Both the position numbers and the translations under genes were made by a program. Positions 1-64,000 of a stretch of 64,000 nucleotides of DNA are shown here, one piece after another (within the stretch, counting starts at the first letter, position 1; each line of letters opens with the position of its first letter). The DNA is from Gemmatimonadota bacterium (GTDB taxonomy: Bacteria > Gemmatimonadota > Gemmatimonadetes > Gemmatimonadales > GWC2-71-9), in contig SHZU01000002.1 of the NCBI GenBank assembly GCA_009692115.1, positions 1 through 64,000 of the forward strand, in the 5' to 3' direction. The notes under the pieces were generated by a model. The model saw nothing but the letters and a program-made list of their open reading frames with translations, made no database searches and had not been told where the DNA came from.

Positions 1-1391
1 TCGACGCCCACATCCACCTCTGGAAGGTCGGCGACCTGCTCGACTTCACCGTCGACCTCAGGGGCAGTCGCTCGATCGGCGAGGTCCAGCGCCGGATTGC
101 CGAGTTCGCGGCCACCCGGGGGGACCTGCCGGTGATTCGGGCCCGCGGCTTCAACGAGGCCTCGCTGGCCGAGGGCCGGATGCTGACCCGGGAGGATCTC
201 GACCAGGTCGACTCGAGCCGGCCGATCCATGCCCTTCGGACCTGCGCCCATATCGCGGTCGTCAATTCCGCGGGGCTCGCCGCATGCGCCCTCGACGACC
301 GGGTCAGCGCCCCGCCGGGCGGGGAGGTCCGCCGGGACGCTCGGGGCCGGCTCACTGGGGTATTTGCCGAAACGGCGTTAGGTCTGGTGGCGGGGCTGGC
401 CAGCCGGATCACCGCCGCGGAATACCAGACCATGATCCGGCGGGCGGCCGGGGAGATGCTCCGCCATGGTATTACGGCGGTCTCCGATCCCGCCGTCGGC
501 CCTGAGCTGATGCGGTGCTATCGAGCGCTCGACGCCGAGGGCGGGCTGCCGATTCGGGTCAACGCGTTCGCGATCGGGATTCCGGATGGGGCCACTGAGG
601 CGCTCCCGCTTCCGGAGCCGTACCGGTCGGAGAGTCTGGTGATCGACACCATCAAGTTTTTTGCCGACGGCGGCCTCTCGGGCGGAACGGCCGCCCTCAG
701 CCGTCCCTATCTTGGCACCGACTATCGCGGGGTGCTTCGACTGAATGCCGAACTGTTCGAGTCGGCGGGGGCCTGGGCGGTTCGGAGCGGGTTTCGGATC
801 GCCACCCACGCCATTGGTGACCGGGCCATCGATTTGGTGCTGAACGGCTACCAGAGGTTCGCGAGCGAGGTGCCGGACGGGCCCCGTCACCGGATCGAGC
901 ATCTCGGTCTCCCCACCGAGGCCCAGAAGGACCGGATTCGCGATTTGGGTGTTGCGGTGGCCACCCAGCCGATTTTTCTCGATGAGCTGGGCCGTAACTT
1001 TCGGTCGGCGCTCGACACCGCCTATCTGGAGCAGTGTTATCCGGTGCGATCGCTCCTCGACCGGGGCATTCCGACGGCGTTCTCCTCCGACGCGCCCGTG
1101 GTCAGGAACCTCGATCCGCTCCGGTGTGTCCGCGCCGCCGTGGCCCGGGCCGGAGCCGGTGAACCCCCGATCGCTCCGCTCGAGCGGGTGTCGGTGGCGG
1201 AGGGCATCCGGTGCCACGTGACCGGGGCCGCGGACGTGGGCGGGTGGTCGGCGTCGCTCGGGATGCTCTCTGTGGGGCGCGCAGCCGACTTCGTCGTGCT
1301 CGATCGGGATCCGTTGACTGACGACGGCGCCGACATGGGCTCGCTCTGGGCCACCTACCGGGCGGGCCTGGCGGTGTACCAGGCGCCCTGA
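1..1391 (+). CDS. Amidohydrolase family 3 (YtcJ-like), 5'-truncated by window edge
   Basis: Metal-dependent hydrolase of the amidohydrolase superfamily (YtcJ/exoenzyme branch); the substrate cannot be told. The reading frame is open from base 3, where it already reads DAHIHLW. This is the HxH metal-binding motif that normally lies about 60-80 residues into these proteins, so the true start is outside the window. Further motifs are HAIGD (around 808-822), HRIEH (around 889-903) and SSDAP (around 1084-1098, the usual late metal/catalytic Asp). The last 50 residues, with an AADFVVLDRDP segment, are the small beta-sandwich typical of the family. It ends with TGA at 1389-1391, convergent with the next gene and with no terminator hairpin between. 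The family is clear, the function generic. Confidence 0.88.
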   Translation, partial: DAHIHLWKVGDLLDFTVDLRGSRSIGEVQRRIAEFAATRGDLPVIRARGFNEASLAEGRMLTREDLDQVDSSRPIHALRTCAHIAVVNSAGLAACALDDRVSAPPGGEVRRDARGRLTGVFAETALGLVAGLASRITAAEYQTMIRRAAGEMLRHGITAVSDPAVGPELMRCYRALDAEGGLPIRVNAFAIGIPDGATEALPLPEPYRSESLVIDTIKFFADGGLSGGTAALSRPYLGTDYRGVLRLNAELFESAGAWAVRSGFRIATHAIGDRAIDLVLNGYQRFASEVPDGPRHRIEHLGLPTEAQKDRIRDLGVAVATQPIFLDELGRNFRSALDTAYLEQCYPVRSLLDRGIPTAFSSDAPVVRNLDPLRCVRAAVARAGAGEPPIAPLERVSVAEGIRCHVTGAADVGGWSASLGMLSVGRAADFVVLDRDPLTDDGADMGSLWATYRAGLAVYQAP

Positions 1392-1403
1392 AAGGTCCTC
1401 GGG

Positions 1404-2666
1404 TCAGCCCCGCTCGCCCTGGGTTTGTTGCCGGCCAAGAAAGATCGAGATCGCGAGCCAGAGGGCGGCGAGCGGAGCCGCGACGTAGGCGGTGCCCGCG
1501 AGTCCGAGGCCGAGGGTCGTCATCAACGCCATACTCCAGGCCCCGACCTGATCGCCGCCTCGATAGATGAAGGTGTCGATGAAGTGCTTGGCTTTGTACT
1601 TGTCCTCGCGGCACAAAACAGTATAGAGCACCTCCCGAGAGGGCCGGGCCACGGCATATTCGCCGGCCCGGCGAAGGACTTGGAAGACGACGAACACCGC
1701 CAACACCGGCGCCGTACCGAGGGTCAGGAACCCAATGACGGACAAGGCCGGCATCAGGGCGAGGGTCACGCCGACGCCGAGGACCTTGATGAGACGGCCG
1801 GTCAGGAACAACTGGGTCAGGAGGGTCAGCAGGCTGACCGCGAGGTCGATCCGGGCAAAGAATGCGGTCTGGGTGGCCCGATCCGCGAAGCTTTGCTCGG
1901 CGATTCTGGCCTGTTGGAAGTAGAGGACGGTGGAGCCGATCGTGAAGAGCAACATGTAGGCACAGATGGCCAGTAGATACGGACTCTTGATGACGTGAGT
2001 GATGCCGGCCAGGGTCCGGCCTCCGATGACCTGCTCGGCTTCGGATCGATTGGGCCCCGAGGACTCGGCCGCGGCCCGGTTGGCGTTCAGCCGCCGGACG
2101 CATTGGACCGCCACCTCGAGCATCACGGCCGAAACCAGGAACAGACGGGTCGGGCCCAGCGGTTCGGCGAGCACCGCCGTGACCGAGGCGCCGACAATGC
2201 CGCCTAACGTCCCGCCGACGCCGATGAACCCGAACAGGCGCTTCGCTTGTTCGGTCCGGAACACGTCCACCATGAAGGCCCAGAATACCGAGACGACGAA
2301 CAGATTGAAGACGCTGGTCCACACGAAGAACGCCCGCCCGGCCCAGACTAGGCTGGTCGGCGGGAGCAACTCGAACAGGGCAAAGAATCCCAGGATGTTG
2401 GCGACGAAGAACCGATTCGAGATGGTGATGAACGTCCGCCGGGGAAGCCGGGCCACCAGAGCCGCGAAGGGCGGGTGGAGCGCCAAGGTGGCCAGCAGGG
2501 TTCCGGTATAGAGCCACGGCAGATTCCGGGTCCCGCCCGCGACGCCCATCTGCTCTCGGAGCGGCCGCATGATGTACCAGGCCGCCAAGAGGCAGAAGAA
2601 ATACCCGCAGGCAAGGAGGAGGGCCGAAACCTCCTCCTCCCGGACGTCGACGGCCCGCTGCAGCAG
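1404..2666 (-). CDS. ATP/ADP translocase-like (AAA/MFS-type) membrane carrier
   Basis: Polytopic inner-membrane protein of about 420 aa with roughly 12 hydrophobic segments, resembling the bacterial nucleotide-translocase-like group (COG3202 style) found in many free-living bacteria. It begins near AVDVREEEVSALLL and contains YIMRPLREQMG, a typical early motif, and FIYRGGDQVGAWS late. Transport of nucleotides is not established for free-living homologues. The start is unusual: in the correct frame there is no ATG, GTG or TTG between the upstream stop (2690-2692) and the conserved N-terminus. A CTG at 2666 is taken as the most likely start, with no clear Shine-Dalgarno. It is the last gene of a three-gene minus-strand operon, 23 nt after the epimerase stop, and translational coupling may help initiation. 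Confidence 0.72.
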   Translation of the reverse strand: MLQRAVDVREEEVSALLLACGYFFCLLAAWYIMRPLREQMGVAGGTRNLPWLYTGTLLATLALHPPFAALVARLPRRTFITISNRFFVANILGFFALFELLPPTSLVWAGRAFFVWTSVFNLFVVSVFWAFMVDVFRTEQAKRLFGFIGVGGTLGGIVGASVTAVLAEPLGPTRLFLVSAVMLEVAVQCVRRLNANRAAAESSGPNRSEAEQVIGGRTLAGITHVIKSPYLLAICAYMLLFTIGSTVLYFQQARIAEQSFADRATQTAFFARIDLAVSLLTLLTQLFLTGRLIKVLGVGVTLALMPALSVIGFLTLGTAPVLAVFVVFQVLRRAGEYAVARPSREVLYTVLCREDKYKAKHFIDTFIYRGGDQVGAWSMALMTTLGLGLAGTAYVAAPLAALWLAISIFLGRQQTQGERG

Positions 2667-2689
2667 GCGGGTCAGCGGACGGCTCGATC

Positions 2690-3814
2690 TCAGCGGGTCG
2701 GCCTCGCGTGCCAGGCCTTGAGGACCTCGGCCTCTCGCTCGGCCGTCAAGCCGGCCCGCATCTTGGCTTGCTGCTCCACCGGGCGGGTCCGGTGCCAGGC
2801 AAGGGTCTCGGCCGCGGTAACCGCGAGCGGACGAAACGTGAGGCCCGCCGCCACGGCCTTCTCGATGTTGGCCCGGCCCAAATACAGCGTGTCGCCCTGG
2901 TTCGGAATCCAGACCGGGAGATCGGCCCAGGGCCGGACCTTCTGCTCCTCGAGGAAGGCGGTGTCGGTGGAGGTCAGTCGGATGTCGAGGCTCCCGGGCA
3001 TAGCGGCCCGAATGCCGGCGAGCATTTCGAGTTGCGAGAGGGCCGATCGCGGGCCGGTGGCGTTGAACACGCCGTACTTTCGGTCCTCGCACATTCGAAT
3101 GGTCCACTCCGCCAAGTCGCGGGCGTCGATGATCTGGGCGGCGTCGGCCCCGGGCGGGCAGAGCACCTCGCCGCCCCGGGCAATCCGAACCGGCCAGTAG
3201 GTGAACCGGTCGGTTTCGTCGCGCGGCCCGACGATCAAGCCGGGGCGGATCACCGTGACCCGGTCGGGATACCACTTCTCGGCTTCCTTTTCGGCTAAGA
3301 CCTTCATGGCGCCGTAGTACTGCATGCTCTCGCTGGTCGGATCGGGCATCGTGGAGAGGGGGGCGTTCTCGTCCATATTGGCCACGTTCCACTTGTCATA
3401 GACCGACAGGGTCGAGATGAACACGTACTGCTCGGCTCGGCCCTGGAGGACTTCGCCGGCGCTCTTGACCCATCGGGGGAAGGTGGTCGGGTTGTCGATG
3501 ATGACGTCCCACTTGGCCGTGCCCTTGAGCGCCGACAAGTTGTCGTTCCGGTCGCCCACTAAGTGCTTGACGCCCTGTGGTAGATCCGCCTGGCGCCGCC
3601 CCCGGTTGAACACCGTCACCCGGTGCCCACGCGCCACCGCATAGGCAATTTGATGGGGACCGGTAAACCCAGTGCCCCCGAGAATCAGGATGTCGAGCGG
3701 CGCGCCATTCCGAGGCCGTTCCTCCGCCGCAAAGAGGCGGCGGTGCCACCCGAGTGAAAGCGCCCCACCCGTGACCGCCACCGCCTGCACAAATGACCGC
3801 CGCGAACCCATCAT
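2690..3814 (-). CDS. NAD-dependent epimerase/dehydratase with Tat signal
   Basis: Extended short-chain dehydrogenase fold of 374 aa. The N-terminus MMGSRRSFVQAVAVTGGA is a twin-arginine signal, so export of the folded, cofactor-loaded protein is likely. The Rossmann motif LILGGTGFTGPH follows at about residues 43-54, then a conserved NRG (VFNRGRRQ) and a VIRPGLIVGP segment. A YxxxK-type active site could be the YGAMK stretch near residue 168. The start ATG overlaps the upstream peptidase stop (ATGA at 3811-3814) and has an excellent AAGGAGAA Shine-Dalgarno about 8 nt before it. Exported homologues are common in Bacteroidota and Gemmatimonadota, but their substrates are unknown. Confidence 0.85.
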   Translation of the reverse strand: MMGSRRSFVQAVAVTGGALSLGWHRRLFAAEERPRNGAPLDILILGGTGFTGPHQIAYAVARGHRVTVFNRGRRQADLPQGVKHLVGDRNDNLSALKGTAKWDVIIDNPTTFPRWVKSAGEVLQGRAEQYVFISTLSVYDKWNVANMDENAPLSTMPDPTSESMQYYGAMKVLAEKEAEKWYPDRVTVIRPGLIVGPRDETDRFTYWPVRIARGGEVLCPPGADAAQIIDARDLAEWTIRMCEDRKYGVFNATGPRSALSQLEMLAGIRAAMPGSLDIRLTSTDTAFLEEQKVRPWADLPVWIPNQGDTLYLGRANIEKAVAAGLTFRPLAVTAAETLAWHRTRPVEQQAKMRAGLTAEREAEVLKAWHARPTR

Positions 3815-6126
3815 TTCAATTCTCCTTTGGATGTTGTCCCATCGCCGGCCCGAGTGCCGAGCACCGGCAACACCACATGACTCGGATACACCTTCGTATG
3901 ATGAATTGCCATGTTCCCGATCGTGGTCTCCGTCACCCGCGCCTCGTCGCCCCCGGTGTTGGAGTTCGGAAAGGTATAGTTGTCGAGCGCGTTCATGATG
4001 GCCACCCGGATCCGATGCCCCTTCTTGAACGTATTGGCCACGCCCTTCACCCCGATCTGATATTTCACGATGTCGGCGGGGTTGCCGGATAGCAACTCCT
4101 CGCGGGCGTAGTTCGAACCTTGGCTCCGGAGCCTCGGGTCATCCAGGTTCCGGAACCGGGCCCGGACCGATCCGAGTGTCAGCCGGTTCGACCGGCCGGC
4201 GGGGTCGACGTCGGAGACATGCACCCACCAGTCGGTGTCTTTGACGTCGGTGGATGCGTGCACGACGGCCAGGATGTCGCCGGCGATCGTCAAATCCTTC
4301 TCGAGCGGGGCGGAGGTGAAGGTCACGACGTCGTGCCGGGCTTCGAGATCTTTCATATCCCACTGGAAGGTCTGGACGTCCTCCCATCGTTGCATCTGTT
4401 CGAAGCTCATCCAGTTGGGCACCGGGTTCTTTGGATCATACTGGTACCGCTCCGCCGGTTGATGGCCGGTCGGCGCTTCGCGGGTCAACGTGCCCGCGGT
4501 AAACAGCCGGTTGGCGCGGCCGTCGCTGTGGAAGTACCAATTTTGGCGGTCGACTTCCTTCGGTGGCCACGCCGTTGCGGTGCGCCACTCGTTGTCGCCC
4601 AAGACGAAGTACTCGACTTGTTTCTTGGTAACCCCGTTGTCGATGCCCTTCAGAAAGTGGTCGTACCACTGCTGCTTCAGCACCCAGAGATCATCTCGCA
4701 GGGCGTCGAGTCCATAGCTGTAGCCGTTCAGGGCTCGATCCAGGTTGTAGCCATGCTTCCACGGACCAAGGAGCAGGCGTTGCGGGGCCGTCCCGATCCG
4801 CTCCATCAGGGCCCAATTGCTGAGGGTGCCCGGCAAGTCGTCGTCGAACCACCCGCTGATTTGGAAGGTGCCGAGTTCGGGGCGGACCCCGGCCTGATGC
4901 CAATCCTGGTTTTTCCAGAACGGCCCATTGGTGGCGTTCAGGACCTGGCTGTCCCAATTCGGAATGTTCTGACCCGATCCGAAATCGTCGAGCGCCACCA
5001 GCGGGCGGTGGGCCAGCACAGCGGTCCAGGTTCGACCCGGGAGCAACGTCCGGTCGTGCATGAAGAACGTGTAGTACGCCATCCCGACCAGCATCCCGCC
5101 GCCGACGAAGGGCTGGTCGGCAAAGGCGGTCCCCATCGATACCTCGGGCACCAGGCACTTGAGCGCCGGGTTCCGGGCCATCGCCGCGGTCCACTGGGTG
5201 TACCCGACGTAGGATCCGCCCTGCATGCAGATCTTGCCGTCGGACCAGGGCTGTTTGGTGATCCACTCGAGCGCCGCCTTGCCGTCGGCGGGTTCGTTGA
5301 CCATCAACTCGAGTTCACCTTCCGAACGGGCGTCGGGGTCGCCAAAGCTGGTGCCGCGGGCCGCCTGGAGCACGACCGCATAGCCGCGGGCGGCGTAATG
5401 CCAATAGGTGTCAATCAGGCCGGTGATTCCGTAGGGTGTGCGGATGAATACCGTTGGGAAAGGGCCCTTGGCGCTGCCGGTGGGTAGGTAGACCAAGGTG
5501 GCCAACCGGATTCCCTCCGCTACCGGCACCATCTGTTTGCCGAGGCCTTCAAAACCGTACTTGGCCGGCGACATTGTGGGATCGTTCCACGCGGCAATCG
5601 TGGTGAATTCCTCGAAACCACGGCGCACCATCACGACATCGGATCGAGGATCGATCCCCGCGATCAGCTCGTTGGCCGGACCGAACACGAAATCCATCGG
5701 TCGGCTGGCGTTCCGTTTATTCCATCGGGTGCCTCGGCGGGTGACACCGGCCACGGTCGCTTCGAGCTCCCGGGTCCGCTCATAGAGCGTGGTCCGGTCT
5801 GGCCAACCGACCAGTTCGAGTGACTTCCAGTCAACCCGCGCGAGCCCCGCGATCCGGGCCGGGAGTTCCCGGATCGATCCCCAGAGGATAAAACCGGTGT
5901 CGGCGGCGACCGCCGCTACCGGGACCGACCGAACGGCGGACCAAGTATTGGAGGCGAACCCTTTCTTTCGGATCGAATAGGTCGGCGTCTTCACCGGGCC
6001 CGTGATCGTGAGTTCCGCGGAGCGAACTCCGAACACGTAGACATCGTATCGGATTGGGCCGGGTTGGGCGGCCGCCGAGCCGACGCCGACGAGCACGCCA
6101 AGGCACCAGAGGGTCGGAAAGCGCAA
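3811..6126 (-). CDS. CocE/NonD-family S15 hydrolase (X-Pro dipeptidyl-peptidase-like), secreted
   Basis: Alpha/beta-hydrolase of 771 aa with an N-terminal signal peptide (MRFPTLWCLGVLVGVGSAAA). Residues of about 20-165 form an extra N-terminal beta-rich region absent from minimal CocE proteins. The S15 core follows: FIRTPYG, QAARGTSFG, then the nucleophile elbow GGSYVGY (Ser), an Asp candidate in GWFDDDLPG and the His in GPWKHGY. The C-terminal 220 residues match the jelly-roll domain of the X-Pro/cocaine-esterase group (PRLRSQGSNYA and KGHRIRVAIMNA segments). It probably hydrolyses peptides or esters outside the cytoplasm; the exact specificity cannot be read. First gene of an operon with the epimerase and the carrier. 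Its 3' end holds a weak two-unit copy of the GCCGAGT repeat (3849-3862). Confidence 0.88.
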   Translation of the reverse strand: MRFPTLWCLGVLVGVGSAAAQPGPIRYDVYVFGVRSAELTITGPVKTPTYSIRKKGFASNTWSAVRSVPVAAVAADTGFILWGSIRELPARIAGLARVDWKSLELVGWPDRTTLYERTRELEATVAGVTRRGTRWNKRNASRPMDFVFGPANELIAGIDPRSDVVMVRRGFEEFTTIAAWNDPTMSPAKYGFEGLGKQMVPVAEGIRLATLVYLPTGSAKGPFPTVFIRTPYGITGLIDTYWHYAARGYAVVLQAARGTSFGDPDARSEGELELMVNEPADGKAALEWITKQPWSDGKICMQGGSYVGYTQWTAAMARNPALKCLVPEVSMGTAFADQPFVGGGMLVGMAYYTFFMHDRTLLPGRTWTAVLAHRPLVALDDFGSGQNIPNWDSQVLNATNGPFWKNQDWHQAGVRPELGTFQISGWFDDDLPGTLSNWALMERIGTAPQRLLLGPWKHGYNLDRALNGYSYGLDALRDDLWVLKQQWYDHFLKGIDNGVTKKQVEYFVLGDNEWRTATAWPPKEVDRQNWYFHSDGRANRLFTAGTLTREAPTGHQPAERYQYDPKNPVPNWMSFEQMQRWEDVQTFQWDMKDLEARHDVVTFTSAPLEKDLTIAGDILAVVHASTDVKDTDWWVHVSDVDPAGRSNRLTLGSVRARFRNLDDPRLRSQGSNYAREELLSGNPADIVKYQIGVKGVANTFKKGHRIRVAIMNALDNYTFPNSNTGGDEARVTETTIGNMAIHHTKVYPSHVVLPVLGTRAGDGTTSKGELK

Positions 6127-6203
6127 ACGGGGGCTCCGGAAGTGGGTCGCTATATTGTATCCGCTTTGCTGAATTCCCGGTATGGGAGGAGATCCGTTCG
6201 GAG

Positions 6204-6716
6204 ATGCATAACGAAGAACCCGTGGCCCGATTGCTCGAGACCTTGGCCGGCCTCGGCGTGTCTTACACGAGGATCGACCACCCGGCGGTCTTCACCTGCG
6301 ACCAGGCCGACTTGGCCGTCCCCGCCACCGTCGGCGGGGCGCACACCAAAAACCTCTTTCTCCGGGACGCCAAGGGCCGACGCCATTGGTTGCTGGTGAC
6401 GGACTGCGCCAAACAGGTCGATCTCCGGGCCTTGGCGCCCGCGCTCGGGGCCGATCGATTGAGTCTGGCGTCACCCGACCGGTTGGCGCGGTACCTCGGG
6501 GTGACGCCCGGGTCGGTGACGGTGTTCGGGTTGGCGAACGACCCGGGGCATGAGGTCGAGTTGGCGGTGGACCGCGCGGTCTGGGAGGCCGCGGCTTGGC
6601 GGTGTCACCCGCTGACCAACACGGCCACCCTGGTGGTGGGACGCCAGGATATCGATCGGTTTCTGGCGGCCACCGGGCACCAGCCGAGGGTAGTTGTGGT
6701 GCCGGAACGCGCCTAG
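6204..6716 (+). CDS. YbaK/ProX-type aminoacyl-tRNA deacylase (PrdX-like)
   Basis: Free-standing editing domain of 170 aa, the usual length for the ProXp-ala/PrdX group, which hydrolyses mischarged alanyl-tRNA(Pro). Features seen are HPAVFTCDQA near residue 28, the GGAHTKNLFLRD segment (the conserved Lys of the active site), LGVTPGSVTVFGL near residue 105 and CHPLTNTATL near the end. The ATG at 6204 is preceded by GGAGGA at 6186-6191. The frame stays open upstream but shows no better start. The stop overlaps the PAP2 gene stop on the other strand (6713-6716). The family assignment is firm; the preferred tRNA is inferred from the family. Confidence 0.9.
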   Translation: MHNEEPVARLLETLAGLGVSYTRIDHPAVFTCDQADLAVPATVGGAHTKNLFLRDAKGRRHWLLVTDCAKQVDLRALAPALGADRLSLASPDRLARYLGVTPGSVTVFGLANDPGHEVELAVDRAVWEAAAWRCHPLTNTATLVVGRQDIDRFLAATGHQPRVVVVPERA

Positions 6717-7435
6717 AACGCCAGCGACCCGCCGAATCCGCCATTCCCCACAAACGGGGTGATTTTGGTTCCCCTGAAGTGAAGTTGCCTGCCGACCAAG
6801 AACCCGATCGCCCCGCCCGCGATCACATCCGAGAGCCAGTGCTTGTTGTCGTTGATCCGGGCGTATCCGGTCACCAGCGCGGCGCTGTAGAAGAACACAT
6901 CCGACCAGTGATCCTTGGTTGAATGCGCCAGGCTCGACGCCACGGCCATTGCCAAGGTGGTGTGCCCTGAGGGAAATGACGTATGGCTCGAAAAGGGCCG
7001 GAAGCGATCCGGGGGGCCGCCGTCTCGGGGGCGCACCCGACCAAAACCGAGTTTGAGAAGTCCGGTGATGCCGCCGGCAATTACCCCGGCGGCCAGGGCA
7101 TCCTCCGAGGCGATCCGAATGCCCCGATTGTGGGTGACGACCCCGACTGCCCAGGTTGCCCCGAGGACCGGGCCCAAGTAGACCAGGTTCCCAATCCCGT
7201 TGCCGATCGAAGCCAGGGTGTTGGTAGCGTCGGAGCGGCCGGCCTGGGCCTCGCTCCGGATTGTGCCATCGAGCGCAAAGCTGAGCCCGAGGGCGGCAGT
7301 CACGCCGATCAGTTCGCCGGTTCGAATCACCGGCGAGCGGGTGGAGTCTCGCGGCGCGGCCTGCGCTAGAAGGCCGAGCGGAGCAACGAGCGCCACCAGA
7401 GCCCAGTGGCGGAGGTGATTACCGGCCATCGACAT
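6713..7435 (-). CDS. PAP2-family lipid phosphatase, membrane-associated
   Basis: Type-2 phosphatidic acid phosphatase superfamily, about 240 aa. All three signature motifs are visible: KLGFGRVRPRD (motif 1, K-x6-RP), FPSGHTTLA (motif 2) and ARINDNKHWLSD (motif 3, with His and Asp). An N-terminal hydrophobic stretch followed by LLAQA looks like a signal peptide. It probably removes phosphate from lipid phosphates or undecaprenyl-PP at the outer face of the inner membrane. Two ATGs (7435 and 7429) fit, both overlapping the end of the upstream methyltransferase; neither has a clear Shine-Dalgarno. The pairing with a lipid-type methyltransferase suggests a lipid-modifying role. Confidence 0.88.
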   Translation of the reverse strand: MSMAGNHLRHWALVALVAPLGLLAQAAPRDSTRSPVIRTGELIGVTAALGLSFALDGTIRSEAQAGRSDATNTLASIGNGIGNLVYLGPVLGATWAVGVVTHNRGIRIASEDALAAGVIAGGITGLLKLGFGRVRPRDGGPPDRFRPFSSHTSFPSGHTTLAMAVASSLAHSTKDHWSDVFFYSAALVTGYARINDNKHWLSDVIAGGAIGFLVGRQLHFRGTKITPFVGNGGFGGSLAF

Positions 7436-8159
7436 GGAGAATCCGGGTCTGCCGTTGAAGGAACCGCAACGCGCCCGCCAGCACGAAGACGATGAGCGAA
7501 AGGCCAAGCCAGGGTCGCGAGAGGCCGGGCCGCCCGCTCTCGAGCCAAACCGTCACCAGTTCGAGCACCACGAACATGGTGACGGTCGAGAACAAGGCAT
7601 AATACTCCTGACGGAGCACCGTCCGGAACGAAAACGGCAGGGCCGCCCGCCGCCACCGGGATAGGGCCGGCAAGAACGCGGGGGTCACGGTGGCCCACGC
7701 CTGATACTCCGCCCCGAACGCTCGGCCTAGAAACGCCTCCTCCGCGTACATGATCCGTTCGTAGTAGAGACTGAAAACCAGGGCCACGATGACGCCGCCC
7801 CACCACGTCCCCGTTGCGATCGCCGGTCCAAGCCAGAGGCAGAGATTGCCGAGGTAGAGCGGATGGCGGACGACCGAATAGAGCCCCGTGGTGCTCAGCG
7901 TGGTCGCGATCTGGGCGCCGCGGTTTTTCCCGGAGGTGCCCCCCGGGGCGGAGCCGACCACGACGGCCCGGATCACGAGTCCGACCAGCGCGACCGCCAA
8001 GCCGGCCAACGCCACGGGGGCTTCGAGTCCGGGGATGTCGTCGCGGCCCGGTCGCTCGGACGCGGCGACCGCCACCCCGATCAATAGCAGCGGCGGGACG
8101 TAGCTCCGGCGCTGGAACAGCCACGCGCCCGATTGCTCGAATTCTTCACCGAGTGGCAT
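7419..8159 (-). CDS. Isoprenylcysteine carboxyl methyltransferase/PEMT-like membrane methyltransferase
   Basis: Integral membrane methyltransferase of 246 aa with about six hydrophobic segments. The SAM-binding signature of the ICMT/PEMT group is present as VVRHPLYLGN at about residue 127, followed by the EEAFLGRAFGAEYQ stretch carrying the conserved E and aromatic residues. Bacterial members methylate unknown lipids or small molecules; prenylated protein substrates are unlikely here. Its 3' end overlaps the PAP2 gene by 11-17 bases, so the two are co-translated. The ATG at 8159 lies 94 bases from the divergent lipoprotein gene. Confidence 0.8.
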   Translation of the reverse strand: MPLGEEFEQSGAWLFQRRSYVPPLLLIGVAVAASERPGRDDIPGLEAPVALAGLAVALVGLVIRAVVVGSAPGGTSGKNRGAQIATTLSTTGLYSVVRHPLYLGNLCLWLGPAIATGTWWGGVIVALVFSLYYERIMYAEEAFLGRAFGAEYQAWATVTPAFLPALSRWRRAALPFSFRTVLRQEYYALFSTVTMFVVLELVTVWLESGRPGLSRPWLGLSLIVFVLAGALRFLQRQTRILHVDGR

Positions 8160-8253
8160 GCCCGATCGGCCCCTGGAGGTAGCGCGGCCCGCCCCGTCCC
8201 GATAACGTACGGCGCCAGTTCATCGAAGCCTAAGATAAGTGGAGGAGTCTCCC

Positions 8254-9990
8254 ATGGCCGGAATGCGTCGGGCCGCGGCGTTCGCGCTGGTGGGCGCCGG
8301 ACTCGGAGGCTGCGGTGGCCGTCCCGCCCCGGCCGACCTGATCCTGACCAATGGGCGGGTCTACACCCTTCGATGGAGCGAGCCCGATGCCGAGGGACGC
8401 CCGGCCGCGGATGCCCCGCGTGACTCGGCCGGCTGGAGACCTGACGCCGAGGCGGTGGGGATCCAGGGCGGTCGCATTGTGTTTGTCGGGACGGCAAACG
8501 ACGCGGCCCGCTTTCAGGGCGATGCAACCACGGTGCACGATCTCGGCGGCGCCACCGTGGTTCCCGGACTGATCGACTCCCATACCCACGTCGTCGAACT
8601 CGGCGGCAACCTCGAGCGGATTGACCTGACGGGTGTGGCCACCGAGGCCGAGGCCGTCGACCGGGTGGCCGCGCGGGCGGCGGCGGTTCCCGCGGGCGAA
8701 TGGATTCTCGGCTACGGGTGGGACGAAGGCGCCTGGGCCGGCCGCTACCCCACGATGCGGCTTTTGACTGAGCGAGTGCCGAATCATCCGGTGTACCTCC
8801 GGAGTCTGCACGGCTTTGCGGGGTGGGGCAACCGGCTCGCCTTCGAGCGGGCGGGCATTTCCGCCGCCACGACGGCGGGCGATGGGGGCACCATCCTCAA
8901 AGATGGCGCGGGGCAGCCGACCGGCGTGGTGCTCAACCGAGCCGTCGAGATCCTCGACCAGGCGGTTCCTGCCCTGACCGGCGAGCGGTTGGAACGGAGC
9001 CTCGTCCAGGCGCTCGACACGATGGCGGCCCACGGCTACGTCGGGGTCCACGAGGCCGGCGCCGACGGCCCGACCATCGCGGCGCTGTTGTCGCTCGACC
9101 GGCAGGGCCGGTTGCCGGTCCGGATCTATCCGATGCTGTCGGTTCGCGATACCGCGCTCGCCCGGGCCTGGACCGCTCGGGGTCCGCTCCGCGATTCGAC
9201 CCGGATGGTCCAGGTCCGAGCCGCGAAAGCGTATTATGACGGAGCGTTAGGCAGCCGAGGGGCTCGCCTACTGGCGGACTACGCGGACAGCGCCGGTCAC
9301 CGGGGCGTCAGCGGATCGCAGTATGGGTTCGATCGGCCGGTGGTGGCCGGATTGATGCGGGCGGGCTTCCAGGTGGCGGTCCATGCCATCGGGGACGCGG
9401 GCAACCGCGAGGTCGTGGCTTTCTTTGACTCGATGTTTCGGGTCGCCCCGACCACCCGGTTGCTCCGCCACCGGATCGAGCACGCGCAGGTCATCCATCC
9501 CGACGACTTTGCCCGGATTGCCGGCGCCGGTCTGATGGCCTCGATGGAGCCACCCCATGCCGTTGAAGACAAGACCTGGGCGGAAGCCCGGCTCGGGCCC
9601 GCGCGAATCCAGGGGGCGTACGCCTGGCGGACCATGCGACGGAACCGAATTCCCGTGACCCTCAACTCCGACTTGCCGGGCTCGGACTTCGATTTCTTCT
9701 ATGGGTTCCACGCCGCCGTGAGCCGGCAAGACAAAGCCGGGTCTCCGCCCGGCGGGTGGTATCCGGAGCAGCGCCTCTCAGTGGAAGAGGCCCTCCGGGG
9801 GTACACCAGTTGGTCCGCCTATGCGGGGTTTTCCGAAGGTGTGACGGGGATCATCGCGGCCGGCCGCTGGGCGGATCTGACGGTGGTGGACATCGACCCG
9901 CTTCGGGTAGCCGAATCAGAACCCGCCCGGCTGCTATCGGGTCGGGTGCTGCTCACGGTCGTGAACGGACGAGTGGTTTACCAGCGGTAG
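8254..9990 (+). CDS. Amidohydrolase family 3 lipoprotein (YtcJ-like)
   Basis: Zinc-type amidohydrolase of 578 aa with an N-terminal lipoprotein signal: MAGMRRAAAF then GLGGC, with Cys the expected lipidation site. Active-site motifs in order are SHTHVVELG (HxH), KAYYDGALGSRGA (probable ligand region), HAIGDAGNRE, HRIEHAQV and NSDLPGSDFD. Typical of periplasmic YtcJ-type exoenzymes with broad amide or ester specificity. The start is fixed by GGAGGA at 8241-8246, 7 nt before the ATG; the in-frame GTG at 8239 overlaps that Shine-Dalgarno and is rejected. It is a paralogue of the truncated gene at the left edge of the window. Confidence 0.9.
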   Translation: MAGMRRAAAFALVGAGLGGCGGRPAPADLILTNGRVYTLRWSEPDAEGRPAADAPRDSAGWRPDAEAVGIQGGRIVFVGTANDAARFQGDATTVHDLGGATVVPGLIDSHTHVVELGGNLERIDLTGVATEAEAVDRVAARAAAVPAGEWILGYGWDEGAWAGRYPTMRLLTERVPNHPVYLRSLHGFAGWGNRLAFERAGISAATTAGDGGTILKDGAGQPTGVVLNRAVEILDQAVPALTGERLERSLVQALDTMAAHGYVGVHEAGADGPTIAALLSLDRQGRLPVRIYPMLSVRDTALARAWTARGPLRDSTRMVQVRAAKAYYDGALGSRGARLLADYADSAGHRGVSGSQYGFDRPVVAGLMRAGFQVAVHAIGDAGNREVVAFFDSMFRVAPTTRLLRHRIEHAQVIHPDDFARIAGAGLMASMEPPHAVEDKTWAEARLGPARIQGAYAWRTMRRNRIPVTLNSDLPGSDFDFFYGFHAAVSRQDKAGSPPGGWYPEQRLSVEEALRGYTSWSAYAGFSEGVTGIIAAGRWADLTVVDIDPLRVAESEPARLLSGRVLLTVVNGRVVYQR

Positions 9991-9996
9991 GCGCGG

Positions 9997-10194
9997 CTAC
10001 GGCGTGGGTTCGCCAGGAGCGGGCGGGTCGGTCTCGTCGCCGGTCTCGGCGCCTTCCGCATTGGTGTCCTCGGCCAGCCCCTCGGCCCCCGGCTCGTCGA
10101 CCCGCTCGAGCTTGCGCTGGCGCTTCTCTTCTTTCTTCTGTTTCTTCGCCAGATCACGCTGGCGCTTTTCGAATGAGTAGTTATGTCTGGCCAA
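9997..10194 (-). CDS. Small charged hypothetical protein (basic coil, acidic tail)
   Basis: A 65-aa protein with a very basic helical N-half (SFEKRQRDLAKKQKKEEKRQ) and an acidic, Pro-rich C-half ending DPPAPGEPTP. No enzyme motif is seen. Short proteins of the EKRQRDLAKKxKKEEKRQRK type recur in bacteria and may bind nucleic acid or ribosomes, which is speculation. The start chosen is TTG at 10194, just before the conserved basic block, with AGGGGG a few bases upstream. An ATG at 10251 would add 19 residues of low-complexity sequence. It is convergent with the amidohydrolase gene. Confidence 0.6.
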   Translation of the reverse strand: MARHNYSFEKRQRDLAKKQKKEEKRQRKLERVDEPGAEGLAEDTNAEGAETGDETDPPAPGEPTP

Positions 10195-10351
10195 TCGACC
10201 CCCTGCGACGTGGTTTGCCGGTTCCGTCGCGGCGCGAGGGAACCCGCCCAAGGTAGTCGTGCCCGGCTGGAATTGCTGTGCCGGGTTTGGGGGGCGTTAA
10301 CCCAGCTACCGATGTATCATTTGGGATCCCGCTCCGAGTCTGGAACATCCA

Positions 10352-10819
10352 ATGAAGCTCCTCGTCAACGGCACCACCCACGAGATCGATGCCCCGCCTG
10401 ACATGCCCCTGCTCTGGGCGCTCCGGGACCTCGTCGGCCTGACCGGCACCAAGTTCGGCTGTGGGATCGCGGCGTGCGGCGCCTGTACGGTCCATCTCAA
10501 TGGCAACCCGGTCCGCTCCTGCAGTGTTCCGGTGTCGGCGGTCGGGACCCAAGCCGTCACGACGATCGAAGGGCTGGCCGGTACCGACGCCGACCACGCC
10601 GTTCAACAAGCGTGGCAACAGCTCAATGTGCCGCAATGCGGATACTGCCAAGCCGGCCAACTGATGAGTGCGGCGGCCTTGCTCGAAAAAAAACCCCAAC
10701 CGACCGACGCCGACATCGACGCCGCCATGGCGGGCAATCTCTGCCGGTGCGGGACCTACGTTCGGATTCGCCAGGCCATCAAACTCGCGGCTGACATCAA
10801 GTCTGGAGGTGCCCGATGA
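10352..10819 (+). CDS. [2Fe-2S] subunit of IorAB-type molybdenum hydroxylase
   Basis: Small subunit of 155 aa with two [2Fe-2S] clusters. The plant-ferredoxin-like cluster is bound by [12 protein letters not shown] (about residues 43-54). The second cluster is in the C-terminal helical domain (QCGYCQAGQ and NLCRCGTY). The QCGYCQ spelling, with Q before the second loop, is typical of isoquinoline 1-oxidoreductase alpha-like proteins. Electrons go from the Mo site to an external acceptor; there is no FAD subunit in this half of the cluster. The stop overlaps the next ATG (10816-10819), so expression is coupled. No signal peptide is seen, so it would need to be co-exported with the Tat-tagged large subunit. 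Confidence 0.92.
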
Positions 10820-13005
10820 CCGCCTTCACCCGGCGTGACTTCCTCAAGGTCGCCGCGGTCGGCGGCGGCTTGGTGCTGACCATCTCGCTCCCCGGATGCA
10901 AGCCCAAAGCCGGATCGGCGCCGGCGGCCGGACCGATCGATCCGAGCGTCTTCGTGCGGATCAATCCCGACAACTCGATCGTGATTACGGTGGCCAAGTC
11001 GGAAATGGGGCAGGGGGTTCGCACCTCATTGGCCATGCTGGTGGCCGAAGAACTCGACGCCGACTGGAATCAGGTCCGGGTCGAACAAGCCTCCTTTGAC
11101 CCGAAGTACGGCGAGATGGGGACGGGGGGAAGCAGCAGCGTGCTGAGTAACTGGAAGCCGATGCGCGAGGCCGGCGCCGCGCTTCGGAGTCTGCTGGTGG
11201 CCGCGGCGGTGAAGGAGTGGGGGGTGGACCCCAAGGACTGCCAGACCGAGAACTCGTTCGTCATCCATGCGGCAAGCGGCCGGCGGATTCATTTCGGTGC
11301 CGTCGCCGAGAAGGCGGCCGCACTGCCGTTGCCGAAGACCGTCGTCCTCAAGCCGAAGGCGGACTGGAAGCTCCTGGGCAAGGACCGGGTGAGCATCATC
11401 AGCGCCGACGTGATCCATGGCAAGGCGGTGTATGGGCTCGACGTCAAGGTGCCGGGCATGTTGTACGCCGCCATCGAGCGGACCCCGACCTTCGGGGGCC
11501 GGGTGAAGTCGGTCGACTCCGCCAAGGCTCTGGCCGTGCCGGGCGTCAAACAGGTAGTGGAGATTCCGGCCCTGGCGGATGGGATCAACATCCATGCGGG
11601 CGTGGCCGTGGTGGCCACCAACACTTGGGCGGCGTTGCAAGGCCGCCGGCTGTTGGTGATCGACTGGGACCAGGGGCCGCGGGCCGCGGAGTCGACGGAG
11701 TCGTACCAGGAGTTCATGACCGCGGCGGTGGCCCGCACCGGCGATGAGACCGTCAACAAACAGGGGGATCCCGACGGCATTCTGGCCAAGGCCACTCAGG
11801 TGTTCTCGCAAACCTTCGAGACGCCGTTCCTGTCGCACGCGACGATGGAACCGATGAATTGCACGGCCAGCGTCACCGGCGACCAAGTCGAAGTCTGGTC
11901 GCCCACCCAGTTTCCTGATTGGGGAGCCCAGGCCTTGGCACTGGCGCTCAAGACCGACATCAAGAACGTCCGGGTCCATGTCACCCTGATGGGGGGCGGG
12001 TTCGGGCGGCGGATCAATCCGGACTTCACCGTGGAAGCGGCCCTGTTGTCACAGCGGATCAAGCAGCCCGTCAAGGTGGTCTGGACCCGAGAAGACGACC
12101 TGACCCACGATTTCTACCGTCCCTGCTCGACCCACCGGATCGAGGCGTCGTTAGGCGCCGACGGGTTGCCCGAGGCGTGGCGGCACCGGATCAGCACGCC
12201 GTCCATCGATGTGTTTTACGGACCCAAGCCCGCGCCCGGGTGGGGTCCTAACGAATCGGACGGCTCGGCCAACATGTCGTATCGGATTCCGAACCGGTCC
12301 TGCGAGTACACCCTGCTCGAGTCGGGGGTCCCGCGCGGCTGGTGGCGGGCGGTCAGTACCACCCATGGGACGTTTGCCGTCGAGAGCATGATCGACGAGC
12401 TCGCCGAGGCCGCCGGAACGGACCCGTACGAGTATCGGCTCGGCCTGATCGACAAGGTGTGGTGGCAGCAGCCGGCCGATTCCAAGACCTTCCCCTTCAA
12501 TCCCGAGCGGCTGAAGGGCGTCCTCCAGACGGCGGCCGCCAAGGCCGGTTGGGGCCGGCAACTCCCGCCGGGGCACGGCATGGGGATCTCCTGCGGGTTC
12601 GATCATCTCGGCTATGCCGCCGAGGTCTTCGAAGTCTCGGTGATCGCGGGCCGGCTTCGGATTCACCGGGTCGTCGTGGCCGCGGACAGCGGACCGGTGC
12701 TCAACCCGAACGGGGCCCGGTCGCAGCTGGAGGGCGGGGTCATTCAAGGACTGTCGGCGGCCATCAAGGAACGGATCACGATTACCGGCGGCGCGGTCAA
12801 GCAACGGAACTTCGACACCTATTCGATGCTCCGGATCAACGAGGCCCCGGCCGTCATCGAAGTCTATTTCGTCGAAACCGACACCCACCCGACCGGCTTT
12901 GGCGAACCCGCCGTGCCGCCGGTGGCCGCGGGGCTAGCCAACGCCATCTACCGCGCCACCGGCACCCGAGTTCGGACCCTGCCGCTAGGCCTCAGGATGG
13001 CCTAA
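10816..13005 (+). CDS. Molybdopterin-binding subunit, IorB-like, Tat-exported
   Basis: Large subunit (729 aa) of a xanthine-oxidase-family hydroxylase. The N-terminus [18 protein letters not shown] is a textbook Tat signal, ending near a Cys (LPGCK) that could also be lipidated. Molybdopterin-binding segments include [12 protein letters not shown] and [17 protein letters not shown]. The catalytic Glu is expected in GFGEPAVPP near the C-terminus. IorB-type proteins oxidise N-heterocycles or aldehydes in the periplasm; the substrate here is unknown. The TAA stop lies inside a copy of the CGTTAGGC octamer (reverse strand, 13000-13007), 2 nt before the next gene. Confidence 0.9.
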
Positions 13006-13007
13006 CG

Positions 13008-13469
13008 ATGGTCGTGCGGGTTACGGTCAACGGGCGGGCCGAGGTCCTCGACCTCGATGCCCGCACCACCCTGCTGGCCGTTCTCCGCGACCAGCTCCGC
13101 CTGACCGGGACCAAAGAGGGGTGTGATCGGGGCGAGTGCGGCGCCTGCACCGTGCTACTTGAGGGCCGACCCGCGTTGGCGTGTTTGGTCCTCGCGGCCG
13201 CAACCGATGGTCGGGCGGTCACCACGATCGAGGGGCTGGCCGGGGCGGGCGGGGCCCTCCATCCGGTTCAGCAGGCGTTTGTCGACCACGACGCGCTCCA
13301 ATGCGGCTTCTGCACGCCCGGCCAGATCATGTCGGCGGTCGCCTGCATCGAGGCCGGTAAGGCCTCGACCGATGCTACGATCCGGGAGTGGATGAGCGGG
13401 AATCTCTGCCGCTGCGCCGCCTATCCTCAGATTCGAGCCGCGATCGCGGCGGCCGCGGCCGGGCGGTAG
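13008..13469 (+). CDS. [2Fe-2S] subunit of PaoABC/CoxS-like hydroxylase
   Basis: Second small iron-sulfur subunit of 153 aa. Clusters are bound by CDRGECGACTVLL (about residues 41-53) and by LQCGFCTPGQ with NLCRCAAYP. The CTPGQ spelling marks the three-subunit xanthine-dehydrogenase/aldehyde-oxidoreductase group rather than the Ior group. Unlike E. coli PaoA it has no Tat leader: the N-terminus is MVVRVTVNGRAEVL. This complex is therefore probably cytoplasmic. The ATG follows the previous stop by 2 nt; the TAG stop directly abuts the next ATG at 13470. Confidence 0.9.
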   Translation: MVVRVTVNGRAEVLDLDARTTLLAVLRDQLRLTGTKEGCDRGECGACTVLLEGRPALACLVLAAATDGRAVTTIEGLAGAGGALHPVQQAFVDHDALQCGFCTPGQIMSAVACIEAGKASTDATIREWMSGNLCRCAAYPQIRAAIAAAAAGR

Positions 13470-14429
13470 ATGCGGCCGTTCGAGTATCGGCGGGTGACCA
13501 CGGCCGCGGAGGCCATCGGCCTCGCGTCCGAACGGCGCGACGCGATGTATCTGGCCGGCGGGACGGAACTCGTCAATTGGCTGAAGCAGGGGATCGTCGC
13601 GCCAGCGCTGATCATCGACCTGTCGCCCTGTGCACTTGGCGGGATCGCAATGGACGGCGATACCCTCTCGGTCGGCGGGTTGGCTTCCCTGGCCGCCGTG
13701 GCCGAGCACCCCGAGGTCCGGCCTAGGGTGCCCGCCCTCGCCGAAGCCATTGAACAGACGGCCAGCCCTGCCATTCGCTCCATGGGCACCATCGCGGGCA
13801 ACCTGCTGCAGCGAACCCGCTGCCCCTACTTCCGTTCGGCCGGTCCCTGCAACCGGCGCGATCCGGGGTCGGGCTGCAGCGCCGCCGCCGGCGATCAACG
13901 AGCCACTGCCATTCTCGGCGCTTCGCCCGGGTGCGTGGCCACCCATCCGTCGGACCTCGCGGTGGTGCTCACGGTGCTCGAGGCCGAGCTCGTGGTGCAG
14001 GGCGAGGCGGGCCGCCGGTCGCTGACGGTCGAATCGCTCTATCCCGCCACGGCCGACCCGGCCGTTGAGCACACCCTGATCCGGGGCGAGTTGATCACCG
14101 GCGTTCGAGTCCCCCTCGGCCGGGCCGCGAGTCAGACCCGGTTCGTGAAGATCCGGGACCGGGCATCCTTCGATTTTTCCTTGGTGGCCGCGGCAGGGTA
14201 TCTGATCGTCGAGGACGGCGTCATTGCCGACGCCCGACTGGCGTTCGGGGGCGTCGCGGCTCGGCCGTGGCGGGCTCGAACGGCCGAAGCCCAGCTGATC
14301 GGACGGCGCCCGGTGCCTGATACCGTGGCGCAAGCCGTCGCGAGCGAGCTGGCCGGCGCCATGATCCTCCCAGAGGCGCGGTTCAAGCCTCAACTCATGG
14401 TCCGGGCCGCAACCAAGGTCTTGCTGTGA
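13470..14429 (+). CDS. FAD subunit of PaoABC-like aldehyde oxidoreductase (PaoB/YagS-like)
   Basis: FAD-binding medium subunit of 319 aa, almost exactly the length of E. coli PaoB. FAD motifs are YLAGGTELVNW (about residue 27) and SMGTIAGNLLQRTRC (about residue 105). After the second motif come four cysteines in the order RC, PCNRR, SGCSA and PGCVAT. This is the PaoB-type insertion that binds an extra [4Fe-4S] cluster, absent from plain CoxM proteins. It relays electrons from the 2Fe-2S subunit to FAD. It is joined to its neighbours by a TAG-ATG junction upstream and a GTGA overlap downstream. Confidence 0.9.
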   Translation: MRPFEYRRVTTAAEAIGLASERRDAMYLAGGTELVNWLKQGIVAPALIIDLSPCALGGIAMDGDTLSVGGLASLAAVAEHPEVRPRVPALAEAIEQTASPAIRSMGTIAGNLLQRTRCPYFRSAGPCNRRDPGSGCSAAAGDQRATAILGASPGCVATHPSDLAVVLTVLEAELVVQGEAGRRSLTVESLYPATADPAVEHTLIRGELITGVRVPLGRAASQTRFVKIRDRASFDFSLVAAAGYLIVEDGVIADARLAFGGVAARPWRARTAEAQLIGRRPVPDTVAQAVASELAGAMILPEARFKPQLMVRAATKVLL

Positions 14430-16525
14430 GCATCGGCTTGCCGTTGGTTCGCCAGGATGCGGTCGGCAAAGTGACCGGCGCCGCCGAGTATGCTGGAGAC
14501 CGTGCCGTGGCCGGGGTCCTCGACGCCGTCTTCGTCCGCAGCGATCTGAGCGCCGGACGGATCGGGTCTTTGGATCTTGCGGCGGCACTCGGAACGCCCG
14601 GCGTGGTGCGGATCTTCGAGCCGGGCCAACTGGGCGTCGCCGGGCCCCTCGAACACTGGGCCGCCGGCCAAAGCACCATTCCACTCACCGACGACCGGAT
14701 CCACCACGAAGGCCAACCGGTGGCGCTGGTGGTCGCGACCACCCGGACGGCCGCCTTGGAAGCAGCCGCCCGGGTCCGAGTCCGGATCGATGCCGAGCCG
14801 CCGCGGGTCGGGTTGGAGGCGCTCCTGGAGGAGGCCGTCGAAATCAAGGACTGGGCCGCGACCAATTCCTCGACCGGCGATGTGACCGGGGCGTTGGCGA
14901 GTGCGCCGGTGGTCGTGTCCGGGCGCTACCGGACCGCCGACCGCCACCATGCCGCGCTCGAACCCTCGGTGGTCATTGCGGAGTGGCTCGGCGACGACCT
15001 GACGATCTGGACCTCGACCCAATGGGTCTTTGGGGTTCGGGCGGCCTTGGCCCAGGCGTTAGGCATTCCCGGGGCGCGGATCCGGGTCCGGACCGGGGTC
15101 GTGGGCGGCGGGTTTGGGGCCAAGGGCTCGACCTGGCCGCACGAAATCCTCGCCGCCGCGGCCGCCCGGCAATTGGGCCGCCCGGTCCGGATCCGGCTCA
15201 GCCGGGCCGAGACGTTCGTGGCCCACGGCTATCAGCCGGCTACGATCCAGGATGTGACGCTGGGCGCGGCGCCGGACGGCACCCTGGTCGCCATCCGGCA
15301 CGAGAGTGTGAATGCGGCGGCCATGGCCGATGACTATGTCGAGCACGGAAGCCTCGGCAGCCGAACCATGTACCGGTGCCCCAACATCGCCACCCGGGAC
15401 CGGATCGTCCGGCTCCACCGGCCCCAGCCGACTTTCATGCGGGCGCCGCACGAGGGGCCGGGCATGACGGCGCTCGAAATCGCCATGGATGAATTGGCTG
15501 AACGGCTCGGGATCGATCCCGTGGAGCTCCGGCTTCGAAATTATGCCGACGCCGACCCCACCTCCGGGAAGCCGTTTTCAAGTAAGGAGCTTCGAGCCTG
15601 CTACCAGTTGGCGGCCGAGCGTTTCGGGTGGAGCCGGCGAACCAGCCCGCCGGGGTCGATGCACGACGGGTCAACCCTGGTTGGGTGGGGCATGGCCAGC
15701 TGTCTGATGTCGACCTTCCGGTTCGGCGGCTCGGCGCGGATCACGATCTGCCGCGATGGCAGCGTCCGGATCGAAACCGGCTCCCATGAGATCGGTACCG
15801 GCGTCTCGACGATTCTCCCCCAGATTGCGGCCGACATCCTCGGGGTCGATCCGTCCCGGGTCGAGGTGGCGTTAGGCGACACCAACCTGGCCGAGGCCGG
15901 GGGGACGTTCGGGTCGGCCACCACGATCGGCGTCGGGTCGGCGGTCCATGCCGCCGCGACCAAGCTCCGGGCCGCCCTGGAAACCCTGGCAGGCGAGCCG
16001 GGCCTTGAACCGGCGGAGTACTCCGAGGTGCTGAAGCTCCGGCAGCTCGACCATCTGACCGAAGACGGCTCGTGGGCGCCCAAGCCGGAAGAGAGCGCCT
16101 ACGGGATGAACGCCTATGGCGCCATCTTCGTCGAAGTTCGTCTCGATCCGGTCATCATGATGCCGCGAGTCACCCGCTCGGTTGGGGCGTACAGTGTTGG
16201 GCGGATCATCAACCCGCGGACCGCGCGGAGCCAGGCCATCGGGGGCATCATTTGGGGAATCGGCCAAGCGCTGCTCGAAGAATCGCGGGTCGATCCCAAG
16301 ACTGGACGGTTCGTGGCCAAGGGGTTCGGTGGCTACCACCTGCCCGCCAACGCCGACGTACCGGATATCGAGGTGCTGTTTGCGGAGGAGTTCGACCGGC
16401 ACGCCAGCACGCTCGGCGCTCGCGGCGTGGGAGAGATCGGGACCATCGGCGTGGGCGCCGCCGTGGCCAACGCGGTGTACCATGCCACCGGCGTCAGACC
16501 TCGGGACGTTCCAATCCGTATTTAG
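14426..16525 (+). CDS. Molybdopterin-binding subunit, PaoC/YagR-like
   Basis: Large Mo-cofactor subunit of 699 aa with no export signal, matching its PaoA/PaoB-like partners. It starts at GTG 14426, overlapping the previous TGA. Motifs are VGKVTGAAEYAGD near residue 12, VVGGGFGAKGSTWP (Mo-pterin binding), FMRAPHEGPGMTALE, and the C-terminal GARGVGEIGTIG holding the expected catalytic Glu. The likely reaction is oxidation of an aldehyde to a carboxylate, possibly aromatic, by analogy with PaoABC. A PaoD/XdhC-type maturation factor is not seen in the window, so it must be elsewhere if used. Confidence 0.9.
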   Translation: MSIGLPLVRQDAVGKVTGAAEYAGDRAVAGVLDAVFVRSDLSAGRIGSLDLAAALGTPGVVRIFEPGQLGVAGPLEHWAAGQSTIPLTDDRIHHEGQPVALVVATTRTAALEAAARVRVRIDAEPPRVGLEALLEEAVEIKDWAATNSSTGDVTGALASAPVVVSGRYRTADRHHAALEPSVVIAEWLGDDLTIWTSTQWVFGVRAALAQALGIPGARIRVRTGVVGGGFGAKGSTWPHEILAAAAARQLGRPVRIRLSRAETFVAHGYQPATIQDVTLGAAPDGTLVAIRHESVNAAAMADDYVEHGSLGSRTMYRCPNIATRDRIVRLHRPQPTFMRAPHEGPGMTALEIAMDELAERLGIDPVELRLRNYADADPTSGKPFSSKELRACYQLAAERFGWSRRTSPPGSMHDGSTLVGWGMASCLMSTFRFGGSARITICRDGSVRIETGSHEIGTGVSTILPQIAADILGVDPSRVEVALGDTNLAEAGGTFGSATTIGVGSAVHAAATKLRAALETLAGEPGLEPAEYSEVLKLRQLDHLTEDGSWAPKPEESAYGMNAYGAIFVEVRLDPVIMMPRVTRSVGAYSVGRIINPRTARSQAIGGIIWGIGQALLEESRVDPKTGRFVAKGFGGYHLPANADVPDIEVLFAEEFDRHASTLGARGVGEIGTIGVGAAVANAVYHATGVRPRDVPIRI

Positions 16526-16550
16526 ACGCTTTCGGCGGCGCCTCGAGGGG

Positions 16551-17313
16551 TCAGCTGCCCTGGGTTCGCATCGAGCCGTCATGCCGGAGGAGCCGGCGGC
16601 CGAGGCTCTCGAGCTCCTCACCGTTGGCCGTTCCGTGTTCCCACGACTTGGCATCGGCACTCCCGCTCAGGAACGACACGGTCCCATCCTCCGCCACCGG
16701 GTACCGCCCGACGGTGAGTGGTACGTCGGTGTGATTGGCGAGTCCCTCCGAGGACGGCGGTCACGTTGGCGTATTGGTCGAAGCTTGCTCCCTCGGCCGC
16801 GGGTCGTTCGGTCGTCAGGAACTCCCGTGAAGCGGTATCCGTCTGGTCGTTGTCGATGGCCTCGACGCCGCCTCGAATCGTGAAGGAGTAGATGTATTCA
16901 CTGGCGGAAATGGCCTCGCGATCCCGGGCCACCCGCAGAGTGTAGGTCCCCTTCGCGAGCTTCAGGTTGGACTCGGAACCCAGGCCTCGCCAGGCCTCGT
17001 ACGCGGCCCCGGCATTCGGATCCGAGTCGGCGCGGACCTGGCCGGACGGGCTGAGGAGCTGGGAGCGAATCCCCGCTTCGGCTAGTTCGGGCTCCCCGCC
17101 TCCGCGGCGGACCAACTCTCCCGTCGTGATCCGGGCGAACTGGTCGGAGGTCACCCGGAATCGGAAGTGATCGGCGGGGTCCCCGACCGCCAGCGAACTG
17201 TTGACCGACACGTTGGTCCGGCCCCGCTCCAGATTCCCGATATACCGCGCGACGAGCCGGGAGTCGAACCCGAGGTCCTGGGTGTACCGGCTCAGAATCG
17301 TTGGGGTCGACAT
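16551..17313 (-). pseudogene. Hypothetical PPC-like beta-domain protein with one apparent +1 frameshift
   Basis: Starts MSTPTILSRYTQDLGF at 17313, 4 nt after the GDPD stop. The body looks like one pre-peptidase C-terminal (PPC) type beta-sandwich (DHFRFRVTSDQFAR, then LAKGTYTLRVARD), but I cannot name a function. Around 16744-16746 (three C on plus, GGG in the mRNA) the sensible sequence moves to another frame. After ANVTAVLGG the natural continuation is LANHTDVPLTVGRYPV and FLSGSADAKSWEHG, ending in TGA at 16551-16553. Removing one G restores a single 253-aa reading frame. Without it the protein ends at 16618 with an Arg-rich tail. It could be a sequencing error, a recent mutation or a recoding event. 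Confidence 0.6.
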
Positions 17314-17317
17314 AGCC

Positions 17318-18208
17318 CTAAGTATCGGCGGACCGGTGCCGGGCCTTGAGACGATCGCGGGCCTCCCGTAGCAGTCCCGGGAAGTTGGTGATCATCCCGG
17401 CGCAGCCGATCGACCACAACCCCTCCGCGGTGGGCACATCATTGACGGTCCAGACATGGACCGGCCGGCCAAGGGTCTTCGCATTTCGCACGAACCGGCG
17501 GGTCGGCACCGGGATCCAGCCGCGGTATCGGTCGGGGACAGAGTAGAGCCGGACGCCCCGGTCAACCGGCGGGAACCCGAGCCACGACCGAATCGCCAAG
17601 TCGGCGATTTCCCGGCGGGAGGCGCCCGGTAGAAATGGGGGCTCGCGGAACGGATCGACGGCTGCCGGCTGAAACGACGCAATGACCACCCGATCGGGTG
17701 CCTTGGCTGCGAGGAGGACTTCCCGGACCGGTCCACCCGCGGCAACCAGTTTGAGCTCGACCAGCATCGGGATCTCGGGGTACCGAGCCAACACCTCGGC
17801 CAGGGTTGGAATCCGGATGCCTTGCCCGCGGAATGGAAACGAGATCCCGTCCCGGGTGAACCGAGCCCCGGCGTCAAACCGCTGCAGCTCCGACCACGTC
17901 AGGGCGGCGACCGGACCAGTTCCGTCGGTGGTCCGGTCCAGGGTGGCGTCGTGGACCACGACCGGGATGCCGTCGGCGGTCAGCCGAATATCGAATTCGA
18001 ATCCGTCAGCCCCCACCGACCGGGCCAGATCGAACGCGGCCAGGGTGTTTTCCGGCGCAAGACCTGAAGCCCCCCGGTGGCCAATGATGGGGTGTCCCCC
18101 CGGGTCGAGGAGGAGGTCGGCGATCACGTCCCGCTCGTCAGGCCACTGCCAGGCGTAGTTAGGCTCGGCGCCGAGCTTTGCACGTGACGTTTCGACATCA
18201 GCGGCCAT
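17318..18208 (-). CDS. Glycerophosphodiester phosphodiesterase (GDPD/UgpQ family)
   Basis: TIM-barrel phosphodiesterase releasing glycerol-3-phosphate from deacylated phospholipids. Motifs are HRGASGLAPENTLAAF (catalytic His and Glu), FEFDIRLTADG (metal ligands E and D) and VVVHDATLDRTTDG (second His). The late VHVWTVND and GMITNFPG segments are characteristic. About 295 aa with no signal peptide, so probably cytoplasmic. ATG at 18208 is used. An in-frame GTG at 18127 would remove 27 poorly conserved residues and begin closer to the barrel. The PPC-like gene lies 4 nt downstream. Confidence 0.88.
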   Translation of the reverse strand: MAADVETSRAKLGAEPNYAWQWPDERDVIADLLLDPGGHPIIGHRGASGLAPENTLAAFDLARSVGADGFEFDIRLTADGIPVVVHDATLDRTTDGTGPVAALTWSELQRFDAGARFTRDGISFPFRGQGIRIPTLAEVLARYPEIPMLVELKLVAAGGPVREVLLAAKAPDRVVIASFQPAAVDPFREPPFLPGASRREIADLAIRSWLGFPPVDRGVRLYSVPDRYRGWIPVPTRRFVRNAKTLGRPVHVWTVNDVPTAEGLWSIGCAGMITNFPGLLREARDRLKARHRSADT

Positions 18209-18374
18209 GACGAATCGACACAATGCGCCGTCGCCAATACTGAGGTGTTACCCCGCCGACCCTCGGCCGTGACCTTGAGGCGCCAGTTTTGAGGGGTAGA
18301 AAGCACGTGGAACCCTTTTTGCTGCATACCGTTCAACCATCGGCAACGCGATGCCGGCGGTGTCGTGCCAAGGA

Positions 18375-18390
18375 GACCGTCTGAACGGTC
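18375..18390 (+). promoter_or_regulatory. Hairpin just upstream of the small-ORF ribosome binding site
   Basis: GACCGT (18375-18380) pairs with ACGGTC (18385-18390) across a CTGA tetraloop. It ends directly before the GGAGGG Shine-Dalgarno (18391-18396) of the 64-aa gene. The placement suggests an effect on translation or mRNA stability; no known riboswitch is recognised. Confidence 0.4.
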
Positions 18391-18403
18391 GGAGGGTAGC
18401 GAG

Positions 18404-18598
18404 ATGCTCGATCCCGTGTTCCATCACCTGCATCAGGCGAAGCAGTCGGCCCAGTACTTTGCCCAGTTGATGCAGCTCGATCCGGAGCTGGTGTTTCCCG
18501 CGGCGCTGCCGCTGCTCGCTGCCCGGCTGATGGGCTCCGAGGCCTGCGAGGACGAAGGCGATGAAGACCCCGGCCAAGCCGATCTCGCTGTGATCTAG
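18404..18598 (+). CDS. Small hypothetical protein, 64 aa
   Basis: Starts MLDPVFHHLHQAKQSAQYF, with GGAGGG at 18391-18396 seven nt before the ATG. The middle is a predicted helix (LDPELVFPAALPLLAARLM); the C-terminus is acidic (SEACEDEGDEDPGQ). No family is recognised. Support for a real gene comes from the good Shine-Dalgarno, a hairpin just upstream and a perfect 12-bp terminator 23 nt after the stop. The region 18209-18403 between it and GDPD holds no other gene. It could act as a peptide, or the whole transcript could be a small RNA. Confidence 0.55.
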   Translation: MLDPVFHHLHQAKQSAQYFAQLMQLDPELVFPAALPLLAARLMGSEACEDEGDEDPGQADLAVI

Positions 18599-18621
18599 AT
18601 CACAAATCCTCTGCGGCGTCG

Positions 18622-18657
18622 AGCCCCCGGCCACCTTATGGCCGGGGGCTTTGTCTT
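18622..18657 (+). terminator. Rho-independent terminator after the 64-aa gene
   Basis: Perfect 12-bp stem, AGCCCCCGGCCA (18622-18633) with TGGCCGGGGGCT (18639-18650), 5-nt loop, followed by a T-rich tail (TTGTCTTT). Confidence 0.9.
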
Positions 18658-18682
18658 TCCCGGGTCTGCAGTTTTTGCACCG

Positions 18683-19075
18683 CTACTTAAACGCCGCGTC
18701 GACTTCGACTCGGTAGCCATTCACCAACGCGTTCGTTTCGTTGGCCATCCCGATGACACTCATCAATTCGCCGAGCATGGCACCGGTCATCCCTTTCTTT
18801 CGGGCGGCCGCGGTATGGGAGGCGATGCAGTATTCGCAGCCGTTGGTGGTGCTCACGGCCACGTAGATCAACTCCTTGGTCAAGGCGTCGAGGGCTCCGG
18901 GTGCCATCACCTGCTTGACGCTCTCCCAGGTGCGCTCGAGGGCGGCTGGGTCGTTGGCCATGGCTTTCCAGAAGTTGTTGATCCAGTCCACCTTCCGGCT
19001 GGTCATGATGTCATCGTAGACGGCCCGCACTCGGGGGGACGCGTCGGCGTACTCGATTGGCGGTAAGGCTGGCAT
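18683..19075 (-). CDS. Carboxymuconolactone decarboxylase (CMD/AhpD-like) family protein
   Basis: All-helical CMD-domain protein of 130 aa. The redox-type motif is NGCEYCIASHTAAARKKG: the CxxC plus downstream His of the AhpD-like alkylhydroperoxidase group. Such proteins use the Cys pair for peroxide or disulfide chemistry; the exact partner is unknown. ATG at 19075 gives MPALPPIEYADASPRVRAVY, the usual N-terminus. Only 2 nt separate it from the stop of the upstream M14 peptidase gene, so they are probably one transcript. Confidence 0.88.
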   Translation of the reverse strand: MPALPPIEYADASPRVRAVYDDIMTSRKVDWINNFWKAMANDPAALERTWESVKQVMAPGALDALTKELIYVAVSTTNGCEYCIASHTAAARKKGMTGAMLGELMSVIGMANETNALVNGYRVEVDAAFK

Positions 19076-19077
19076 GA

Positions 19078-21759
19078 TCACATCCCCAGGAGGCCGTTGA
19101 ACACCATCCGATAGGTCCCGTGCGGCTGGGACCGGAACATCATCTCCGGACCAAACAGGTAGAGCAGTCCTTTGCCGACCTTGGCTTCCACCGCCGCGAT
19201 CCCACCCTCGAGATAGGTCTGGCCCCAGGCCCACCCGCTGCGGAGCGGACTGGCGTTTGGAAACCACATTACCGGCCGGACACCCTGGGCCGGGGCGTCG
19301 GGCAGCAGCCGGAACACCGGACTCTGGTCGAACATGACGATGGCCGAGGACGCCATCCCGGCGGCACTCGGCGCGGAGGTATCGACCGCCACCTCCAGCA
19401 GGGAAGCGGGCACGAAGAACCGTTCCCGGGGCAGCGGGCGAACCACCCCGGTCGGGGTCCGCTCCACCAAATGGGTCTCGATCGGAAGATTGAGATGGGT
19501 GGCCAGGGAGGTGGAACTCCCGATGGTCACGATTCGGCCGCCGTTGTCGAGAAACGCCTTCAGGGCCGGGACCGTCTTGGCCACGCTGAGTCGGCCGGTC
19601 CGGTCCCGGAACTCGGCCGGGATGTCGTCCGGCGCGTCGTCGGGACGGAAGCCAGGGACGGCCCCACCGCTCGCCGCCGCCGGGATGGCGCCGTCCACGA
19701 ACAGCAGGGCATCGAACCGCTGGTTCAGGTTACCGTCGTCGAGTCGTTTGGCGTACACCACTTCGAAGGGAAACTCGAACTGCTCGAGAATGAACCTGAC
19801 CCACCCCGATGGCATCGAGCCGCCGTATTGATCCCAGAGGCCCACCCGAACCGGCTTGAGGGCCGCGCCGCTCCCTTGGCCGGTACGCACCGGAAGGCCA
19901 CGGGTCTCCACCAGCTCCCGGAGTACTTTGGTGGTGGTCGGATTGGCAGCGGCGATGAAATCGGTGCGGTTGGCTTGGACTGCCTGCTTGGCCGCCAACA
20001 GCCGATTGACCGCCAAATAGGCGTCGTTGACCGACCGGGAAATCAGGTAGCTCCCGCCACTTGGCAACGCCGCGAGGACCGGGGGCTTCGTCAGGACGTC
20101 GGGAATCTTCGTGCAGGGGCAGTCAAACCCGTCGAGGTGCCGGTCGAAACGCACCCCCATCTGGAGGGCCAGGGTGTAGCCGGCGTTGTCGTAGGGTGCC
20201 TTCGGCGGCCCGCCGGGGTAGGGGATGTCGTTCGGATAATCCTGCGGCTCCATCAAATCGAGTACGTGAGCCCGGAACGCCTGCGCCGATTTGATGACAA
20301 AGGAACCGGCCGGGTACGCCATCCCGCCGGCCGAAAAGGGGCCGTTGGCGACCTGAACGTCCACGCCGGACTCAATCAGGGCATTGACGAACTTGGTGGC
20401 GGTCAGGAAATCCGGCTGGTTGGCCGGAATCACGTAGCCCCGGGGGTCACGATCAGCGGGCTTCCGGAGCAGGGCAAAGTACTTGAGGTCGAGGGTCGCG
20501 GCGGATCGGTTGTCCTTGGCCGCTTCGGTCCGCATGGCCTCGACCCGTTTTGGAATCAGGGTCCAGGTGTCCTCGCCGCCCCTCCGGATGGCTGATTTGC
20601 CCATCAGGTAGACGTTGTACAGCAGGTGCTCCCGGTAGCGGGAGGCGTAGTCCAAGATGGCCCGGTTGGCCGTGATCGAGTAGTCGATCGATTGGCGGAA
20701 CTTCCACGGTTGGGGCATGATCGGGAACGGACCGTTGCCGTCGGCCACCAACCGTCCCGGCACGACCGGGATCGACATCGGGGTCGGGCTTCCGATGGTC
20801 TCGGTCAGGATCCCGATTTGATTGTGGAAGTAGGCGGTCGTTCGGAGGCCGCCGTTCCACCAGGTCTGGTAGCTCGCGGCTTCCCGCTGGACCACCCCCG
20901 GCTTCCCTTCCACCGCAAACCGGGTGTGCATGGCGTTCCCCACCATGTTGAGGGAATTGATCAAGATTGGGTCGATATTGTAATTGTGCGGATCGCGAAA
21001 CGGGGGCGCGAACATCACCGCGCCCGCCGGCCCGGTCTGGTGGTGGTTGTACATGATCTGCGGGTACCACTCGCGGTACATCGCCCGGCTGATGTTCTTC
21101 GACTCCGGCATGGCGTTCATGTAGAAGTCGCGGTTGTTGTCGTGCCCGATGTACTTCTGGTAGAGCCGGGGCAATCCGCCGGTACTTCGGGTGGCGGGGT
21201 CGGCCCGTCGCATATACCAACTCGACACCAGTTCCATCCCGTCCGGGTTGGCGTGGACGACCAGTTGGACGACGTCGTCGAGCAGCCGGAGGGTCTCCTC
21301 GTCGGTCCGGCTGACCATCTGATACACGTGCTCGATCAGTTGGTGCGCGCCCAGCACCTCGGTGGCGTGGAGGCCGCCGTCGATCCAGATCACCGACTTG
21401 CCTTCCTTCGCCAGGCTCCGCGCTTGCTCGTCGGACAGGCCCTCCGCCCGGGACAGCCGCACCGAGATCTCGCGAATCCGGTCGAGCTTGGCGTGGTTGG
21501 CGGGGGACGTAATAATCGCCATCCATTGGTCGCGCCCCTCGGCCGTTTTACCGATCGACACCAGCTTCATCCGGTCGGATTCCGCGTCGAGCTTTTTCCA
21601 GTAGTCCGTCAACTGGGTGTAGGTGGCGAGTTGGTAGTCGTCGCCGATGGCAAAGCCGAACTGCTCGGCTGGAGCGGTCGGCTTGGTCGAGGGTTGAGCC
21701 CAGACCGGGGCGGACCCGAGAACCACGAGTCCGAATACTCGGGTGACAAAGAGGCGCAT
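19078..21759 (-). CDS. Secreted M14-family zinc carboxypeptidase
   Basis: 893 aa with signal peptide MRLFVTRVFGLVVLGSAPVW. Zinc ligands of the M14 fold are in IDGGLHATEVLG (HxxE) and in NHHQTGPAG (third His); the catalytic Glu is expected in ILTETIGSP. The catalytic domain covers about residues 40-420. The remaining C-terminal half (NGGRIVTIGSS and LLYLFGPEMMF segments) resembles a glutamine-amidotransferase-like non-catalytic domain seen in long bacterial M14 proteins. It probably degrades peptides in the periplasm. The ATG at 21759 is preferred over an upstream one because it places the signal peptide at the N-terminus. Divergent from the small membrane-peptide gene. Confidence 0.9.
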   Translation of the reverse strand: MRLFVTRVFGLVVLGSAPVWAQPSTKPTAPAEQFGFAIGDDYQLATYTQLTDYWKKLDAESDRMKLVSIGKTAEGRDQWMAIITSPANHAKLDRIREISVRLSRAEGLSDEQARSLAKEGKSVIWIDGGLHATEVLGAHQLIEHVYQMVSRTDEETLRLLDDVVQLVVHANPDGMELVSSWYMRRADPATRSTGGLPRLYQKYIGHDNNRDFYMNAMPESKNISRAMYREWYPQIMYNHHQTGPAGAVMFAPPFRDPHNYNIDPILINSLNMVGNAMHTRFAVEGKPGVVQREAASYQTWWNGGLRTTAYFHNQIGILTETIGSPTPMSIPVVPGRLVADGNGPFPIMPQPWKFRQSIDYSITANRAILDYASRYREHLLYNVYLMGKSAIRRGGEDTWTLIPKRVEAMRTEAAKDNRSAATLDLKYFALLRKPADRDPRGYVIPANQPDFLTATKFVNALIESGVDVQVANGPFSAGGMAYPAGSFVIKSAQAFRAHVLDLMEPQDYPNDIPYPGGPPKAPYDNAGYTLALQMGVRFDRHLDGFDCPCTKIPDVLTKPPVLAALPSGGSYLISRSVNDAYLAVNRLLAAKQAVQANRTDFIAAANPTTTKVLRELVETRGLPVRTGQGSGAALKPVRVGLWDQYGGSMPSGWVRFILEQFEFPFEVVYAKRLDDGNLNQRFDALLFVDGAIPAAASGGAVPGFRPDDAPDDIPAEFRDRTGRLSVAKTVPALKAFLDNGGRIVTIGSSTSLATHLNLPIETHLVERTPTGVVRPLPRERFFVPASLLEVAVDTSAPSAAGMASSAIVMFDQSPVFRLLPDAPAQGVRPVMWFPNASPLRSGWAWGQTYLEGGIAAVEAKVGKGLLYLFGPEMMFRSQPHGTYRMVFNGLLGM

Positions 21760-21867
21760 GCGAGAGGTCCAAGGTGTTGGGCTCGGGAAAGGTGTCGCAC
21801 CGGGCAGCGCCCGGCAACTCCGGCGGCCGGGTTGCCCGAAGTCGAGGGTGTGTTGATCTTTGCCCCC

Positions 21868-21981
21868 ATGGTGACCGAGGCTCCCGAACCGTCCTTCCGG
21901 CGGAACCTGCTCCGGGTCATGACCGTCCAAGTCCTGACCTTGCTGATGTTGTGGCTCCTTCAGGCGCGGTACGGCCGCTAA
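21868..21981 (+). CDS. Small single-pass membrane peptide, 37 aa, upstream of symporter
   Basis: MVTEAPEPSFRRNLLRVMTV begins a 37-residue protein whose second half, VMTVQVLTLLMLWLLQ, is one transmembrane helix, ending RYGR. The stop is 2 nt before the symporter ATG, so they should be co-translated. A tiny membrane protein at this position suggests a small accessory subunit of the transporter. That is inference from position; no family is named. It was too short for routine gene calling. Confidence 0.6.
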   Translation: MVTEAPEPSFRRNLLRVMTVQVLTLLMLWLLQARYGR

Positions 21982-21983
21982 AC

Positions 21984-23648
21984 ATGCATCCGCTGAACTG
22001 GGTCATCGTCGTCGGCTACCTCGTCTACATCGTGGTCGACGGCCTTCGTCGTTCCAAGGGGACGACGGAGATCGAAGGGTACTTCCTGGCCAACCGGAGC
22101 CTCCCGTGGTGGGCGGTGGGACTTTCCGTCATGGCCACCCAACTTTCCGCCGTCACCATGATCGGCACCACCGGCCAAGGCGCAACCGACGGGATGCGGT
22201 TCGTCCAGTTCTATTTCGGACTCCCGGTGGCCATGGTCATCCTCGGGGTGACCCTGGTGCCCTTTCTCCATCGAGCCCGGGTCTTCACCGCCTATGAGTT
22301 TTTGGAGCGGCGGTTCGACGCCCGGACCCGCTCACTCACCAGCTTCTTGTTTCTGGTGTCGCGAGGGATGTCGTGCGGGACCATCATCGCCGCGCCGGCG
22401 GTGGTGTTTTCCGCCATCTTCGGTTGGCAGCTCGGATGGTCGGTGGCGGTCATCGGGATTCCGACGGTCATCTACACGATGGTCGGCGGGGTCCAAGCGG
22501 TAACGTGGGCCGACGTGAAACAGATGGTGCTGATCGTGTTTGCCCTGCTCGCGGTCGTGGTTGTGCTGCTGGTCCGGCTCCCGGTCGGGCCTGACGCCGC
22601 CCTTCGGATTGCCGGGGCCGCCGGCCGGCTCCAGGTCTTCGACTTTTCATTCGACCTGAGCAAGACCTACACGTTCTGGTCCGGGATCTTGGGCGGCACC
22701 TTTCTGATGCTGTCGTACTTCGGAACCGACCAGAGCCAGGTCCAGCGCTATCTCACGGCCCGGTCGGTGCCGGAGGCCCGGAGCTCGCTCTTGATGAGCG
22801 CTTACTGGAAGATCCCGCTCCAGGCCTTGGTGCTCCTGATCGGCGTGCTGGTGTTCGTATTCTATCTGTTTCAGGCTCCGCCGTTGCTGTTCAATCCGGC
22901 CCAGGAGGCCACCGTCCGGACCGCGGCCCCGGCGGAGTTCGAGCAACTGGAGGCGCGCTACGCCGATCGGAATGAGGTCCGGCGCTCGGCGGCCAAGGCC
23001 ATCGCCACCGAGGACGGCGTGGCGCCACGGGAGGCGTTCCGCGCGGCCGACCTCGAGGTCGGCGCGATTCGGACCGAGGCGTTGGCGTTGGCCGAGCGGG
23101 TGACGGGCGAACCGGCCAAAGACGTCAACTACATCATGCCCCGATTCGTCCTCGATCAGCTCCCGTTAGGCCTGGCGGGCGCGTTCCTGGCCGCGATCCT
23201 GGCGGCCGCCATGTCCAGTATTGCCGCCGAGTTGAACTCGCTCTCGACCGCCACGGTCATCGATTTTTATCGCCGGTGGGTTCGTCCCGAGGCTTCGGAT
23301 GCTCACTTCTTGCGGGTCTCGAAGCTCGCGACCGGGGCCTGGGGCCTTTTTGCCTGTCTTGTCGCGACCTTCGCGGCCGGGCTCGGTTCCCTGATCGAAG
23401 TGGTGAACCGGTTCGGGTCGTTCTTCTACGGCTCGATCTTGGGGGTGTTTTTGCTGGCCATGGTCCCGAGGGTCCGGCCGTTCGGCGCCTTCGCCGGGTT
23501 GTTGGCTGGGATGGGAGCCGTGGCGCTGGTCACCTTCGGGGCGCCGTCGGTCTCGTTCCTCTGGCATAACGTCGTTGGGGTCGCCGCCGTCGTGGCCGTC
23601 GGGCTGCTCCACAGTTTGATGCCCCAAACGGAAAAGGGGCGGGCATAG
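21984..23648 (+). CDS. Sodium:solute symporter (SSS family)
   Basis: Polytopic transporter of 554 aa with about 13 hydrophobic segments. Family features are EGYFLANRSLPWWAVGLS near residue 30, SAVTMIGTTGQG (core TM1 unwound region, Na+ and substrate), YTMVGGVQAVTWAD, and GTDQSQVQRYL after TM7. AAMSSIAAELNSLSTAT provides the conserved Na2-site Ser/Thr region. A hydrophilic insertion of about 75 residues (FEQLEARYADRNE onwards) lies between two late helices. The substrate is unknown: sugars, vitamins or amino acids are all possible in SSS. The TAG stop falls in the loop of a terminator hairpin. Confidence 0.92.
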   Translation: MHPLNWVIVVGYLVYIVVDGLRRSKGTTEIEGYFLANRSLPWWAVGLSVMATQLSAVTMIGTTGQGATDGMRFVQFYFGLPVAMVILGVTLVPFLHRARVFTAYEFLERRFDARTRSLTSFLFLVSRGMSCGTIIAAPAVVFSAIFGWQLGWSVAVIGIPTVIYTMVGGVQAVTWADVKQMVLIVFALLAVVVVLLVRLPVGPDAALRIAGAAGRLQVFDFSFDLSKTYTFWSGILGGTFLMLSYFGTDQSQVQRYLTARSVPEARSSLLMSAYWKIPLQALVLLIGVLVFVFYLFQAPPLLFNPAQEATVRTAAPAEFEQLEARYADRNEVRRSAAKAIATEDGVAPREAFRAADLEVGAIRTEALALAERVTGEPAKDVNYIMPRFVLDQLPLGLAGAFLAAILAAAMSSIAAELNSLSTATVIDFYRRWVRPEASDAHFLRVSKLATGAWGLFACLVATFAAGLGSLIEVVNRFGSFFYGSILGVFLLAMVPRVRPFGAFAGLLAGMGAVALVTFGAPSVSFLWHNVVGVAAVVAVGLLHSLMPQTEKGRA

Positions 23649-23660
23649 CGGCCCGCCCCT
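23635..23660. terminator. Bidirectional terminator hairpin
   Basis: AGGGGCGGGC (23635-23644) pairs perfectly with GCCCGCCCCT (23651-23660), with a 6-nt loop that contains the symporter stop codon. On plus an A-rich stretch precedes it and CGTTCC follows; it can also serve the minus-strand SusD remnant. Confidence 0.75.
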
Positions 23661-23686
23661 CGTTCCATCCCGGCTGACCGAGGTCG

Positions 23687-24037
23687 TTATGCGTTCCGGT
23701 CGGTGCAGGTCGTAAAGTTCGGGTTGTTGGCTTCCTCGAATGGGATCGGGAAGTTGATGTCACTCCCGTAGGGCCCGCCATTGAACCAGTTCCCGGTTGG
23801 GAATACCGAGTTGGCGCTGCGGTTGTACTGCCGGATCAGCCGGCGCAGGTCGCTGTGCCGGTGGCCGGTGCCGAACGTCCAGAACGCCCGCTCCCGGAAC
23901 AACAGATTGACCCGCTCGTCTGCCGTGCCGGGATCGGTCAACGGAGCCAATCCGGGCTTGGTGGCCCGGACCTCGTTGAGCGTGGCCAGGAACGTTGCCG
24001 TGCAGTTGGGTAACCTAAGTGCTTGCGAAGATGACAG
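23687..24037 (-). pseudogene. C-terminal remnant of a SusD/RagB-like lipoprotein
   Basis: The frame is open from an in-frame TAA (24038-24040) to the TAA at 23687 and reads as the last 100 or so residues of a SusD/RagB protein: LATLNEVRATKPGLAPL, ERAFWTFGTGHRHSDLRRL, then SVFPTGNWFNGGPYGSDINF and the end CTDRNA. The N-terminal lipobox and TPR region are missing and no start or SusC partner lies nearby. It belongs to a different SusD subfamily from the intact gene at 29251-30678. The likely origin is deletion of an older SusCD locus, the remnant lying against the symporter terminator. Confidence 0.75.
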
Positions 24038-24105
24038 TTACGCGGCCATGGACCGGTTGCGCGTGTTGCTTCGACACAGTCCGGACCGGTCGGAACCCGT
24101 GGTGG

Positions 24106-24519
24106 CTACCAGTTGGGCGGAAACTCGGTTTCGATGGTGCCGGCAAGGTGAACCAGTTCTTTGGCCGCTGCGGTGTACGGGAGCAGGCGCGTCAGGTCGC
24201 CGCGGGCCAGCCGGATCTGGCCGGTCAAAAGGGCCATGACGGGGGAAATCTGAGAGGCAAGCACCTGCTTCCACGCGGCCGGCGCGGCTTCCAAGACGAA
24301 GGCCGCATCGGCCACATCGGCGGCGGTGGCCTCACGTGCGGCCCGGCATTGCCCATGCCAGACGTCGAGGAACACGGCGGGGCCCGCTCGGCCGAAAGCC
24401 TCGCTGACGACCACCGCGATCGAGCCTTCCCAAGTGGCCGCGGCCTCCCGGTAGACGGAACTCGCGTTGAGAGCAGCGCCCCACGCCTGCGCCCACGGGT
24501 CCGAAAATGCCATGGCCAT
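24106..24519 (-). CDS. SCP2 sterol-binding-domain-like protein
   Basis: 137 aa resembling single-domain sterol-carrier-protein-2-like proteins: FSDPWAQAWGAALNASSVYR at the start, WEGSIAVVVSEAF, then VLASQISPVMALLTGQIRLA, the usual 'present occupancy then limit' helix of the family. Such proteins bind hydrophobic ligands in the cytoplasm; the ligand is unknown. The ATG at 24519 is chosen, with a second in-frame ATG at 24513; no strong Shine-Dalgarno is seen. Divergent from hutI, with a 189-base gap holding nothing recognised. Confidence 0.7.
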   Translation of the reverse strand: MAMAFSDPWAQAWGAALNASSVYREAAATWEGSIAVVVSEAFGRAGPAVFLDVWHGQCRAAREATAADVADAAFVLEAAPAAWKQVLASQISPVMALLTGQIRLARGDLTRLLPYTAAAKELVHLAGTIETEFPPNW

Positions 24520-24708
24520 GGGCCCAATGTAATCCGCCCCGCGGGCCGTCTGGAACGGCCGGCTGTCCGTTCCCAAGATCGGTGAGTGGGGGTACTTTCT
24601 CCGCTCGCGCCCAATGCCGATATCGCAAGCCCGCACTCTCAGCCTCATCGGCCTCCTCACCGGGGCGGCCGTGACCGCCATGCCGGCGGCGGTGTGAGCG
24701 CGGCCCCG

Positions 24709-25908
24709 ATGCGGGTGCTCAGAAATATTGCCCGGCTCTATCAATGCCGGGCGGAGGGAGGGCAGGCCGCCGTTCACCCGATTGCCGCCGCCGCCCTGGC
24801 GTGGCAGGGTGACACGATTCGGTGGGTCGGCCCGGCCGCGGCCCTGCCGGCCGAGTTTCGGTCGGTGGCTCCCGAGGACGCGGGCGGGCGAATCGTCGTC
24901 CCCGGGTTGGTGGACTGCCACACCCATTTGGCCTTTGCGGGATGGCGAGCCGAAGAGTTCGAGCAGAAGATCCGGGGCGCCGGCTATCTCGACATCGCCA
25001 AGGCCGGCGGCGGGATCCTGTCCACCGTGGCCCGAACCCGCGCCACCTCGACCGAGACGCTGGTGGCGCGGTGTCGGGATCACCTCGCGGCCATGCTCGC
25101 GTTAGGCGTGACGGCGGTCGAGGCTAAGTCCGGCTACGGGCTCGACCTGACCCACGAGCTTCGGCTGCTCGACGTCTACCGCCAAGTGGCGGCATCGACC
25201 CCCCAGCGGCTGGTGCCGACCCTGTTGGCCGCCCACACCGTGCCGCCGGAGTTTCGGGGGCGGACCGGCGACTATGTGGACTTGGTTTGCGACGTAATCA
25301 TCCCGGCGGCGGCGGGGGCGGCCCGGTTTTGTGACGTGTTTGTCGAGGAGACCGCGTTCTCGATTGCCGAGGGGCGGCGGATCCTCGAGACCGGAGCGCG
25401 GTACGGGATGGTCCCGAAAGTCCACGCCGATCAGATCACCTGGACCGGAGGCGCCGAGCTGGCCGCCGAAGTGGGCGCCGCCTCGGCCGATCATCTCGAA
25501 CGGATCAGTCCGGCCGGGATCACCGCCTTGGCCCGGACCGGAGTGGTGGCGGTCACCCTGCCGCTTGCCTCGCTCTATCTCAATCAACCCCCGGTCCGGG
25601 CCCGCCCGCTGATCGACGCCGGTGTTGCGGTCGCGGTCGCCACGGATTTCAATCCCGGGTCCGCGCCCAGCTGCCATTTGCCGTTGGCCATGATGCTGGC
25701 CTGCACGCTCCAGCGGATGACCCCCGCCGAGGTGCTCAAGGGTGCCACGATTTACGCGGCCCGAGCCATCGGGCTCGAATCGGAACTCGGCTCGCTGGAG
25801 CCTGGGAAGCGCGCAGACTTTGCGGTGATGGCGGCCGATTCGGTCGAGGAGTGGCTCTACCACTTCCAGGCCAATGCGTGTCAGTTGACGGTCGTGGCCG
25901 GCCGGTAG
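24709..25908 (+). CDS. hutI: Imidazolonepropionase
   Basis: Third enzyme of histidine degradation: hydrolyses 4-imidazolone-5-propionate to N-formimino-L-glutamate in the cytoplasm. About 399 aa, the family length. Signatures are VDCHTHLAFAGWRAEEFEQK (HxH metal ligands and substrate region), VEAKSGYGLDL, HADQITWTGGAE (metal His) and TDFNPGSAPSCHLPLAM (catalytic Asp). ATG at 24709 is used; GTG at 24694 is an alternative. hutH and hutU are not in the window. The next enzyme for the product, glutamate formimidoyltransferase, is encoded 5 kb away on the other strand. Confidence 0.93.
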   Translation: MRVLRNIARLYQCRAEGGQAAVHPIAAAALAWQGDTIRWVGPAAALPAEFRSVAPEDAGGRIVVPGLVDCHTHLAFAGWRAEEFEQKIRGAGYLDIAKAGGGILSTVARTRATSTETLVARCRDHLAAMLALGVTAVEAKSGYGLDLTHELRLLDVYRQVAASTPQRLVPTLLAAHTVPPEFRGRTGDYVDLVCDVIIPAAAGAARFCDVFVEETAFSIAEGRRILETGARYGMVPKVHADQITWTGGAELAAEVGAASADHLERISPAGITALARTGVVAVTLPLASLYLNQPPVRARPLIDAGVAVAVATDFNPGSAPSCHLPLAMMLACTLQRMTPAEVLKGATIYAARAIGLESELGSLEPGKRADFAVMAADSVEEWLYHFQANACQLTVVAGR

Positions 25909-26023
25909 TGGTTCGGTGAAAGGGTCACCTGTATCGTTTCGACAACGGGCCTGATTCCGGGTTAGTGTCAAAATGACGCGGTGCCGCGACGTTTTGGAAC
26001 CTATTCATCTATCGGTCAACGAG

Positions 26024-26053
26024 TTGCCGGGCTAGTTTAGGCCGGTCCATAAT
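26024..26053 (+). promoter_or_regulatory. Candidate sigma-70-type promoter for susCD
   Basis: TTGCCG at 26024-26029 and CATAAT at 26048-26053 are separated by 18 bases. Transcription would begin near 26060, leaving a leader of about 220 nt before the susC ATG. It lies in the 375-base gene-free stretch 25909-26283, whose first 110 bases show nothing else recognisable. Confidence 0.5.
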
Positions 26054-26059
26054 TTGCAC

Positions 26060-26200
26060 CGCCGGAGAGGCGACGTGGAACCGGGGCAGGCTGGGGTTGT
26101 CTCCCCGCGATTGTGAGCACAGCGTGAGAGTGGGGCCGTCGTAGTTCCGGTTGGCTTTGGGAAGGCGACCAACCGGCGTCGGCATCTGACATCACCAAGG
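26060..26200 (+). promoter_or_regulatory. Candidate cobalamin-riboswitch-like leader of susC
   Basis: Four blocks resemble conserved cobalamin-riboswitch segments, in order. Block 1 is GGAACCGGGGCAGGCTGGGG (26077-26096), compared with GGAA..CCGGTGC..TCCGG. Block 2 is CCCCGCGATTGTGAGC (26103-26118), compared with CCCCGC.ACTGTGAGC. Block 3 is GGGAAGGCG (26159-26167). Block 4 is GTCGGCATC (26178-26186), compared with GTCAGGATACC. The spacing of about 56 nt from block 2 to block 3 is usual. An 8-bp stem CCGGTTGG/CCAACCGG (26147-26154 with 26169-26176) encloses block 3. The 5' GGTGCC box and P1 closing stem are not convincing, so it is either a divergent member or a look-alike. Cobalamin riboswitches often control TonB-dependent receptors, which fits the gene downstream. 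Confidence 0.5.
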
Positions 26201-26283
26201 AACAACCCAACGGTCGGGACCGCCCTCGTGGCGGCCCGCGGTTGCGTTCCAGTCCTTCCCAGTCACACCAACTGGGGGAATCG

Positions 26284-29232
26284 ATGGGTATTTATCGCAG
26301 GATTTTGGGGCTTGGACTGGTGGCGTTGTTTGCCCTGCCCGGCGTCGTAAACGCCCAGGGACGCCAGATCTCGGGCACCGTCACGCGGAAGGCGGGCGGA
26401 GGGCCGATCAATGAGGCCGTCGTCTCCGTCGTAGGGACGGCCAACAGTACGCGGACCGATGCGCAGGGCAAATTCACGGTCGAAGCACCGGCCGGCCAAG
26501 TTCGGCTCACGGTTCGGGCCATCGGTTTCACCCGGTCGGACGCCCTCGTCTCGGGCTCGCAGGCCACCGTCAACTTCTCGCTCGACCAGGACGTCTTCAA
26601 ACTCGACGAAGTGGTTGTGTCGGGTCAGGTGACCACCGTCGAGCGCCGGAACTCGACCACCTCGATCGGCTACGTTTCGGGTGAAGACCTGACCAAAGTC
26701 GCCTCGCCCACCATCGAAGGTGCCCTCTACGGCAAGCTGGCCGGCGTGAACATCCAGGGCAACGGTGGCGCGCCGGGCGGCGGGATGCAGATGCAGATCC
26801 GGGGCAACAACACCATTCTGGGTGCCTTCGATCCGCTGTTCGTCGTCGACGGGGTCATCTACTCCAACGCCCGAATTCTCGGCGGCCGTTCGACCGTCGA
26901 CGACGGGGCCAGTGTGCTTGAGGACGACCCGGCGAACCGCTTGGCCGACATCAACCCAGCCGACATTGCGAGCATCGAGGTGCTGAAAGGCGCCGCGGCC
27001 GCGTCGATCTACGGTGCCAAGGCTGCGAGCGGCGTGGTCATCATCAAGACGATCCGCGGTGCCGCGGGGGCTACCCGGGTCAACGTGTCGCAGCGCCTGG
27101 GCACGTTCGATCTGATGCGGAAGTATGAGGCCCGGGTGTACGCCAATGTCGCGGCGGCGGTCACCTCACACGGCGCCAACGCGGGCACCTACATCGCGAG
27201 CAACCCCTTGACCCCCTACAACCACTACGAGCAGGTCTGGGGCAAAAAGCGGGTGTCGTACGAAACCGTTGCGGACGTGAGCGGCGGGACCGAAACCACT
27301 AAGTACTTCATGTCTGCCACCACCAAGCGCGACAACGCGATCGAGCCGGGCACCGGCTTCAGCCGTCAGGCGCTCCGGGTCAACATCGACCAGAGCCTGG
27401 GTTCGAAGGTCGAGATCTCGGTGTCGAGCGTGTTCAACCGCGCCGATCACGCCCGCGGTTGGGGCAACAACTGCAACAACTACGCGTGCTACGGCTATGC
27501 GCTGGCCTACATTCCGAGCTTCATCGACCTCCGGAAGCGGGCCGACGGCAGCTACGTCAACCCGTCCACCGGCGGCGGCGTCGCGTCGAATCCGCTCCAG
27601 ACGGCCGAGTTCTCCCGGAACCAGGCGGAAACGTATCGGTTCACGGGCGGCACCACGATCACCTATAAGGCGTTCACGAACGAGAAGCAAAGCCTCCGGT
27701 TCATCGCCTCGGGCGGTGCCGACTTGTTCAACCAGAACGACGAGTTGTGGTCGCCGAACGATCTGTTCTACGAGGCGTCCCAGTCGCGCCCCGGCACTTC
27801 GATCCAGAACAACGGCAAGAGCCGACAAATGAACTGGAACGTGAGCGGCATTCACAACTTCCGCTCCGGCGGACTCGGCCTCACCACCTCGGCCGGCATC
27901 CAGTATGAAGACCGCCGGTTGCTCACCAGCCGGATCACAACCGACAACTTGGTTCCCGGCCAGCAGAACGTGAACCAAGGCACCAACGTCGTCGTCGGAC
28001 AGACCCTGACCCCGGAACGGACCTTCGCGTTCTACGGTCAAGAAGACATTCAGATGTTCGATGACCGGCTCTTGGTCACCTTCGGGGCCCGGGCCGAGCG
28101 GTCGAGCGCCAACGGTGACATCGGGAAGTACTTCGTGTACCCCAGGGTGTCCGGTAAGTACAGCTTCCGCGACCTGGTGGGAGCGGGCAGCGAGTTCAAG
28201 CTCCGCGCCAGCTACGGTGAGCTTGGGAACCAGCCGAACTTCGGCAACAAGTTCACGGTGCTTGGGACGCCGCAGTTCGGCGGCCAGAACGGGTTTGCCG
28301 TCGGCACCGTGGCCGGCGATCCGACCATCGAGCCGGAACGGGTCAAAGAGGTCGAGGCCGGGTTTGACCTCAACCTCGCCAGTGGCCGGGTCAACTTGGA
28401 CGTGACGGCCTTCCGCCGCCGGACCACGAACCTGCTGCTGTCGCGGACACCGGCCCCTTCGACCGGTTTCACCAGCCAGATCATCAACGGTGGCCAGATC
28501 AGCAACAAGGGCATCGAGGTGGTGCTTGGCTTGGTGCCGATTCAGGGGCGCAACCTGAGCTGGACGTCGTCGACTTCACTGAGCGTCGTCCGGTCCAATG
28601 TCGATTCGCTCCCGGTGCCTCCGTTCCGTCCGCCGGGCTCCGGGTTCGGCGGCTTGGGCGTGTTGTTCATCGAGCAGGGCAAGTCGCTCACCCGGAAGTT
28701 CGGCCCGACGTTCAACGAGGCTGGCGTCCTGGAGCAGACCGATCTCGGCGACACCAACCCCGACTTCCGCCTCGGCTTCACGAACAGCGTGACGTACAAG
28801 AGCGTCAACTTCGCGATGACCGTCGACTGGCAGTCCGGCGGCGTGGTGACCAACCTGTCCCAGTTGCTCTATGACGACGGTCAGACGGCCAGCGACTTCG
28901 GGACTCCGGCGTACGTCGACCGGTGGACTGGTCCGCGGAGCTTCGCGGGCGCCGGCTCCGTGGGGCCCTACATTGAATCGGCCAGCTTCCTGAAGCTGCG
29001 GGAACTGTCGGTCAACTGGGGCTTGCCCAAGAGCGTGGCCCAGGCGCTGGGTATCGGCGCACGGGAGGCCCGGTTGGGTCTCACGGGCCGTGATCTGTTC
29101 TGGTCTACCCCGTACACGGGCCTGGATCCGGAGGTGTCGAACTTCGGCTCCGCCGCGATCCGAAGCGCCGTGGACGTCACTCCATACCCGCCCAGCCGCA
29201 GCGTGTTTTTCAACGTTGCCATCAGCTTCTAA
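26284..29232 (+). CDS. SusC/RagA-family TonB-linked outer membrane receptor
   Basis: 982-aa TonB-dependent transporter importing a nutrient across the outer membrane together with its SusD partner. Signal peptide MGIYRRILGLGLVALFALPG. The carboxypeptidase-regulatory-like domain (ISGTVTRKAGGGPINEAVVS) covers about residues 28-110. The plug domain follows (LAGVNIQGNGGAPGGG; VLKGAAAASIYGAKAASGVV), and then a long beta-barrel ends in an aromatic residue (FFNVAISF). GGGGAA-type ribosome-binding sequence GGGGGAA lies 5 nt before the ATG at 26284. Expression may be controlled by the long leader. If the leader is a true cobalamin riboswitch, the substrate could be a corrinoid; otherwise the substrate is unknown. 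Confidence 0.93.
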   Translation: MGIYRRILGLGLVALFALPGVVNAQGRQISGTVTRKAGGGPINEAVVSVVGTANSTRTDAQGKFTVEAPAGQVRLTVRAIGFTRSDALVSGSQATVNFSLDQDVFKLDEVVVSGQVTTVERRNSTTSIGYVSGEDLTKVASPTIEGALYGKLAGVNIQGNGGAPGGGMQMQIRGNNTILGAFDPLFVVDGVIYSNARILGGRSTVDDGASVLEDDPANRLADINPADIASIEVLKGAAAASIYGAKAASGVVIIKTIRGAAGATRVNVSQRLGTFDLMRKYEARVYANVAAAVTSHGANAGTYIASNPLTPYNHYEQVWGKKRVSYETVADVSGGTETTKYFMSATTKRDNAIEPGTGFSRQALRVNIDQSLGSKVEISVSSVFNRADHARGWGNNCNNYACYGYALAYIPSFIDLRKRADGSYVNPSTGGGVASNPLQTAEFSRNQAETYRFTGGTTITYKAFTNEKQSLRFIASGGADLFNQNDELWSPNDLFYEASQSRPGTSIQNNGKSRQMNWNVSGIHNFRSGGLGLTTSAGIQYEDRRLLTSRITTDNLVPGQQNVNQGTNVVVGQTLTPERTFAFYGQEDIQMFDDRLLVTFGARAERSSANGDIGKYFVYPRVSGKYSFRDLVGAGSEFKLRASYGELGNQPNFGNKFTVLGTPQFGGQNGFAVGTVAGDPTIEPERVKEVEAGFDLNLASGRVNLDVTAFRRRTTNLLLSRTPAPSTGFTSQIINGGQISNKGIEVVLGLVPIQGRNLSWTSSTSLSVVRSNVDSLPVPPFRPPGSGFGGLGVLFIEQGKSLTRKFGPTFNEAGVLEQTDLGDTNPDFRLGFTNSVTYKSVNFAMTVDWQSGGVVTNLSQLLYDDGQTASDFGTPAYVDRWTGPRSFAGAGSVGPYIESASFLKLRELSVNWGLPKSVAQALGIGAREARLGLTGRDLFWSTPYTGLDPEVSNFGSAAIRSAVDVTPYPPSRSVFFNVAISF

Positions 29233-29250
29233 CGGGGAACCTAACGAGCC

Positions 29251-30678
29251 ATGACTAACACTCGAATTGTGACGACGTTGGGTTTCGGTGCGCTGGTGTT
29301 CACGGCGGCCTGCTCCGACAAGCACTACGACATCCTCAACACCAACGCCCCGACGGTCGAACAGCTGACCGGCGCCCCGAGCAAGGCTATTCTGGCCCGG
29401 GCCGCGTTAGGGGCCGTTGCGCGGATCAATGGGGACCTCGGCGGCGAAATGTCGTTCTACGCGATCTTTGGCCGGGAGGGCTACAATCTCCTCGGGAACG
29501 ATCCCCGGTTGACCCAGGAGATGCTCCGGGGTCCGCTCGAGGCCGGCGGGTTTGGCGGAGCCAATTGGCAGGGCAAGTTCATTGCCCTGCGAACCATCAA
29601 CACGTATTTGGCCTCGATCGACGCGGCCGCCGACATGACTGCGGCGGAAAAGGCCGCCTCCAAGGGCTTCGGGCAGACGTTGAAGGCGGTGCTGTTCCAC
29701 CGCTTGATCGTCCGCAATGGGTCGCTGGGTACGCCGATCCGGGTCGATGCCGACCTCGACGCGGCCCCGGCTCCGTTCGTGAGTCAAGCCAACACCTACG
29801 CCTATCTGGTGGCCTTGCTCGACTCCGCCAAGACCAACTTGTTGGCCGGCGGCTCGGCCTTCCCGTTTGGTACCCCTCCGGGCTTCGAAACGACCCAAAC
29901 CCCGGCGAACTTCCTCAAGTTCAATCGGGCATTGGCGGCCAAGGTCCACGTTCATCGGGCCACCCTGGCCAACGCCGGAAACTCGTCCTACACCGCTGCC
30001 CTCACCGCTCTTGGCGAGTCATTCGTCAACTCGGCGGGTAGTTTGAACGACGGAGCCTACTACGCCTTCTCCACGGCTTCCGGTGAGCCGAACAATCCGA
30101 TCACCGAAGGTCTGGCCGCCCAGCGGTTTTACGTCCACCCGTCGATCCTCACGGGCGCCCAGTTGAAGGACAACGGCCAGCCGGACAACCGGCTGACTTC
30201 GAAGACGGCCCTTGCCATCGGCGCCGGCGCCAACCGGGTGACCGGCGGGCTGACCGGAACTCATAAGCCCACGACGTACAACACGTCCGCGGGCAATCCT
30301 GACTTGGGAGCCGACGTGGCCATCATCCGGAACGAGGAGTTGATCCTCCTTCGCGCCGAAGCCAACTGGTTTGCGGGTTCGAAGCAGTCGGCTATCGATG
30401 ACATCAACACCATTCGGACCCGGGCCGGTGGCCTTGGACCGGTGTCGTTGACCCCCGCCAGCACCAACGATCAGTTCGTCGCCGCGTTGATGTACGAGCG
30501 GCTCTACTCGTTGTTGTGGGAACAGGGAACCCGGTGGGTTGATGCCCGCCGGTTCGGCAAGAACGCCACGCTCCCAATCGACCGGGCCGGCGACGTGATC
30601 TTCCCGAACATGCTGATCCTGGCCGCCGAGTGCGATGCTCGCGGCCTCGCCGTCCCGTGCACCCCGCCGGTTCAGTAA
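29251..30678 (+). CDS. SusD/RagB-family substrate-binding lipoprotein
   Basis: 475-aa lipoprotein partner of the SusC-like receptor, 18 nt downstream. The N-terminus ends in a lipobox (FTAACSDKHYDILN), with Cys the anchor. TPR-like helices follow (FIALRTINTYLASIDAA; FGQTLKAVLFHRLI). The C-terminal region has the SusD signature IIRNEELILLRAEANWF, INTIRTRAGGLGPV and YERLYSLLWEQGTRWVDARR. It caps the barrel at the cell surface and binds substrate. A strong terminator follows 24 nt after the stop, so the unit is bicistronic. Confidence 0.92.
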   Translation: MTNTRIVTTLGFGALVFTAACSDKHYDILNTNAPTVEQLTGAPSKAILARAALGAVARINGDLGGEMSFYAIFGREGYNLLGNDPRLTQEMLRGPLEAGGFGGANWQGKFIALRTINTYLASIDAAADMTAAEKAASKGFGQTLKAVLFHRLIVRNGSLGTPIRVDADLDAAPAPFVSQANTYAYLVALLDSAKTNLLAGGSAFPFGTPPGFETTQTPANFLKFNRALAAKVHVHRATLANAGNSSYTAALTALGESFVNSAGSLNDGAYYAFSTASGEPNNPITEGLAAQRFYVHPSILTGAQLKDNGQPDNRLTSKTALAIGAGANRVTGGLTGTHKPTTYNTSAGNPDLGADVAIIRNEELILLRAEANWFAGSKQSAIDDINTIRTRAGGLGPVSLTPASTNDQFVAALMYERLYSLLWEQGTRWVDARRFGKNATLPIDRAGDVIFPNMLILAAECDARGLAVPCTPPVQ

Positions 30679-30702
30679 CCAACCCGGCGGTACCTGAACG
30701 AA

Positions 30703-30738
30703 AAAAGGAGGTCGGGGCTCACGCCCCGGCCTCCTTTT
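30703..30738 (+). terminator. Terminator of the susCD operon
   Basis: A 16-bp stem with one T-G wobble, AAAAGGAGGTCGGGGC (30703-30718) with GCCCCGGCCTCCTTTT (30723-30738), TCAC loop, flanked by A-run and T-run. It works in both directions and also lies downstream of the convergent FTCD gene. Confidence 0.92.
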
Positions 30739-30751
30739 CCTTCCCCCCCCA

Positions 30752-30779
30752 GCCGAGCGCCGAGCCCCGAGTGCCGAGT
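30752..30779. repeat. GCCGAGY heptamer array, 4 units
   Basis: Four contiguous 7-base units, GCCGAGC GCCGAGC CCCGAGT GCCGAGT, ending 2 bases from the TAG stop of the minus-strand FTCD gene. Same family as the arrays at 36531, 41641, 48803, 57863 and 62785. Confidence 0.85.
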
Positions 30780-30780
30780 T

Positions 30781-32406
30781 CTAGATCCTCAAATCCACCA
30801 GCACCCGAATCTCCTGCTCCAACCCGCCCACCTCAGCCGCCATTCCCTCACCCGCTCGAACCCACGCCTCAACCGCTTCAGGATCCTTGAGCCCGGCAAG
30901 ATTGGTCCGCACGTTGAGCCAGGCCCCCAGGACGGCGCTCCGGGCACAAAGGGCACCCACGCCCGCGTCGGAGGCCGAGGCCGGATTGCCGTGCTCCGCC
31001 ATGGCTTTGAGCAGCGGGAAGCTGGCAAAGGCGGCCTCCATGACTCGGTAGGGGACCTCAATGGCTCCCCGATTGGCCGTCTCGAGCGCCTCCGCCCGCG
31101 TCGCTTGTTCCTCTGACGTCCCCTTTGGCAGGCCGAGCGCCGCCATGACCCGGTTGAAGGCCTGGGTATCCTCGTCGACCAACCGAAGTAGTTCGTCCTT
31201 CAGGGCCTGGCCGCGGACGGCCCACTCCGAAAACTCCTCCCACCGGGCATCCCAGCCCCGCTTGTGGGAGGAAAGATTGGCCACCATAGTGCCTAGGCCG
31301 GCGCCAAGGGCGCCCAGGAGCGCCGCAACCGACCCGCCGCCTGGGGCGACGGATTCACTGGCCGTCTCGTTGACGAACCCGGTAACGGACCGGTCAATCA
31401 GCCGTTTGGTGGCGGTGGTGGCTCGGAGCTTGTACTCGATGATCCGCTTCTCGGGCAGGAACGGCCCGAGCTCGTCGAGACCCAGAGATTTGACCGCGAT
31501 GTGGATCAAATCGGATTCCGACACCCCCAACGAGCGTTGCTGCTTCCGGAGGAAGTAGCGCCCGGCCGCGAGCATCGTCTCGAGCGGGACCAGTCCTACC
31601 AACTCGGAACCGGTCACCCGGATGCCCCGCTGCCCGGCCGCCCGGCACACCTCGTCAAACGCCACGTGCAACGGCGTGACCGCCAGGTTGGTCAGGTTCA
31701 TCGAGACCTGCGCCACCCCGTACTCGTCGATGTACCACCCGATGGCCTTGACTGCTTTCAGGGTCCCGGGCAAGCCCGGGCGCCCGGCTTCCCGGACATC
31801 GAACGCAATGGCGTTGGCCCGCCGAGTCGACGTGGTGCTGAGATTGAGGTTGAACGCCACCAGAAAATCGCGGGCCCCGATGACCGTCGCCCCGGTGTGG
31901 GGGTTGAACACGGCGGGGCCGAAATCGGGTTGCCAGGCCGGATCCTGGATTTTCTTGAAGAACCCCTCGTATTCGCCGGCCCGGATCGCCGCCAGGTTCT
32001 TTCGCGCCGGGTTGGTCTGGGCATCCTCGTAGAGGTAGACCGGGATCCCGAGTTCGGTCCCGACCCGCCGGGCCAACGCCACCGCGTGGCGCGCCGTCTC
32101 CTCCATCGAGATCCCGGCAATCGGAATCAACGGGCAGACGTCGGTGGCTCCCATTCGCGGATGCTCCCCCGTGTGGCGGCGCATGTCGATCAGCTGGCCG
32201 GCGAGCTTGATGGCCCGGAACGCGGCCTCGGTCACCCGGTCCGGCGCCCCTGCCAGGGTGACCACGGTTCGGTTGGTCGACTTGCCCGGGTCAACGTGGA
32301 GCAGGGACACCCCCTCGACTCGCTCGATCTCGTCGGTGATCTGCCGGATAATGCCGAGGTCTCGGCCTTCGCTGAAATTGGGAACGCATTCGATCAGTTG
32401 ACGCAT
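30781..32406 (-). CDS. Glutamate formimidoyltransferase / formimidoyl-THF cyclodeaminase (fused)
   Basis: Bifunctional FTCD of 541 aa, the same length as the animal enzyme. Residues of about 1-325 are the formiminotransferase (CVPNFSEGRD; HVDPGKSTNRTVVTLAG; MRRHTGEHPRMGATDVCPLI, including the substrate-binding His). Residues of about 335-541 are the cyclodeaminase (SVAPGGGSVAALLGALGAG). It transfers the formimino group from N-formiminoglutamate to tetrahydrofolate and then releases ammonia, the step after HutI. ATG at 32406; the divergent amidase starts 47 bases away. The stop is followed by a heptamer array. Confidence 0.95.
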   Translation of the reverse strand: MRQLIECVPNFSEGRDLGIIRQITDEIERVEGVSLLHVDPGKSTNRTVVTLAGAPDRVTEAAFRAIKLAGQLIDMRRHTGEHPRMGATDVCPLIPIAGISMEETARHAVALARRVGTELGIPVYLYEDAQTNPARKNLAAIRAGEYEGFFKKIQDPAWQPDFGPAVFNPHTGATVIGARDFLVAFNLNLSTTSTRRANAIAFDVREAGRPGLPGTLKAVKAIGWYIDEYGVAQVSMNLTNLAVTPLHVAFDEVCRAAGQRGIRVTGSELVGLVPLETMLAAGRYFLRKQQRSLGVSESDLIHIAVKSLGLDELGPFLPEKRIIEYKLRATTATKRLIDRSVTGFVNETASESVAPGGGSVAALLGALGAGLGTMVANLSSHKRGWDARWEEFSEWAVRGQALKDELLRLVDEDTQAFNRVMAALGLPKGTSEEQATRAEALETANRGAIEVPYRVMEAAFASFPLLKAMAEHGNPASASDAGVGALCARSAVLGAWLNVRTNLAGLKDPEAVEAWVRAGEGMAAEVGGLEQEIRVLVDLRI

Positions 32407-32452
32407 AGACCGTGGGTGGCTTGTTTCCCTAAATCTACCTCTGGAACCCGTC

Positions 32453-34198
32453 ATGATGAACCGCGCTGATCTCGGCGTTGACCGCCGCTCCTTTCTCGCC
32501 TTCTGCTCGGTGGCGGGCGTTGGCCATCCGGTGTTCGCCGAGGCGCTCTGGCGGAAGGCCGAGGCCGCGGGGTTGCCCCCGACCGGATCGCCAGGGCAGG
32601 GCATCGTAGTCACGAAGGACATGGTGACGGCCGCCGCCGCCATGATCGGGCTCGAGTTCTCCGACGCCGAGAAAGACGAATTGGTGCAGACCCTTGGGGG
32701 AACCCTGGGCTTGGTGGTCCAATCGCGGACCGTCACCCTCCCGAACTCGGTGGGGCCGGCCCTTCGGTTCGATCCCGAACTCCCCGGAAAGGCGGTCAAG
32801 TCCACGCCGAGACTCCGGGTAGCCGATGACAAACGGCGGGCTCCTCCGGCAACCCGGCCCGCCGCCGATCCGGATCTGGCGTTTCTCACCGTCACCGAAC
32901 TGGCCGATCTGGTTCGGTCCCGCCAACTGACGGCTACGGAGTTGACCCAGCTCTACCTCGGCCGGCTTCGGCGCCACGGGCCCACCCTCCAATGCGTCGT
33001 GACGCTGACGGAGGATCGCGCCGTGAGCCAGGCCCGTCAGGCCGATGAGGAGATCAAGGCCGGCCGGTATCGGGGCCCGCTGCACGGGATTCCCTGGGGC
33101 GCCAAGGACCTTTTTTCCGTCCCGGGCTACCCCACCACCTGGGGCACGGGACCGTTCCGCGATCAGGTCTTGGGTGACACCGCCACCGTGGTCGAACGCC
33201 TTGATCGGGCCGGGGCGATCTTGGTGGCCAAGTTGACGTTGGGCGAGTTGGCGATGGGCGATGTCTGGTTCGGCGGCACCACCAAGAATCCGTGGAAGCT
33301 CGATCAGGGCGCCAGTGGTTCGTCAGCCGGTCCCGGGTCGGCCACCGCCGCCGGGCTGGTCGGTTTCAGCGTCGGGACCGAAACGTTAGGCTCGATCGTG
33401 TCACCCTCGGACCGGAACGGCGTTGCCGGGCTCCGGCCAACCTACGGCCGGGTCAGCCGGCACGGGGCGATGGCGCTCTCCTGGACCATGGACAAGGCCG
33501 GCCCGATGTGCCGCTCGGCGGAAGACTGCGGCTTGGTGCTCGACGCGATTCACGGGGCCGATGGCAAGGACCCGAGCGCCGTCGACCGGCCCTATGGGTG
33601 GCGGGCGGACCGGAAGATCGCCGGCCTCCGAATCGGCTATTTGAAATCGGCGTTCGACGCAGAGCATCCCACCAAACGGTGGGATACCGAGGCGCTCACC
33701 GCCCTTCGTGCCCTCGGGATCGAGCTCGTGCCGGTCGAATTGGTCACCGAAATTCCAGTCGGCTCCCTCCGGATCATCCTCCAGGCTGAGTCGGCGGCCG
33801 CCTTCGACGATCTCACCCGTTCCAATCGCGATGACCTGATGACCCGGCAGGGGCGGGGCAGCTGGCCCGGCAACTTCCGGGCATCCCGCTTCATTCCGGC
33901 CGTCGAATACATCAACGCCAACCGGGCCCGGACGATCCTGATGCGCGATATGGACCGGTTCATGGAACCGCTGGATGTGTTCGTGATGCCGAGCTTCGGC
34001 GGAAACATGCTGATGGCCACCAACCTGACCGGGCATCCGTCCCTGACGGTGCCGAACGGCTGGCGTGACGATGGCACTCCGGTCAGTATTTCGTTCGTCG
34101 GGAAGCTCTTCGGCGAGGCGGACCTGTTGGCGGTGGGCAAGGCCTTTCAGGACGCGACGGGGTTCCACCGGAAACACCCCGACGCCTTCAAGGTCTGA
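32453..34198 (+). CDS. Amidase (amidase signature family), Tat-exported
   Basis: 581 aa. The N-terminus has DRRSFLAFCSVAGVG, a probable Tat signal. The amidase signature triad is visible: Lys in IPWGAKDLFSV, the cis-Ser and nucleophile Ser in QGASGSSAGPGSATAAG and SVGTETLGSIVSP. Residues of about 25-140 form an N-terminal extension typical of exported aspartyl/glutamyl amidotransferase-like amidases (TVTELADLVRSRQL starts the common core). Hydrolyses an amide in the periplasm; the substrate is unknown. It ends 10 bases from the convergent CPXCG gene. Confidence 0.9.
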   Translation: MMNRADLGVDRRSFLAFCSVAGVGHPVFAEALWRKAEAAGLPPTGSPGQGIVVTKDMVTAAAAMIGLEFSDAEKDELVQTLGGTLGLVVQSRTVTLPNSVGPALRFDPELPGKAVKSTPRLRVADDKRRAPPATRPAADPDLAFLTVTELADLVRSRQLTATELTQLYLGRLRRHGPTLQCVVTLTEDRAVSQARQADEEIKAGRYRGPLHGIPWGAKDLFSVPGYPTTWGTGPFRDQVLGDTATVVERLDRAGAILVAKLTLGELAMGDVWFGGTTKNPWKLDQGASGSSAGPGSATAAGLVGFSVGTETLGSIVSPSDRNGVAGLRPTYGRVSRHGAMALSWTMDKAGPMCRSAEDCGLVLDAIHGADGKDPSAVDRPYGWRADRKIAGLRIGYLKSAFDAEHPTKRWDTEALTALRALGIELVPVELVTEIPVGSLRIILQAESAAAFDDLTRSNRDDLMTRQGRGSWPGNFRASRFIPAVEYINANRARTILMRDMDRFMEPLDVFVMPSFGGNMLMATNLTGHPSLTVPNGWRDDGTPVSISFVGKLFGEADLLAVGKAFQDATGFHRKHPDAFKV

Positions 34199-34208
34199 GG
34201 GTCCGGGG

Positions 34209-34466
34209 TCAGTCGCCTCCCTCGGCCCAAACTCGCGCTTGGCCTTGGTCGTCGTACTGCACCTGGACCTTCCAGGGCCGGCAACAGACTTGGCAGTCCT
34301 CGACGTACTCCTGGTCGTTGCCACCGTCCGGATCGATCGTGATCGACATGGTTTCGCCGCAATAGGGGCACGTCACCTCGGCCTCGGTGTCATGTGACTG
34401 GTCCTCGGGGTCGTCATTTTCCCGCGGCCTCCAATCGCCTTCGGAATCATCTTCCTTCTTTGCCAT
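34209..34466 (-). CDS. CPXCG-motif cysteine-rich zinc-ribbon protein
   Basis: 85-aa protein with an acidic, disordered N-half (KKEDDSEGDWRPRENDD) and a C-terminal zinc ribbon, TCPYCGETMSITID then YVEDCQVCCRPWKVQV. This is the small CPXCG family; the second knuckle has CxxCC rather than CxxC. Molecular function is unknown. ATG at 34466 with AAAGGCG upstream. It is the last gene after the proline-racemase-like gene (10-nt gap). Confidence 0.8.
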   Translation of the reverse strand: MAKKEDDSEGDWRPRENDDPEDQSHDTEAEVTCPYCGETMSITIDPDGGNDQEYVEDCQVCCRPWKVQVQYDDQGQARVWAEGGD

Positions 34467-34476
34467 CCAACGCCTT

Positions 34477-35506
34477 TCAGTCGGTTCGTTCAGCCATTCG
34501 TGCCCCGAGCACGAATCCTTTACCCAACGAATCATCCGGATCCAGCCAATACTCCGCCCGCCCCGTCACAAAGGCTCGACCGTCAACCCGCGGGATGACC
34601 GCGGCATGAGGGCCGAATCTGGTCCGTTCGACGATTGATCCGCCGAAAACGCTGCCCACAATGCTCTCGATCAGGATTCGCTCGCTCTCGGCAAGTTGCC
34701 CTCGGGCGGAGAGGATTGCCAGTCGGCCGGCCACCCCGGTGCCGGTCGGCGACCGGTCGACCTCCCCGTCCGCAAAGACACACACGTGCCGGCTATGTCC
34801 CCCCGGGCCCTCCGCCGGGCCGGTCAGGATGGTCCCGTAGAGGAAGCTCAACGCGGGTTCAAACGGGTGGGGAATCGGCCGGGCCCGGGCCACGGCCACC
34901 TTGATCGCTTGCCCGGCTTGAATCAGGTCGTCCACCAGGGCCGGAATCAATGCGGGCCCGAGCGACGGGGCGTCGACGTAGGCATAGAAGGCTCCGCCGA
35001 AACCAAGATCGTAGCTCACCGGGCCGATGCCGGGCACGGTGATGGTTTGGTCGAGGGCCAGCGCAAACGACGGGACGTTGAGGAAAGGACACCGATTCCA
35101 CCCGCCCGGACACCACCTGGACGGACGCCCGAATCAGCCCGGCCGGCGAGTCGATGCCGATCTGGGTGACCGGTTCGGAGGCCTTGACCATGCCGGTTTC
35201 GACGGCCACCGTGGCCAGCGCGATGATCCCGTGCCCGCACATCGTGCTGAACCCGGCGTTGTGCATGAACAGCACACCGAGGTCCGCTCCGGGCGAAACC
35301 GGCTCGGTCACGAAGCACCCGTACATGTCGGCATGGCCCCTCGGCTCAAGCATCAACAGCCGGCGGACGTCATCGAGATGAGCCTCGGCATAGGCTCGCT
35401 TGGCGATCATTGTCGCGCCGGGTATCGGAGGCGCCCCGCCGGTCACGACCCGAAAGGGCTCGCCGCCGGTGTGCGACTCGACCACCGTGAGGGGCGGGGG
35501 GATCAT
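34477..35506 (-). pseudogene. Trans-3-hydroxyproline dehydratase-like (proline racemase family), one apparent frameshift
   Basis: The N-terminal half (HTGGEPFRVVTGG; STMCGHGIIALAT, catalytic Cys about residue 90) and the C-terminal half (GPVSYDLGFGGAFYAYVDA; DGEVDRSPTGTGVAGRLA) lie in different frames. The break is at TTT in the mRNA (AAA at 35084-35086): GTG TCC TTT CCT should read VSFLNVPSFALALDQT, and removing one T, or a +1 slip on UUU-C, restores it. The second active-site position is Thr (SPTGTG) instead of Cys. In this family a Cys/Thr pair marks trans-3-hydroxy-L-proline dehydratases rather than racemases or epimerases. The start ATGA overlaps the aguA stop; ATG at 35515 is an alternative. 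Confidence 0.75.
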
Positions 35507-36513
35507 GCCGGCCATTGTTGGGTCACGCAGTGGAGGGCGCCGAGCCCCCACACCAGGTCGGTGCAGTCGATGGGAACGACGACCCGATCCGGAAAGCAGC
35601 GGGACAGGGTGGCCCGGGCGATCTCGTCTCGCTCGGGGTCGTAGGCCGGCATCAAGACGACTCCGTTGGCCACGTAGAAATTCGCGTAACTGGCCGGAAG
35701 CCGTTGAGCGTCCTGATACATTGGCCGCGGCATCGGAAGAGTGACCACGTCGAGGGGCCGGCCGTCTTGGTCGGTCATGTGCCGCAGGCGCTCGAGGTTC
35801 TCGCGCAACGGGGCGTAGTTGTTGTCGCGGGCGTCTTCCTCGACCACCGTGACCACCGTCGTCGGGTTGACGAACCGGGTCAGGTCGTCGACATGCCCGT
35901 CGGTGTCGTCGCCCTCGATCCCCTCGCCGAGCCAGAGCACCTTGGTGACCCCGAGATAGCTCGTGAGGTACTGCTCGATCTCCTCCCGAGACAGCGTGGG
36001 ATTCCGGTTCGGGTTGAGCAGGCAGGCCTCGGTCGTCAGCACCGTCCCGGCGCCATTCACCTCGATCGACCCGCCCTCCATCACGATGCCGGGATGGACC
36101 ACCGGGATGTCGAACGCCTGGCCCACCAACGTCGGAATCCGGTCGTCATCCTCAAATGGCGGATACTTGCCGCCCCAGGCGTTGTAGCCCCAATCGAGGA
36201 TCAAGCTGTCCCGCCGCCCGTTCCGCTCCCGCTGAACGAAAATCGGCCCGTGATCCCGGCACCACGCGTCGTTGGTGACATGGCGATGAAAGAACACGGT
36301 TGCCATCGCGACCCCCGCCTGCTCCAACACCGCCCGCGCGGACTCGTGAAGCTCCGCGCTCCCAACGTTGATATGGACCTCCTCGCCCCGGGCCAGATGC
36401 CCCACGATCGCCGCAAACACCCCCGGCACCGGCCCAAATTTCCCCGGCCACGACGACTCCCGATGCGGCCAACTGAGCCAAGTCCCCCGGTGCCGCTCCC
36501 ACTCCGCCGGCAT
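35503..36513 (-). CDS. aguA: Agmatine deiminase
   Basis: Converts agmatine to N-carbamoylputrescine, in the arginine-decarboxylase route to putrescine. The pentein-fold features are MPAEWERHRGTWLSWPHRES at the start, NDAWCRDHGPIFV, EGDDTDGHVDDLTRF (catalytic His/Asp) and LGALHCVTQQ (nucleophilic Cys at the end). 336 aa. The start at 36513 has a G-rich Shine-Dalgarno-like stretch. An in-frame ATG at 36573 would instead translate the heptamer array into an extra N-terminus (TRRSALGARGEAGF), which I consider less likely. It overlaps the downstream dehydratase-like gene by ATGA. Confidence 0.92.
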   Translation of the reverse strand: MPAEWERHRGTWLSWPHRESSWPGKFGPVPGVFAAIVGHLARGEEVHINVGSAELHESARAVLEQAGVAMATVFFHRHVTNDAWCRDHGPIFVQRERNGRRDSLILDWGYNAWGGKYPPFEDDDRIPTLVGQAFDIPVVHPGIVMEGGSIEVNGAGTVLTTEACLLNPNRNPTLSREEIEQYLTSYLGVTKVLWLGEGIEGDDTDGHVDDLTRFVNPTTVVTVVEEDARDNNYAPLRENLERLRHMTDQDGRPLDVVTLPMPRPMYQDAQRLPASYANFYVANGVVLMPAYDPERDEIARATLSRCFPDRVVVPIDCTDLVWGLGALHCVTQQWPA

Positions 36514-36530
36514 CCGAAACCCCGCCTCCC

Positions 36531-36565
36531 CCCGAGCACCGAGCGCCGAGCGCCGAGTGCCGAGA
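36531..36565. repeat. GCCGAGY heptamer array, 5 units
   Basis: Five contiguous units between aguB and aguA, from CCCGAGC to GCCGAGA, ending one base from the aguB stop codon (36566-36568). Confidence 0.85.
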
Positions 36566-37453
36566 TCAGTCATCGAGATACCGCTTCGTCAAATCGCCGT
36601 AGGCATCGATCCGCCGGTCCCGAAGGAACGGCCAATGGGTCCGGACAATATCGACCTGGGCCAGGTCGCACGGGACGATCAGCGTCTCCTCGGTTTGGCC
36701 GGCCTTGGCCAGGATCCGGCCGTTCGGGTCGGCCACGAAGCTTCCACCCCAAAACTCGATCCCGTCGGTCCCCGCCTGCTCGAGCCCGATCCGGTTGACG
36801 GAGGCCACGAACGCGCCATTGGCGACCGCATGGGATCGCTGGATTGTTTCCCAAGCCGCCTGCTGCCGCTCTCCATACTCGGCTTTTTCCGGCGGCAGCC
36901 AGCCGATCGCGGTCGGATAGAACAGGATCTCGGCGCCGGACATGGCGGTCAGTCGGGCGGCTTCGGGATACCACTGATCCCAGCAGATCAAGACCCCGAT
37001 CTTGCCGAAGCGGGTGGGCCAAGTTTTGAAACCGAGATCTCCTGGTGTGAAGTAGAACTTCTCGTAGTACTGCGGGTCGTCCGGAATGTGCATCTTCCGG
37101 TACTTCCCGAGATAGGTTCCATCGGCGTCGATGATCGCCGCGGTATTGTGGTAGAGCCCCTCGGCCCGTTTCTCGAAGAGCGAGGCCACCAGCACGATCC
37201 CGAGATCGCGGGCCAGGTCCGACAGGATCTGGGTGGTCGGGCCGGGAATCGTCTCCGCCAACTGGAAGAAGCGATGGTCTTCGACCTGGCAGAAGTACGG
37301 CCCCATGAAGAGCTCCTGGAGGCACACGACCTGGGCGCCCCGGGCGGCGGCGTCACGGGTTCGGTCGATGGCCGTCTTCAGGTTGGCTTGGGCATCGTTA
37401 CCACAGGTCATCTGGGGGAGGCCCACCGTGACGGTTCGGCTTGGAGTTGTCAT
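36566..37453 (-). CDS. aguB: N-carbamoylputrescine amidase
   Basis: Nitrilase-superfamily hydrolase of 295 aa that releases putrescine from N-carbamoylputrescine, directly after AguA. The Glu-Lys-Cys triad is in VCLQELFMGPYFCQ (Glu), KYRKMHIPDDPQYYEK (Lys) and GVLICWDQWYPEAAR (Cys). Substrate-typical segments GPYFCQ and HIPDDPQYYEKFYF are conserved in AguB. First gene of an aguB-aguA-dehydratase-CPXCG operon on the minus strand. The heptamer array separates it from aguA. Confidence 0.94.
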   Translation of the reverse strand: MTTPSRTVTVGLPQMTCGNDAQANLKTAIDRTRDAAARGAQVVCLQELFMGPYFCQVEDHRFFQLAETIPGPTTQILSDLARDLGIVLVASLFEKRAEGLYHNTAAIIDADGTYLGKYRKMHIPDDPQYYEKFYFTPGDLGFKTWPTRFGKIGVLICWDQWYPEAARLTAMSGAEILFYPTAIGWLPPEKAEYGERQQAAWETIQRSHAVANGAFVASVNRIGLEQAGTDGIEFWGGSFVADPNGRILAKAGQTEETLIVPCDLAQVDIVRTHWPFLRDRRIDAYGDLTKRYLDD

Positions 37454-37520
37454 GGCTGGAATCTAAAAGGGTGGGCTCCTGCCCTCCCAGTGCCCATCGC
37501 ACCCGTGTATCATCGTCGCC

Positions 37521-38600
37521 ATGCCGGCCCGCCCGCTCTTCGTGCTGTTGTCGCTTCTCTGGTGCCCTGGAACCCTGGCCGGTCAAGAGGTCATGTGGAA
37601 GAATCTCGTCACCGTCTACGGGGACAACACCGAGTTTTTCACGCCCTATCGCGAGGGTGAGACGATTCTCGGCGGTCAATTCTTCTCAACCCTGGCGGTC
37701 AGACCGGCGCGGCCATACACCATTCAAGTCGGGGTGTTCGGGGACGTTCGGTGGGGTTCGGCTGAGTTTCTCGACCGAGTCCGCCCGGTACTCGCGTTCC
37801 GCTACCAAACCGGCCATTCCCTCGGAGTCATCGGCACTCTCGAAACCTCCCGGCGTCACGGACTGCTCGAGCCCCTGGCGGTCAGCACCCTCGAACTCAC
37901 CCGGCCGATCGAGTACGGCCTCCAGTGGAGGGAACAGCGGCCTCATTGGGACGCCGAGGTCTTCATCAACTGGCAGGCGCTCAATACCCCCACTCAGCGC
38001 GAAGTGTTTGACTATGGGTGGGTTCTCCGGGCCCGGCCCGTGCGGCAGGTTTCGTTGGAGGCCCAGTTCCATGGGCTCCACCACGGAGGCCAACTTTTCT
38101 CCGCCGGGGTACCGGTCACCAACAATGCCGGCGGCGGGTTCGGGGTTACGCTGTCGGATACGATCCCGAAGCTCGGATTCGGCTCAATTCAGTTGTACCG
38201 GCTCACCAGCTCGGGGAACATCGATCCCGACCCCCCGGCCAATCGGCCCAGACGAGGGCGGGGGACCTGGGTGCGGGGCGGGCTGGCTCCTCGCCGGGGC
38301 CTCGAACTCTTTGGGATCTATTGGCGGGGGAAGGACTTCCTGTCGCAAGAGGGCGACAACAACTATAACTCCGTCGGCTGGCTCCGCGATGTCTACCGAT
38401 CCGACCGTCGCTACTTGGAACTCGGCCTCCTCCGGCGGGGGCGCCTCGACGGCGGCGTCGAACTCGACGCCGAACTCCGCTTTCACCGGATCGATGCCGA
38501 GCCGAGCATCGCGATTCGTGGCACCTCGTGGGAGTACTCGTACCGGCTCGTCGTGCGGACCCCGTTTCAATTTGTCTTGCGCTCACTCGATCGTTCCTAA
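37521..38600 (+). CDS. Hypothetical outer-membrane beta-barrel protein
   Basis: 359 aa with signal peptide MPARPLFVLLSLLWCPGTLA. The rest has alternating hydrophobic and polar strands with many Tyr/Trp/Arg (YTIQVGVFGDVRWGS; HWDAEVFINWQALN; LELFGIYWRGKDFL; YSYRLVVRTPFQFVL). This suggests a monomeric barrel of perhaps 14-16 strands in the outer membrane. No family is recognised. The downstream Ig/LVIVD gene starts 10 nt after the stop with an AAGGAG site, so the two are probably co-expressed. Confidence 0.65.
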   Translation: MPARPLFVLLSLLWCPGTLAGQEVMWKNLVTVYGDNTEFFTPYREGETILGGQFFSTLAVRPARPYTIQVGVFGDVRWGSAEFLDRVRPVLAFRYQTGHSLGVIGTLETSRRHGLLEPLAVSTLELTRPIEYGLQWREQRPHWDAEVFINWQALNTPTQREVFDYGWVLRARPVRQVSLEAQFHGLHHGGQLFSAGVPVTNNAGGGFGVTLSDTIPKLGFGSIQLYRLTSSGNIDPDPPANRPRRGRGTWVRGGLAPRRGLELFGIYWRGKDFLSQEGDNNYNSVGWLRDVYRSDRRYLELGLLRRGRLDGGVELDAELRFHRIDAEPSIAIRGTSWEYSYRLVVRTPFQFVLRSLDRS

Positions 38601-38609
38601 GGAGCAGGT

Positions 38610-40565
38610 ATGGTTTTCGGATGGCTGATGGTCGCGCTAGTGCAGCAACAGGCTCCCCAGATCGCCAGGGTCGAGATCTCCCCGCCCCAGGCTGAAATTC
38701 AGGTCGGACAGACGATCAAGTTATCGGCCAAGGTCCTGGATGCCGCAGGCACGCCCGTCCCGAACGCGCGGGTGATGTGGTTCGGCGGCGGTGATGGCAG
38801 CGTCGACTCGACCGGGGTAGTTCGCGGCGGGTTCCGAGGCTACATCCAGGTCGTCGCGATGGCGACCGCTCCGGGGGCCAAGCGGGTGACGCAGGAGATG
38901 CGAATCCGGGTTACCCCAGCTCCCGCGGCCAAGCTCGAACTGAGCGCGAGTTCGGTCAAACTCGCGGTCGGATCCCGGGTCACGATTACCGGCACTCCGA
39001 AGAGCGCGGAGAATGACATTCGGTACGACACCATCACGTTCGCCTCGAGCAGCCCGAGGGTCGTCGCGACGACCCCCGATGGCCGGTTGCAGGCACTCAA
39101 GGCCGGCACCGCGGTGGTAACGGCCAGCGCCGGGAATGCCCGGGCCTCGGTCTCGGTGGAGGTCGTGGCCGCCGTCCCCGCCACGATCTCGATTACGCCG
39201 GGAACGACCTCGGTCCGCACCGGTGACGTCGTTCGGTTCACGGTGGCGGTCAAGGACCGGCTCGGCAAGGCGATCGAGGGGCTGACACCCCGATGGTCCG
39301 TGGCCGCGCTGACGGCCGACGGGGTTGGTCAAATCGACTCCGATGGCGCGTTTGTCGCCGAGGAGCGCGGCAGCTATACCGTGTCCGCCACCGTGGGGAC
39401 CGCCTCGGCCGACGCCGCCGTGCATGCGGCCCCCCGGGCGGTTGGGCGGGGCATCGAAGTGGTGGGCCGGGTGCCGGTCAACTTCCGCGGCGGTGAAGTC
39501 TGGGCCCATCCGAACGGGAAGTGCGTCTATTACACGACGATCGGCGACCGCTTCTACGCCATCGACGTGACGACGCCGAGCGATCCAAAGATCGTCGATT
39601 CGGTGATGATCGACGCCCGCCACATCAACGACGTCATGACAACCGAGGACGGAAAGTACGGCGTGTTCTCCAGGGAAAACGCATCGAACCGGAAGAACGG
39701 CATCGCCATCTTTGATGCCAGTGATGCCTGTCATCCCAGGGTCATTTCGGACTACACCGAGACCGTGTCTGGCGGGGTCCACTCGGCCTACGTGTCGGAG
39801 GGTCACGTCTACTTGACCGATGACGCCACCGGTTCGATGCGGGTCATCAGCATCAAGGATCCTTACAAACCGCGCGAGGTTGGCCGCTGGCAGACCACCC
39901 AGACCGAAGCCGGCCGGTATGTGCACGACATCGACGTCCGGGGCGGGATGGCGTACCTCTCCTACTGGAATGACGGTCTCATTATTCTCGATGTCGGCAA
40001 CGGCATCAAGGGCGGCACCCCGGAAAAGCCGGTCTTCGTGTCCCAACTCAAGTACGACCTCGACCACCTCTATCGGCGAGTCGACGATATGTACGGTCTG
40101 GGCGCCCGGGGTACCCACACGGCCTGGCGCCACAAGAATTACATCTTCATCGCCGATGAAGTGTATGCCGCCAAGGCCGCCAAGGGCCACGATCAGGGGA
40201 ACGATCTGACGTGGGGCCGGCTCCAGGTCGTCGATGTCGCCGACATCCTGAAACCCAAGATCGTGGCGTGGTACGAGCCGACCGACGGCGGGGTCCACAA
40301 TCTCTGGGTCGAGGGCGACTCACTATACATGGGGGCGTATCAGGGCGGGGGACGGGTGGTGGACATCTCCGGTGAGCTCAAGGGCGATCTCCTCCGCCAG
40401 GGCCGGGAAATGGCGTGGTTGTTCACCGCCGACTCGGTTGGTAATCGGCCGCGCGCCACCTTCACCTGGGGTGCGGTGGTCAAAGACGGCCTGATCTATT
40501 TCAACGACATCAACACCGGCCTCTGGATTACTCGGTTGGAGAAAAAGGAACGCCCGATCCCCTGA
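38610..40565 (+). CDS. Ig-like (BIG2-type) plus LVIVD-repeat propeller protein
   Basis: 651 aa. A short hydrophobic N-terminus (MVFGWLMVALVQQQA) may be a signal peptide. About residues 20-105, 110-190 and 195-275 are three Ig-like domains (VEISPPQAEIQVGQTIKL; LSASSVKLAVGSRVTI; ISITPGTTSVRTGDVV). Residues of about 280-645 form a beta-propeller of LVIVD-type repeats (YAIDVTTPSDPKIVDSV; IAIFDASDACHPRVISD; MRVISIKDPYKPREVGRW; LQVVDVADILKPKIVAWY). Probably a periplasmic or surface binding protein; the ligand is unknown. AAGGAGCAGGT precedes the ATG. Paired with the upstream barrel. Confidence 0.82.
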   Translation: MVFGWLMVALVQQQAPQIARVEISPPQAEIQVGQTIKLSAKVLDAAGTPVPNARVMWFGGGDGSVDSTGVVRGGFRGYIQVVAMATAPGAKRVTQEMRIRVTPAPAAKLELSASSVKLAVGSRVTITGTPKSAENDIRYDTITFASSSPRVVATTPDGRLQALKAGTAVVTASAGNARASVSVEVVAAVPATISITPGTTSVRTGDVVRFTVAVKDRLGKAIEGLTPRWSVAALTADGVGQIDSDGAFVAEERGSYTVSATVGTASADAAVHAAPRAVGRGIEVVGRVPVNFRGGEVWAHPNGKCVYYTTIGDRFYAIDVTTPSDPKIVDSVMIDARHINDVMTTEDGKYGVFSRENASNRKNGIAIFDASDACHPRVISDYTETVSGGVHSAYVSEGHVYLTDDATGSMRVISIKDPYKPREVGRWQTTQTEAGRYVHDIDVRGGMAYLSYWNDGLIILDVGNGIKGGTPEKPVFVSQLKYDLDHLYRRVDDMYGLGARGTHTAWRHKNYIFIADEVYAAKAAKGHDQGNDLTWGRLQVVDVADILKPKIVAWYEPTDGGVHNLWVEGDSLYMGAYQGGGRVVDISGELKGDLLRQGREMAWLFTADSVGNRPRATFTWGAVVKDGLIYFNDINTGLWITRLEKKERPIP

Positions 40566-40571
40566 CCGGCG

Positions 40572-41626
40572 TCATTCGCGCGACGCGGGGTCGAAGGCGT
40601 CGCGCGCGAAGCCGAATCGGACCCCCAAGGTCCGGTAGGGTTGGGTGGCCGCCAGGGGCGCGGTCGACATGAAACGGAAGAACCGGGTCTGGGCGTCGAA
40701 GGAGATCGGCAAATCCTCGATGGCCAACGCGAGGCGCCCGGCGGCCGCCCCGCCGGCTTGGTCGGCTCGCGAAGCCGCTCAACCAACATGAATGACGCAT
40801 GGCCCTCGTTCGCATGCCAGACGCCGGGATCGAGGCCAACCGCCCGCAGCACCCGGACCCCGCCCACGCCTAACAGCCACTCCTGGCGAAGCCGGAGATC
40901 CGGCCCGCCCGCGTACAGCTTGTTGAGGAGCGTCCGATCGTCGGGGTGATTTTCCTCGAGGTTGGTGTCGAGCAGGTACAAGGGGATCCGGCCGACTTTC
41001 ATGGTCCACACCTGGACGTGGACCGGCCGCCCAAAGGTGTCGACCACCGCAAAGTAGGGCTCACCCTTCGCGCTCCGGAGCGGCATCAATGGGGTCAGCC
41101 CGGGGTCAACGCACTCGTCGCTATCCTCCTGCCACCCGTCGGCCCGCAACCGCTGGTCGAAGTAGCTCTTCATGTACGACAGTCCGACGCCGACGAACGG
41201 CAGGCCAAGATCCGACGCGGTCTTGCAATGATCGCCGGCCAGAATCCCGAGGCCGCCGCTGGAGATCGGTACTGAGCTATGGAGGCCGAATTCGGCGCAG
41301 AAATACGCCACCGGCCGAGTCCTCAGGTCGGGGTGTCGCCGGGCAAACCAGGTCCGGTCCGGCTGCTGATCGCTCGAAACCCACTCCATGACCCGGTCGT
41401 ACCGGGCCAGGAAATCGGGATCTTTGGCCAACCGCTCGAGCCGGGTGTGCGACACCTCGCGCAACATCGCGATCGGATTGTTCCGAGTCTCCCGCCACAA
41501 CGGCGGGTCGATCATCCGAAGCAACTCCCGCGCGTCCCGATTCCAACTCCAGGAGAGATTGGTCGCAACCGCCGAAAGCCCCTCAAGCCGCGGAGGCAAT
41601 ACCGAAACCTTCTGTCGCCCCCCCAT
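40572..41626 (-). pseudogene. Truncated alpha-glucan phosphorylase joined to an unrelated C-terminal tail
   Basis: From ATG 41626 (GGGGAAAGGG upstream) the first 287 residues match alpha-glucan/glycogen phosphorylase (GT35): LSAVATNLSWSWNRDARELL, FCAEFGLHSSVPISSGGLG, ILAGDHCKTASDLGLP, GVWHANEGHASFMLVERLRE. Homology stops at about 40766. A different frame then encodes about 65 residues (LALAIEDLPISFDAQTRFFR; AATQPYRTLGVRFGFARD) ending in TGA at 40572-40574. This tail does not look like phosphorylase and may be the end of a beta-barrel or other protein. The middle and C-terminal two thirds, with the PLP lysine, are absent, so the enzyme cannot be active. An internal deletion or a mis-assembly would explain it. 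Confidence 0.65.
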
Positions 41627-41640
41627 CCCTTTCCCCAAAT

Positions 41641-41661
41641 GCCGAGCGCCGAGTACCGAGC
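41641..41661. repeat. GCCGAGY heptamer array, 3 units
   Basis: GCCGAGC GCCGAGT ACCGAGC, running into the first base of the ettA stop codon (41661-41663) and lying 14 bases from the phosphorylase ATG. Confidence 0.8.
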
Positions 41662-43340
41662 TAGTGTACCAACTTCCGATACCGAATCCGGTGCGGCTGA
41701 TCGACGGCCACGCCCTTCCGCTTCTTGTAGTCCGCCGCGTAGTCCTGGTAGTTGCCCTCGTACCAGTACGCTTCGCTTTCCCCTTCGAACGCCAGAATAT
41801 GGGTCGCGACCCGGTCGAGGAACCACCGATCGTGGCTGATGACCACGGCGCAGCCGGCAAACCGAAGCAGTGCGTCCTCCAGCGCTCGGAGGGTGTCGAC
41901 GTCGAGATCGTTGGTCGGCTCGTCGAGGAGCAGGAGATTCCCGCCCCTCTTGATCACCTTCGCCAGATGGACCCGGTTGCGTTCGCCGCCCGACAACAAG
42001 CCCACCTTCTTCTGCTGGTCGGCGCCCTTGAAGTTGAAGCCGGCGCAATAAGCTCGGGCGTTCACCTGACGCCTCCCGAAGTCGAGCTGGTCCTGACCCC
42101 CCGAAATCTCCTCATACACCGACTTGTTCGGATCCAGCGAATCGCGCGATTGGTCGACGTACGCCACCTTGACCGTCGAGCCGACCACCAGTTCGCCGCC
42201 ATCGGGCTGCTCCTGGCCCGTGATCATCCGGAATAACGTCGTTTTACCCGCGCCGTTCGGCCCGATCACCCCGACGATGCCGCCCTTCGGCAAGGCAAAG
42301 TTGAGGTTGTCGAACAACAGCGTGTCGCCGAAGCCCTTCTTGACACCCTTGGCAATCACCACCTCATCGCCAAGCCGCGGCGGCACCGGGATCGAAATTT
42401 CGGCCACGCCCTCTTGCTCTTTTTCCCCTTCGGCCAGCAACGTCTCATAGGCGTTGAGCCGGGCCTTGCCTTTCGATTGCCTGGCCTTGGGCGAGAGGTT
42501 GATCCACTCGAGTTCCCGGGCCAAGGTTCGTTGCCGCGCCGACGCCGCCCGTTCTTCGTGCTGAAGCCGCTTCTGCTTCTGGCTGAGCCAGCTCGAGTAG
42601 TTGCCTTCCCACGGGATCCCCTCGCCGCGGTCGAGCTCGAGGATCCACCCGGCCACGTTATCGAGGAAGTATCGGTCGTGAGTGACCGCAACCACAGTGC
42701 CAGGGAACTCCGCCAAGTGCCGCTCCAGCCAAGCCACCGACTCGGCGTCGAGATGGTTGGTCGGCTCGTCCAGTAACAAGAGGTCCGGCTGCTCGAGCAG
42801 GACGCGGCAGAGCGCCACCCGGCGCCGTTCGCCCCCGGACAGCTTGGTCACGTCGGCGTCCCCCGGCGGGCAGCGCAACGCGTCCATCGCAATGTCGAGC
42901 TTGCGGTCGAGCTCCCAGGCCCCCAGGGCGTCGATCGTGGTTTGCAGATCGCCCTGTTTCTCGAGCAACGCGTTCATGGCGTCGTCGGACATCGGCTCAG
43001 CGAATTTCAGGCTGATTTCTTCAAACTGAGTCAGCAACGCCCGGGTGTGGCTCACCGCCACTTCGACGTTGCCCCGGACGTCCTTGGTGGGATCGAGGGA
43101 GGGCTCCTGCGACAGGTAGCCGATCCGAACCCCGTCCGCCGGCTTGGCCTGGCCGAGGAAGTCGTGGTCGACCCCCGCCATGATCTTGAGCAGGGTCGAT
43201 TTCCCGGCCCCGTTGGAGCCCAGGACCCCGATCTTGACGCCGGGGTACATCGAGATGTAGATCCCCTTGAGGATCTCACGGCTTGGGGGAACCACCTTCC
43301 GGAGGTTCGTCATCGTAAAGATGTATTGATAGTTAGCCAT
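41661..43340 (-). CDS. ettA: ABC-F translation factor, energy-dependent translational throttle protein
   Basis: 559-aa soluble ABC-F protein with two ATPase domains and no membrane segments, the length of EttA. Domain 1 has Walker [10 protein letters not shown], signature [11 protein letters not shown] and Walker [13 protein letters not shown]. Domain 2 has [23 protein letters not shown] and [12 protein letters not shown]. The P-site-tRNA interaction linker ([20 protein letters not shown]) lies between about residues 245 and 320. It binds the ribosomal E-site and gates translation by ATP/ADP ratio. Begins [19 protein letters not shown], characteristic of EttA. Confidence 0.95.
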
Positions 43341-43467
43341 AGCCCGGGCAACTTAGGCCCGGACCACCTGGGAGGGTAGGCCGTTCCCTCGGGGTTTCGC
43401 GGAACCTTCCGGCCCGGCGATATTGCCGGGGTCCGCTCACCTCGAACCCCCCCCGAAGGAGGTCGCC

Positions 43468-44037
43468 TTGAGGAGTACCCTGGTCTGGGCCGCCGCGCTC
43501 GCCGTTGGAGTCGCGTCGGCGTCAGGCGCCCAAGACAAACCGACGCCGCTGGCGATCGGCGCTGCTGCCCCGGAATTTACCCTGAGCGCCGCCACCAAGG
43601 ACGGTGTCTCGCCGAAAGCCGTGAGTTTGTTGGATTTCCGGGGCCAAACCGTCGTGCTGGCTTTCTTTTACAAAGCCCGGACCGGTGGCTGAACAGCTCA
43701 AATGGACGCGTACCGTGATCAGTACGCGACGCTCTTCAAAGATGGCAAAGGCGTGAAGGTTTTTGGGGTCAGTGTCGATGCCGATACGGCGCTGGCGAGT
43801 TGGGCCAAGGACAAGAATTACCCGGTGACCTTCTTGAGCGATCTTGGTGCCGAGGTCGGGAAGAAGTACGGCGTGGCGATCCAGACGCGGATTGGCATGT
43901 TGGATCATCGGACCGTGTACGTGATTGACGGAACCGGCAAGATTGCCCACGTGATATCGCCGTTTCGGGAAACCGATCCGACCCAGTATACCGAGTTGGG
44001 GCAGGCGGTCGCGACGGCAAGCGGCGGTCGCCGGTAG
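43468..44037 (+). CDS. Peroxiredoxin (AhpC/TSA, BCP-like) with in-frame UGA at the peroxidatic position: candidate selenoprotein
   Basis: A single frame runs 43468-44037, interrupted only by TGA at 43690-43692. Start is TTG at 43468 behind AAGGAGG (43456-43462); residues 1-24 are a signal peptide (LVWAAALAVGVASASGA). The thioredoxin fold follows: LAIGAAAPEFTLSAATKDG, TVVLAFFYKARTGG, then UGA, then TAQMDAYRDQYATLF and VKVFGVSVDADTALASWAKD. In BCP/AhpC-type peroxiredoxins that position is the peroxidatic Cys (xGCT), so UGA as selenocysteine (U75) gives xGUT, a natural Sec site. The sequence after the UGA keeps full peroxiredoxin conservation and has no ribosome site of its own. A hairpin 14 nt after the UGA fits a bacterial SECIS. 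SelA/B/C/D genes are not in this window. Alternative: a nonsense mutation. Confidence 0.75.
43707..43728 (+). promoter_or_regulatory. Candidate bacterial SECIS hairpin
   Basis: CGCGTAC (43707-43713) pairs perfectly with GTACGCG (43722-43728) around the loop CGTGATCA. The stem begins 14 nt after the UGA (43690-43692) and the loop G residues lie about 23-25 nt from it. This is inside the distance range of known bacterial SECIS elements, which need an apical stem with a G-containing loop. The hairpin is within coding sequence, as required. Confidence 0.6.
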
Positions 44038-44062
44038 CGACCAGGGGCCGCGGTGAGACCGG

Positions 44063-44091
44063 AAGGGCGGGCGAGAGCCCGCCCTTCTTCG
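44063..44091 (+). terminator. Terminator after the peroxiredoxin gene
   Basis: AAGGGCGGGC (44063-44072), GAGA loop, GCCCGCCCTT (44077-44086), then CTTC. A 10-bp perfect stem; also positioned to stop the convergent thrBC transcript. Confidence 0.88.
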
Positions 44092-44103
44092 TTTCCGACC
44101 GGC

Positions 44104-45351
44104 CTATCCGCCGCGCTCCGCGAGGGCTGCCTCGATGCTCGACAGAGTCGGCTCGACCTCCCGGATATCGGTTTGCTGGTTCTTGAGCAGGATTTCCGGG
44201 TCCTTGAGGATGTTACCTGTGAGGACGGCGGCCACCTCGTCGTTGGCTCCGATTACCCCTTCGGCTACCAGCCGCTGGACCCCGGCCACCGAGGCGGCAC
44301 TGGCCGGTTCGCACCCGACCCCGGCCCGATCGATGACCCGTTTGGCCGCGAGAATCTCCTCGTCGCTGACGGTGGCGACCACCCCCCGGGTGGCCCGCAT
44401 GGCCGCCACCGCCCGGAAATGCGAGGCGGGGTTCCCGATCCGAATCGCCGTGGCAACGGTTTCCGCCTCGACCTGGTACCGAGTGGCAAAGTCGCCCCGG
44501 AAACTCTCCGCAAACGGCGCTGCCCCCTCGGCCTGGATTGCCGCGAGCCGCGGAATCCGGTCGATCAGCCCCAGGGCCTTGGCCTGCACGAGGGCGGCCC
44601 CGAACGCTGAGGTATTCCCGAGGTTGCCGGCCGGGAGGACGATCCAATCCGGGGCCCGCCACCCGAGGTCCTCGAGCAGCTCGAAGACGATCGATTTCTG
44701 ACCGGCCAGCCGGAATGGGTTGATGCTGTTGACCAAGTAGAGCCCGAGCCGCCGGCTGGCCTGATCGATCAGCGTTAGGCAAGCATCGAAATCGTCCCGG
44801 ACCGCCAGGATCGTGGCGCCATAGGCTACCGTCTGGGCCAGCTTGCCTAGCGCCGTCTTCCCGGCCGGGATCAACACGACGCCAGTCATCCCGGCCTGGG
44901 CGGCATAGGCGGCCAAGGAGGCCGAGGTATTGCCGGTCGAGGCACAAGCCACCCCCTGCATTCCGAGCCGGCGGGCGTGGCTGACGGCAACCGTCATGCC
45001 GCGGTCCTTGAAGGACCCGGTCGGGTTCATGCCCTCATGCTTGAGGACCAGCCGCCGACAACCGGCCCACTCCGCCACCCGCTCGCGGGACACCAGCGGC
45101 GTATTCCCCTCGGGAAATGAGACGACATCTTCGTCCCGCATCTCGGGGAACACCAACTCGCGAAACCGCCACACCCCGGACCGGCTGAGGGGACCCGGAT
45201 GCCGGCGTCCATCGGCAAATCGGGCCGCCACGTCGTCCGATTCATCGTCCCGCCCGACGGCCAGCAGTCCCTGACACCGGTCGCATCGGGTGATCGGAGC
45301 GAACAGATCGAACCGGGCGTCGCAGTCGTCACACTGGAGCCAGCCGCTCAT
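44104..45351 (-). CDS. thrC: Threonine synthase
   Basis: PLP enzyme making L-threonine from O-phospho-L-homoserine, 415 aa. The N-terminus carries a Cys4 zinc-ribbon-like element (LQCDDCDARFD; TRCDRCQGLL), as in the short bacterial/archaeal class. PLP lysine is in NPTGSFKDRGMTVAVSHA; the phosphate-binding loop is STGNTSASLAAYAA; a late VVATVSDEEILAAKR is typical. The start overlaps the thrB stop by ATGA (45348-45351). A CGTTAGGC octamer occurs inside the gene (44773-44780) on the non-coding strand. Confidence 0.95.
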   Translation of the reverse strand: MSGWLQCDDCDARFDLFAPITRCDRCQGLLAVGRDDESDDVAARFADGRRHPGPLSRSGVWRFRELVFPEMRDEDVVSFPEGNTPLVSRERVAEWAGCRRLVLKHEGMNPTGSFKDRGMTVAVSHARRLGMQGVACASTGNTSASLAAYAAQAGMTGVVLIPAGKTALGKLAQTVAYGATILAVRDDFDACLTLIDQASRRLGLYLVNSINPFRLAGQKSIVFELLEDLGWRAPDWIVLPAGNLGNTSAFGAALVQAKALGLIDRIPRLAAIQAEGAAPFAESFRGDFATRYQVEAETVATAIRIGNPASHFRAVAAMRATRGVVATVSDEEILAAKRVIDRAGVGCEPASAASVAGVQRLVAEGVIGANDEVAAVLTGNILKDPEILLKNQQTDIREVEPTLSSIEAALAERGG

Positions 45352-46304
45352 CGAAGCACCCGGGCGCCGGCCAAGTCGGGCACCGTCAGCCGGATCTCGG
45401 TCCGGTACCCGGCCCTGGCGTAGGCACCCCGGATCGCGACGCCCACGGCCGCGGCTGTCCGGCGGCTCGATGCGATGGCGAACAACGTCGGCCCGCTCCC
45501 CGAGATCGAACACCCAAGGGCCCCGGCCCGGAGGGCGGCCCGCTTGGCCGCGACGAAACCGGGGAGCGACGGGGCCCGGGCTGGTTCGGCGATCCGGTCG
45601 TCGATCGAGCGGCCGAACAACGGGAGGTCGTTTCGGTAGGCGGCGGCGACCATCGCCGCCACCGTGGCCGCCTGATGGAGCGCCGTGGCCCGGTCAATGT
45701 CGTTAGGCAGCAAGGCCCGCCCCCGTTTGGTGGCGAGTTGGTAGTCGGGCTTGGCCAGCACGATGTGCATCCGGGTGGGAGTGGGAAGGCACACGACATC
45801 GAGCGGGTCGAGCGCCCGAATCAGAACTAAACCACCCAGCAGGGCCGGGGCGATGTTGTCGAGGTGCCGGCCGGCCAGTTTCGATTCGGCCGCCAACGCG
45901 GCCAGCAGCAGGCCGTCAGCTCCGAGCGGCGATCCCATCAGGACGTTGGCGGCGACCGCCCCCGCCACCGCTGACGCCGCGCTGCCTCCCTGGCCTCCGG
46001 AAAGCGGCAGGCCCTTCTCGAGCCAAATGGCCATCCCGACCTCGCCCCCCTGTCCGGCCAACCGGATCGCCGCCCGGGCCGCAATCGCCGAGGCGTGGTG
46101 ACTGGCGGCCTTCGGGAGGTCGGGGTGGCCCGGGTCGCGAATCTCGACTCGCCGGCCGGGGATTCGTTCTGCCCGGACGGTGTCGCCCAGCCCGCGAACC
46201 GCCAAGCCGAGAATGTCCAACCCGGGCCCGACGTTGCCGATCGAACCGGGGACGAAGACGCGCACGCGGGTCGGTGGAGGCCGCAATCGGGAGGAGGTTC
46301 GCAC
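45348..46304 (-). CDS. thrB: Homoserine kinase
   Basis: GHMP-family kinase of about 318 aa phosphorylating homoserine, the step before ThrC. Features are FVPGSIGNVGPGLDILGLAV (N-terminal substrate loop), the ATP loop LPLSGGQGGSAASAVAG (GHMP motif 2, with GG-Q-GGSAAS in place of the commoner GLGSSAA) and GALGCSISGSGPTLFA (motif 3). Start taken at GTG 46304, just after the gene-free divergent region. A GTG nearer FVPGS is also possible. A palindrome GAAAGT-CC-ACTTTC (46332-46345) lies between it and pntAA and could be an operator. Confidence 0.92.
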   Translation of the reverse strand: MRTSSRLRPPPTRVRVFVPGSIGNVGPGLDILGLAVRGLGDTVRAERIPGRRVEIRDPGHPDLPKAASHHASAIAARAAIRLAGQGGEVGMAIWLEKGLPLSGGQGGSAASAVAGAVAANVLMGSPLGADGLLLAALAAESKLAGRHLDNIAPALLGGLVLIRALDPLDVVCLPTPTRMHIVLAKPDYQLATKRGRALLPNDIDRATALHQAATVAAMVAAAYRNDLPLFGRSIDDRIAEPARAPSLPGFVAAKRAALRAGALGCSISGSGPTLFAIASSRRTAAAVGVAIRGAYARAGYRTEIRLTVPDLAGARVLR

Positions 46305-46444
46305 CGCCCGATGTTAATGGATCGGCCAGCGGAAAGTCCACTTTCGGGCGGGCCGCTTGGAGTGTACATTCGCGACCGAAGGTCTACCCCGGCCCCAGCA
46401 TGCAAAGACCGGGGCTCCGTTGCACCGACGTCGAGTGAGGTCTG

Positions 46445-47551
46445 ATGCGAATTGGTGTCCTCCGGGAAACGGCCGGCAGTGAGCGGCGCGTGGCCCTGAT
46501 TCCCGCAACGGTTCAGAAGCTCGTTCAGTGGCAGCATGACGTCGTGGTCGAACGCGAGGCCGGATCGGCTGCCTTCTTTCCCGATCAGTTGTATCGCGAG
46601 GCGGGCGCCACCATCGCCGATGGTCCCAGTGCCGCATCAGACGGGGCCGATCTCGTCATCAAGGTCCAGCCCCCGACCGCCGATCAGGTCAAGGGTTTCC
46701 GAAGCGGATCGGTCCTGATCTCGCTCCTGGCACCCCATGCGAACGGGCCGCTGCTCGATCAACTTGCGGTTGCCGGGGTGTCGGCCCTCTGTCTCGAGTT
46801 GGTCCCGCGGACCACCAAAGCCCAATCCATGGACGTCCTGTCCTCGCAGGCAACGGTGGCCGGGTATCAGGCCGTCCTGATCGGAGCCTCCCGCATGGGC
46901 CGGATGCTGCCCATGCTGACCACCGCCGCTGGGACGCTGACCCCCGGCAAGGCCTTTGTGCTCGGAGCCGGCGTGGCCGGCCTGCAGGCCATCGCGACGG
47001 CCCGGCGATTGGGTGCGGTGGTCTCCGCCTTTGACGTCCGGGCCGTCGTCAAAGAGCAAGTCCAGAGCTTGGGTGCCAGTTTCGTCGAGACCGAGGCCAA
47101 GGCGGAGGGAGCCGGCGGGTACGCCAAAGAGCTGGCCGCCGACCAGCAGGCCCTCGTTTTGGCAACCATCGGTGGGCACATCACGAGCATGGACTTGGTC
47201 ATCGCCACCGCGGCCATTCCGGGCAAGCCGGCGCCGCGCTTGATCACCAGGGCCATGGTGGAGTCGATGAAGCCGGGGTCGGTCATCGTCGATCTGTCGG
47301 CGGAAAGCGGGGGGAACTGTGAATTGACTCGACTGGGCGAGAAGGTGTCGGTTCACGGCGTTACCATTCTTGGACCGAAAAACGTCGCCGGCATGTTGCC
47401 GAATCACGCCAGTTTCATGTTCAGCAAGAACATCCAGTCCCTCCTCGAATATGCCATTAAGGACGGCGGTCTCACCGTCGATCTCGAGGACACCATCGTC
47501 GGCCCCATGTGCGTGACCCACGCGGGCGCCGTGCGCTATGGGGGCCGCTAA
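46445..47551 (+). CDS. pntAA: NAD(P) transhydrogenase subunit alpha part 1 (domain I)
   Basis: 368-aa soluble NAD(H)-binding component of the proton-translocating transhydrogenase. Signatures are RIGVLRETAGSERRVALIP at the start, VLGAGVAGLQAIATARRLGA (Rossmann), the mobile-loop region with GGYAKELAADQQ, and PGSVIVDLSAESGGNCELT. In the split arrangement pntAA is normally followed by pntAB (membrane) and pntB (NADP-binding); here the next gene is a sigma factor. The membrane and NADP components must be elsewhere, or the gene is an orphan. No strong Shine-Dalgarno is seen before the ATG at 46445 (TGAGGTCTG). Confidence 0.93.
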   Translation: MRIGVLRETAGSERRVALIPATVQKLVQWQHDVVVEREAGSAAFFPDQLYREAGATIADGPSAASDGADLVIKVQPPTADQVKGFRSGSVLISLLAPHANGPLLDQLAVAGVSALCLELVPRTTKAQSMDVLSSQATVAGYQAVLIGASRMGRMLPMLTTAAGTLTPGKAFVLGAGVAGLQAIATARRLGAVVSAFDVRAVVKEQVQSLGASFVETEAKAEGAGGYAKELAADQQALVLATIGGHITSMDLVIATAAIPGKPAPRLITRAMVESMKPGSVIVDLSAESGGNCELTRLGEKVSVHGVTILGPKNVAGMLPNHASFMFSKNIQSLLEYAIKDGGLTVDLEDTIVGPMCVTHAGAVRYGGR

Positions 47552-47736
47552 GCCTGGCCCCCAGACTGGAGCGTGGGTTACCGCCCGGCCAGCCGACGTC
47601 TCCTTTTCGTCGAATCCCGGGCGGGGTCACGGCGTAGTTGGGAGGGTCGGGCGGCCATTTGGCAATGCCGACTAAGATATTCTGAGTTGCCGGGCCTTTC
47701 TGCAACCCCATGTCCCTGGACGGTTTACCTAAGTGA

Positions 47737-47765
47737 TTGAATTTTTTGGCTTTAGGTAGTATATT
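47737..47765 (+). promoter_or_regulatory. Strong sigma-70-type promoter of the sigma factor gene
   Basis: TTGAAT (47737-47742) and TATATT (47760-47765) with a 17-base spacer, inside the most AT-rich patch of the window. Transcription would start near 47772, giving a leader of about 75 nt. The stretch 47552-47736 upstream holds nothing else recognised. Confidence 0.8.
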
Positions 47766-47846
47766 GGCGCGCCGAAGAGGACGAACGTTTTCGGATGGTT
47801 TTCGGGATCTTCGGGGGCAGTTTCCTTTTACTGTGTGGAGGACCTA

Positions 47847-48737
47847 GTGACTCTTCCTCGTGCGAAGCGCCGAGCGGCTCGTCCTGCTCAGATCGCCCGT
47901 GCGGTGGACGAGGGCCGCGAGAGCCTCGACCTCTACCTGGACGAAATTTCCCGAGTACCGCTGCTCAGCCGAGACGAGGAAATGGAACTCGCTCGCAAGG
48001 CGTTTCGGGGTAATATCGTCGCCCAGGAAAAGTTGGCTCGTCATAACGTGCGGTTCGTCGTGTCGGTCGCTAAAAAATTCCAGAACCGGGGAGTTCCGCT
48101 CGTCGACTTGATCGGCGAGGGCAACCTCGGGCTGATGACTGCGGCCCGGAAGTTCGATCCGGATCGCGGCGTCAAGTTCATTTCGTATGCGGTGTGGTGG
48201 ATTCGTCAGGCGGTCCAAGCCGCGATCGCCCGTCATGGGCGGCCGGTTCGGGTGCCGCTCAACCGAACCGCGGATCTCTCGCGGCTCGGCCGGACCACGA
48301 CGCTCCTCAAGGAACGTCTCGGCCGGATGCCGACCACCGAAGAATTGGCCCGCGCCACCGGCTTGACGCCGGAAGCGGTTCGGAGCCTGAGCGCGCTCAA
48401 TTCCGAAGCCGTTCGCCTCGACCACCCCACCCGGGACGGCGATGGCAACGAGCGGATGGAGCGGTTCGCGGCCACCGATCAGGAAGGCACTGACAGCTCC
48501 ACGTTGGCCAACAGCCAGAGCAACGACATCGAGGCGGCCTTGGCGACGTTGCCACCGCGCGATGCCAAAGTACTGCGGCTCTATTTCGGCCTCGAAGACG
48601 GCAACAGCCGGACCCTCGAGGAAATCGGTCGGATGATGGGAGTCACTCGCGAGCGGATTCGTCAACTCCGCGACCGGGCCCTCCAACGGCTTCGCGAAGG
48701 CGAAACCGGAGACCGCCTCAAGGACCTCGTCGCCTAA
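47847..48737 (+). CDS. RNA polymerase sigma factor, sigma-70 family (short RpoD/group 2 type)
   Basis: 296-aa sigma factor without region 1.1. Region 1.2 is LDLYLDEISRVPLLSRDEE. Region 2 has HNVRFVVSVAKKFQNRG, LIGEGNLGLMTAARKFD and KFISYAVWWIRQAVQAAI (-10 recognition). Region 3 has GRMPTTEELARATGLTPE. Region 4 has LPPRDAKVLRLYFGLEDG and EIGRMMGVTRERIRQLRDRA (-35 helix-turn-helix). Start at GTG 47847, with GGAGG at 47837-47841. Short primary sigma factors of this size occur in Bacteroidota-type lineages, so this could be the housekeeping sigma; a group 2 alternative cannot be excluded. A perfect 18-bp terminator follows. Confidence 0.92.
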   Translation: MTLPRAKRRAARPAQIARAVDEGRESLDLYLDEISRVPLLSRDEEMELARKAFRGNIVAQEKLARHNVRFVVSVAKKFQNRGVPLVDLIGEGNLGLMTAARKFDPDRGVKFISYAVWWIRQAVQAAIARHGRPVRVPLNRTADLSRLGRTTTLLKERLGRMPTTEELARATGLTPEAVRSLSALNSEAVRLDHPTRDGDGNERMERFAATDQEGTDSSTLANSQSNDIEAALATLPPRDAKVLRLYFGLEDGNSRTLEEIGRMMGVTRERIRQLRDRALQRLREGETGDRLKDLVA

Positions 48738-48758
48738 CCGACCCGAGTCCATCAAGCA

Positions 48759-48800
48759 AAAGACAGTGAGGGGAGCCGAAACGCTCCCCTCACTGTCTTT
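48759..48800. terminator. Bidirectional terminator between sigma factor and aconitase genes
   Basis: 18-bp perfect stem, AAAGACAGTGAGGGGAGC (48759-48776) with its complement at 48783-48800, loop CGAAAC, A-run before and T-run after. It serves both convergent genes. Confidence 0.95.
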
Positions 48801-48802
48801 CC

Positions 48803-48823
48803 GCCGAGTGCCGAGTGCCGAGC
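48803..48823. repeat. GCCGAGY heptamer array, 3 units
   Basis: GCCGAGT GCCGAGT GCCGAGC directly after the shared terminator and one base from the acnA stop codon (48825-48827). Confidence 0.85.
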
Positions 48824-48824
48824 T

Positions 48825-51491
<2,667 letters not shown>

Positions 51492-51584
51492 TTGGAAACC
51501 TGGTGGTAGCGATCAATTGTCAGGGACAGTGGAGCCGGCCGTACTCGATATCTGTCCGAGCGAAAGATAGCCAAGGAGGGCCGT

Positions 51585-51905
51585 ACGAGCGGAACGACGC
51601 CGGTCCCCGCCGCGATCACTCGGCGTGATGATGGAATCCTGCTCCAATGGGTACGGGGTGGCGCCGTTGCCAGGCTCGCTGCCCGGGGGCTCCGGCTGGC
51701 GTGCCCGTGCGCGCAGTGCGTGGATGAAATGTCCGGTCGCCCGATCCTCGATCCCACGGTCGTCCCCGACGATGTTCGGCCGGTCCATCTGGCCTTGGTG
51801 GGGGCCTATGGGCTCAGGATCAATTGGAGCGACGGGCACGCCACCGGCATTTATACCTTCGACTTCCTCCGTCGTCACCCGGAGGCCGCCGCGGCAACCC
51901 CATGA
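51585..51905 (+). CDS. DUF971 (gamma-butyrobetaine hydroxylase-like N-terminal domain) protein, apparent ACG start
   Basis: About 106 aa. The family hallmark ARGLRLACPCAQCVDEMSGR lies in the first half, followed by VHLALVGAYGLRINWSDGHA and YTFDFLRR at the end. These small proteins are found alone or next to iron-sulfur assembly genes; their function is not firmly known. In frame there is no ATG, GTG or TTG before the conserved AITRRDDGILLQW. The only position matching the excellent AAGGAGG (51573-51579) is ACG at 51585, giving (M)SGTTPVPAAITRRDD. Either a rare ACG start or a sequencing change of ATG. A GTG inside the conserved region (51720) is too late. The stop overlaps the next ATG (ATGA). 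Confidence 0.7.
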   Translation, partial: TSGTTPVPAAITRRDDGILLQWVRGGAVARLAARGLRLACPCAQCVDEMSGRPILDPTVVPDDVRPVHLALVGAYGLRINWSDGHATGIYTFDFLRRHPEAAAATP

Positions 51906-52213
51906 ACATCGGCCGGAGTTACTGGATCTTGATCTGGTACGGCATCCTGACCCTCGGCGTGGTCGGGTTGTTAGCCGCCCTCTATTGGGGTCGCCGGACC
52001 CGGGGCAAGAATCTCGACGAGATTCTTTGGGTCATCGGAACGACCACGATTTCCCTGGGTATGCTTCTCCTGCTCAACCGAATGGCTGGCGGGGCTGCCC
52101 AGACCCTGCTGCTGGCGGCCTTGGTGAGTTTCGTGCTGGCCTTCATCGTCGGCCGTCGTCGTGAACTTCCTCTCCCAGAAGACAATCCCGGCGGCGACGA
52201 AGATGCGGAGTAA
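51902..52213 (+). CDS. Hypothetical three-helix membrane protein
   Basis: 103 aa with three predicted transmembrane helices (SYWILIWYGILTLGVVGLLA; ILWVIGTTTISLGMLLLL; TLLLAALVSFVLAFIVG) and a charged C-terminus (RRRELPLPEDNPGGDEDAE). No family is recognised. The ATG overlaps the DUF971 stop, and its own 3' end overlaps the PIG-L start by 11 bases, so all three are co-translated. Confidence 0.72.
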   Translation: MNIGRSYWILIWYGILTLGVVGLLAALYWGRRTRGKNLDEILWVIGTTTISLGMLLLLNRMAGGAAQTLLLAALVSFVLAFIVGRRRELPLPEDNPGGDEDAE

Positions 52214-54608
52214 GGGGCCGCTCCTGGCCTTGCTGGTCATCGGCTGGATCCAATCATCGTCGGCTCAGATCGTCGGCCCCTCGACCGGGGGAACCGCCGG
52301 CGTGGCGCAGGCCGTTCGAATGCTTGGCCACACCAAGCGGGTCTTGATGATCGCGGCCCACCCCGACGATGAGGACACCGAGCTGCTCACCTATCTGGTC
52401 CGACGGGAGGGGGCGGTCGCCGCCTACCTCTCCTTGACCCGAGGCGAGGGCGGGCAGAACCTGATCGGTCCCGAGCTCGGGGAAGCGTTGGGCTTGCTCC
52501 GTTCGGAAGAACTCTTGGCGGCCCGCGGTCTTGACGGGGCTCGCCAGTACTTCACCCGGGCCTTCGACTTCGGGTACTCGAAGACCCTCGGCGAGGCGCT
52601 GACCTTCTGGCCTCGGGATAGCCTGCTCAAGGACGTGGTCCGGATCGTTCGTCGATTCCGTCCTCAGATCATGGTCTCGATCTTCTCGGGCACTCAGAGG
52701 GACGGCCACGGTCAACATCAAGCAGCCGGCTGGGCGGCCCAGGAGGCCTTCAGGGCCGCCGCAGACCCCACCTGGTTTCCCGAGCTCGAGCACGAGGGGC
52801 TCCGCCCTTGGCGGCCTCTCAAGCTCTATCGCTCGGCCCGATTCGACACCACCGGCACCGCGTTGATGCTCGAGGGGGGCACCCTCGACCCAGAGGTCGG
52901 CCAGTCGGTCCATCAGATCGCGATGCGGGGGCGGAGTCTCCACCGTTCCCAGGACATGGGAGTGCTCCAGGAAGTTGGGCCGAGCCCGATCCGGCTGGCC
53001 TTGGTTGAGGATCGCACTAAAACCGGCCCAGAGCTGTTTGCCGGGATCGATACGCTGCCTCCCCGCTCGGGAACTCAAGAAAGCCGCGAGCTCGAACCGT
53101 TTGCCGCCGTCGCCGCGGCCGCGAACGCCGGGGTGGTGGTCGACGCGATTGCCGAGGAGTCGCGCCTGGTGGGGGGACAGTCGGTTCGGCTCCGGCTCTC
53201 AACGTGGAACGCTGGCACTAGGCCGGTTCGGGTTCGCTCCGGGCTCCGGGCGCCGGCCGGATGGTTGGCCACCGGCCCGTGTCTCGGGGCGGAGCAGGCG
53301 ATTCTGCCGGGTCAGGTGAGCCATTGCTCGATTGACCTCGTGGTGGGCCTGGGCACCCCTCCGACGGCGCCGTACTTCCTCCGCGAAGCTCGGCTGGGGG
53401 CTTGGCATCGGTGGGCTGGACCGGCGACGGGATTCGGGGATCCGTTTGATCCGCCGGACCTCGTCGGCCAATTCGACCTGGTGCTTGAGGACGGCCGGCA
53501 GATCACCCTGCGCCGGGAGGTCTTCCATCGGTTTCGGGATCAAGCGATCGGCGAGGTCCGGCGCCCGATTGGGGTCGTGCCCCGAGTCGACGTCCAGGTG
53601 GCGCCGTCAATCAAGGTTTGGCCGGTCGACCGGATCGGTCCCCAGGCTCTGACCGTGGCACTCCATCATGCCGGGGCTGATTCAACCTTCGGCACCGTGG
53701 CCCTTGACCTGCCGCTGGGCTGGCCACCGGTGGAGCCGCAATCGTTCAGTCTGGTTCACCCGGAAGAGCGTCGAACCTACACCTTTTTGCTCAAGGCCCC
53801 ATCGTCCCTCGAGCCGGGCGACTACGTGGTTCGGGCGGTGGTCCGGGACCAGGCCGGCAACCGCTATGAAGAGGGTGCAGTGTCTGTCACTTATCCACAC
53901 ATTCGCGCTCGGTCATTCCAGGTGGCAGCCATAGTGACTATACGAGTCAAGGCGTTATCGCTGCCAGCCGATCGACTCATCGGCTACGTCCTGGGGGCGG
54001 CTGACAAGGTCCCGGAGGCCCTCCGGAGCGCCGGAGTTGGGGTTGAAATCCTGGACGCCGCGGCCTTGGAGCAAGGGGACCTCAGCCGCTTCCGCACCAT
54101 CGTGGTTGGGAGCCGGGCCTATGAGATCGATCCGGCGTTGGTTCTGAACAACGGCCGGCTCCTGGACTATGTCCGGTTGGGTGGCCACTTGATCGTTCAG
54201 TACCAGCAGCACGCCTTCTTCAGCGGGGGGTACGCCCCCTATCCCATGACCGTGGCGCTCCAGCACGACCGGGTGACCGACGAGCGGGCCCCGGTGCGGG
54301 TCCTGGTGCCAGCCGATCCGATCTTTCGGGGTCCGAACCGCCTGGGGCCGGCGGATTGGGATGGCTGGGTCCAAGAGCGGGGGCTTTATTTTCCGCGCAC
54401 CTGGGATGCTCGGTATCAGTCGTTGATTGAGACCGGCGATCCCGGCGAGGTGCCGCTGCGCGGCGGGCTCCTGGTGGCTCAAGTGGGCAAGGGAACCTAT
54501 GTCTACAGCGGATTGGCCTTCTTCCGCCAGCTGACCGCGGGTGTCAGTGGGGCCTTGCGGCTCTTTCTCAACCTCGTGGCCGTGGAGTCGCGTGCCGCCG
54601 TTCCATAG
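52203..54608 (+). CDS. PIG-L family deacetylase, secreted, multidomain
   Basis: 801 aa with signal peptide (GPLLALLVIGWIQSSSAQ). The N-terminal 260 residues are a LmbE/PIG-L zinc deacetylase: MIAAHPDDEDTELLTYLVRR (HPDDE zinc motif) and a second ligand region SGTQRDGHGQHQAAG. The larger remainder has beta-rich domains (RLSTWNAGTRPVRVRSG; NEW3-like YVVRAVVRDQAGNRYE) and a C-terminal amidotransferase-like region (TIVVGSRAYEIDPALVLN; GLLVAQVGKGTYVYSGL). It probably removes acetyl groups from N-acetyl sugars in the periplasm. GTG at 52161 is an alternative start. Confidence 0.88.
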   Translation: MRSKGPLLALLVIGWIQSSSAQIVGPSTGGTAGVAQAVRMLGHTKRVLMIAAHPDDEDTELLTYLVRREGAVAAYLSLTRGEGGQNLIGPELGEALGLLRSEELLAARGLDGARQYFTRAFDFGYSKTLGEALTFWPRDSLLKDVVRIVRRFRPQIMVSIFSGTQRDGHGQHQAAGWAAQEAFRAAADPTWFPELEHEGLRPWRPLKLYRSARFDTTGTALMLEGGTLDPEVGQSVHQIAMRGRSLHRSQDMGVLQEVGPSPIRLALVEDRTKTGPELFAGIDTLPPRSGTQESRELEPFAAVAAAANAGVVVDAIAEESRLVGGQSVRLRLSTWNAGTRPVRVRSGLRAPAGWLATGPCLGAEQAILPGQVSHCSIDLVVGLGTPPTAPYFLREARLGAWHRWAGPATGFGDPFDPPDLVGQFDLVLEDGRQITLRREVFHRFRDQAIGEVRRPIGVVPRVDVQVAPSIKVWPVDRIGPQALTVALHHAGADSTFGTVALDLPLGWPPVEPQSFSLVHPEERRTYTFLLKAPSSLEPGDYVVRAVVRDQAGNRYEEGAVSVTYPHIRARSFQVAAIVTIRVKALSLPADRLIGYVLGAADKVPEALRSAGVGVEILDAAALEQGDLSRFRTIVVGSRAYEIDPALVLNNGRLLDYVRLGGHLIVQYQQHAFFSGGYAPYPMTVALQHDRVTDERAPVRVLVPADPIFRGPNRLGPADWDGWVQERGLYFPRTWDARYQSLIETGDPGEVPLRGGLLVAQVGKGTYVYSGLAFFRQLTAGVSGALRLFLNLVAVESRAAVP

Positions 54609-54611
54609 CGG

Positions 54612-55847
54612 GTGAGCGAGGCCTCGGGACGGGGGTTCACCACCCTCAGGGATCCGGAGTTCAAGAAGCTCTCGGTACTGATCGCAACCGCGCTGATCGA
54701 TATGCTCGGCTTCGCGATCGTCTTTCCGCTGTTGCCGTTCTATACGTTGCAGCTCAAGGCGCCGCCGGTGGCGGTTGGTTGGATCATCGCGGCGTTTTCA
54801 CTAGCGCAGATTGCCTCCGCGCCGATCTGGGGCAAGTTCTCGGACCGGCGGGGCCGCCGGCCTGCCCTCTTGGTGGGGATGTTCGCGTCGGGGATCGCCT
54901 TTCTGGTCTTTGGGTTTGCCACCTCGGTCTGGGTCCTACTCCTGTCGCGGGTGATCCAGGGCGCCGGCGGGGGCACCACGGGTGTCCTCCACGCCTATGT
55001 CGGCGACGCCATCCCACCGGAGCGGCGGGCCCAGGCGCTGGGGTGGATTTCCGCGGCCACCAACGTCGGGGTGGCGGTGGGGCCGATCATCGGGTCGTTT
55101 GCCTTCAAATTTGGAACGGCGGTGCCGGGGGTTGTTGCGGCAGCGCTCTGCTTCCTCAATCTCTTGTTTACCTGGCGGTGGTTGCCGGAGTCCCGGTCGT
55201 TCACGCCGGCCAGCGGCGTGCCGCGCCCGCGCCCGGCCGTGGCCGGGGCGCTCCTGTCGGTGGTCACCCACCCTCGGACGTTGGTCTCGCGACTGGTGTG
55301 GGTCTACGGCGCGGGGATGCTCGGCTTCTCGGCCATGACGTCGGTCTTTGCCCTGTTCCTTGGCGATCGTTTCGGGGTGACGTCGGCCAATGTCGGGTAC
55401 TTCTTCGCCTACACCGGCGCGCTCAATTTCCTGATGCGGGCGGTGGCCTTGGGTCCCATCGTTAGGCGTCTCGGCGAGGTGGGAGCCATCCGGCTGGGCA
55501 CGGTGGCGCTCGTCACGGGTCTCGTCTTGTACCCCCTGGTTCCGAGCCTCCTCATCCTGCCGTTGGTCATGCCGCTGATTCCGATCGGGACCGCCCTGAT
55601 ATTTCCGTCCACGACGGCCATGATTTCGAAAGCGTCCGATCCGTTGATCCTCGGGACGACCATGGGGGTCGCGCAGTCCTTTGCGGGCGGGGCCCGGGTT
55701 CTGGCGCCTTTGATCTCGACAGCCGTGTTTCAACGGTACGGCGCCTCAATGCCGTTCTATTTGGCGGCCGGCATTGTCGCGGGCGTCGGCCTGCTGGCCT
55801 TTCGGCTCCCCGAATCGGCCGGGCGCCTAGCCCAGGCCAAGAACTAG
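54612..55847 (+). CDS. MFS transporter, TetA-like drug:H+ antiporter family
   Basis: 411 aa with 12 predicted helices. Motif A between TM2 and TM3 is GKFSDRRGRRPALLVGM; motif C-like VGVAVGPIIGSFAF is in TM5 (antiporter signature). Begins VLIATALIDMLGFAIVFPLL, similar to the tetracycline-efflux subfamily, but the drug substrate cannot be inferred. Starts at GTG 54612, three bases after the PIG-L stop, and ends 7 bases before the M3 peptidase. A CGTTAGGC octamer lies at 55460-55467. Confidence 0.9.
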   Translation: MSEASGRGFTTLRDPEFKKLSVLIATALIDMLGFAIVFPLLPFYTLQLKAPPVAVGWIIAAFSLAQIASAPIWGKFSDRRGRRPALLVGMFASGIAFLVFGFATSVWVLLLSRVIQGAGGGTTGVLHAYVGDAIPPERRAQALGWISAATNVGVAVGPIIGSFAFKFGTAVPGVVAAALCFLNLLFTWRWLPESRSFTPASGVPRPRPAVAGALLSVVTHPRTLVSRLVWVYGAGMLGFSAMTSVFALFLGDRFGVTSANVGYFFAYTGALNFLMRAVALGPIVRRLGEVGAIRLGTVALVTGLVLYPLVPSLLILPLVMPLIPIGTALIFPSTTAMISKASDPLILGTTMGVAQSFAGGARVLAPLISTAVFQRYGASMPFYLAAGIVAGVGLLAFRLPESAGRLAQAKN

Positions 55848-55854
55848 GAGTCCC

Positions 55855-57546
55855 ATGCTCGAGACCCCCGCCGCCGTGACGGCGGCAACCTGGGAAGAGA
55901 TCGCGGCGTGCTATGACGACCTGATGGCCCGCCCCATCGACGCCACCACGGTCGAGGCCTGGCTTGAGGCGTGGTCCCGGCTCGAGGAGGCCGTGTCCGA
56001 GGCGATTTCGAGCGCCATGATTGAATACACCCGGGACACGGCCGACGCAGCGAAGCAGGCGATTCAGCGGCGGCTGGTCATCGAGATTGCCCCAAAGGCC
56101 GAAGAGAAGAGCGTGGCGCTCGCCGCCAAGTTCGCCCGATTGGGCTGGACTCGGCCGGGACTCGAACAGATGACGGCCCGGTTTCGCCGGGCGATCGAGA
56201 TCTTCCGCGAGGAGAACGTCTCCCTGACGTCGGCCCTCGAGGAGGCCGGGACCGAGTACCAGGGTTTGACCGGGGGCTTCATGGCGGATTGGGACGGCGA
56301 GAAGAAACCGCTGCCGCACCTCGCTCCCTTTCTCCAGAGCCCGGACCGGGCAGTCCGGGAACGCGCCTTTCATGGAATGGTCGGCCCCTACGTGGCGGCC
56401 CGGGATCAGATGGCGGCGCTGTTTGATCGCCAGTATGCGCTCCGCCAACGGGTTGCCGCCAATGCCGGATTTGCGGACTACCAGGCGTACGCGTTCGCTT
56501 CCAAATGCCGGTTTGACTACACCCCCGCCGATTGCACCCAGTTTCACCGGTCGGTCGACGAGGTGGTGATGCCGGCGATTGAGCGGTTGCATGCCGTACG
56601 GCGGACGACGTTGGGTCTCGGCCGGCTCCGCCCCTGGGATCTGAACGTCACGTTGTACCGCGATGAGCCGCTCCGGCCCTTCCAAACCGGGACCGAGTTG
56701 GCGGCCAAGGCGGGGCGGCTTTTTGACCGGCTCGATCCGGTGCTGGCTGATCAATTCGGCGTCATGGTCCGCGAAGGGTTGTTGGATCTCGACAGCCGGA
56801 AGGGCAAAGCGCCGGGCGGGTATTGCGACACGCTCCACTTCCGGGGCCGGCCCTTCATTTTCATGAACGCGGCCGGCGTCATGGAGGATGTGCAAACTCT
56901 CCTCCATGAGGCCGGGCATGCTTTCCATGCGTTTGCCTCGGACGCCAAACCCCTGATCTGGCAGCGCCACCCGACAGCGGAGGCGGCGGAATTGGCCTCG
57001 ATGTCGATGGAGTTGCTCGCGGCGCCGCTCCTGGATTCCCCGGGGGCGTTCCTTTCGCACCGCGATGCGGCCATCGCCCGGCTCGAACATCTGGAGGATG
57101 CGTTGATCACGCTTGCCCACGTGGCGTCGATCGATGCCTTCCAAACCTGGATCTACACCGATCCCGCGGGCCAAGACGGAGTGGCCCGCGACCGGGCTTG
57201 GCTAACGATTCGTTCCCGGTTCGAGCGGGCGGTCGACTGGACGGGGCTCGAGGCCGAGCGGATTGGGCGCTGGTACCGGCAACTCCACGTGTTCCTTTAT
57301 CCGTTCTACTACATCGAGTACGGCATCGCCCAACTCGGAGCCCTCCAAGTCTGGCAGAACTACCAGCGCGACCCGGCCGACGCGCTGGGGCAGTATCGGG
57401 ATTTCCTCGCGCTTGGCGCCACGGCCGGCCTGCCCGAGTTGTACCGGGCCGCTGGGGCGGAACTGATGTTCGATGCCGATCGGATGCGGCCGCTGGTGGC
57501 CGCCGTCGAGGAGGAACTGGCCCGACTTCGGGCCGTCGTAGGCTAA
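55855..57546 (+). CDS. M3-family oligoendopeptidase (PepF/thimet-like)
   Basis: 563-aa cytoplasmic zinc peptidase cutting short peptides. The zinc motif is TLLHEAGHAFHAFAS (HExGH form, HEAGH) at about residue 350, with the third ligand Glu in SMSMELLAAPLL. Family segments YCDTLHFRGRPFIFMNAAG and HVFLYPFYYIEYGIAQLGAL are conserved. It starts MLETPAAVTAATWEEIAACY. Co-transcribed with the MFS gene (7-nt gap). Confidence 0.92.
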   Translation: MLETPAAVTAATWEEIAACYDDLMARPIDATTVEAWLEAWSRLEEAVSEAISSAMIEYTRDTADAAKQAIQRRLVIEIAPKAEEKSVALAAKFARLGWTRPGLEQMTARFRRAIEIFREENVSLTSALEEAGTEYQGLTGGFMADWDGEKKPLPHLAPFLQSPDRAVRERAFHGMVGPYVAARDQMAALFDRQYALRQRVAANAGFADYQAYAFASKCRFDYTPADCTQFHRSVDEVVMPAIERLHAVRRTTLGLGRLRPWDLNVTLYRDEPLRPFQTGTELAAKAGRLFDRLDPVLADQFGVMVREGLLDLDSRKGKAPGGYCDTLHFRGRPFIFMNAAGVMEDVQTLLHEAGHAFHAFASDAKPLIWQRHPTAEAAELASMSMELLAAPLLDSPGAFLSHRDAAIARLEHLEDALITLAHVASIDAFQTWIYTDPAGQDGVARDRAWLTIRSRFERAVDWTGLEAERIGRWYRQLHVFLYPFYYIEYGIAQLGALQVWQNYQRDPADALGQYRDFLALGATAGLPELYRAAGAELMFDADRMRPLVAAVEEELARLRAVVG

Positions 57547-57635
57547 GCTGTTGCCCGAAAGGGCTTTCGGGGCCACATTTCAGGCAATCTCGTAGGTTTC
57601 TCAGGCGAAGAACAAGAAAGGGCTAGGCGTCCCGG

Positions 57636-57854
57636 ATGGCGAAGGAAGAAGGCATTGAGATGGAAGGCGTGGTGCAGGAAGTGCTTCCCGATCGGAATTA
57701 TCGGGTTCTCCTCGACAACAAGCACACGATTCTCGCATACGCCGCAGGGAAGATGAGCAAGTTCAAGATTCGAGTGCTCGAAGGCGATCGGGTCAGCGTC
57801 GTGCTCTCCCCCTACGATCTCACCCGGGGCCGCGTCATCTACCGCCACAAGTAG
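57636..57854 (+). CDS. infA: Translation initiation factor IF-1
   Basis: 72-aa OB-fold protein binding the ribosomal A-site during initiation. Sequence elements are [39 protein letters not shown] and [20 protein letters not shown], all standard. The [13 protein letters not shown] form (A-Y-A in place of H-I-S) is a lineage variant. It is away from the usual ribosomal-protein operon. AAGGGC lies 14 nt before the ATG. A heptamer array and a terminator follow. Confidence 0.96.
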
Positions 57855-57862
57855 CTCTCTCC

Positions 57863-57890
57863 GCCGAGTGCCGAGTGCCGAGAACCGAGC
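57863..57890. repeat. GCCGAGY heptamer array, 4 units
   Basis: GCCGAGT GCCGAGT GCCGAGA ACCGAGC between infA and csp, 8 bases after the infA stop and 48 bases before the csp stop; the shared terminator lies between the array and csp. Confidence 0.85.
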
Positions 57891-57893
57891 AAC

Positions 57894-57921
57894 AAAAAAA
57901 CCGCTCCCGTGAGCGGTCTTT
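57894..57921. terminator. Bidirectional terminator between infA and csp
   Basis: CCGCTC (57901-57906) and GAGCGG (57911-57916) with CCGT loop, preceded by seven A and followed by TCTTTTTG. Confidence 0.88.
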
Positions 57922-57938
57922 TTGTTTCCCGAAACCCC

Positions 57939-58151
57939 TTACTTCGCCTTCGTGACGTTCTCGGCAGCGGGGCCCTTGGCACCGCTAACCATGTCGAACT
58001 CGACCCGCTCGCCCTCGGCGAGGCTGCGGAACCCATCCATCTTGATGGCCGAGTGGTGGACGAAGCAGTCCTTCTCGCCGTTTTCCGGGGTGATGAACCC
58101 GAACCCCTTCGCGTCGTTGAACCACTTCACGGTGCCAGTGATACGAGCCAT
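57939..58151 (-). CDS. Cold-shock domain protein (CspA family)
   Basis: 70-aa single-stranded nucleic-acid-binding OB-fold. RNP1 is [15 protein letters not shown] and RNP2 is [14 protein letters not shown]. It starts [16 protein letters not shown], with GAGGGAG before the ATG. The 222-base gene-free region upstream (58152-58373) is a plausible long cold-shock leader. It contains an inverted repeat TACTC (58297-58301) / GAGTA (58310-58314), but I cannot place a firm promoter. Convergent with infA. Confidence 0.94.
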
Positions 58152-58373
58152 TACGCCAAACTCCCTCAGGCGGTGAATCCTGCGGCCACCGGCGCGGATG
58201 CGCATCGGTAGCCATCCCTTGGTCGCGGGCCCATCCCGCGCCAGGAAACAAAGGACCGGGGTCGACCACCCCACAGGGTCAGCCGGTCAAATCAGTTACT
58301 CGAATGATTGAGTAGGACGCACGATGCCCACATTTCAAACGCCGCCAGAATGTGACGCGCAATCCTGCAGGTG

Positions 58374-60143
58374 TCAAGATGGCGGCGGGTTCCGGGGCGG
58401 CCCGAGCCACCGTCGGATGACCTTGAGCCAGCCGGGGGTGGCCTTGGCCCGGAGGTCCCGGCGGGCGCCCCGGTTCAGCGCCTGGAGAAACTCCGACGCG
58501 GTCGGATAGCGGGCGTTCCGGTCCGCCTGGAGCGCCTGGCGAAGCACCTGGGCCACCTCCGCGCCGACTTCGGGCCGCTCGCCCATGAGGTCAGGCAGCT
58601 GGTTTGTGGTCTGCTTGGCCAGGACCACCTCGGGCCGGCTGCCGGCAAAGGGCGGATATCCGAGGAGCGCAAAGTAGGCCACTGCGGCCAAGCTGTAGAG
58701 ATCGGTCCGGATGTCGATCCTGTCGCCGAGCAGCTGCTCGGGACTCGCGAACTGGGGGGTGCCGCTCCGGCTCGAGGCGCCGCCGAACTTACCCTGGCCG
58801 CGGAGCGCCAAGGCCAAGCCGAAATCGGTGACCTTGAGTCCGCCGGTTTTCGGGATCAGGATGTTTTCCGGCTTGATGTCGCGATGGACCAGGCCGCTCG
58901 AATGGGCGTGGGCCAGGGCGCCGAGGGCCTCCCGCAGCATCCACGTGACTCGGTCGAGTGGAAGGCGGCCTTCCTTTTCGACCAGCTGCGCTAAGTTGGA
59001 GCCCTCGACCAGTTCCATCGTGTACCACGAGACTCCGGAGCGTCCCCCGATGTCGTAGATGCTCACGATATTCGGATGGGTAACTCGGGCAGCCAATTGG
59101 GCTTCGCGACGAAATCGTTCGACGCTCTCCGGGTCTTGGATCATGGTCTGATGGAGGACCTTGAGGGCCACCATCCGCTCGAGCTGGAGGTCGCGGACCC
59201 GATAGACCCGGCCGAAACCGCCGGCGCCGATTTCGGCGAGGAGCTCGTAGTCGTCGCCGAACGCCCGACGAAGCCGTTTCTCCCAGGCTCGGGGGCCCTC
59301 TTCGCTGGTCGGCGGAAGCCGGGCATCCAACGTCGAGAGGGTTGTATAGGCACCCGCGTCCGAGGCAAAATCCTCGAGCATTTCCGAGGCGCTCAAGAAC
59401 CGGGCTTCCGGGGCCGGCTGGAGCGCCCGGAGAATGACCCGTTCGAGGGCCTTGGAGCAGGCGGACCGAATCTTGGAGGGCGGGATCAGTTCTGCTGGAT
59501 CTTCCGTCGGCTCAACGCCGGTTATGGCAAAATAAAGGACCGCTCCCGTCGCGTAGACGTCGGCGATCGCGTCGCCCATCGACCCGTCGCGGACTTCCGG
59601 CGCCATATAGACCCGCCCGGTCGGGATCTCGCCGGCTGGGATATGGGGCAGGGTGTAGCTGCAGAACCGAAGATCGGTGATGGTCCCCCGTCCGACGTTG
59701 TTGACGAGCAACGAAGTCGGGACGACGCGGCGGACCACGATGCCGTTGGCGTGGGCGTGTTCGATGGCGCGGAGGAGATCGCGCGCCAGGATGTGCACCT
59801 GGGGGATCGGCCGGGGCCCCCGGACGTTGGCCTGGCTCAATCCCTCGGCTTCGATCCAGTTGCCGATCCGGAAGGCCATGTCATCGACGATCCCGACATC
59901 GTACACATGACGGATGGCGGGGTGGTCGAGTTGGCCTAACGCCTCCGCTTCGCGGATGAACCAGGTCCGGAGTTGGTCGTTGCCGGAAAAATTGACCCGG
60001 ACGCTGACCCGGCGGTTGAGAAGAGTGTCGCGGCCAACGAAGAGGACCCGCTCCGGTCCGGCGGCGACGAGCCGTTCCAGCCGATAGCGATGTCCGAGCC
60101 GTCGTTCGGTCTCACCGAACAGGGCAACCGGGTCGAGCGCCAT
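58374..60143 (-). CDS. Ser/Thr protein kinase with N-terminal pseudokinase and C-terminal active kinase
   Basis: 589 aa with two Hanks-type kinase folds and no transmembrane helix. C-domain (about 300-560) is complete: Gly loop EIGAGGFGRVYRV, Lys328 in MVALKVL, HRDIKPENIL (Asp422), DFG at 440-442, SPEQ for APE. N-domain (about 20-265) keeps the kinase outline, including YMAPEVRDGSMGDAIADVYA. It has Arg49 where the ATP Lys belongs (VSVRVNF), VVRRVVPTSLLVNN in place of HRDxKPxN, and TDLRF in place of DFG, so it should be inactive. The pseudokinase may regulate the active domain. It starts 1 base into the upstream gene's stop (TGATG). Confidence 0.92.
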   Translation of the reverse strand: MALDPVALFGETERRLGHRYRLERLVAAGPERVLFVGRDTLLNRRVSVRVNFSGNDQLRTWFIREAEALGQLDHPAIRHVYDVGIVDDMAFRIGNWIEAEGLSQANVRGPRPIPQVHILARDLLRAIEHAHANGIVVRRVVPTSLLVNNVGRGTITDLRFCSYTLPHIPAGEIPTGRVYMAPEVRDGSMGDAIADVYATGAVLYFAITGVEPTEDPAELIPPSKIRSACSKALERVILRALQPAPEARFLSASEMLEDFASDAGAYTTLSTLDARLPPTSEEGPRAWEKRLRRAFGDDYELLAEIGAGGFGRVYRVRDLQLERMVALKVLHQTMIQDPESVERFRREAQLAARVTHPNIVSIYDIGGRSGVSWYTMELVEGSNLAQLVEKEGRLPLDRVTWMLREALGALAHAHSSGLVHRDIKPENILIPKTGGLKVTDFGLALALRGQGKFGGASSRSGTPQFASPEQLLGDRIDIRTDLYSLAAVAYFALLGYPPFAGSRPEVVLAKQTTNQLPDLMGERPEVGAEVAQVLRQALQADRNARYPTASEFLQALNRGARRDLRAKATPGWLKVIRRWLGPPRNPPPS

Positions 60144-60466
60144 CAGTCCTCGCCAGCGGTGACCACCATCGCCCCACCGTTCCGTTTGGCCGTATAGAGC
60201 GCGGCATCGATGACCACCTCGACTGAACCGGTGGTGTGCCGGGAGACCTCGACCTGGTTCGGGATCGGGGTGCTGGGCCCGAATCGCTGAACCGCCCGGC
60301 CCGTGGCCGTGATCGAGAACCAGGTGTGATCCGAATTGAGGCGTTCAGCCACGACTCGCCGGCAGCGCTCGAACAACTCGCCCTCCGACCGCGCCGGCCG
60401 GCCGGCCGGCGCAAACGCGCCGGTCAGCCCATCAATCCGCAAAGTGACAGGTTGCTCGATAGCCAT
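60143..60466 (-). CDS. Hypothetical protein upstream of the tandem kinase
   Basis: 107 aa with no recognised domain: MAIEQPVTLRIDGLTGAFAP, then ELFERCRRVVAERLNSDHTW, and an end VEVVIDAALYTAKRNGGAMV. The last segment faintly recalls the end of GGDEF domains, but the core GGDEF motif is absent. Its stop overlaps the kinase start (TGATG), so it is co-translated and may act with the kinase, for instance as substrate or regulator (inference from position only). Confidence 0.65.
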   Translation of the reverse strand: MAIEQPVTLRIDGLTGAFAPAGRPARSEGELFERCRRVVAERLNSDHTWFSITATGRAVQRFGPSTPIPNQVEVSRHTTGSVEVVIDAALYTAKRNGGAMVVTAGED

Positions 60467-60602
60467 GATCCAAACATAGAGTGGCCACCGTTCATCACAA
60501 AGTGCTCAAGTGGCTGGTGGGCTTTAGGTTCCGAAACCGCGGTCGATACTATTCGGAGCGACAGGAAGCAGACTCTATGCCAAGGAGAGCCGGATATTCG
60601 CG

Positions 60603-61514
60603 ATGAAGCTGGTGGCCACGGGGGCCGCGTCGTTCAGTGGAGCATTGTTAGTTGGGGTGGTTGTCATGACGGGGCGGGAGGTCAAGCGGACCGGCGAAGA
60701 TTTCTCGCAACTGGAACGAGCGGTCGATAGCCTCCGGTCGGCGCTGGCCCAAGCGATGCCGATGCGCGGGTTCGCGAAGGGCCGTCCGAACGTCGAGACC
60801 GATTTCAACGATGACCTCGAGAATCCCGTGCTGGATCCGACGGCGTTCGTCGATCCGCTGGCCAGCGTGGTCGGGCATGCCCGGATCGGGAAGAATGCCT
60901 ACTTGGCCCCCTTCGCCTCGGTCCGCGGGGACGAAGGTCAGCCGATCTTCATCGGCGACGGGGCCAACGTGCAGGATGGGGCCGTCGTCCACGCCCTCGA
61001 AACCGTCCAGGATGGCAAAGAAGTTCCGGGGCGGACCTACAACGTCGGGGGCCGGGAGGACGCGGTCTATATCGGGAAGCGAGTCTCGCCGGCGCACCGA
61101 GCGTTGGTGTACGGTCCGGCCCGGGTCGATGACAACGTGTTCGTTGGAATGCAGGCCATGGTCTTCAAGGCCTGGGTCGGCGAGGGCGCCGTGATCGAGC
61201 CGGGGGCAAAAGTCGTCGGCGCTACGATTCCCGCTCATCGCTATGTCTCGGCGGGGCAGACGATCACCGATCAGAAGGTGGCTGACAAGCTGCCGGAGAT
61301 TACCGACAGCTATCCCTTCCGGACCCTCAACGACGCGGTGGTCCACGTCAATACCTTCTTCGCTTCGGGCTACGGCCAACTGGCCACGGAGGCGTTGATC
61401 GCCGCCCGGGCCGCCGGCCCAGCGAAGGCTCCCGGAAAAGAGGCGGCACCGAGCGAGAAGAAGGAGAAGAGCGAGAAGTCCCCCGGCGGCGAAAAGAAGA
61501 AGCCGGAGCGCTAG
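60603..61514 (+). CDS. Gamma-class carbonic anhydrase-like left-handed beta-helix protein, one Zn ligand replaced
   Basis: 303 aa. The N-terminal helix (SGALLVGVVVMTGREVKR) may anchor or export it; the C-terminus is a Lys/Glu-rich tail (APSEKKEKSEKSPGGEKKK). The core closely follows the archaeal Cam enzyme: DGAVVHALETVQDGKE (His130, Glu133, as Cam H81 and E84), VSPAHRALVYGPARVDDNVF, FKAWVGEGAVIEPGAKVVG. Cam's third zinc ligand, His in VHGP, is Tyr170 here (TAC at 61110-61112), while His165 is kept. Catalysis is therefore doubtful; a structural or scaffold role, or altered metal binding, is possible. Confidence 0.85.
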   Translation: MKLVATGAASFSGALLVGVVVMTGREVKRTGEDFSQLERAVDSLRSALAQAMPMRGFAKGRPNVETDFNDDLENPVLDPTAFVDPLASVVGHARIGKNAYLAPFASVRGDEGQPIFIGDGANVQDGAVVHALETVQDGKEVPGRTYNVGGREDAVYIGKRVSPAHRALVYGPARVDDNVFVGMQAMVFKAWVGEGAVIEPGAKVVGATIPAHRYVSAGQTITDQKVADKLPEITDSYPFRTLNDAVVHVNTFFASGYGQLATEALIAARAAGPAKAPGKEAAPSEKKEKSEKSPGGEKKKPER

Positions 61515-61517
61515 TCG

Positions 61518-62120
61518 CTAGTCGGCCTCGCTGACCCGGAGGGCGAGCTCGGTCACCAAACGATCGAGCTCGCTCAACATCAGGGTCCGCCGCCAAGACG
61601 GGTGCCCTTGGAGGGCCCCGAGCAGACTGTTGAGCCACCACACCGTGTCATCGGGGGCCGGGGTACCGACTCCCTCGAGATATTCAACGCCGAGCCTCCG
61701 AACGGCTGTGAGCGCCGATCCGACCCGGTGGAGTTCCTCGGCCACGCAGAGATCCACCGCGATTTCGGAGGCGTCCATGATCCGGGTGAGGTGCTCCATC
61801 CGGTTGGCCTTCCAGGTCCGTTCCCGCCCCATGACGTCGAACCGAGGTTCGGCGGCTTCGCCGACCGCAAACGCCACGACCGGGCCGAATTTCCCCATGA
61901 TGCTTCGCGCCAACGTGGCCTGGTCGGCATAGGGCGAGGCGTCGACGAGTTGCTTGAGAATGCCCGCGACGATCGTGGATTCGTCGGCGCCGTATCGCGC
62001 CAAGACCACGGCCACGCTGGAGGTCCGAATCAGGCAGGACTGCCCGTCGTAGCGGGACACCCGTTCGGGAAAGTGTTTCGCCGCGAAGGCGAAGGCGTGG
62101 TGAATGCGGTCGGAGTACAC
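61518..62120 (-). CDS. Degenerate HD-domain (RSH hydrolase-like) protein
   Basis: 200 aa aligned by eye to the HD hydrolase domain of (p)ppGpp hydrolase-like proteins: YSDRIHHAFAFAAKHFPERV, SSVAVVLARYGADESTIVAG, then ILKQLVDAS where ILHDVVED is expected, and EELHRVGS where DKLHN is expected. The metal-binding HD pair and the later Asp are thus missing, so hydrolysis is unlikely. It could be a regulatory pseudoenzyme. Convergent with the gamma-CA gene (3-base gap); 14 bases downstream of queE on the same strand. Confidence 0.65.
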   Translation of the reverse strand: MYSDRIHHAFAFAAKHFPERVSRYDGQSCLIRTSSVAVVLARYGADESTIVAGILKQLVDASPYADQATLARSIMGKFGPVVAFAVGEAAEPRFDVMGRERTWKANRMEHLTRIMDASEIAVDLCVAEELHRVGSALTAVRRLGVEYLEGVGTPAPDDTVWWLNSLLGALQGHPSWRRTLMLSELDRLVTELALRVSEAD

Positions 62121-62134
62121 GGATTTGCCGGAGG

Positions 62135-62770
62135 TTACTTGAGCCCGGTCAACTTATGCGTTTGGAGCGAGAGACGCCACTCTGGATGCTGGAGACAGTA
62201 TTCGATGGCGCGCTCGGTGTTTAGGGCCCGCGCCGGCCCGTCCATGGGCTGGAGGAACCGGTGGCTGAAGTGAAGACCGGCCACCTGCTCGGGCATCAGG
62301 GCTGGCTGGGGATACACGAGCTTCAGTTCGTTTCCGTCGTGCACGACCAAGGTCGCGTTGGCCTTGGGACTCACGCAGACCCAGTCGACGCCGGCAGGCA
62401 CCGGGATGGTGCCATTGGTCTCGATCCCGATTTCAAATGACCGGCGGTGCAGGGCCTCGATCAGCGGCCCATCGAGTTGAAGGAGCGGCTCTCCGCCGGT
62501 ACAGACGACGTACTTCGTGCCGCCGACGGCTCCCGCCGGCCACGCCGCCAAGACCGCATCGGCCAGTTCCTCCGCGGTCGGGAACCGGCCGCCGCCCTCC
62601 CCATCGGTGCCAAAGAAGTCGGTGTCGCAGAACTGGCAAATGGCCCGCTCCCGGTCGGCCTCTCGCCCGCTCCACAAGTTGCACCCCGCAAACCGGCAAA
62701 ACACCGCCGCCCGCCCAGTATGCGCCCCCTCGCCCTGAAGGGTATAGTAGATCTCCTTCACCCCGTACAT
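62135..62770 (-). CDS. queE: 7-carboxy-7-deazaguanine synthase
   Basis: Radical-SAM enzyme of 211 aa making CDG from carboxytetrahydropterin in queuosine/preQ0 synthesis. The family's unusual cluster motif CX14CX2C is present: CNLWSGREADRERAICQFC at about residues 30-48. Also EIYYTLQGEGAHTGRAAVFC, YVVCTGGEPLLQ and IETNGTIPVP. Placed just after queC. queD and queF are not seen in the window. Confidence 0.94.
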   Translation of the reverse strand: MYGVKEIYYTLQGEGAHTGRAAVFCRFAGCNLWSGREADRERAICQFCDTDFFGTDGEGGGRFPTAEELADAVLAAWPAGAVGGTKYVVCTGGEPLLQLDGPLIEALHRRSFEIGIETNGTIPVPAGVDWVCVSPKANATLVVHDGNELKLVYPQPALMPEQVAGLHFSHRFLQPMDGPARALNTERAIEYCLQHPEWRLSLQTHKLTGLK

Positions 62771-62776
62771 GCGAGC

Positions 62777-63496
62777 CTATGCTCCCCGAGTGCCGAGTGC
62801 CGAGTGCCGAGCGCCGAGTGCTGAGCCCGGATCCACCATCCCGACCTCGGCGAACCCTTGGAGGCGGATCAGACACGAATCGCACCGTCCGCACGATCGG
62901 CCGGCCTCGTCGAGTTGGTAGCAGCTTCGGGTCAACCCATAGTCGACGCCCAGGGCCAATCCGCGCCGGATGATATCCGCCTTCGAGAGCCAGATCAGGG
63001 GTGTGTGGATCGTCGTCTTCCGGCCGCCGGCCGTTGCCGCTTTGGTGGCCAGGTTGGCCATGGCCTGGAAGGCGGCGATGTACTCCGGGCGGCAGTCCGG
63101 GTAGCCACTGTAGTCGACCGCATTCACGCCAATCACGATTTCGGTGGCCTCGAGGACTTCGGCCCATGCCAAGGCATAGGCGAGGAAGATGGTATTGCGG
63201 GCCGGGACGTAGGTAATCGGGATGGTCGTGGCCGGCTCACCGGCGGGCCGGCCTTCAGGCACCGGGATGTCGGCGGTCAAGGCCGAGCCGCCGAAGGCTC
63301 GGAGGTCGATATCGACGATCCGGTGCTCAATCACGCCCTGACGAGCCGCCACGGCCATGGCGGCGTCGATCTCGGCCGCGTGTCGCTGTCCGTAGCGGAA
63401 GGACAGGGCGTACGGATCGAGCCCGAGCGCCTTGGCCACCGCCAGGGCCGTTGCGGAATCGAGGCCCCCGCTCAGGAGGACGACGGCCTTGGTCAT
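62777..63496 (-). CDS. queC: 7-cyano-7-deazaguanine synthase, C-terminus extended by heptamer repeat
   Basis: ATP-dependent ligase of 239 aa converting CDG to preQ0. The PP-loop is [17 protein letters not shown]; substrate segments are [17 protein letters not shown] and [18 protein letters not shown]. The zinc site is in [19 protein letters not shown]. After [10 protein letters not shown] the last 16 residues ([16 protein letters not shown]) are encoded by the heptamer array, which elsewhere lies after stop codons. Loss of the original stop probably extended the protein. The ATG overlaps the upstream epimerase stop (ATGA, 63493-63496). Confidence 0.94.
62785..62826. repeat. GCCGAGY heptamer array, 6 units, inside the queC 3' end
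   Basis: Six contiguous units, CCCGAGT GCCGAGT GCCGAGT GCCGAGC GCCGAGT GCTGAGC, the longest array in the window. It is read in frame by queC, whose stop is at 62777-62779. Confidence 0.88.
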
Positions 63497-64000
63497 ACCG
63501 GGCCTCGGCCGAGCTCGTGTTCCAGCGCCGCCGTCAGCGTGGTGTGGCGGAAGTGGTAGCCGGAGTCGATCAGCCGGCTCGGCGCAACCCGGGTGCTGGC
63601 CAATAAGCCCTCATCGGCCAGCTCGCCAAACAGCAAGCGGAGCACCGGCGCCGGGACGCCGAACCACGCCGGGCGGTGGAGGACCCGGCCCAGGGTCTTG
63701 GTGTATTCGGCGTTGGTCACGGGTTCGGGGGCGACGACGTTGACCGGCCCGGTCACGTCCGTCTGGAGCAAGTGAACCAAGGCTCCGACGCAGTCCTCGA
63801 GGCTGATCCAACTGGTCCATTGGCGGCCGGTCCCGAGAGTGGCGCCGGCCCCGAGGGAAAACGGCACCAGCATCTTACCCAAGGCGCCGCCGGCGGGAGA
63901 CAAGATGATTCCGAACCGGGCGTGGACCACCCGGACGCCCGCCTCGCGGGCCGCCGTGGTCGCTCGTTCCCAGGCCTGACCGACGTCCGCCAGGAATCCC
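63493..64000 (-). CDS. TIGR01777-type NAD-dependent epimerase (YfcH-like), truncated by window edge
   Basis: C-terminal part of an SDR-extended protein of the YfcH/SULA family; the frame is open to base 64000. Visible segments are [79 protein letters not shown] and [20 protein letters not shown], all characteristic of that family. The Rossmann N-terminus lies outside. Its stop overlaps the queC start by ATGA, so it is in the queC-queE operon. The biochemical role is unknown. Confidence 0.88.

Follow-up and report, generated by a model that had tools for sequence, protein, structure and literature searches.

A probable selenocysteine-containing peroxiredoxin of Gemmatimonadota, with a conserved hairpin downstream of its in-frame UGA

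A peroxiredoxin frame interrupted by a single UGA

Does a UGA at the catalytic codon of a bacterial peroxiredoxin end translation, or is it read as selenocysteine (Sec)? The question is raised by a gene on the forward strand of the 64,000-nucleotide stretch of DNA analysed here (the window). The frame runs from 43468 to 44034, is closed by a TAG terminator at 44035–44037 and contains a TGA at 43690–43692 as its sole interruption. The sequence-only reading had placed this TGA at the peroxidatic Cys, and both translation and alignment to solved peroxiredoxins confirmed this placement. With TGA translated as U, the gene (43468–44037) opens with a TTG start and encodes 189 residues, and codon 75, in the context RTGG-U-TAQM, aligns with the peroxidatic Cys of structures such as 2ywn. 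As ordinary gene calling halts at a TGA, this selenoperoxiredoxin would be missed.

The TTG start is preceded by a good ribosome binding site, AAGGAGGT, at 43456–43463, 4 nt upstream on the same strand. Reading of the sequence revealed no comparable site upstream of the internal ATG at 43702, which bears out the earlier suggestion that the part downstream of the UGA has no ribosome site of its own. The first codons (43468–43530, forward strand) encode a probable signal peptide, LRSTLVWAAALAVGVASASGA, judged by eye only, and some homologues carry a lipobox-like Cys in this region. Both features are consistent with an exported protein. TGA also serves as an ordinary stop, terminating 11 of the 33 long non-overlapping open reading frames of the window, some of which may be spurious; it was not found inside the neighbouring genes within the window. 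These neighbours, an ABC-F ATPase and ThrC/ThrB, are conserved but functionally unrelated, and so show orthology without indicating a partner.

Read through the UGA, the product is a full peroxiredoxin, as expected from the earlier observation that conservation continues past this codon. It matches the Pfam AhpC-TSA family with E=1.3e-27 (96.7 bits against a curated cut-off of 26) and Redoxin with 1.3e-22. AlphaFold models the fold with confidence (pLDDT 92.6, pTM 0.88), placing Sec near the start of helix 2, like the peroxidatic Cys of peroxiredoxins; the PDB entries that match the model best are Bcp4, Prx1-3 and AhpE-like proteins. Profile, model and PDB matches together assign the protein to the AhpC-TSA family, with a peroxiredoxin fold and the catalytic residue at a helix start. 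In the PxxxTxxC/U motif, Thr at −3 is kept and Pro at −7 is Tyr; many homologues have Tyr, Phe or Ile at −7 and others, including some Sec homologues, have Pro.

Apart from Sec, the protein contains no Cys, and residue +3 is Gln, leaving it without a second redox residue. Nearly all of the 56 distinct aligned homologues likewise lack any further Cys in the mature protein, the Sec or Cys of the active site aside. Lacking another Cys, the enzyme would have to be a '1-Sec' peroxidase that relies on an external thiol or protein to reduce its selenenic acid. Family membership and sequence suggest peroxidase activity. The same genome also encodes other AhpC-TSA-family proteins without a TGA.

Sec machinery and the exchange of UGA and Cys codons

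The genome to which the window belongs (3.1 Mb, 97% complete) has named relatives that are Gemmatimonadota/Gemmatimonadales MAGs. In line with the prediction that the organism has a Sec system, the genome search found tRNA-Sec (67 bits; called tRNA-SeC with anticodon tca by ARAGORN), SelB (303 bits over the full model), SelA (525 bits) and SelD (379 bits), all above curated cut-offs. SelD carries a TGA of its own at the GAGU position (HGAGUASK), and the alpha subunit of formate dehydrogenase (FdhA) scores 674 bits with one TGA, its classical site reading SCNRTUHAPS. These findings give the organism at least three selenoproteins, namely the selenoperoxiredoxin, SelD and FdhA.

The SelD locus (L019:1465-2535, TGA at 1531; match at 67916-68833 of contig C8 in G000) has a strong perfect hairpin after its TGA, AACTCGGA-CCG-TCCGAGTT, unlike the peroxiredoxin hairpin in sequence. 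FdhA (L122) lies on the minus strand of G000 contig C10 at 144467-146332.

Among 60 relatives, the best homologue mostly contains exactly one TGA, at the same codon in those aligned. The 56 distinct homologues have TGA in 41 cases, TGC in 14 and AGC in one distant paralogue, so that the alignment check proposed with the sequence-only reading returned UGA or Cys at exactly the Sec codon. Dozens of genera share this TGA at this codon, purifying selection acts on either side of it, and the protein downstream of the UGA is clearly under selection. An in-frame UGA that aligns with Cys in homologues and is flanked by conservation is the pattern of a selenoprotein gene. The contig scan for relatives used peptides exact to the query, and the distribution is established within Gemmatimonadota.

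Tandem peroxiredoxin genes occur in two genomes. In G053 (L068) a Cys copy stands beside a Sec copy, and G276 (L135) has two Sec copies, 603 nt apart, that both carry the exact hairpin. In another relative, the copy at G241:C22:3194-3679 has a TAA besides the TGA and is either a decayed gene or an assembly error.

The catalytic codon follows the Sec system. SelB scores above the curated cut-off in 48 of 61 genomes, leaving 13 without. Six of these (G002, G043, G045, G047, G057 and G058, each with a completeness of 95% or more) lack SelB at the curated level, SelA and a strong tRNA-Sec, and their aligned homologues have Cys at the Sec codon. G057 and G058 do show tRNA-Sec matches of 48–50 bits, but these were taken for other long-arm tRNAs, since true ones score 68–78 bits and G032 has a 48-bit match besides its 78-bit one. 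Five UGA carriers (G007, G012, G032, G042 and G048) are also without SelB above the cut-off. They retain tRNA-Sec (68–78 bits), and SelA is present in G012, G032 and G042, as a fragment only in G007 and not in G048; in G007, a fragment of SelB also lies where a contig ends. As these carriers keep tRNA-Sec and mostly SelA, the missing SelB probably reflects assembly gaps.

Genome G002 belongs to the window's own genus and has the same ABC-F neighbour. In the tree, its Cys copy falls within the Sec forms as the sister of the window's Sec clade (97/95). The best reading is a reversion from Sec to Cys in which the hairpin decayed and the Sec system was lost, although rooting and several inner branches are weak and the tree does not settle the number of reversions. 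G002 offers a natural experiment within one genus, in which a Cys copy and a decayed hairpin accompany the absence of the whole Sec system. Its direction is opposite to that given for peroxiredoxins in an early survey, which by our reading lists for them five Cys-to-Sec changes and no Sec-to-Cys change (PMC1794560, Table 1).

A hairpin conserved in the UGA forms

Downstream of the UGA, a 22-nt hairpin occupies 43707–43728 on the forward strand. It begins 14 nt past the TGA and comprises a 7-bp stem (CGCGTAC/GTACGCG) and an 8-nt, G-containing loop, CGTGATCA, just as the sequence-only reading had described. The published model of bacterial SECIS elements specifies an apical loop of 3–9 nt with a G in loop positions 1–2, an upper stem of 4–16 bp, a UGA-to-loop distance of 16–37 nt and an MFE of at most −7.5 kcal/mol (PMC13188914, Fig. 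2A). The hairpin lies within every one of these limits, with an 8-nt loop, CGUGAUCA, in which G is second and followed by U, a 7-bp stem, a spacing of 21 nt and an MFE of −10.5 kcal/mol. Rfam contained no element matching it.

In a single sequence such a hairpin is weak evidence, because 18 of the 1507 TGA trinucleotides in the GC-rich window (~1%) are followed by a perfect 7-bp hairpin 9–18 nt downstream, and the local fold energy is ordinary for the composition (z about −1, or −0.3 for a shorter stretch). The original argument, that chance would rarely put a nonsense mutation in the catalytic codon and a correctly placed hairpin behind it, was therefore overstated as to the hairpin. It is the comparative evidence, not the lone hairpin, that decides for recoding, and conservation across species lifts the observation far above chance.

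Of the 41 Sec genes, 39 share an identical 18-nt core, GCGTACCGTGATCAGTAC. Synonymous entropy is zero at codons +6, +7, +8, +10 and +11 and 0.17 bits at +9, whereas other conserved residues of the same genes show 0.3–2.0 bits. Under the codon usage of these genes, the hairpin's codon string for AYRDQY has an expected probability of 0.007 per sequence. The full set of seven pairs is present in 40 of 41 Sec genes (97.6%), compared with 18% after synonymous recoding. The outer pair joins the third base of codon +5 to that of codon +12 and occurs as C-G in 23 genes, G-C in 9 and U-A in 8, giving 17 double changes against 3.6 in shuffles. This covariation runs through synonymous Ala codons, as Ala codon +12 matches whatever base residue +5 gives. 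In the Cys/Ser homologues (n=15) the hairpin is absent, with a mean of 4.0 pairs against 3.9 by chance. Sec sequences within a lineage are related and these counts are not independent events, so the inference is carried by the contrast with neighbouring codons and with the Cys forms. Synonymous constraint and covariation confined to the Sec forms point to a hairpin selected as RNA and not merely as peptide.

Beyond the alignment, 221 of 395 Gemmatimonadota genomes, from 78 of 138 genera, contain the 20-mer GCGTACCGTGATCAGTACGC without a mismatch, while its reversed control occurs in none of the genomes listed. All 13 occurrences inspected, from 12 further genomes of several families, are UGA peroxiredoxins with the element in the same place. 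Relatives of one family (f5; L124-L128) have lost the outermost pair, with A opposite A, and keep the inner six pairs and the loop unchanged; the universal core is therefore six pairs plus the loop.

Three other accounts of these data can be given. If the TGA were a true stop in a former Cys codon, through decay to a pseudogene, nonsense mutation or sequencing error, one base change could leave a single TGA in an intact frame, and UGA is indeed an ordinary stop in this genome, as the window's reading frames show. Such an event would not place a TGA at one and the same codon in dozens of genera, with the sequence on either side under purifying selection, nor would it go with a Sec machinery and a hairpin that is kept at synonymous sites and covaries. 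Recurrence across independently sequenced genomes refutes this account, and its probability is close to nil. Insertion of another amino acid, by a near-cognate tRNA or a reassigned UGA, would suit a downstream protein so clearly under selection. Hairpins can stimulate read-through, and here the hairpin would be such a stimulator rather than a SECIS. We nevertheless regard this as very improbable: the exchange of catalytic Cys and Sec tracks the presence and absence of SelA, SelB and tRNA-Sec, within the window TGA acts as a normal stop and is absent inside the neighbours, and a non-chalcogen residue would abolish peroxidatic chemistry.

The stem-loop might also be an unselected by-product of the conserved peptide AYRDQYA, with Sec inserted via another signal. 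On its own, the peptide predicts 5.8 of the 7 pairs, and Cys forms conserve parts of it; yet codon choice is fixed only in the Sec forms, even for the rare CGT (~9% of Arg codons), the complete stem is far more frequent than synonymous recoding would leave it, and the outer pair covaries through synonymous codons. We give this account scarcely any weight. Recoding of the UGA as Sec, by comparison, is strongly supported by the machinery, the conserved UGA and a hairpin conserved and covarying only in UGA forms, and the sequence-only reading gains support accordingly from comparative data; none of the contrary findings it had named beforehand, such as a genome without SelB and tRNA-Sec, was obtained. 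With codon and hairpin common to hundreds of related bacteria, the selenoprotein is almost certainly real.

Very probably, then, the gene encodes an exported peroxiredoxin whose UGA codon 75 is translated as Sec via SelB and the hairpin, which would yield a '1-Sec' peroxidase. SelB with Sec-tRNA(Sec) would bind the hairpin past the UGA, and Sec would be inserted instead of termination. In the folded enzyme, probably periplasmic, peroxides would be attacked by the selenolate, located where helix 2 begins. The likely cycle leads from selenolate and peroxide to selenenic acid, which an external thiol or protein would reduce.

A puzzle remains in the rigidity of the element. The third-base pairs of GCG/TAC and TAC/CAG could covary synonymously but never change in the 41 Sec genes, and the two wobble bases of the loop show one change in 41; the outermost pair, by contrast, is free to covary. 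Neither base pairing nor the peptide requires stem pairs and loop bases to be as fixed as these are. We tentatively consider, as a less probable option, that the 20-nt element is read by sequence plus shape, with the SelB of Gemmatimonadota or another factor recognising specific mRNA bases. The hairpins of SelD and FdhA in the same genome differ from it in sequence. Between UGA and hairpin, 35 of 41 Sec genes use CAA as the Gln codon at +3 (43699–43701 in the window), even though CAG is about six times commoner than CAA in these genes; this preference is possibly a further context requirement.

Relation to known peroxiredoxins

Sec-containing peroxiredoxins (PF00578, TxxU) are an experimentally verified family with Eubacterium acidaminophilum as the reference (2026 review PMC13188914, Table 1, ref. 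83), and in the Sargasso Sea set they formed the second most abundant previously known selenoprotein family (PMC1088965). The window protein shares their Pfam family, peroxidatic Sec, Thr at −3, UGA with downstream hairpin, and Cys homologues. Unlike them, it is apparently exported, has no other Cys, is associated with one near-invariant SECIS and is confined to Gemmatimonadota in the present analysis.

Its closest full-length relatives in sequence and fold are BCP/PrxQ (NF006960) and AhpE-type 1-Cys peroxiredoxins, with fold matches to Bcp4 (3hjp, TM 0.79/0.85) and M. tuberculosis AhpE (5c04, TM 0.80/0.88). It differs from both in having Sec for the peroxidatic Cys, a signal peptide (by eye) and no resolving Cys. 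It scores 48.1 bits against the NCBIfam PrxU equivalog NF040737 (cut-off 270) and 76.3 bits against the BCP equivalog NF006960 (cut-off 140); scores below both cut-offs indicate a separate branch. The peroxiredoxin-like thiol:disulfide oxidoreductase selenoproteins also combine PF00578 with an active-site Sec (PMC13188914, PMC1088965), but read UxxC or UxxU, whereas the window protein has Gln at +3 and no second redox residue.

In the literature searched, of which coverage was partial, we found no description of a selenoperoxiredoxin of Gemmatimonadota, and the selenoprotein surveys and reviews searched (PMC13188914, PMC5029168, PMC1794560, PMC12013277) do not name the phylum. Given that TxxU Sec-peroxiredoxins are already established, the window gene represents a new branch of a known kind, apparently exported, with a single Sec and spread across the phylum. 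Gemmatimonadota thereby gain a phylum-wide selenoprotein, and the near-invariant hairpin of its gene is a ready object for studying how SelB recognises RNA. If the 20-nt element is read by sequence, it perhaps gives the selenoperoxiredoxin mRNA priority for Sec.
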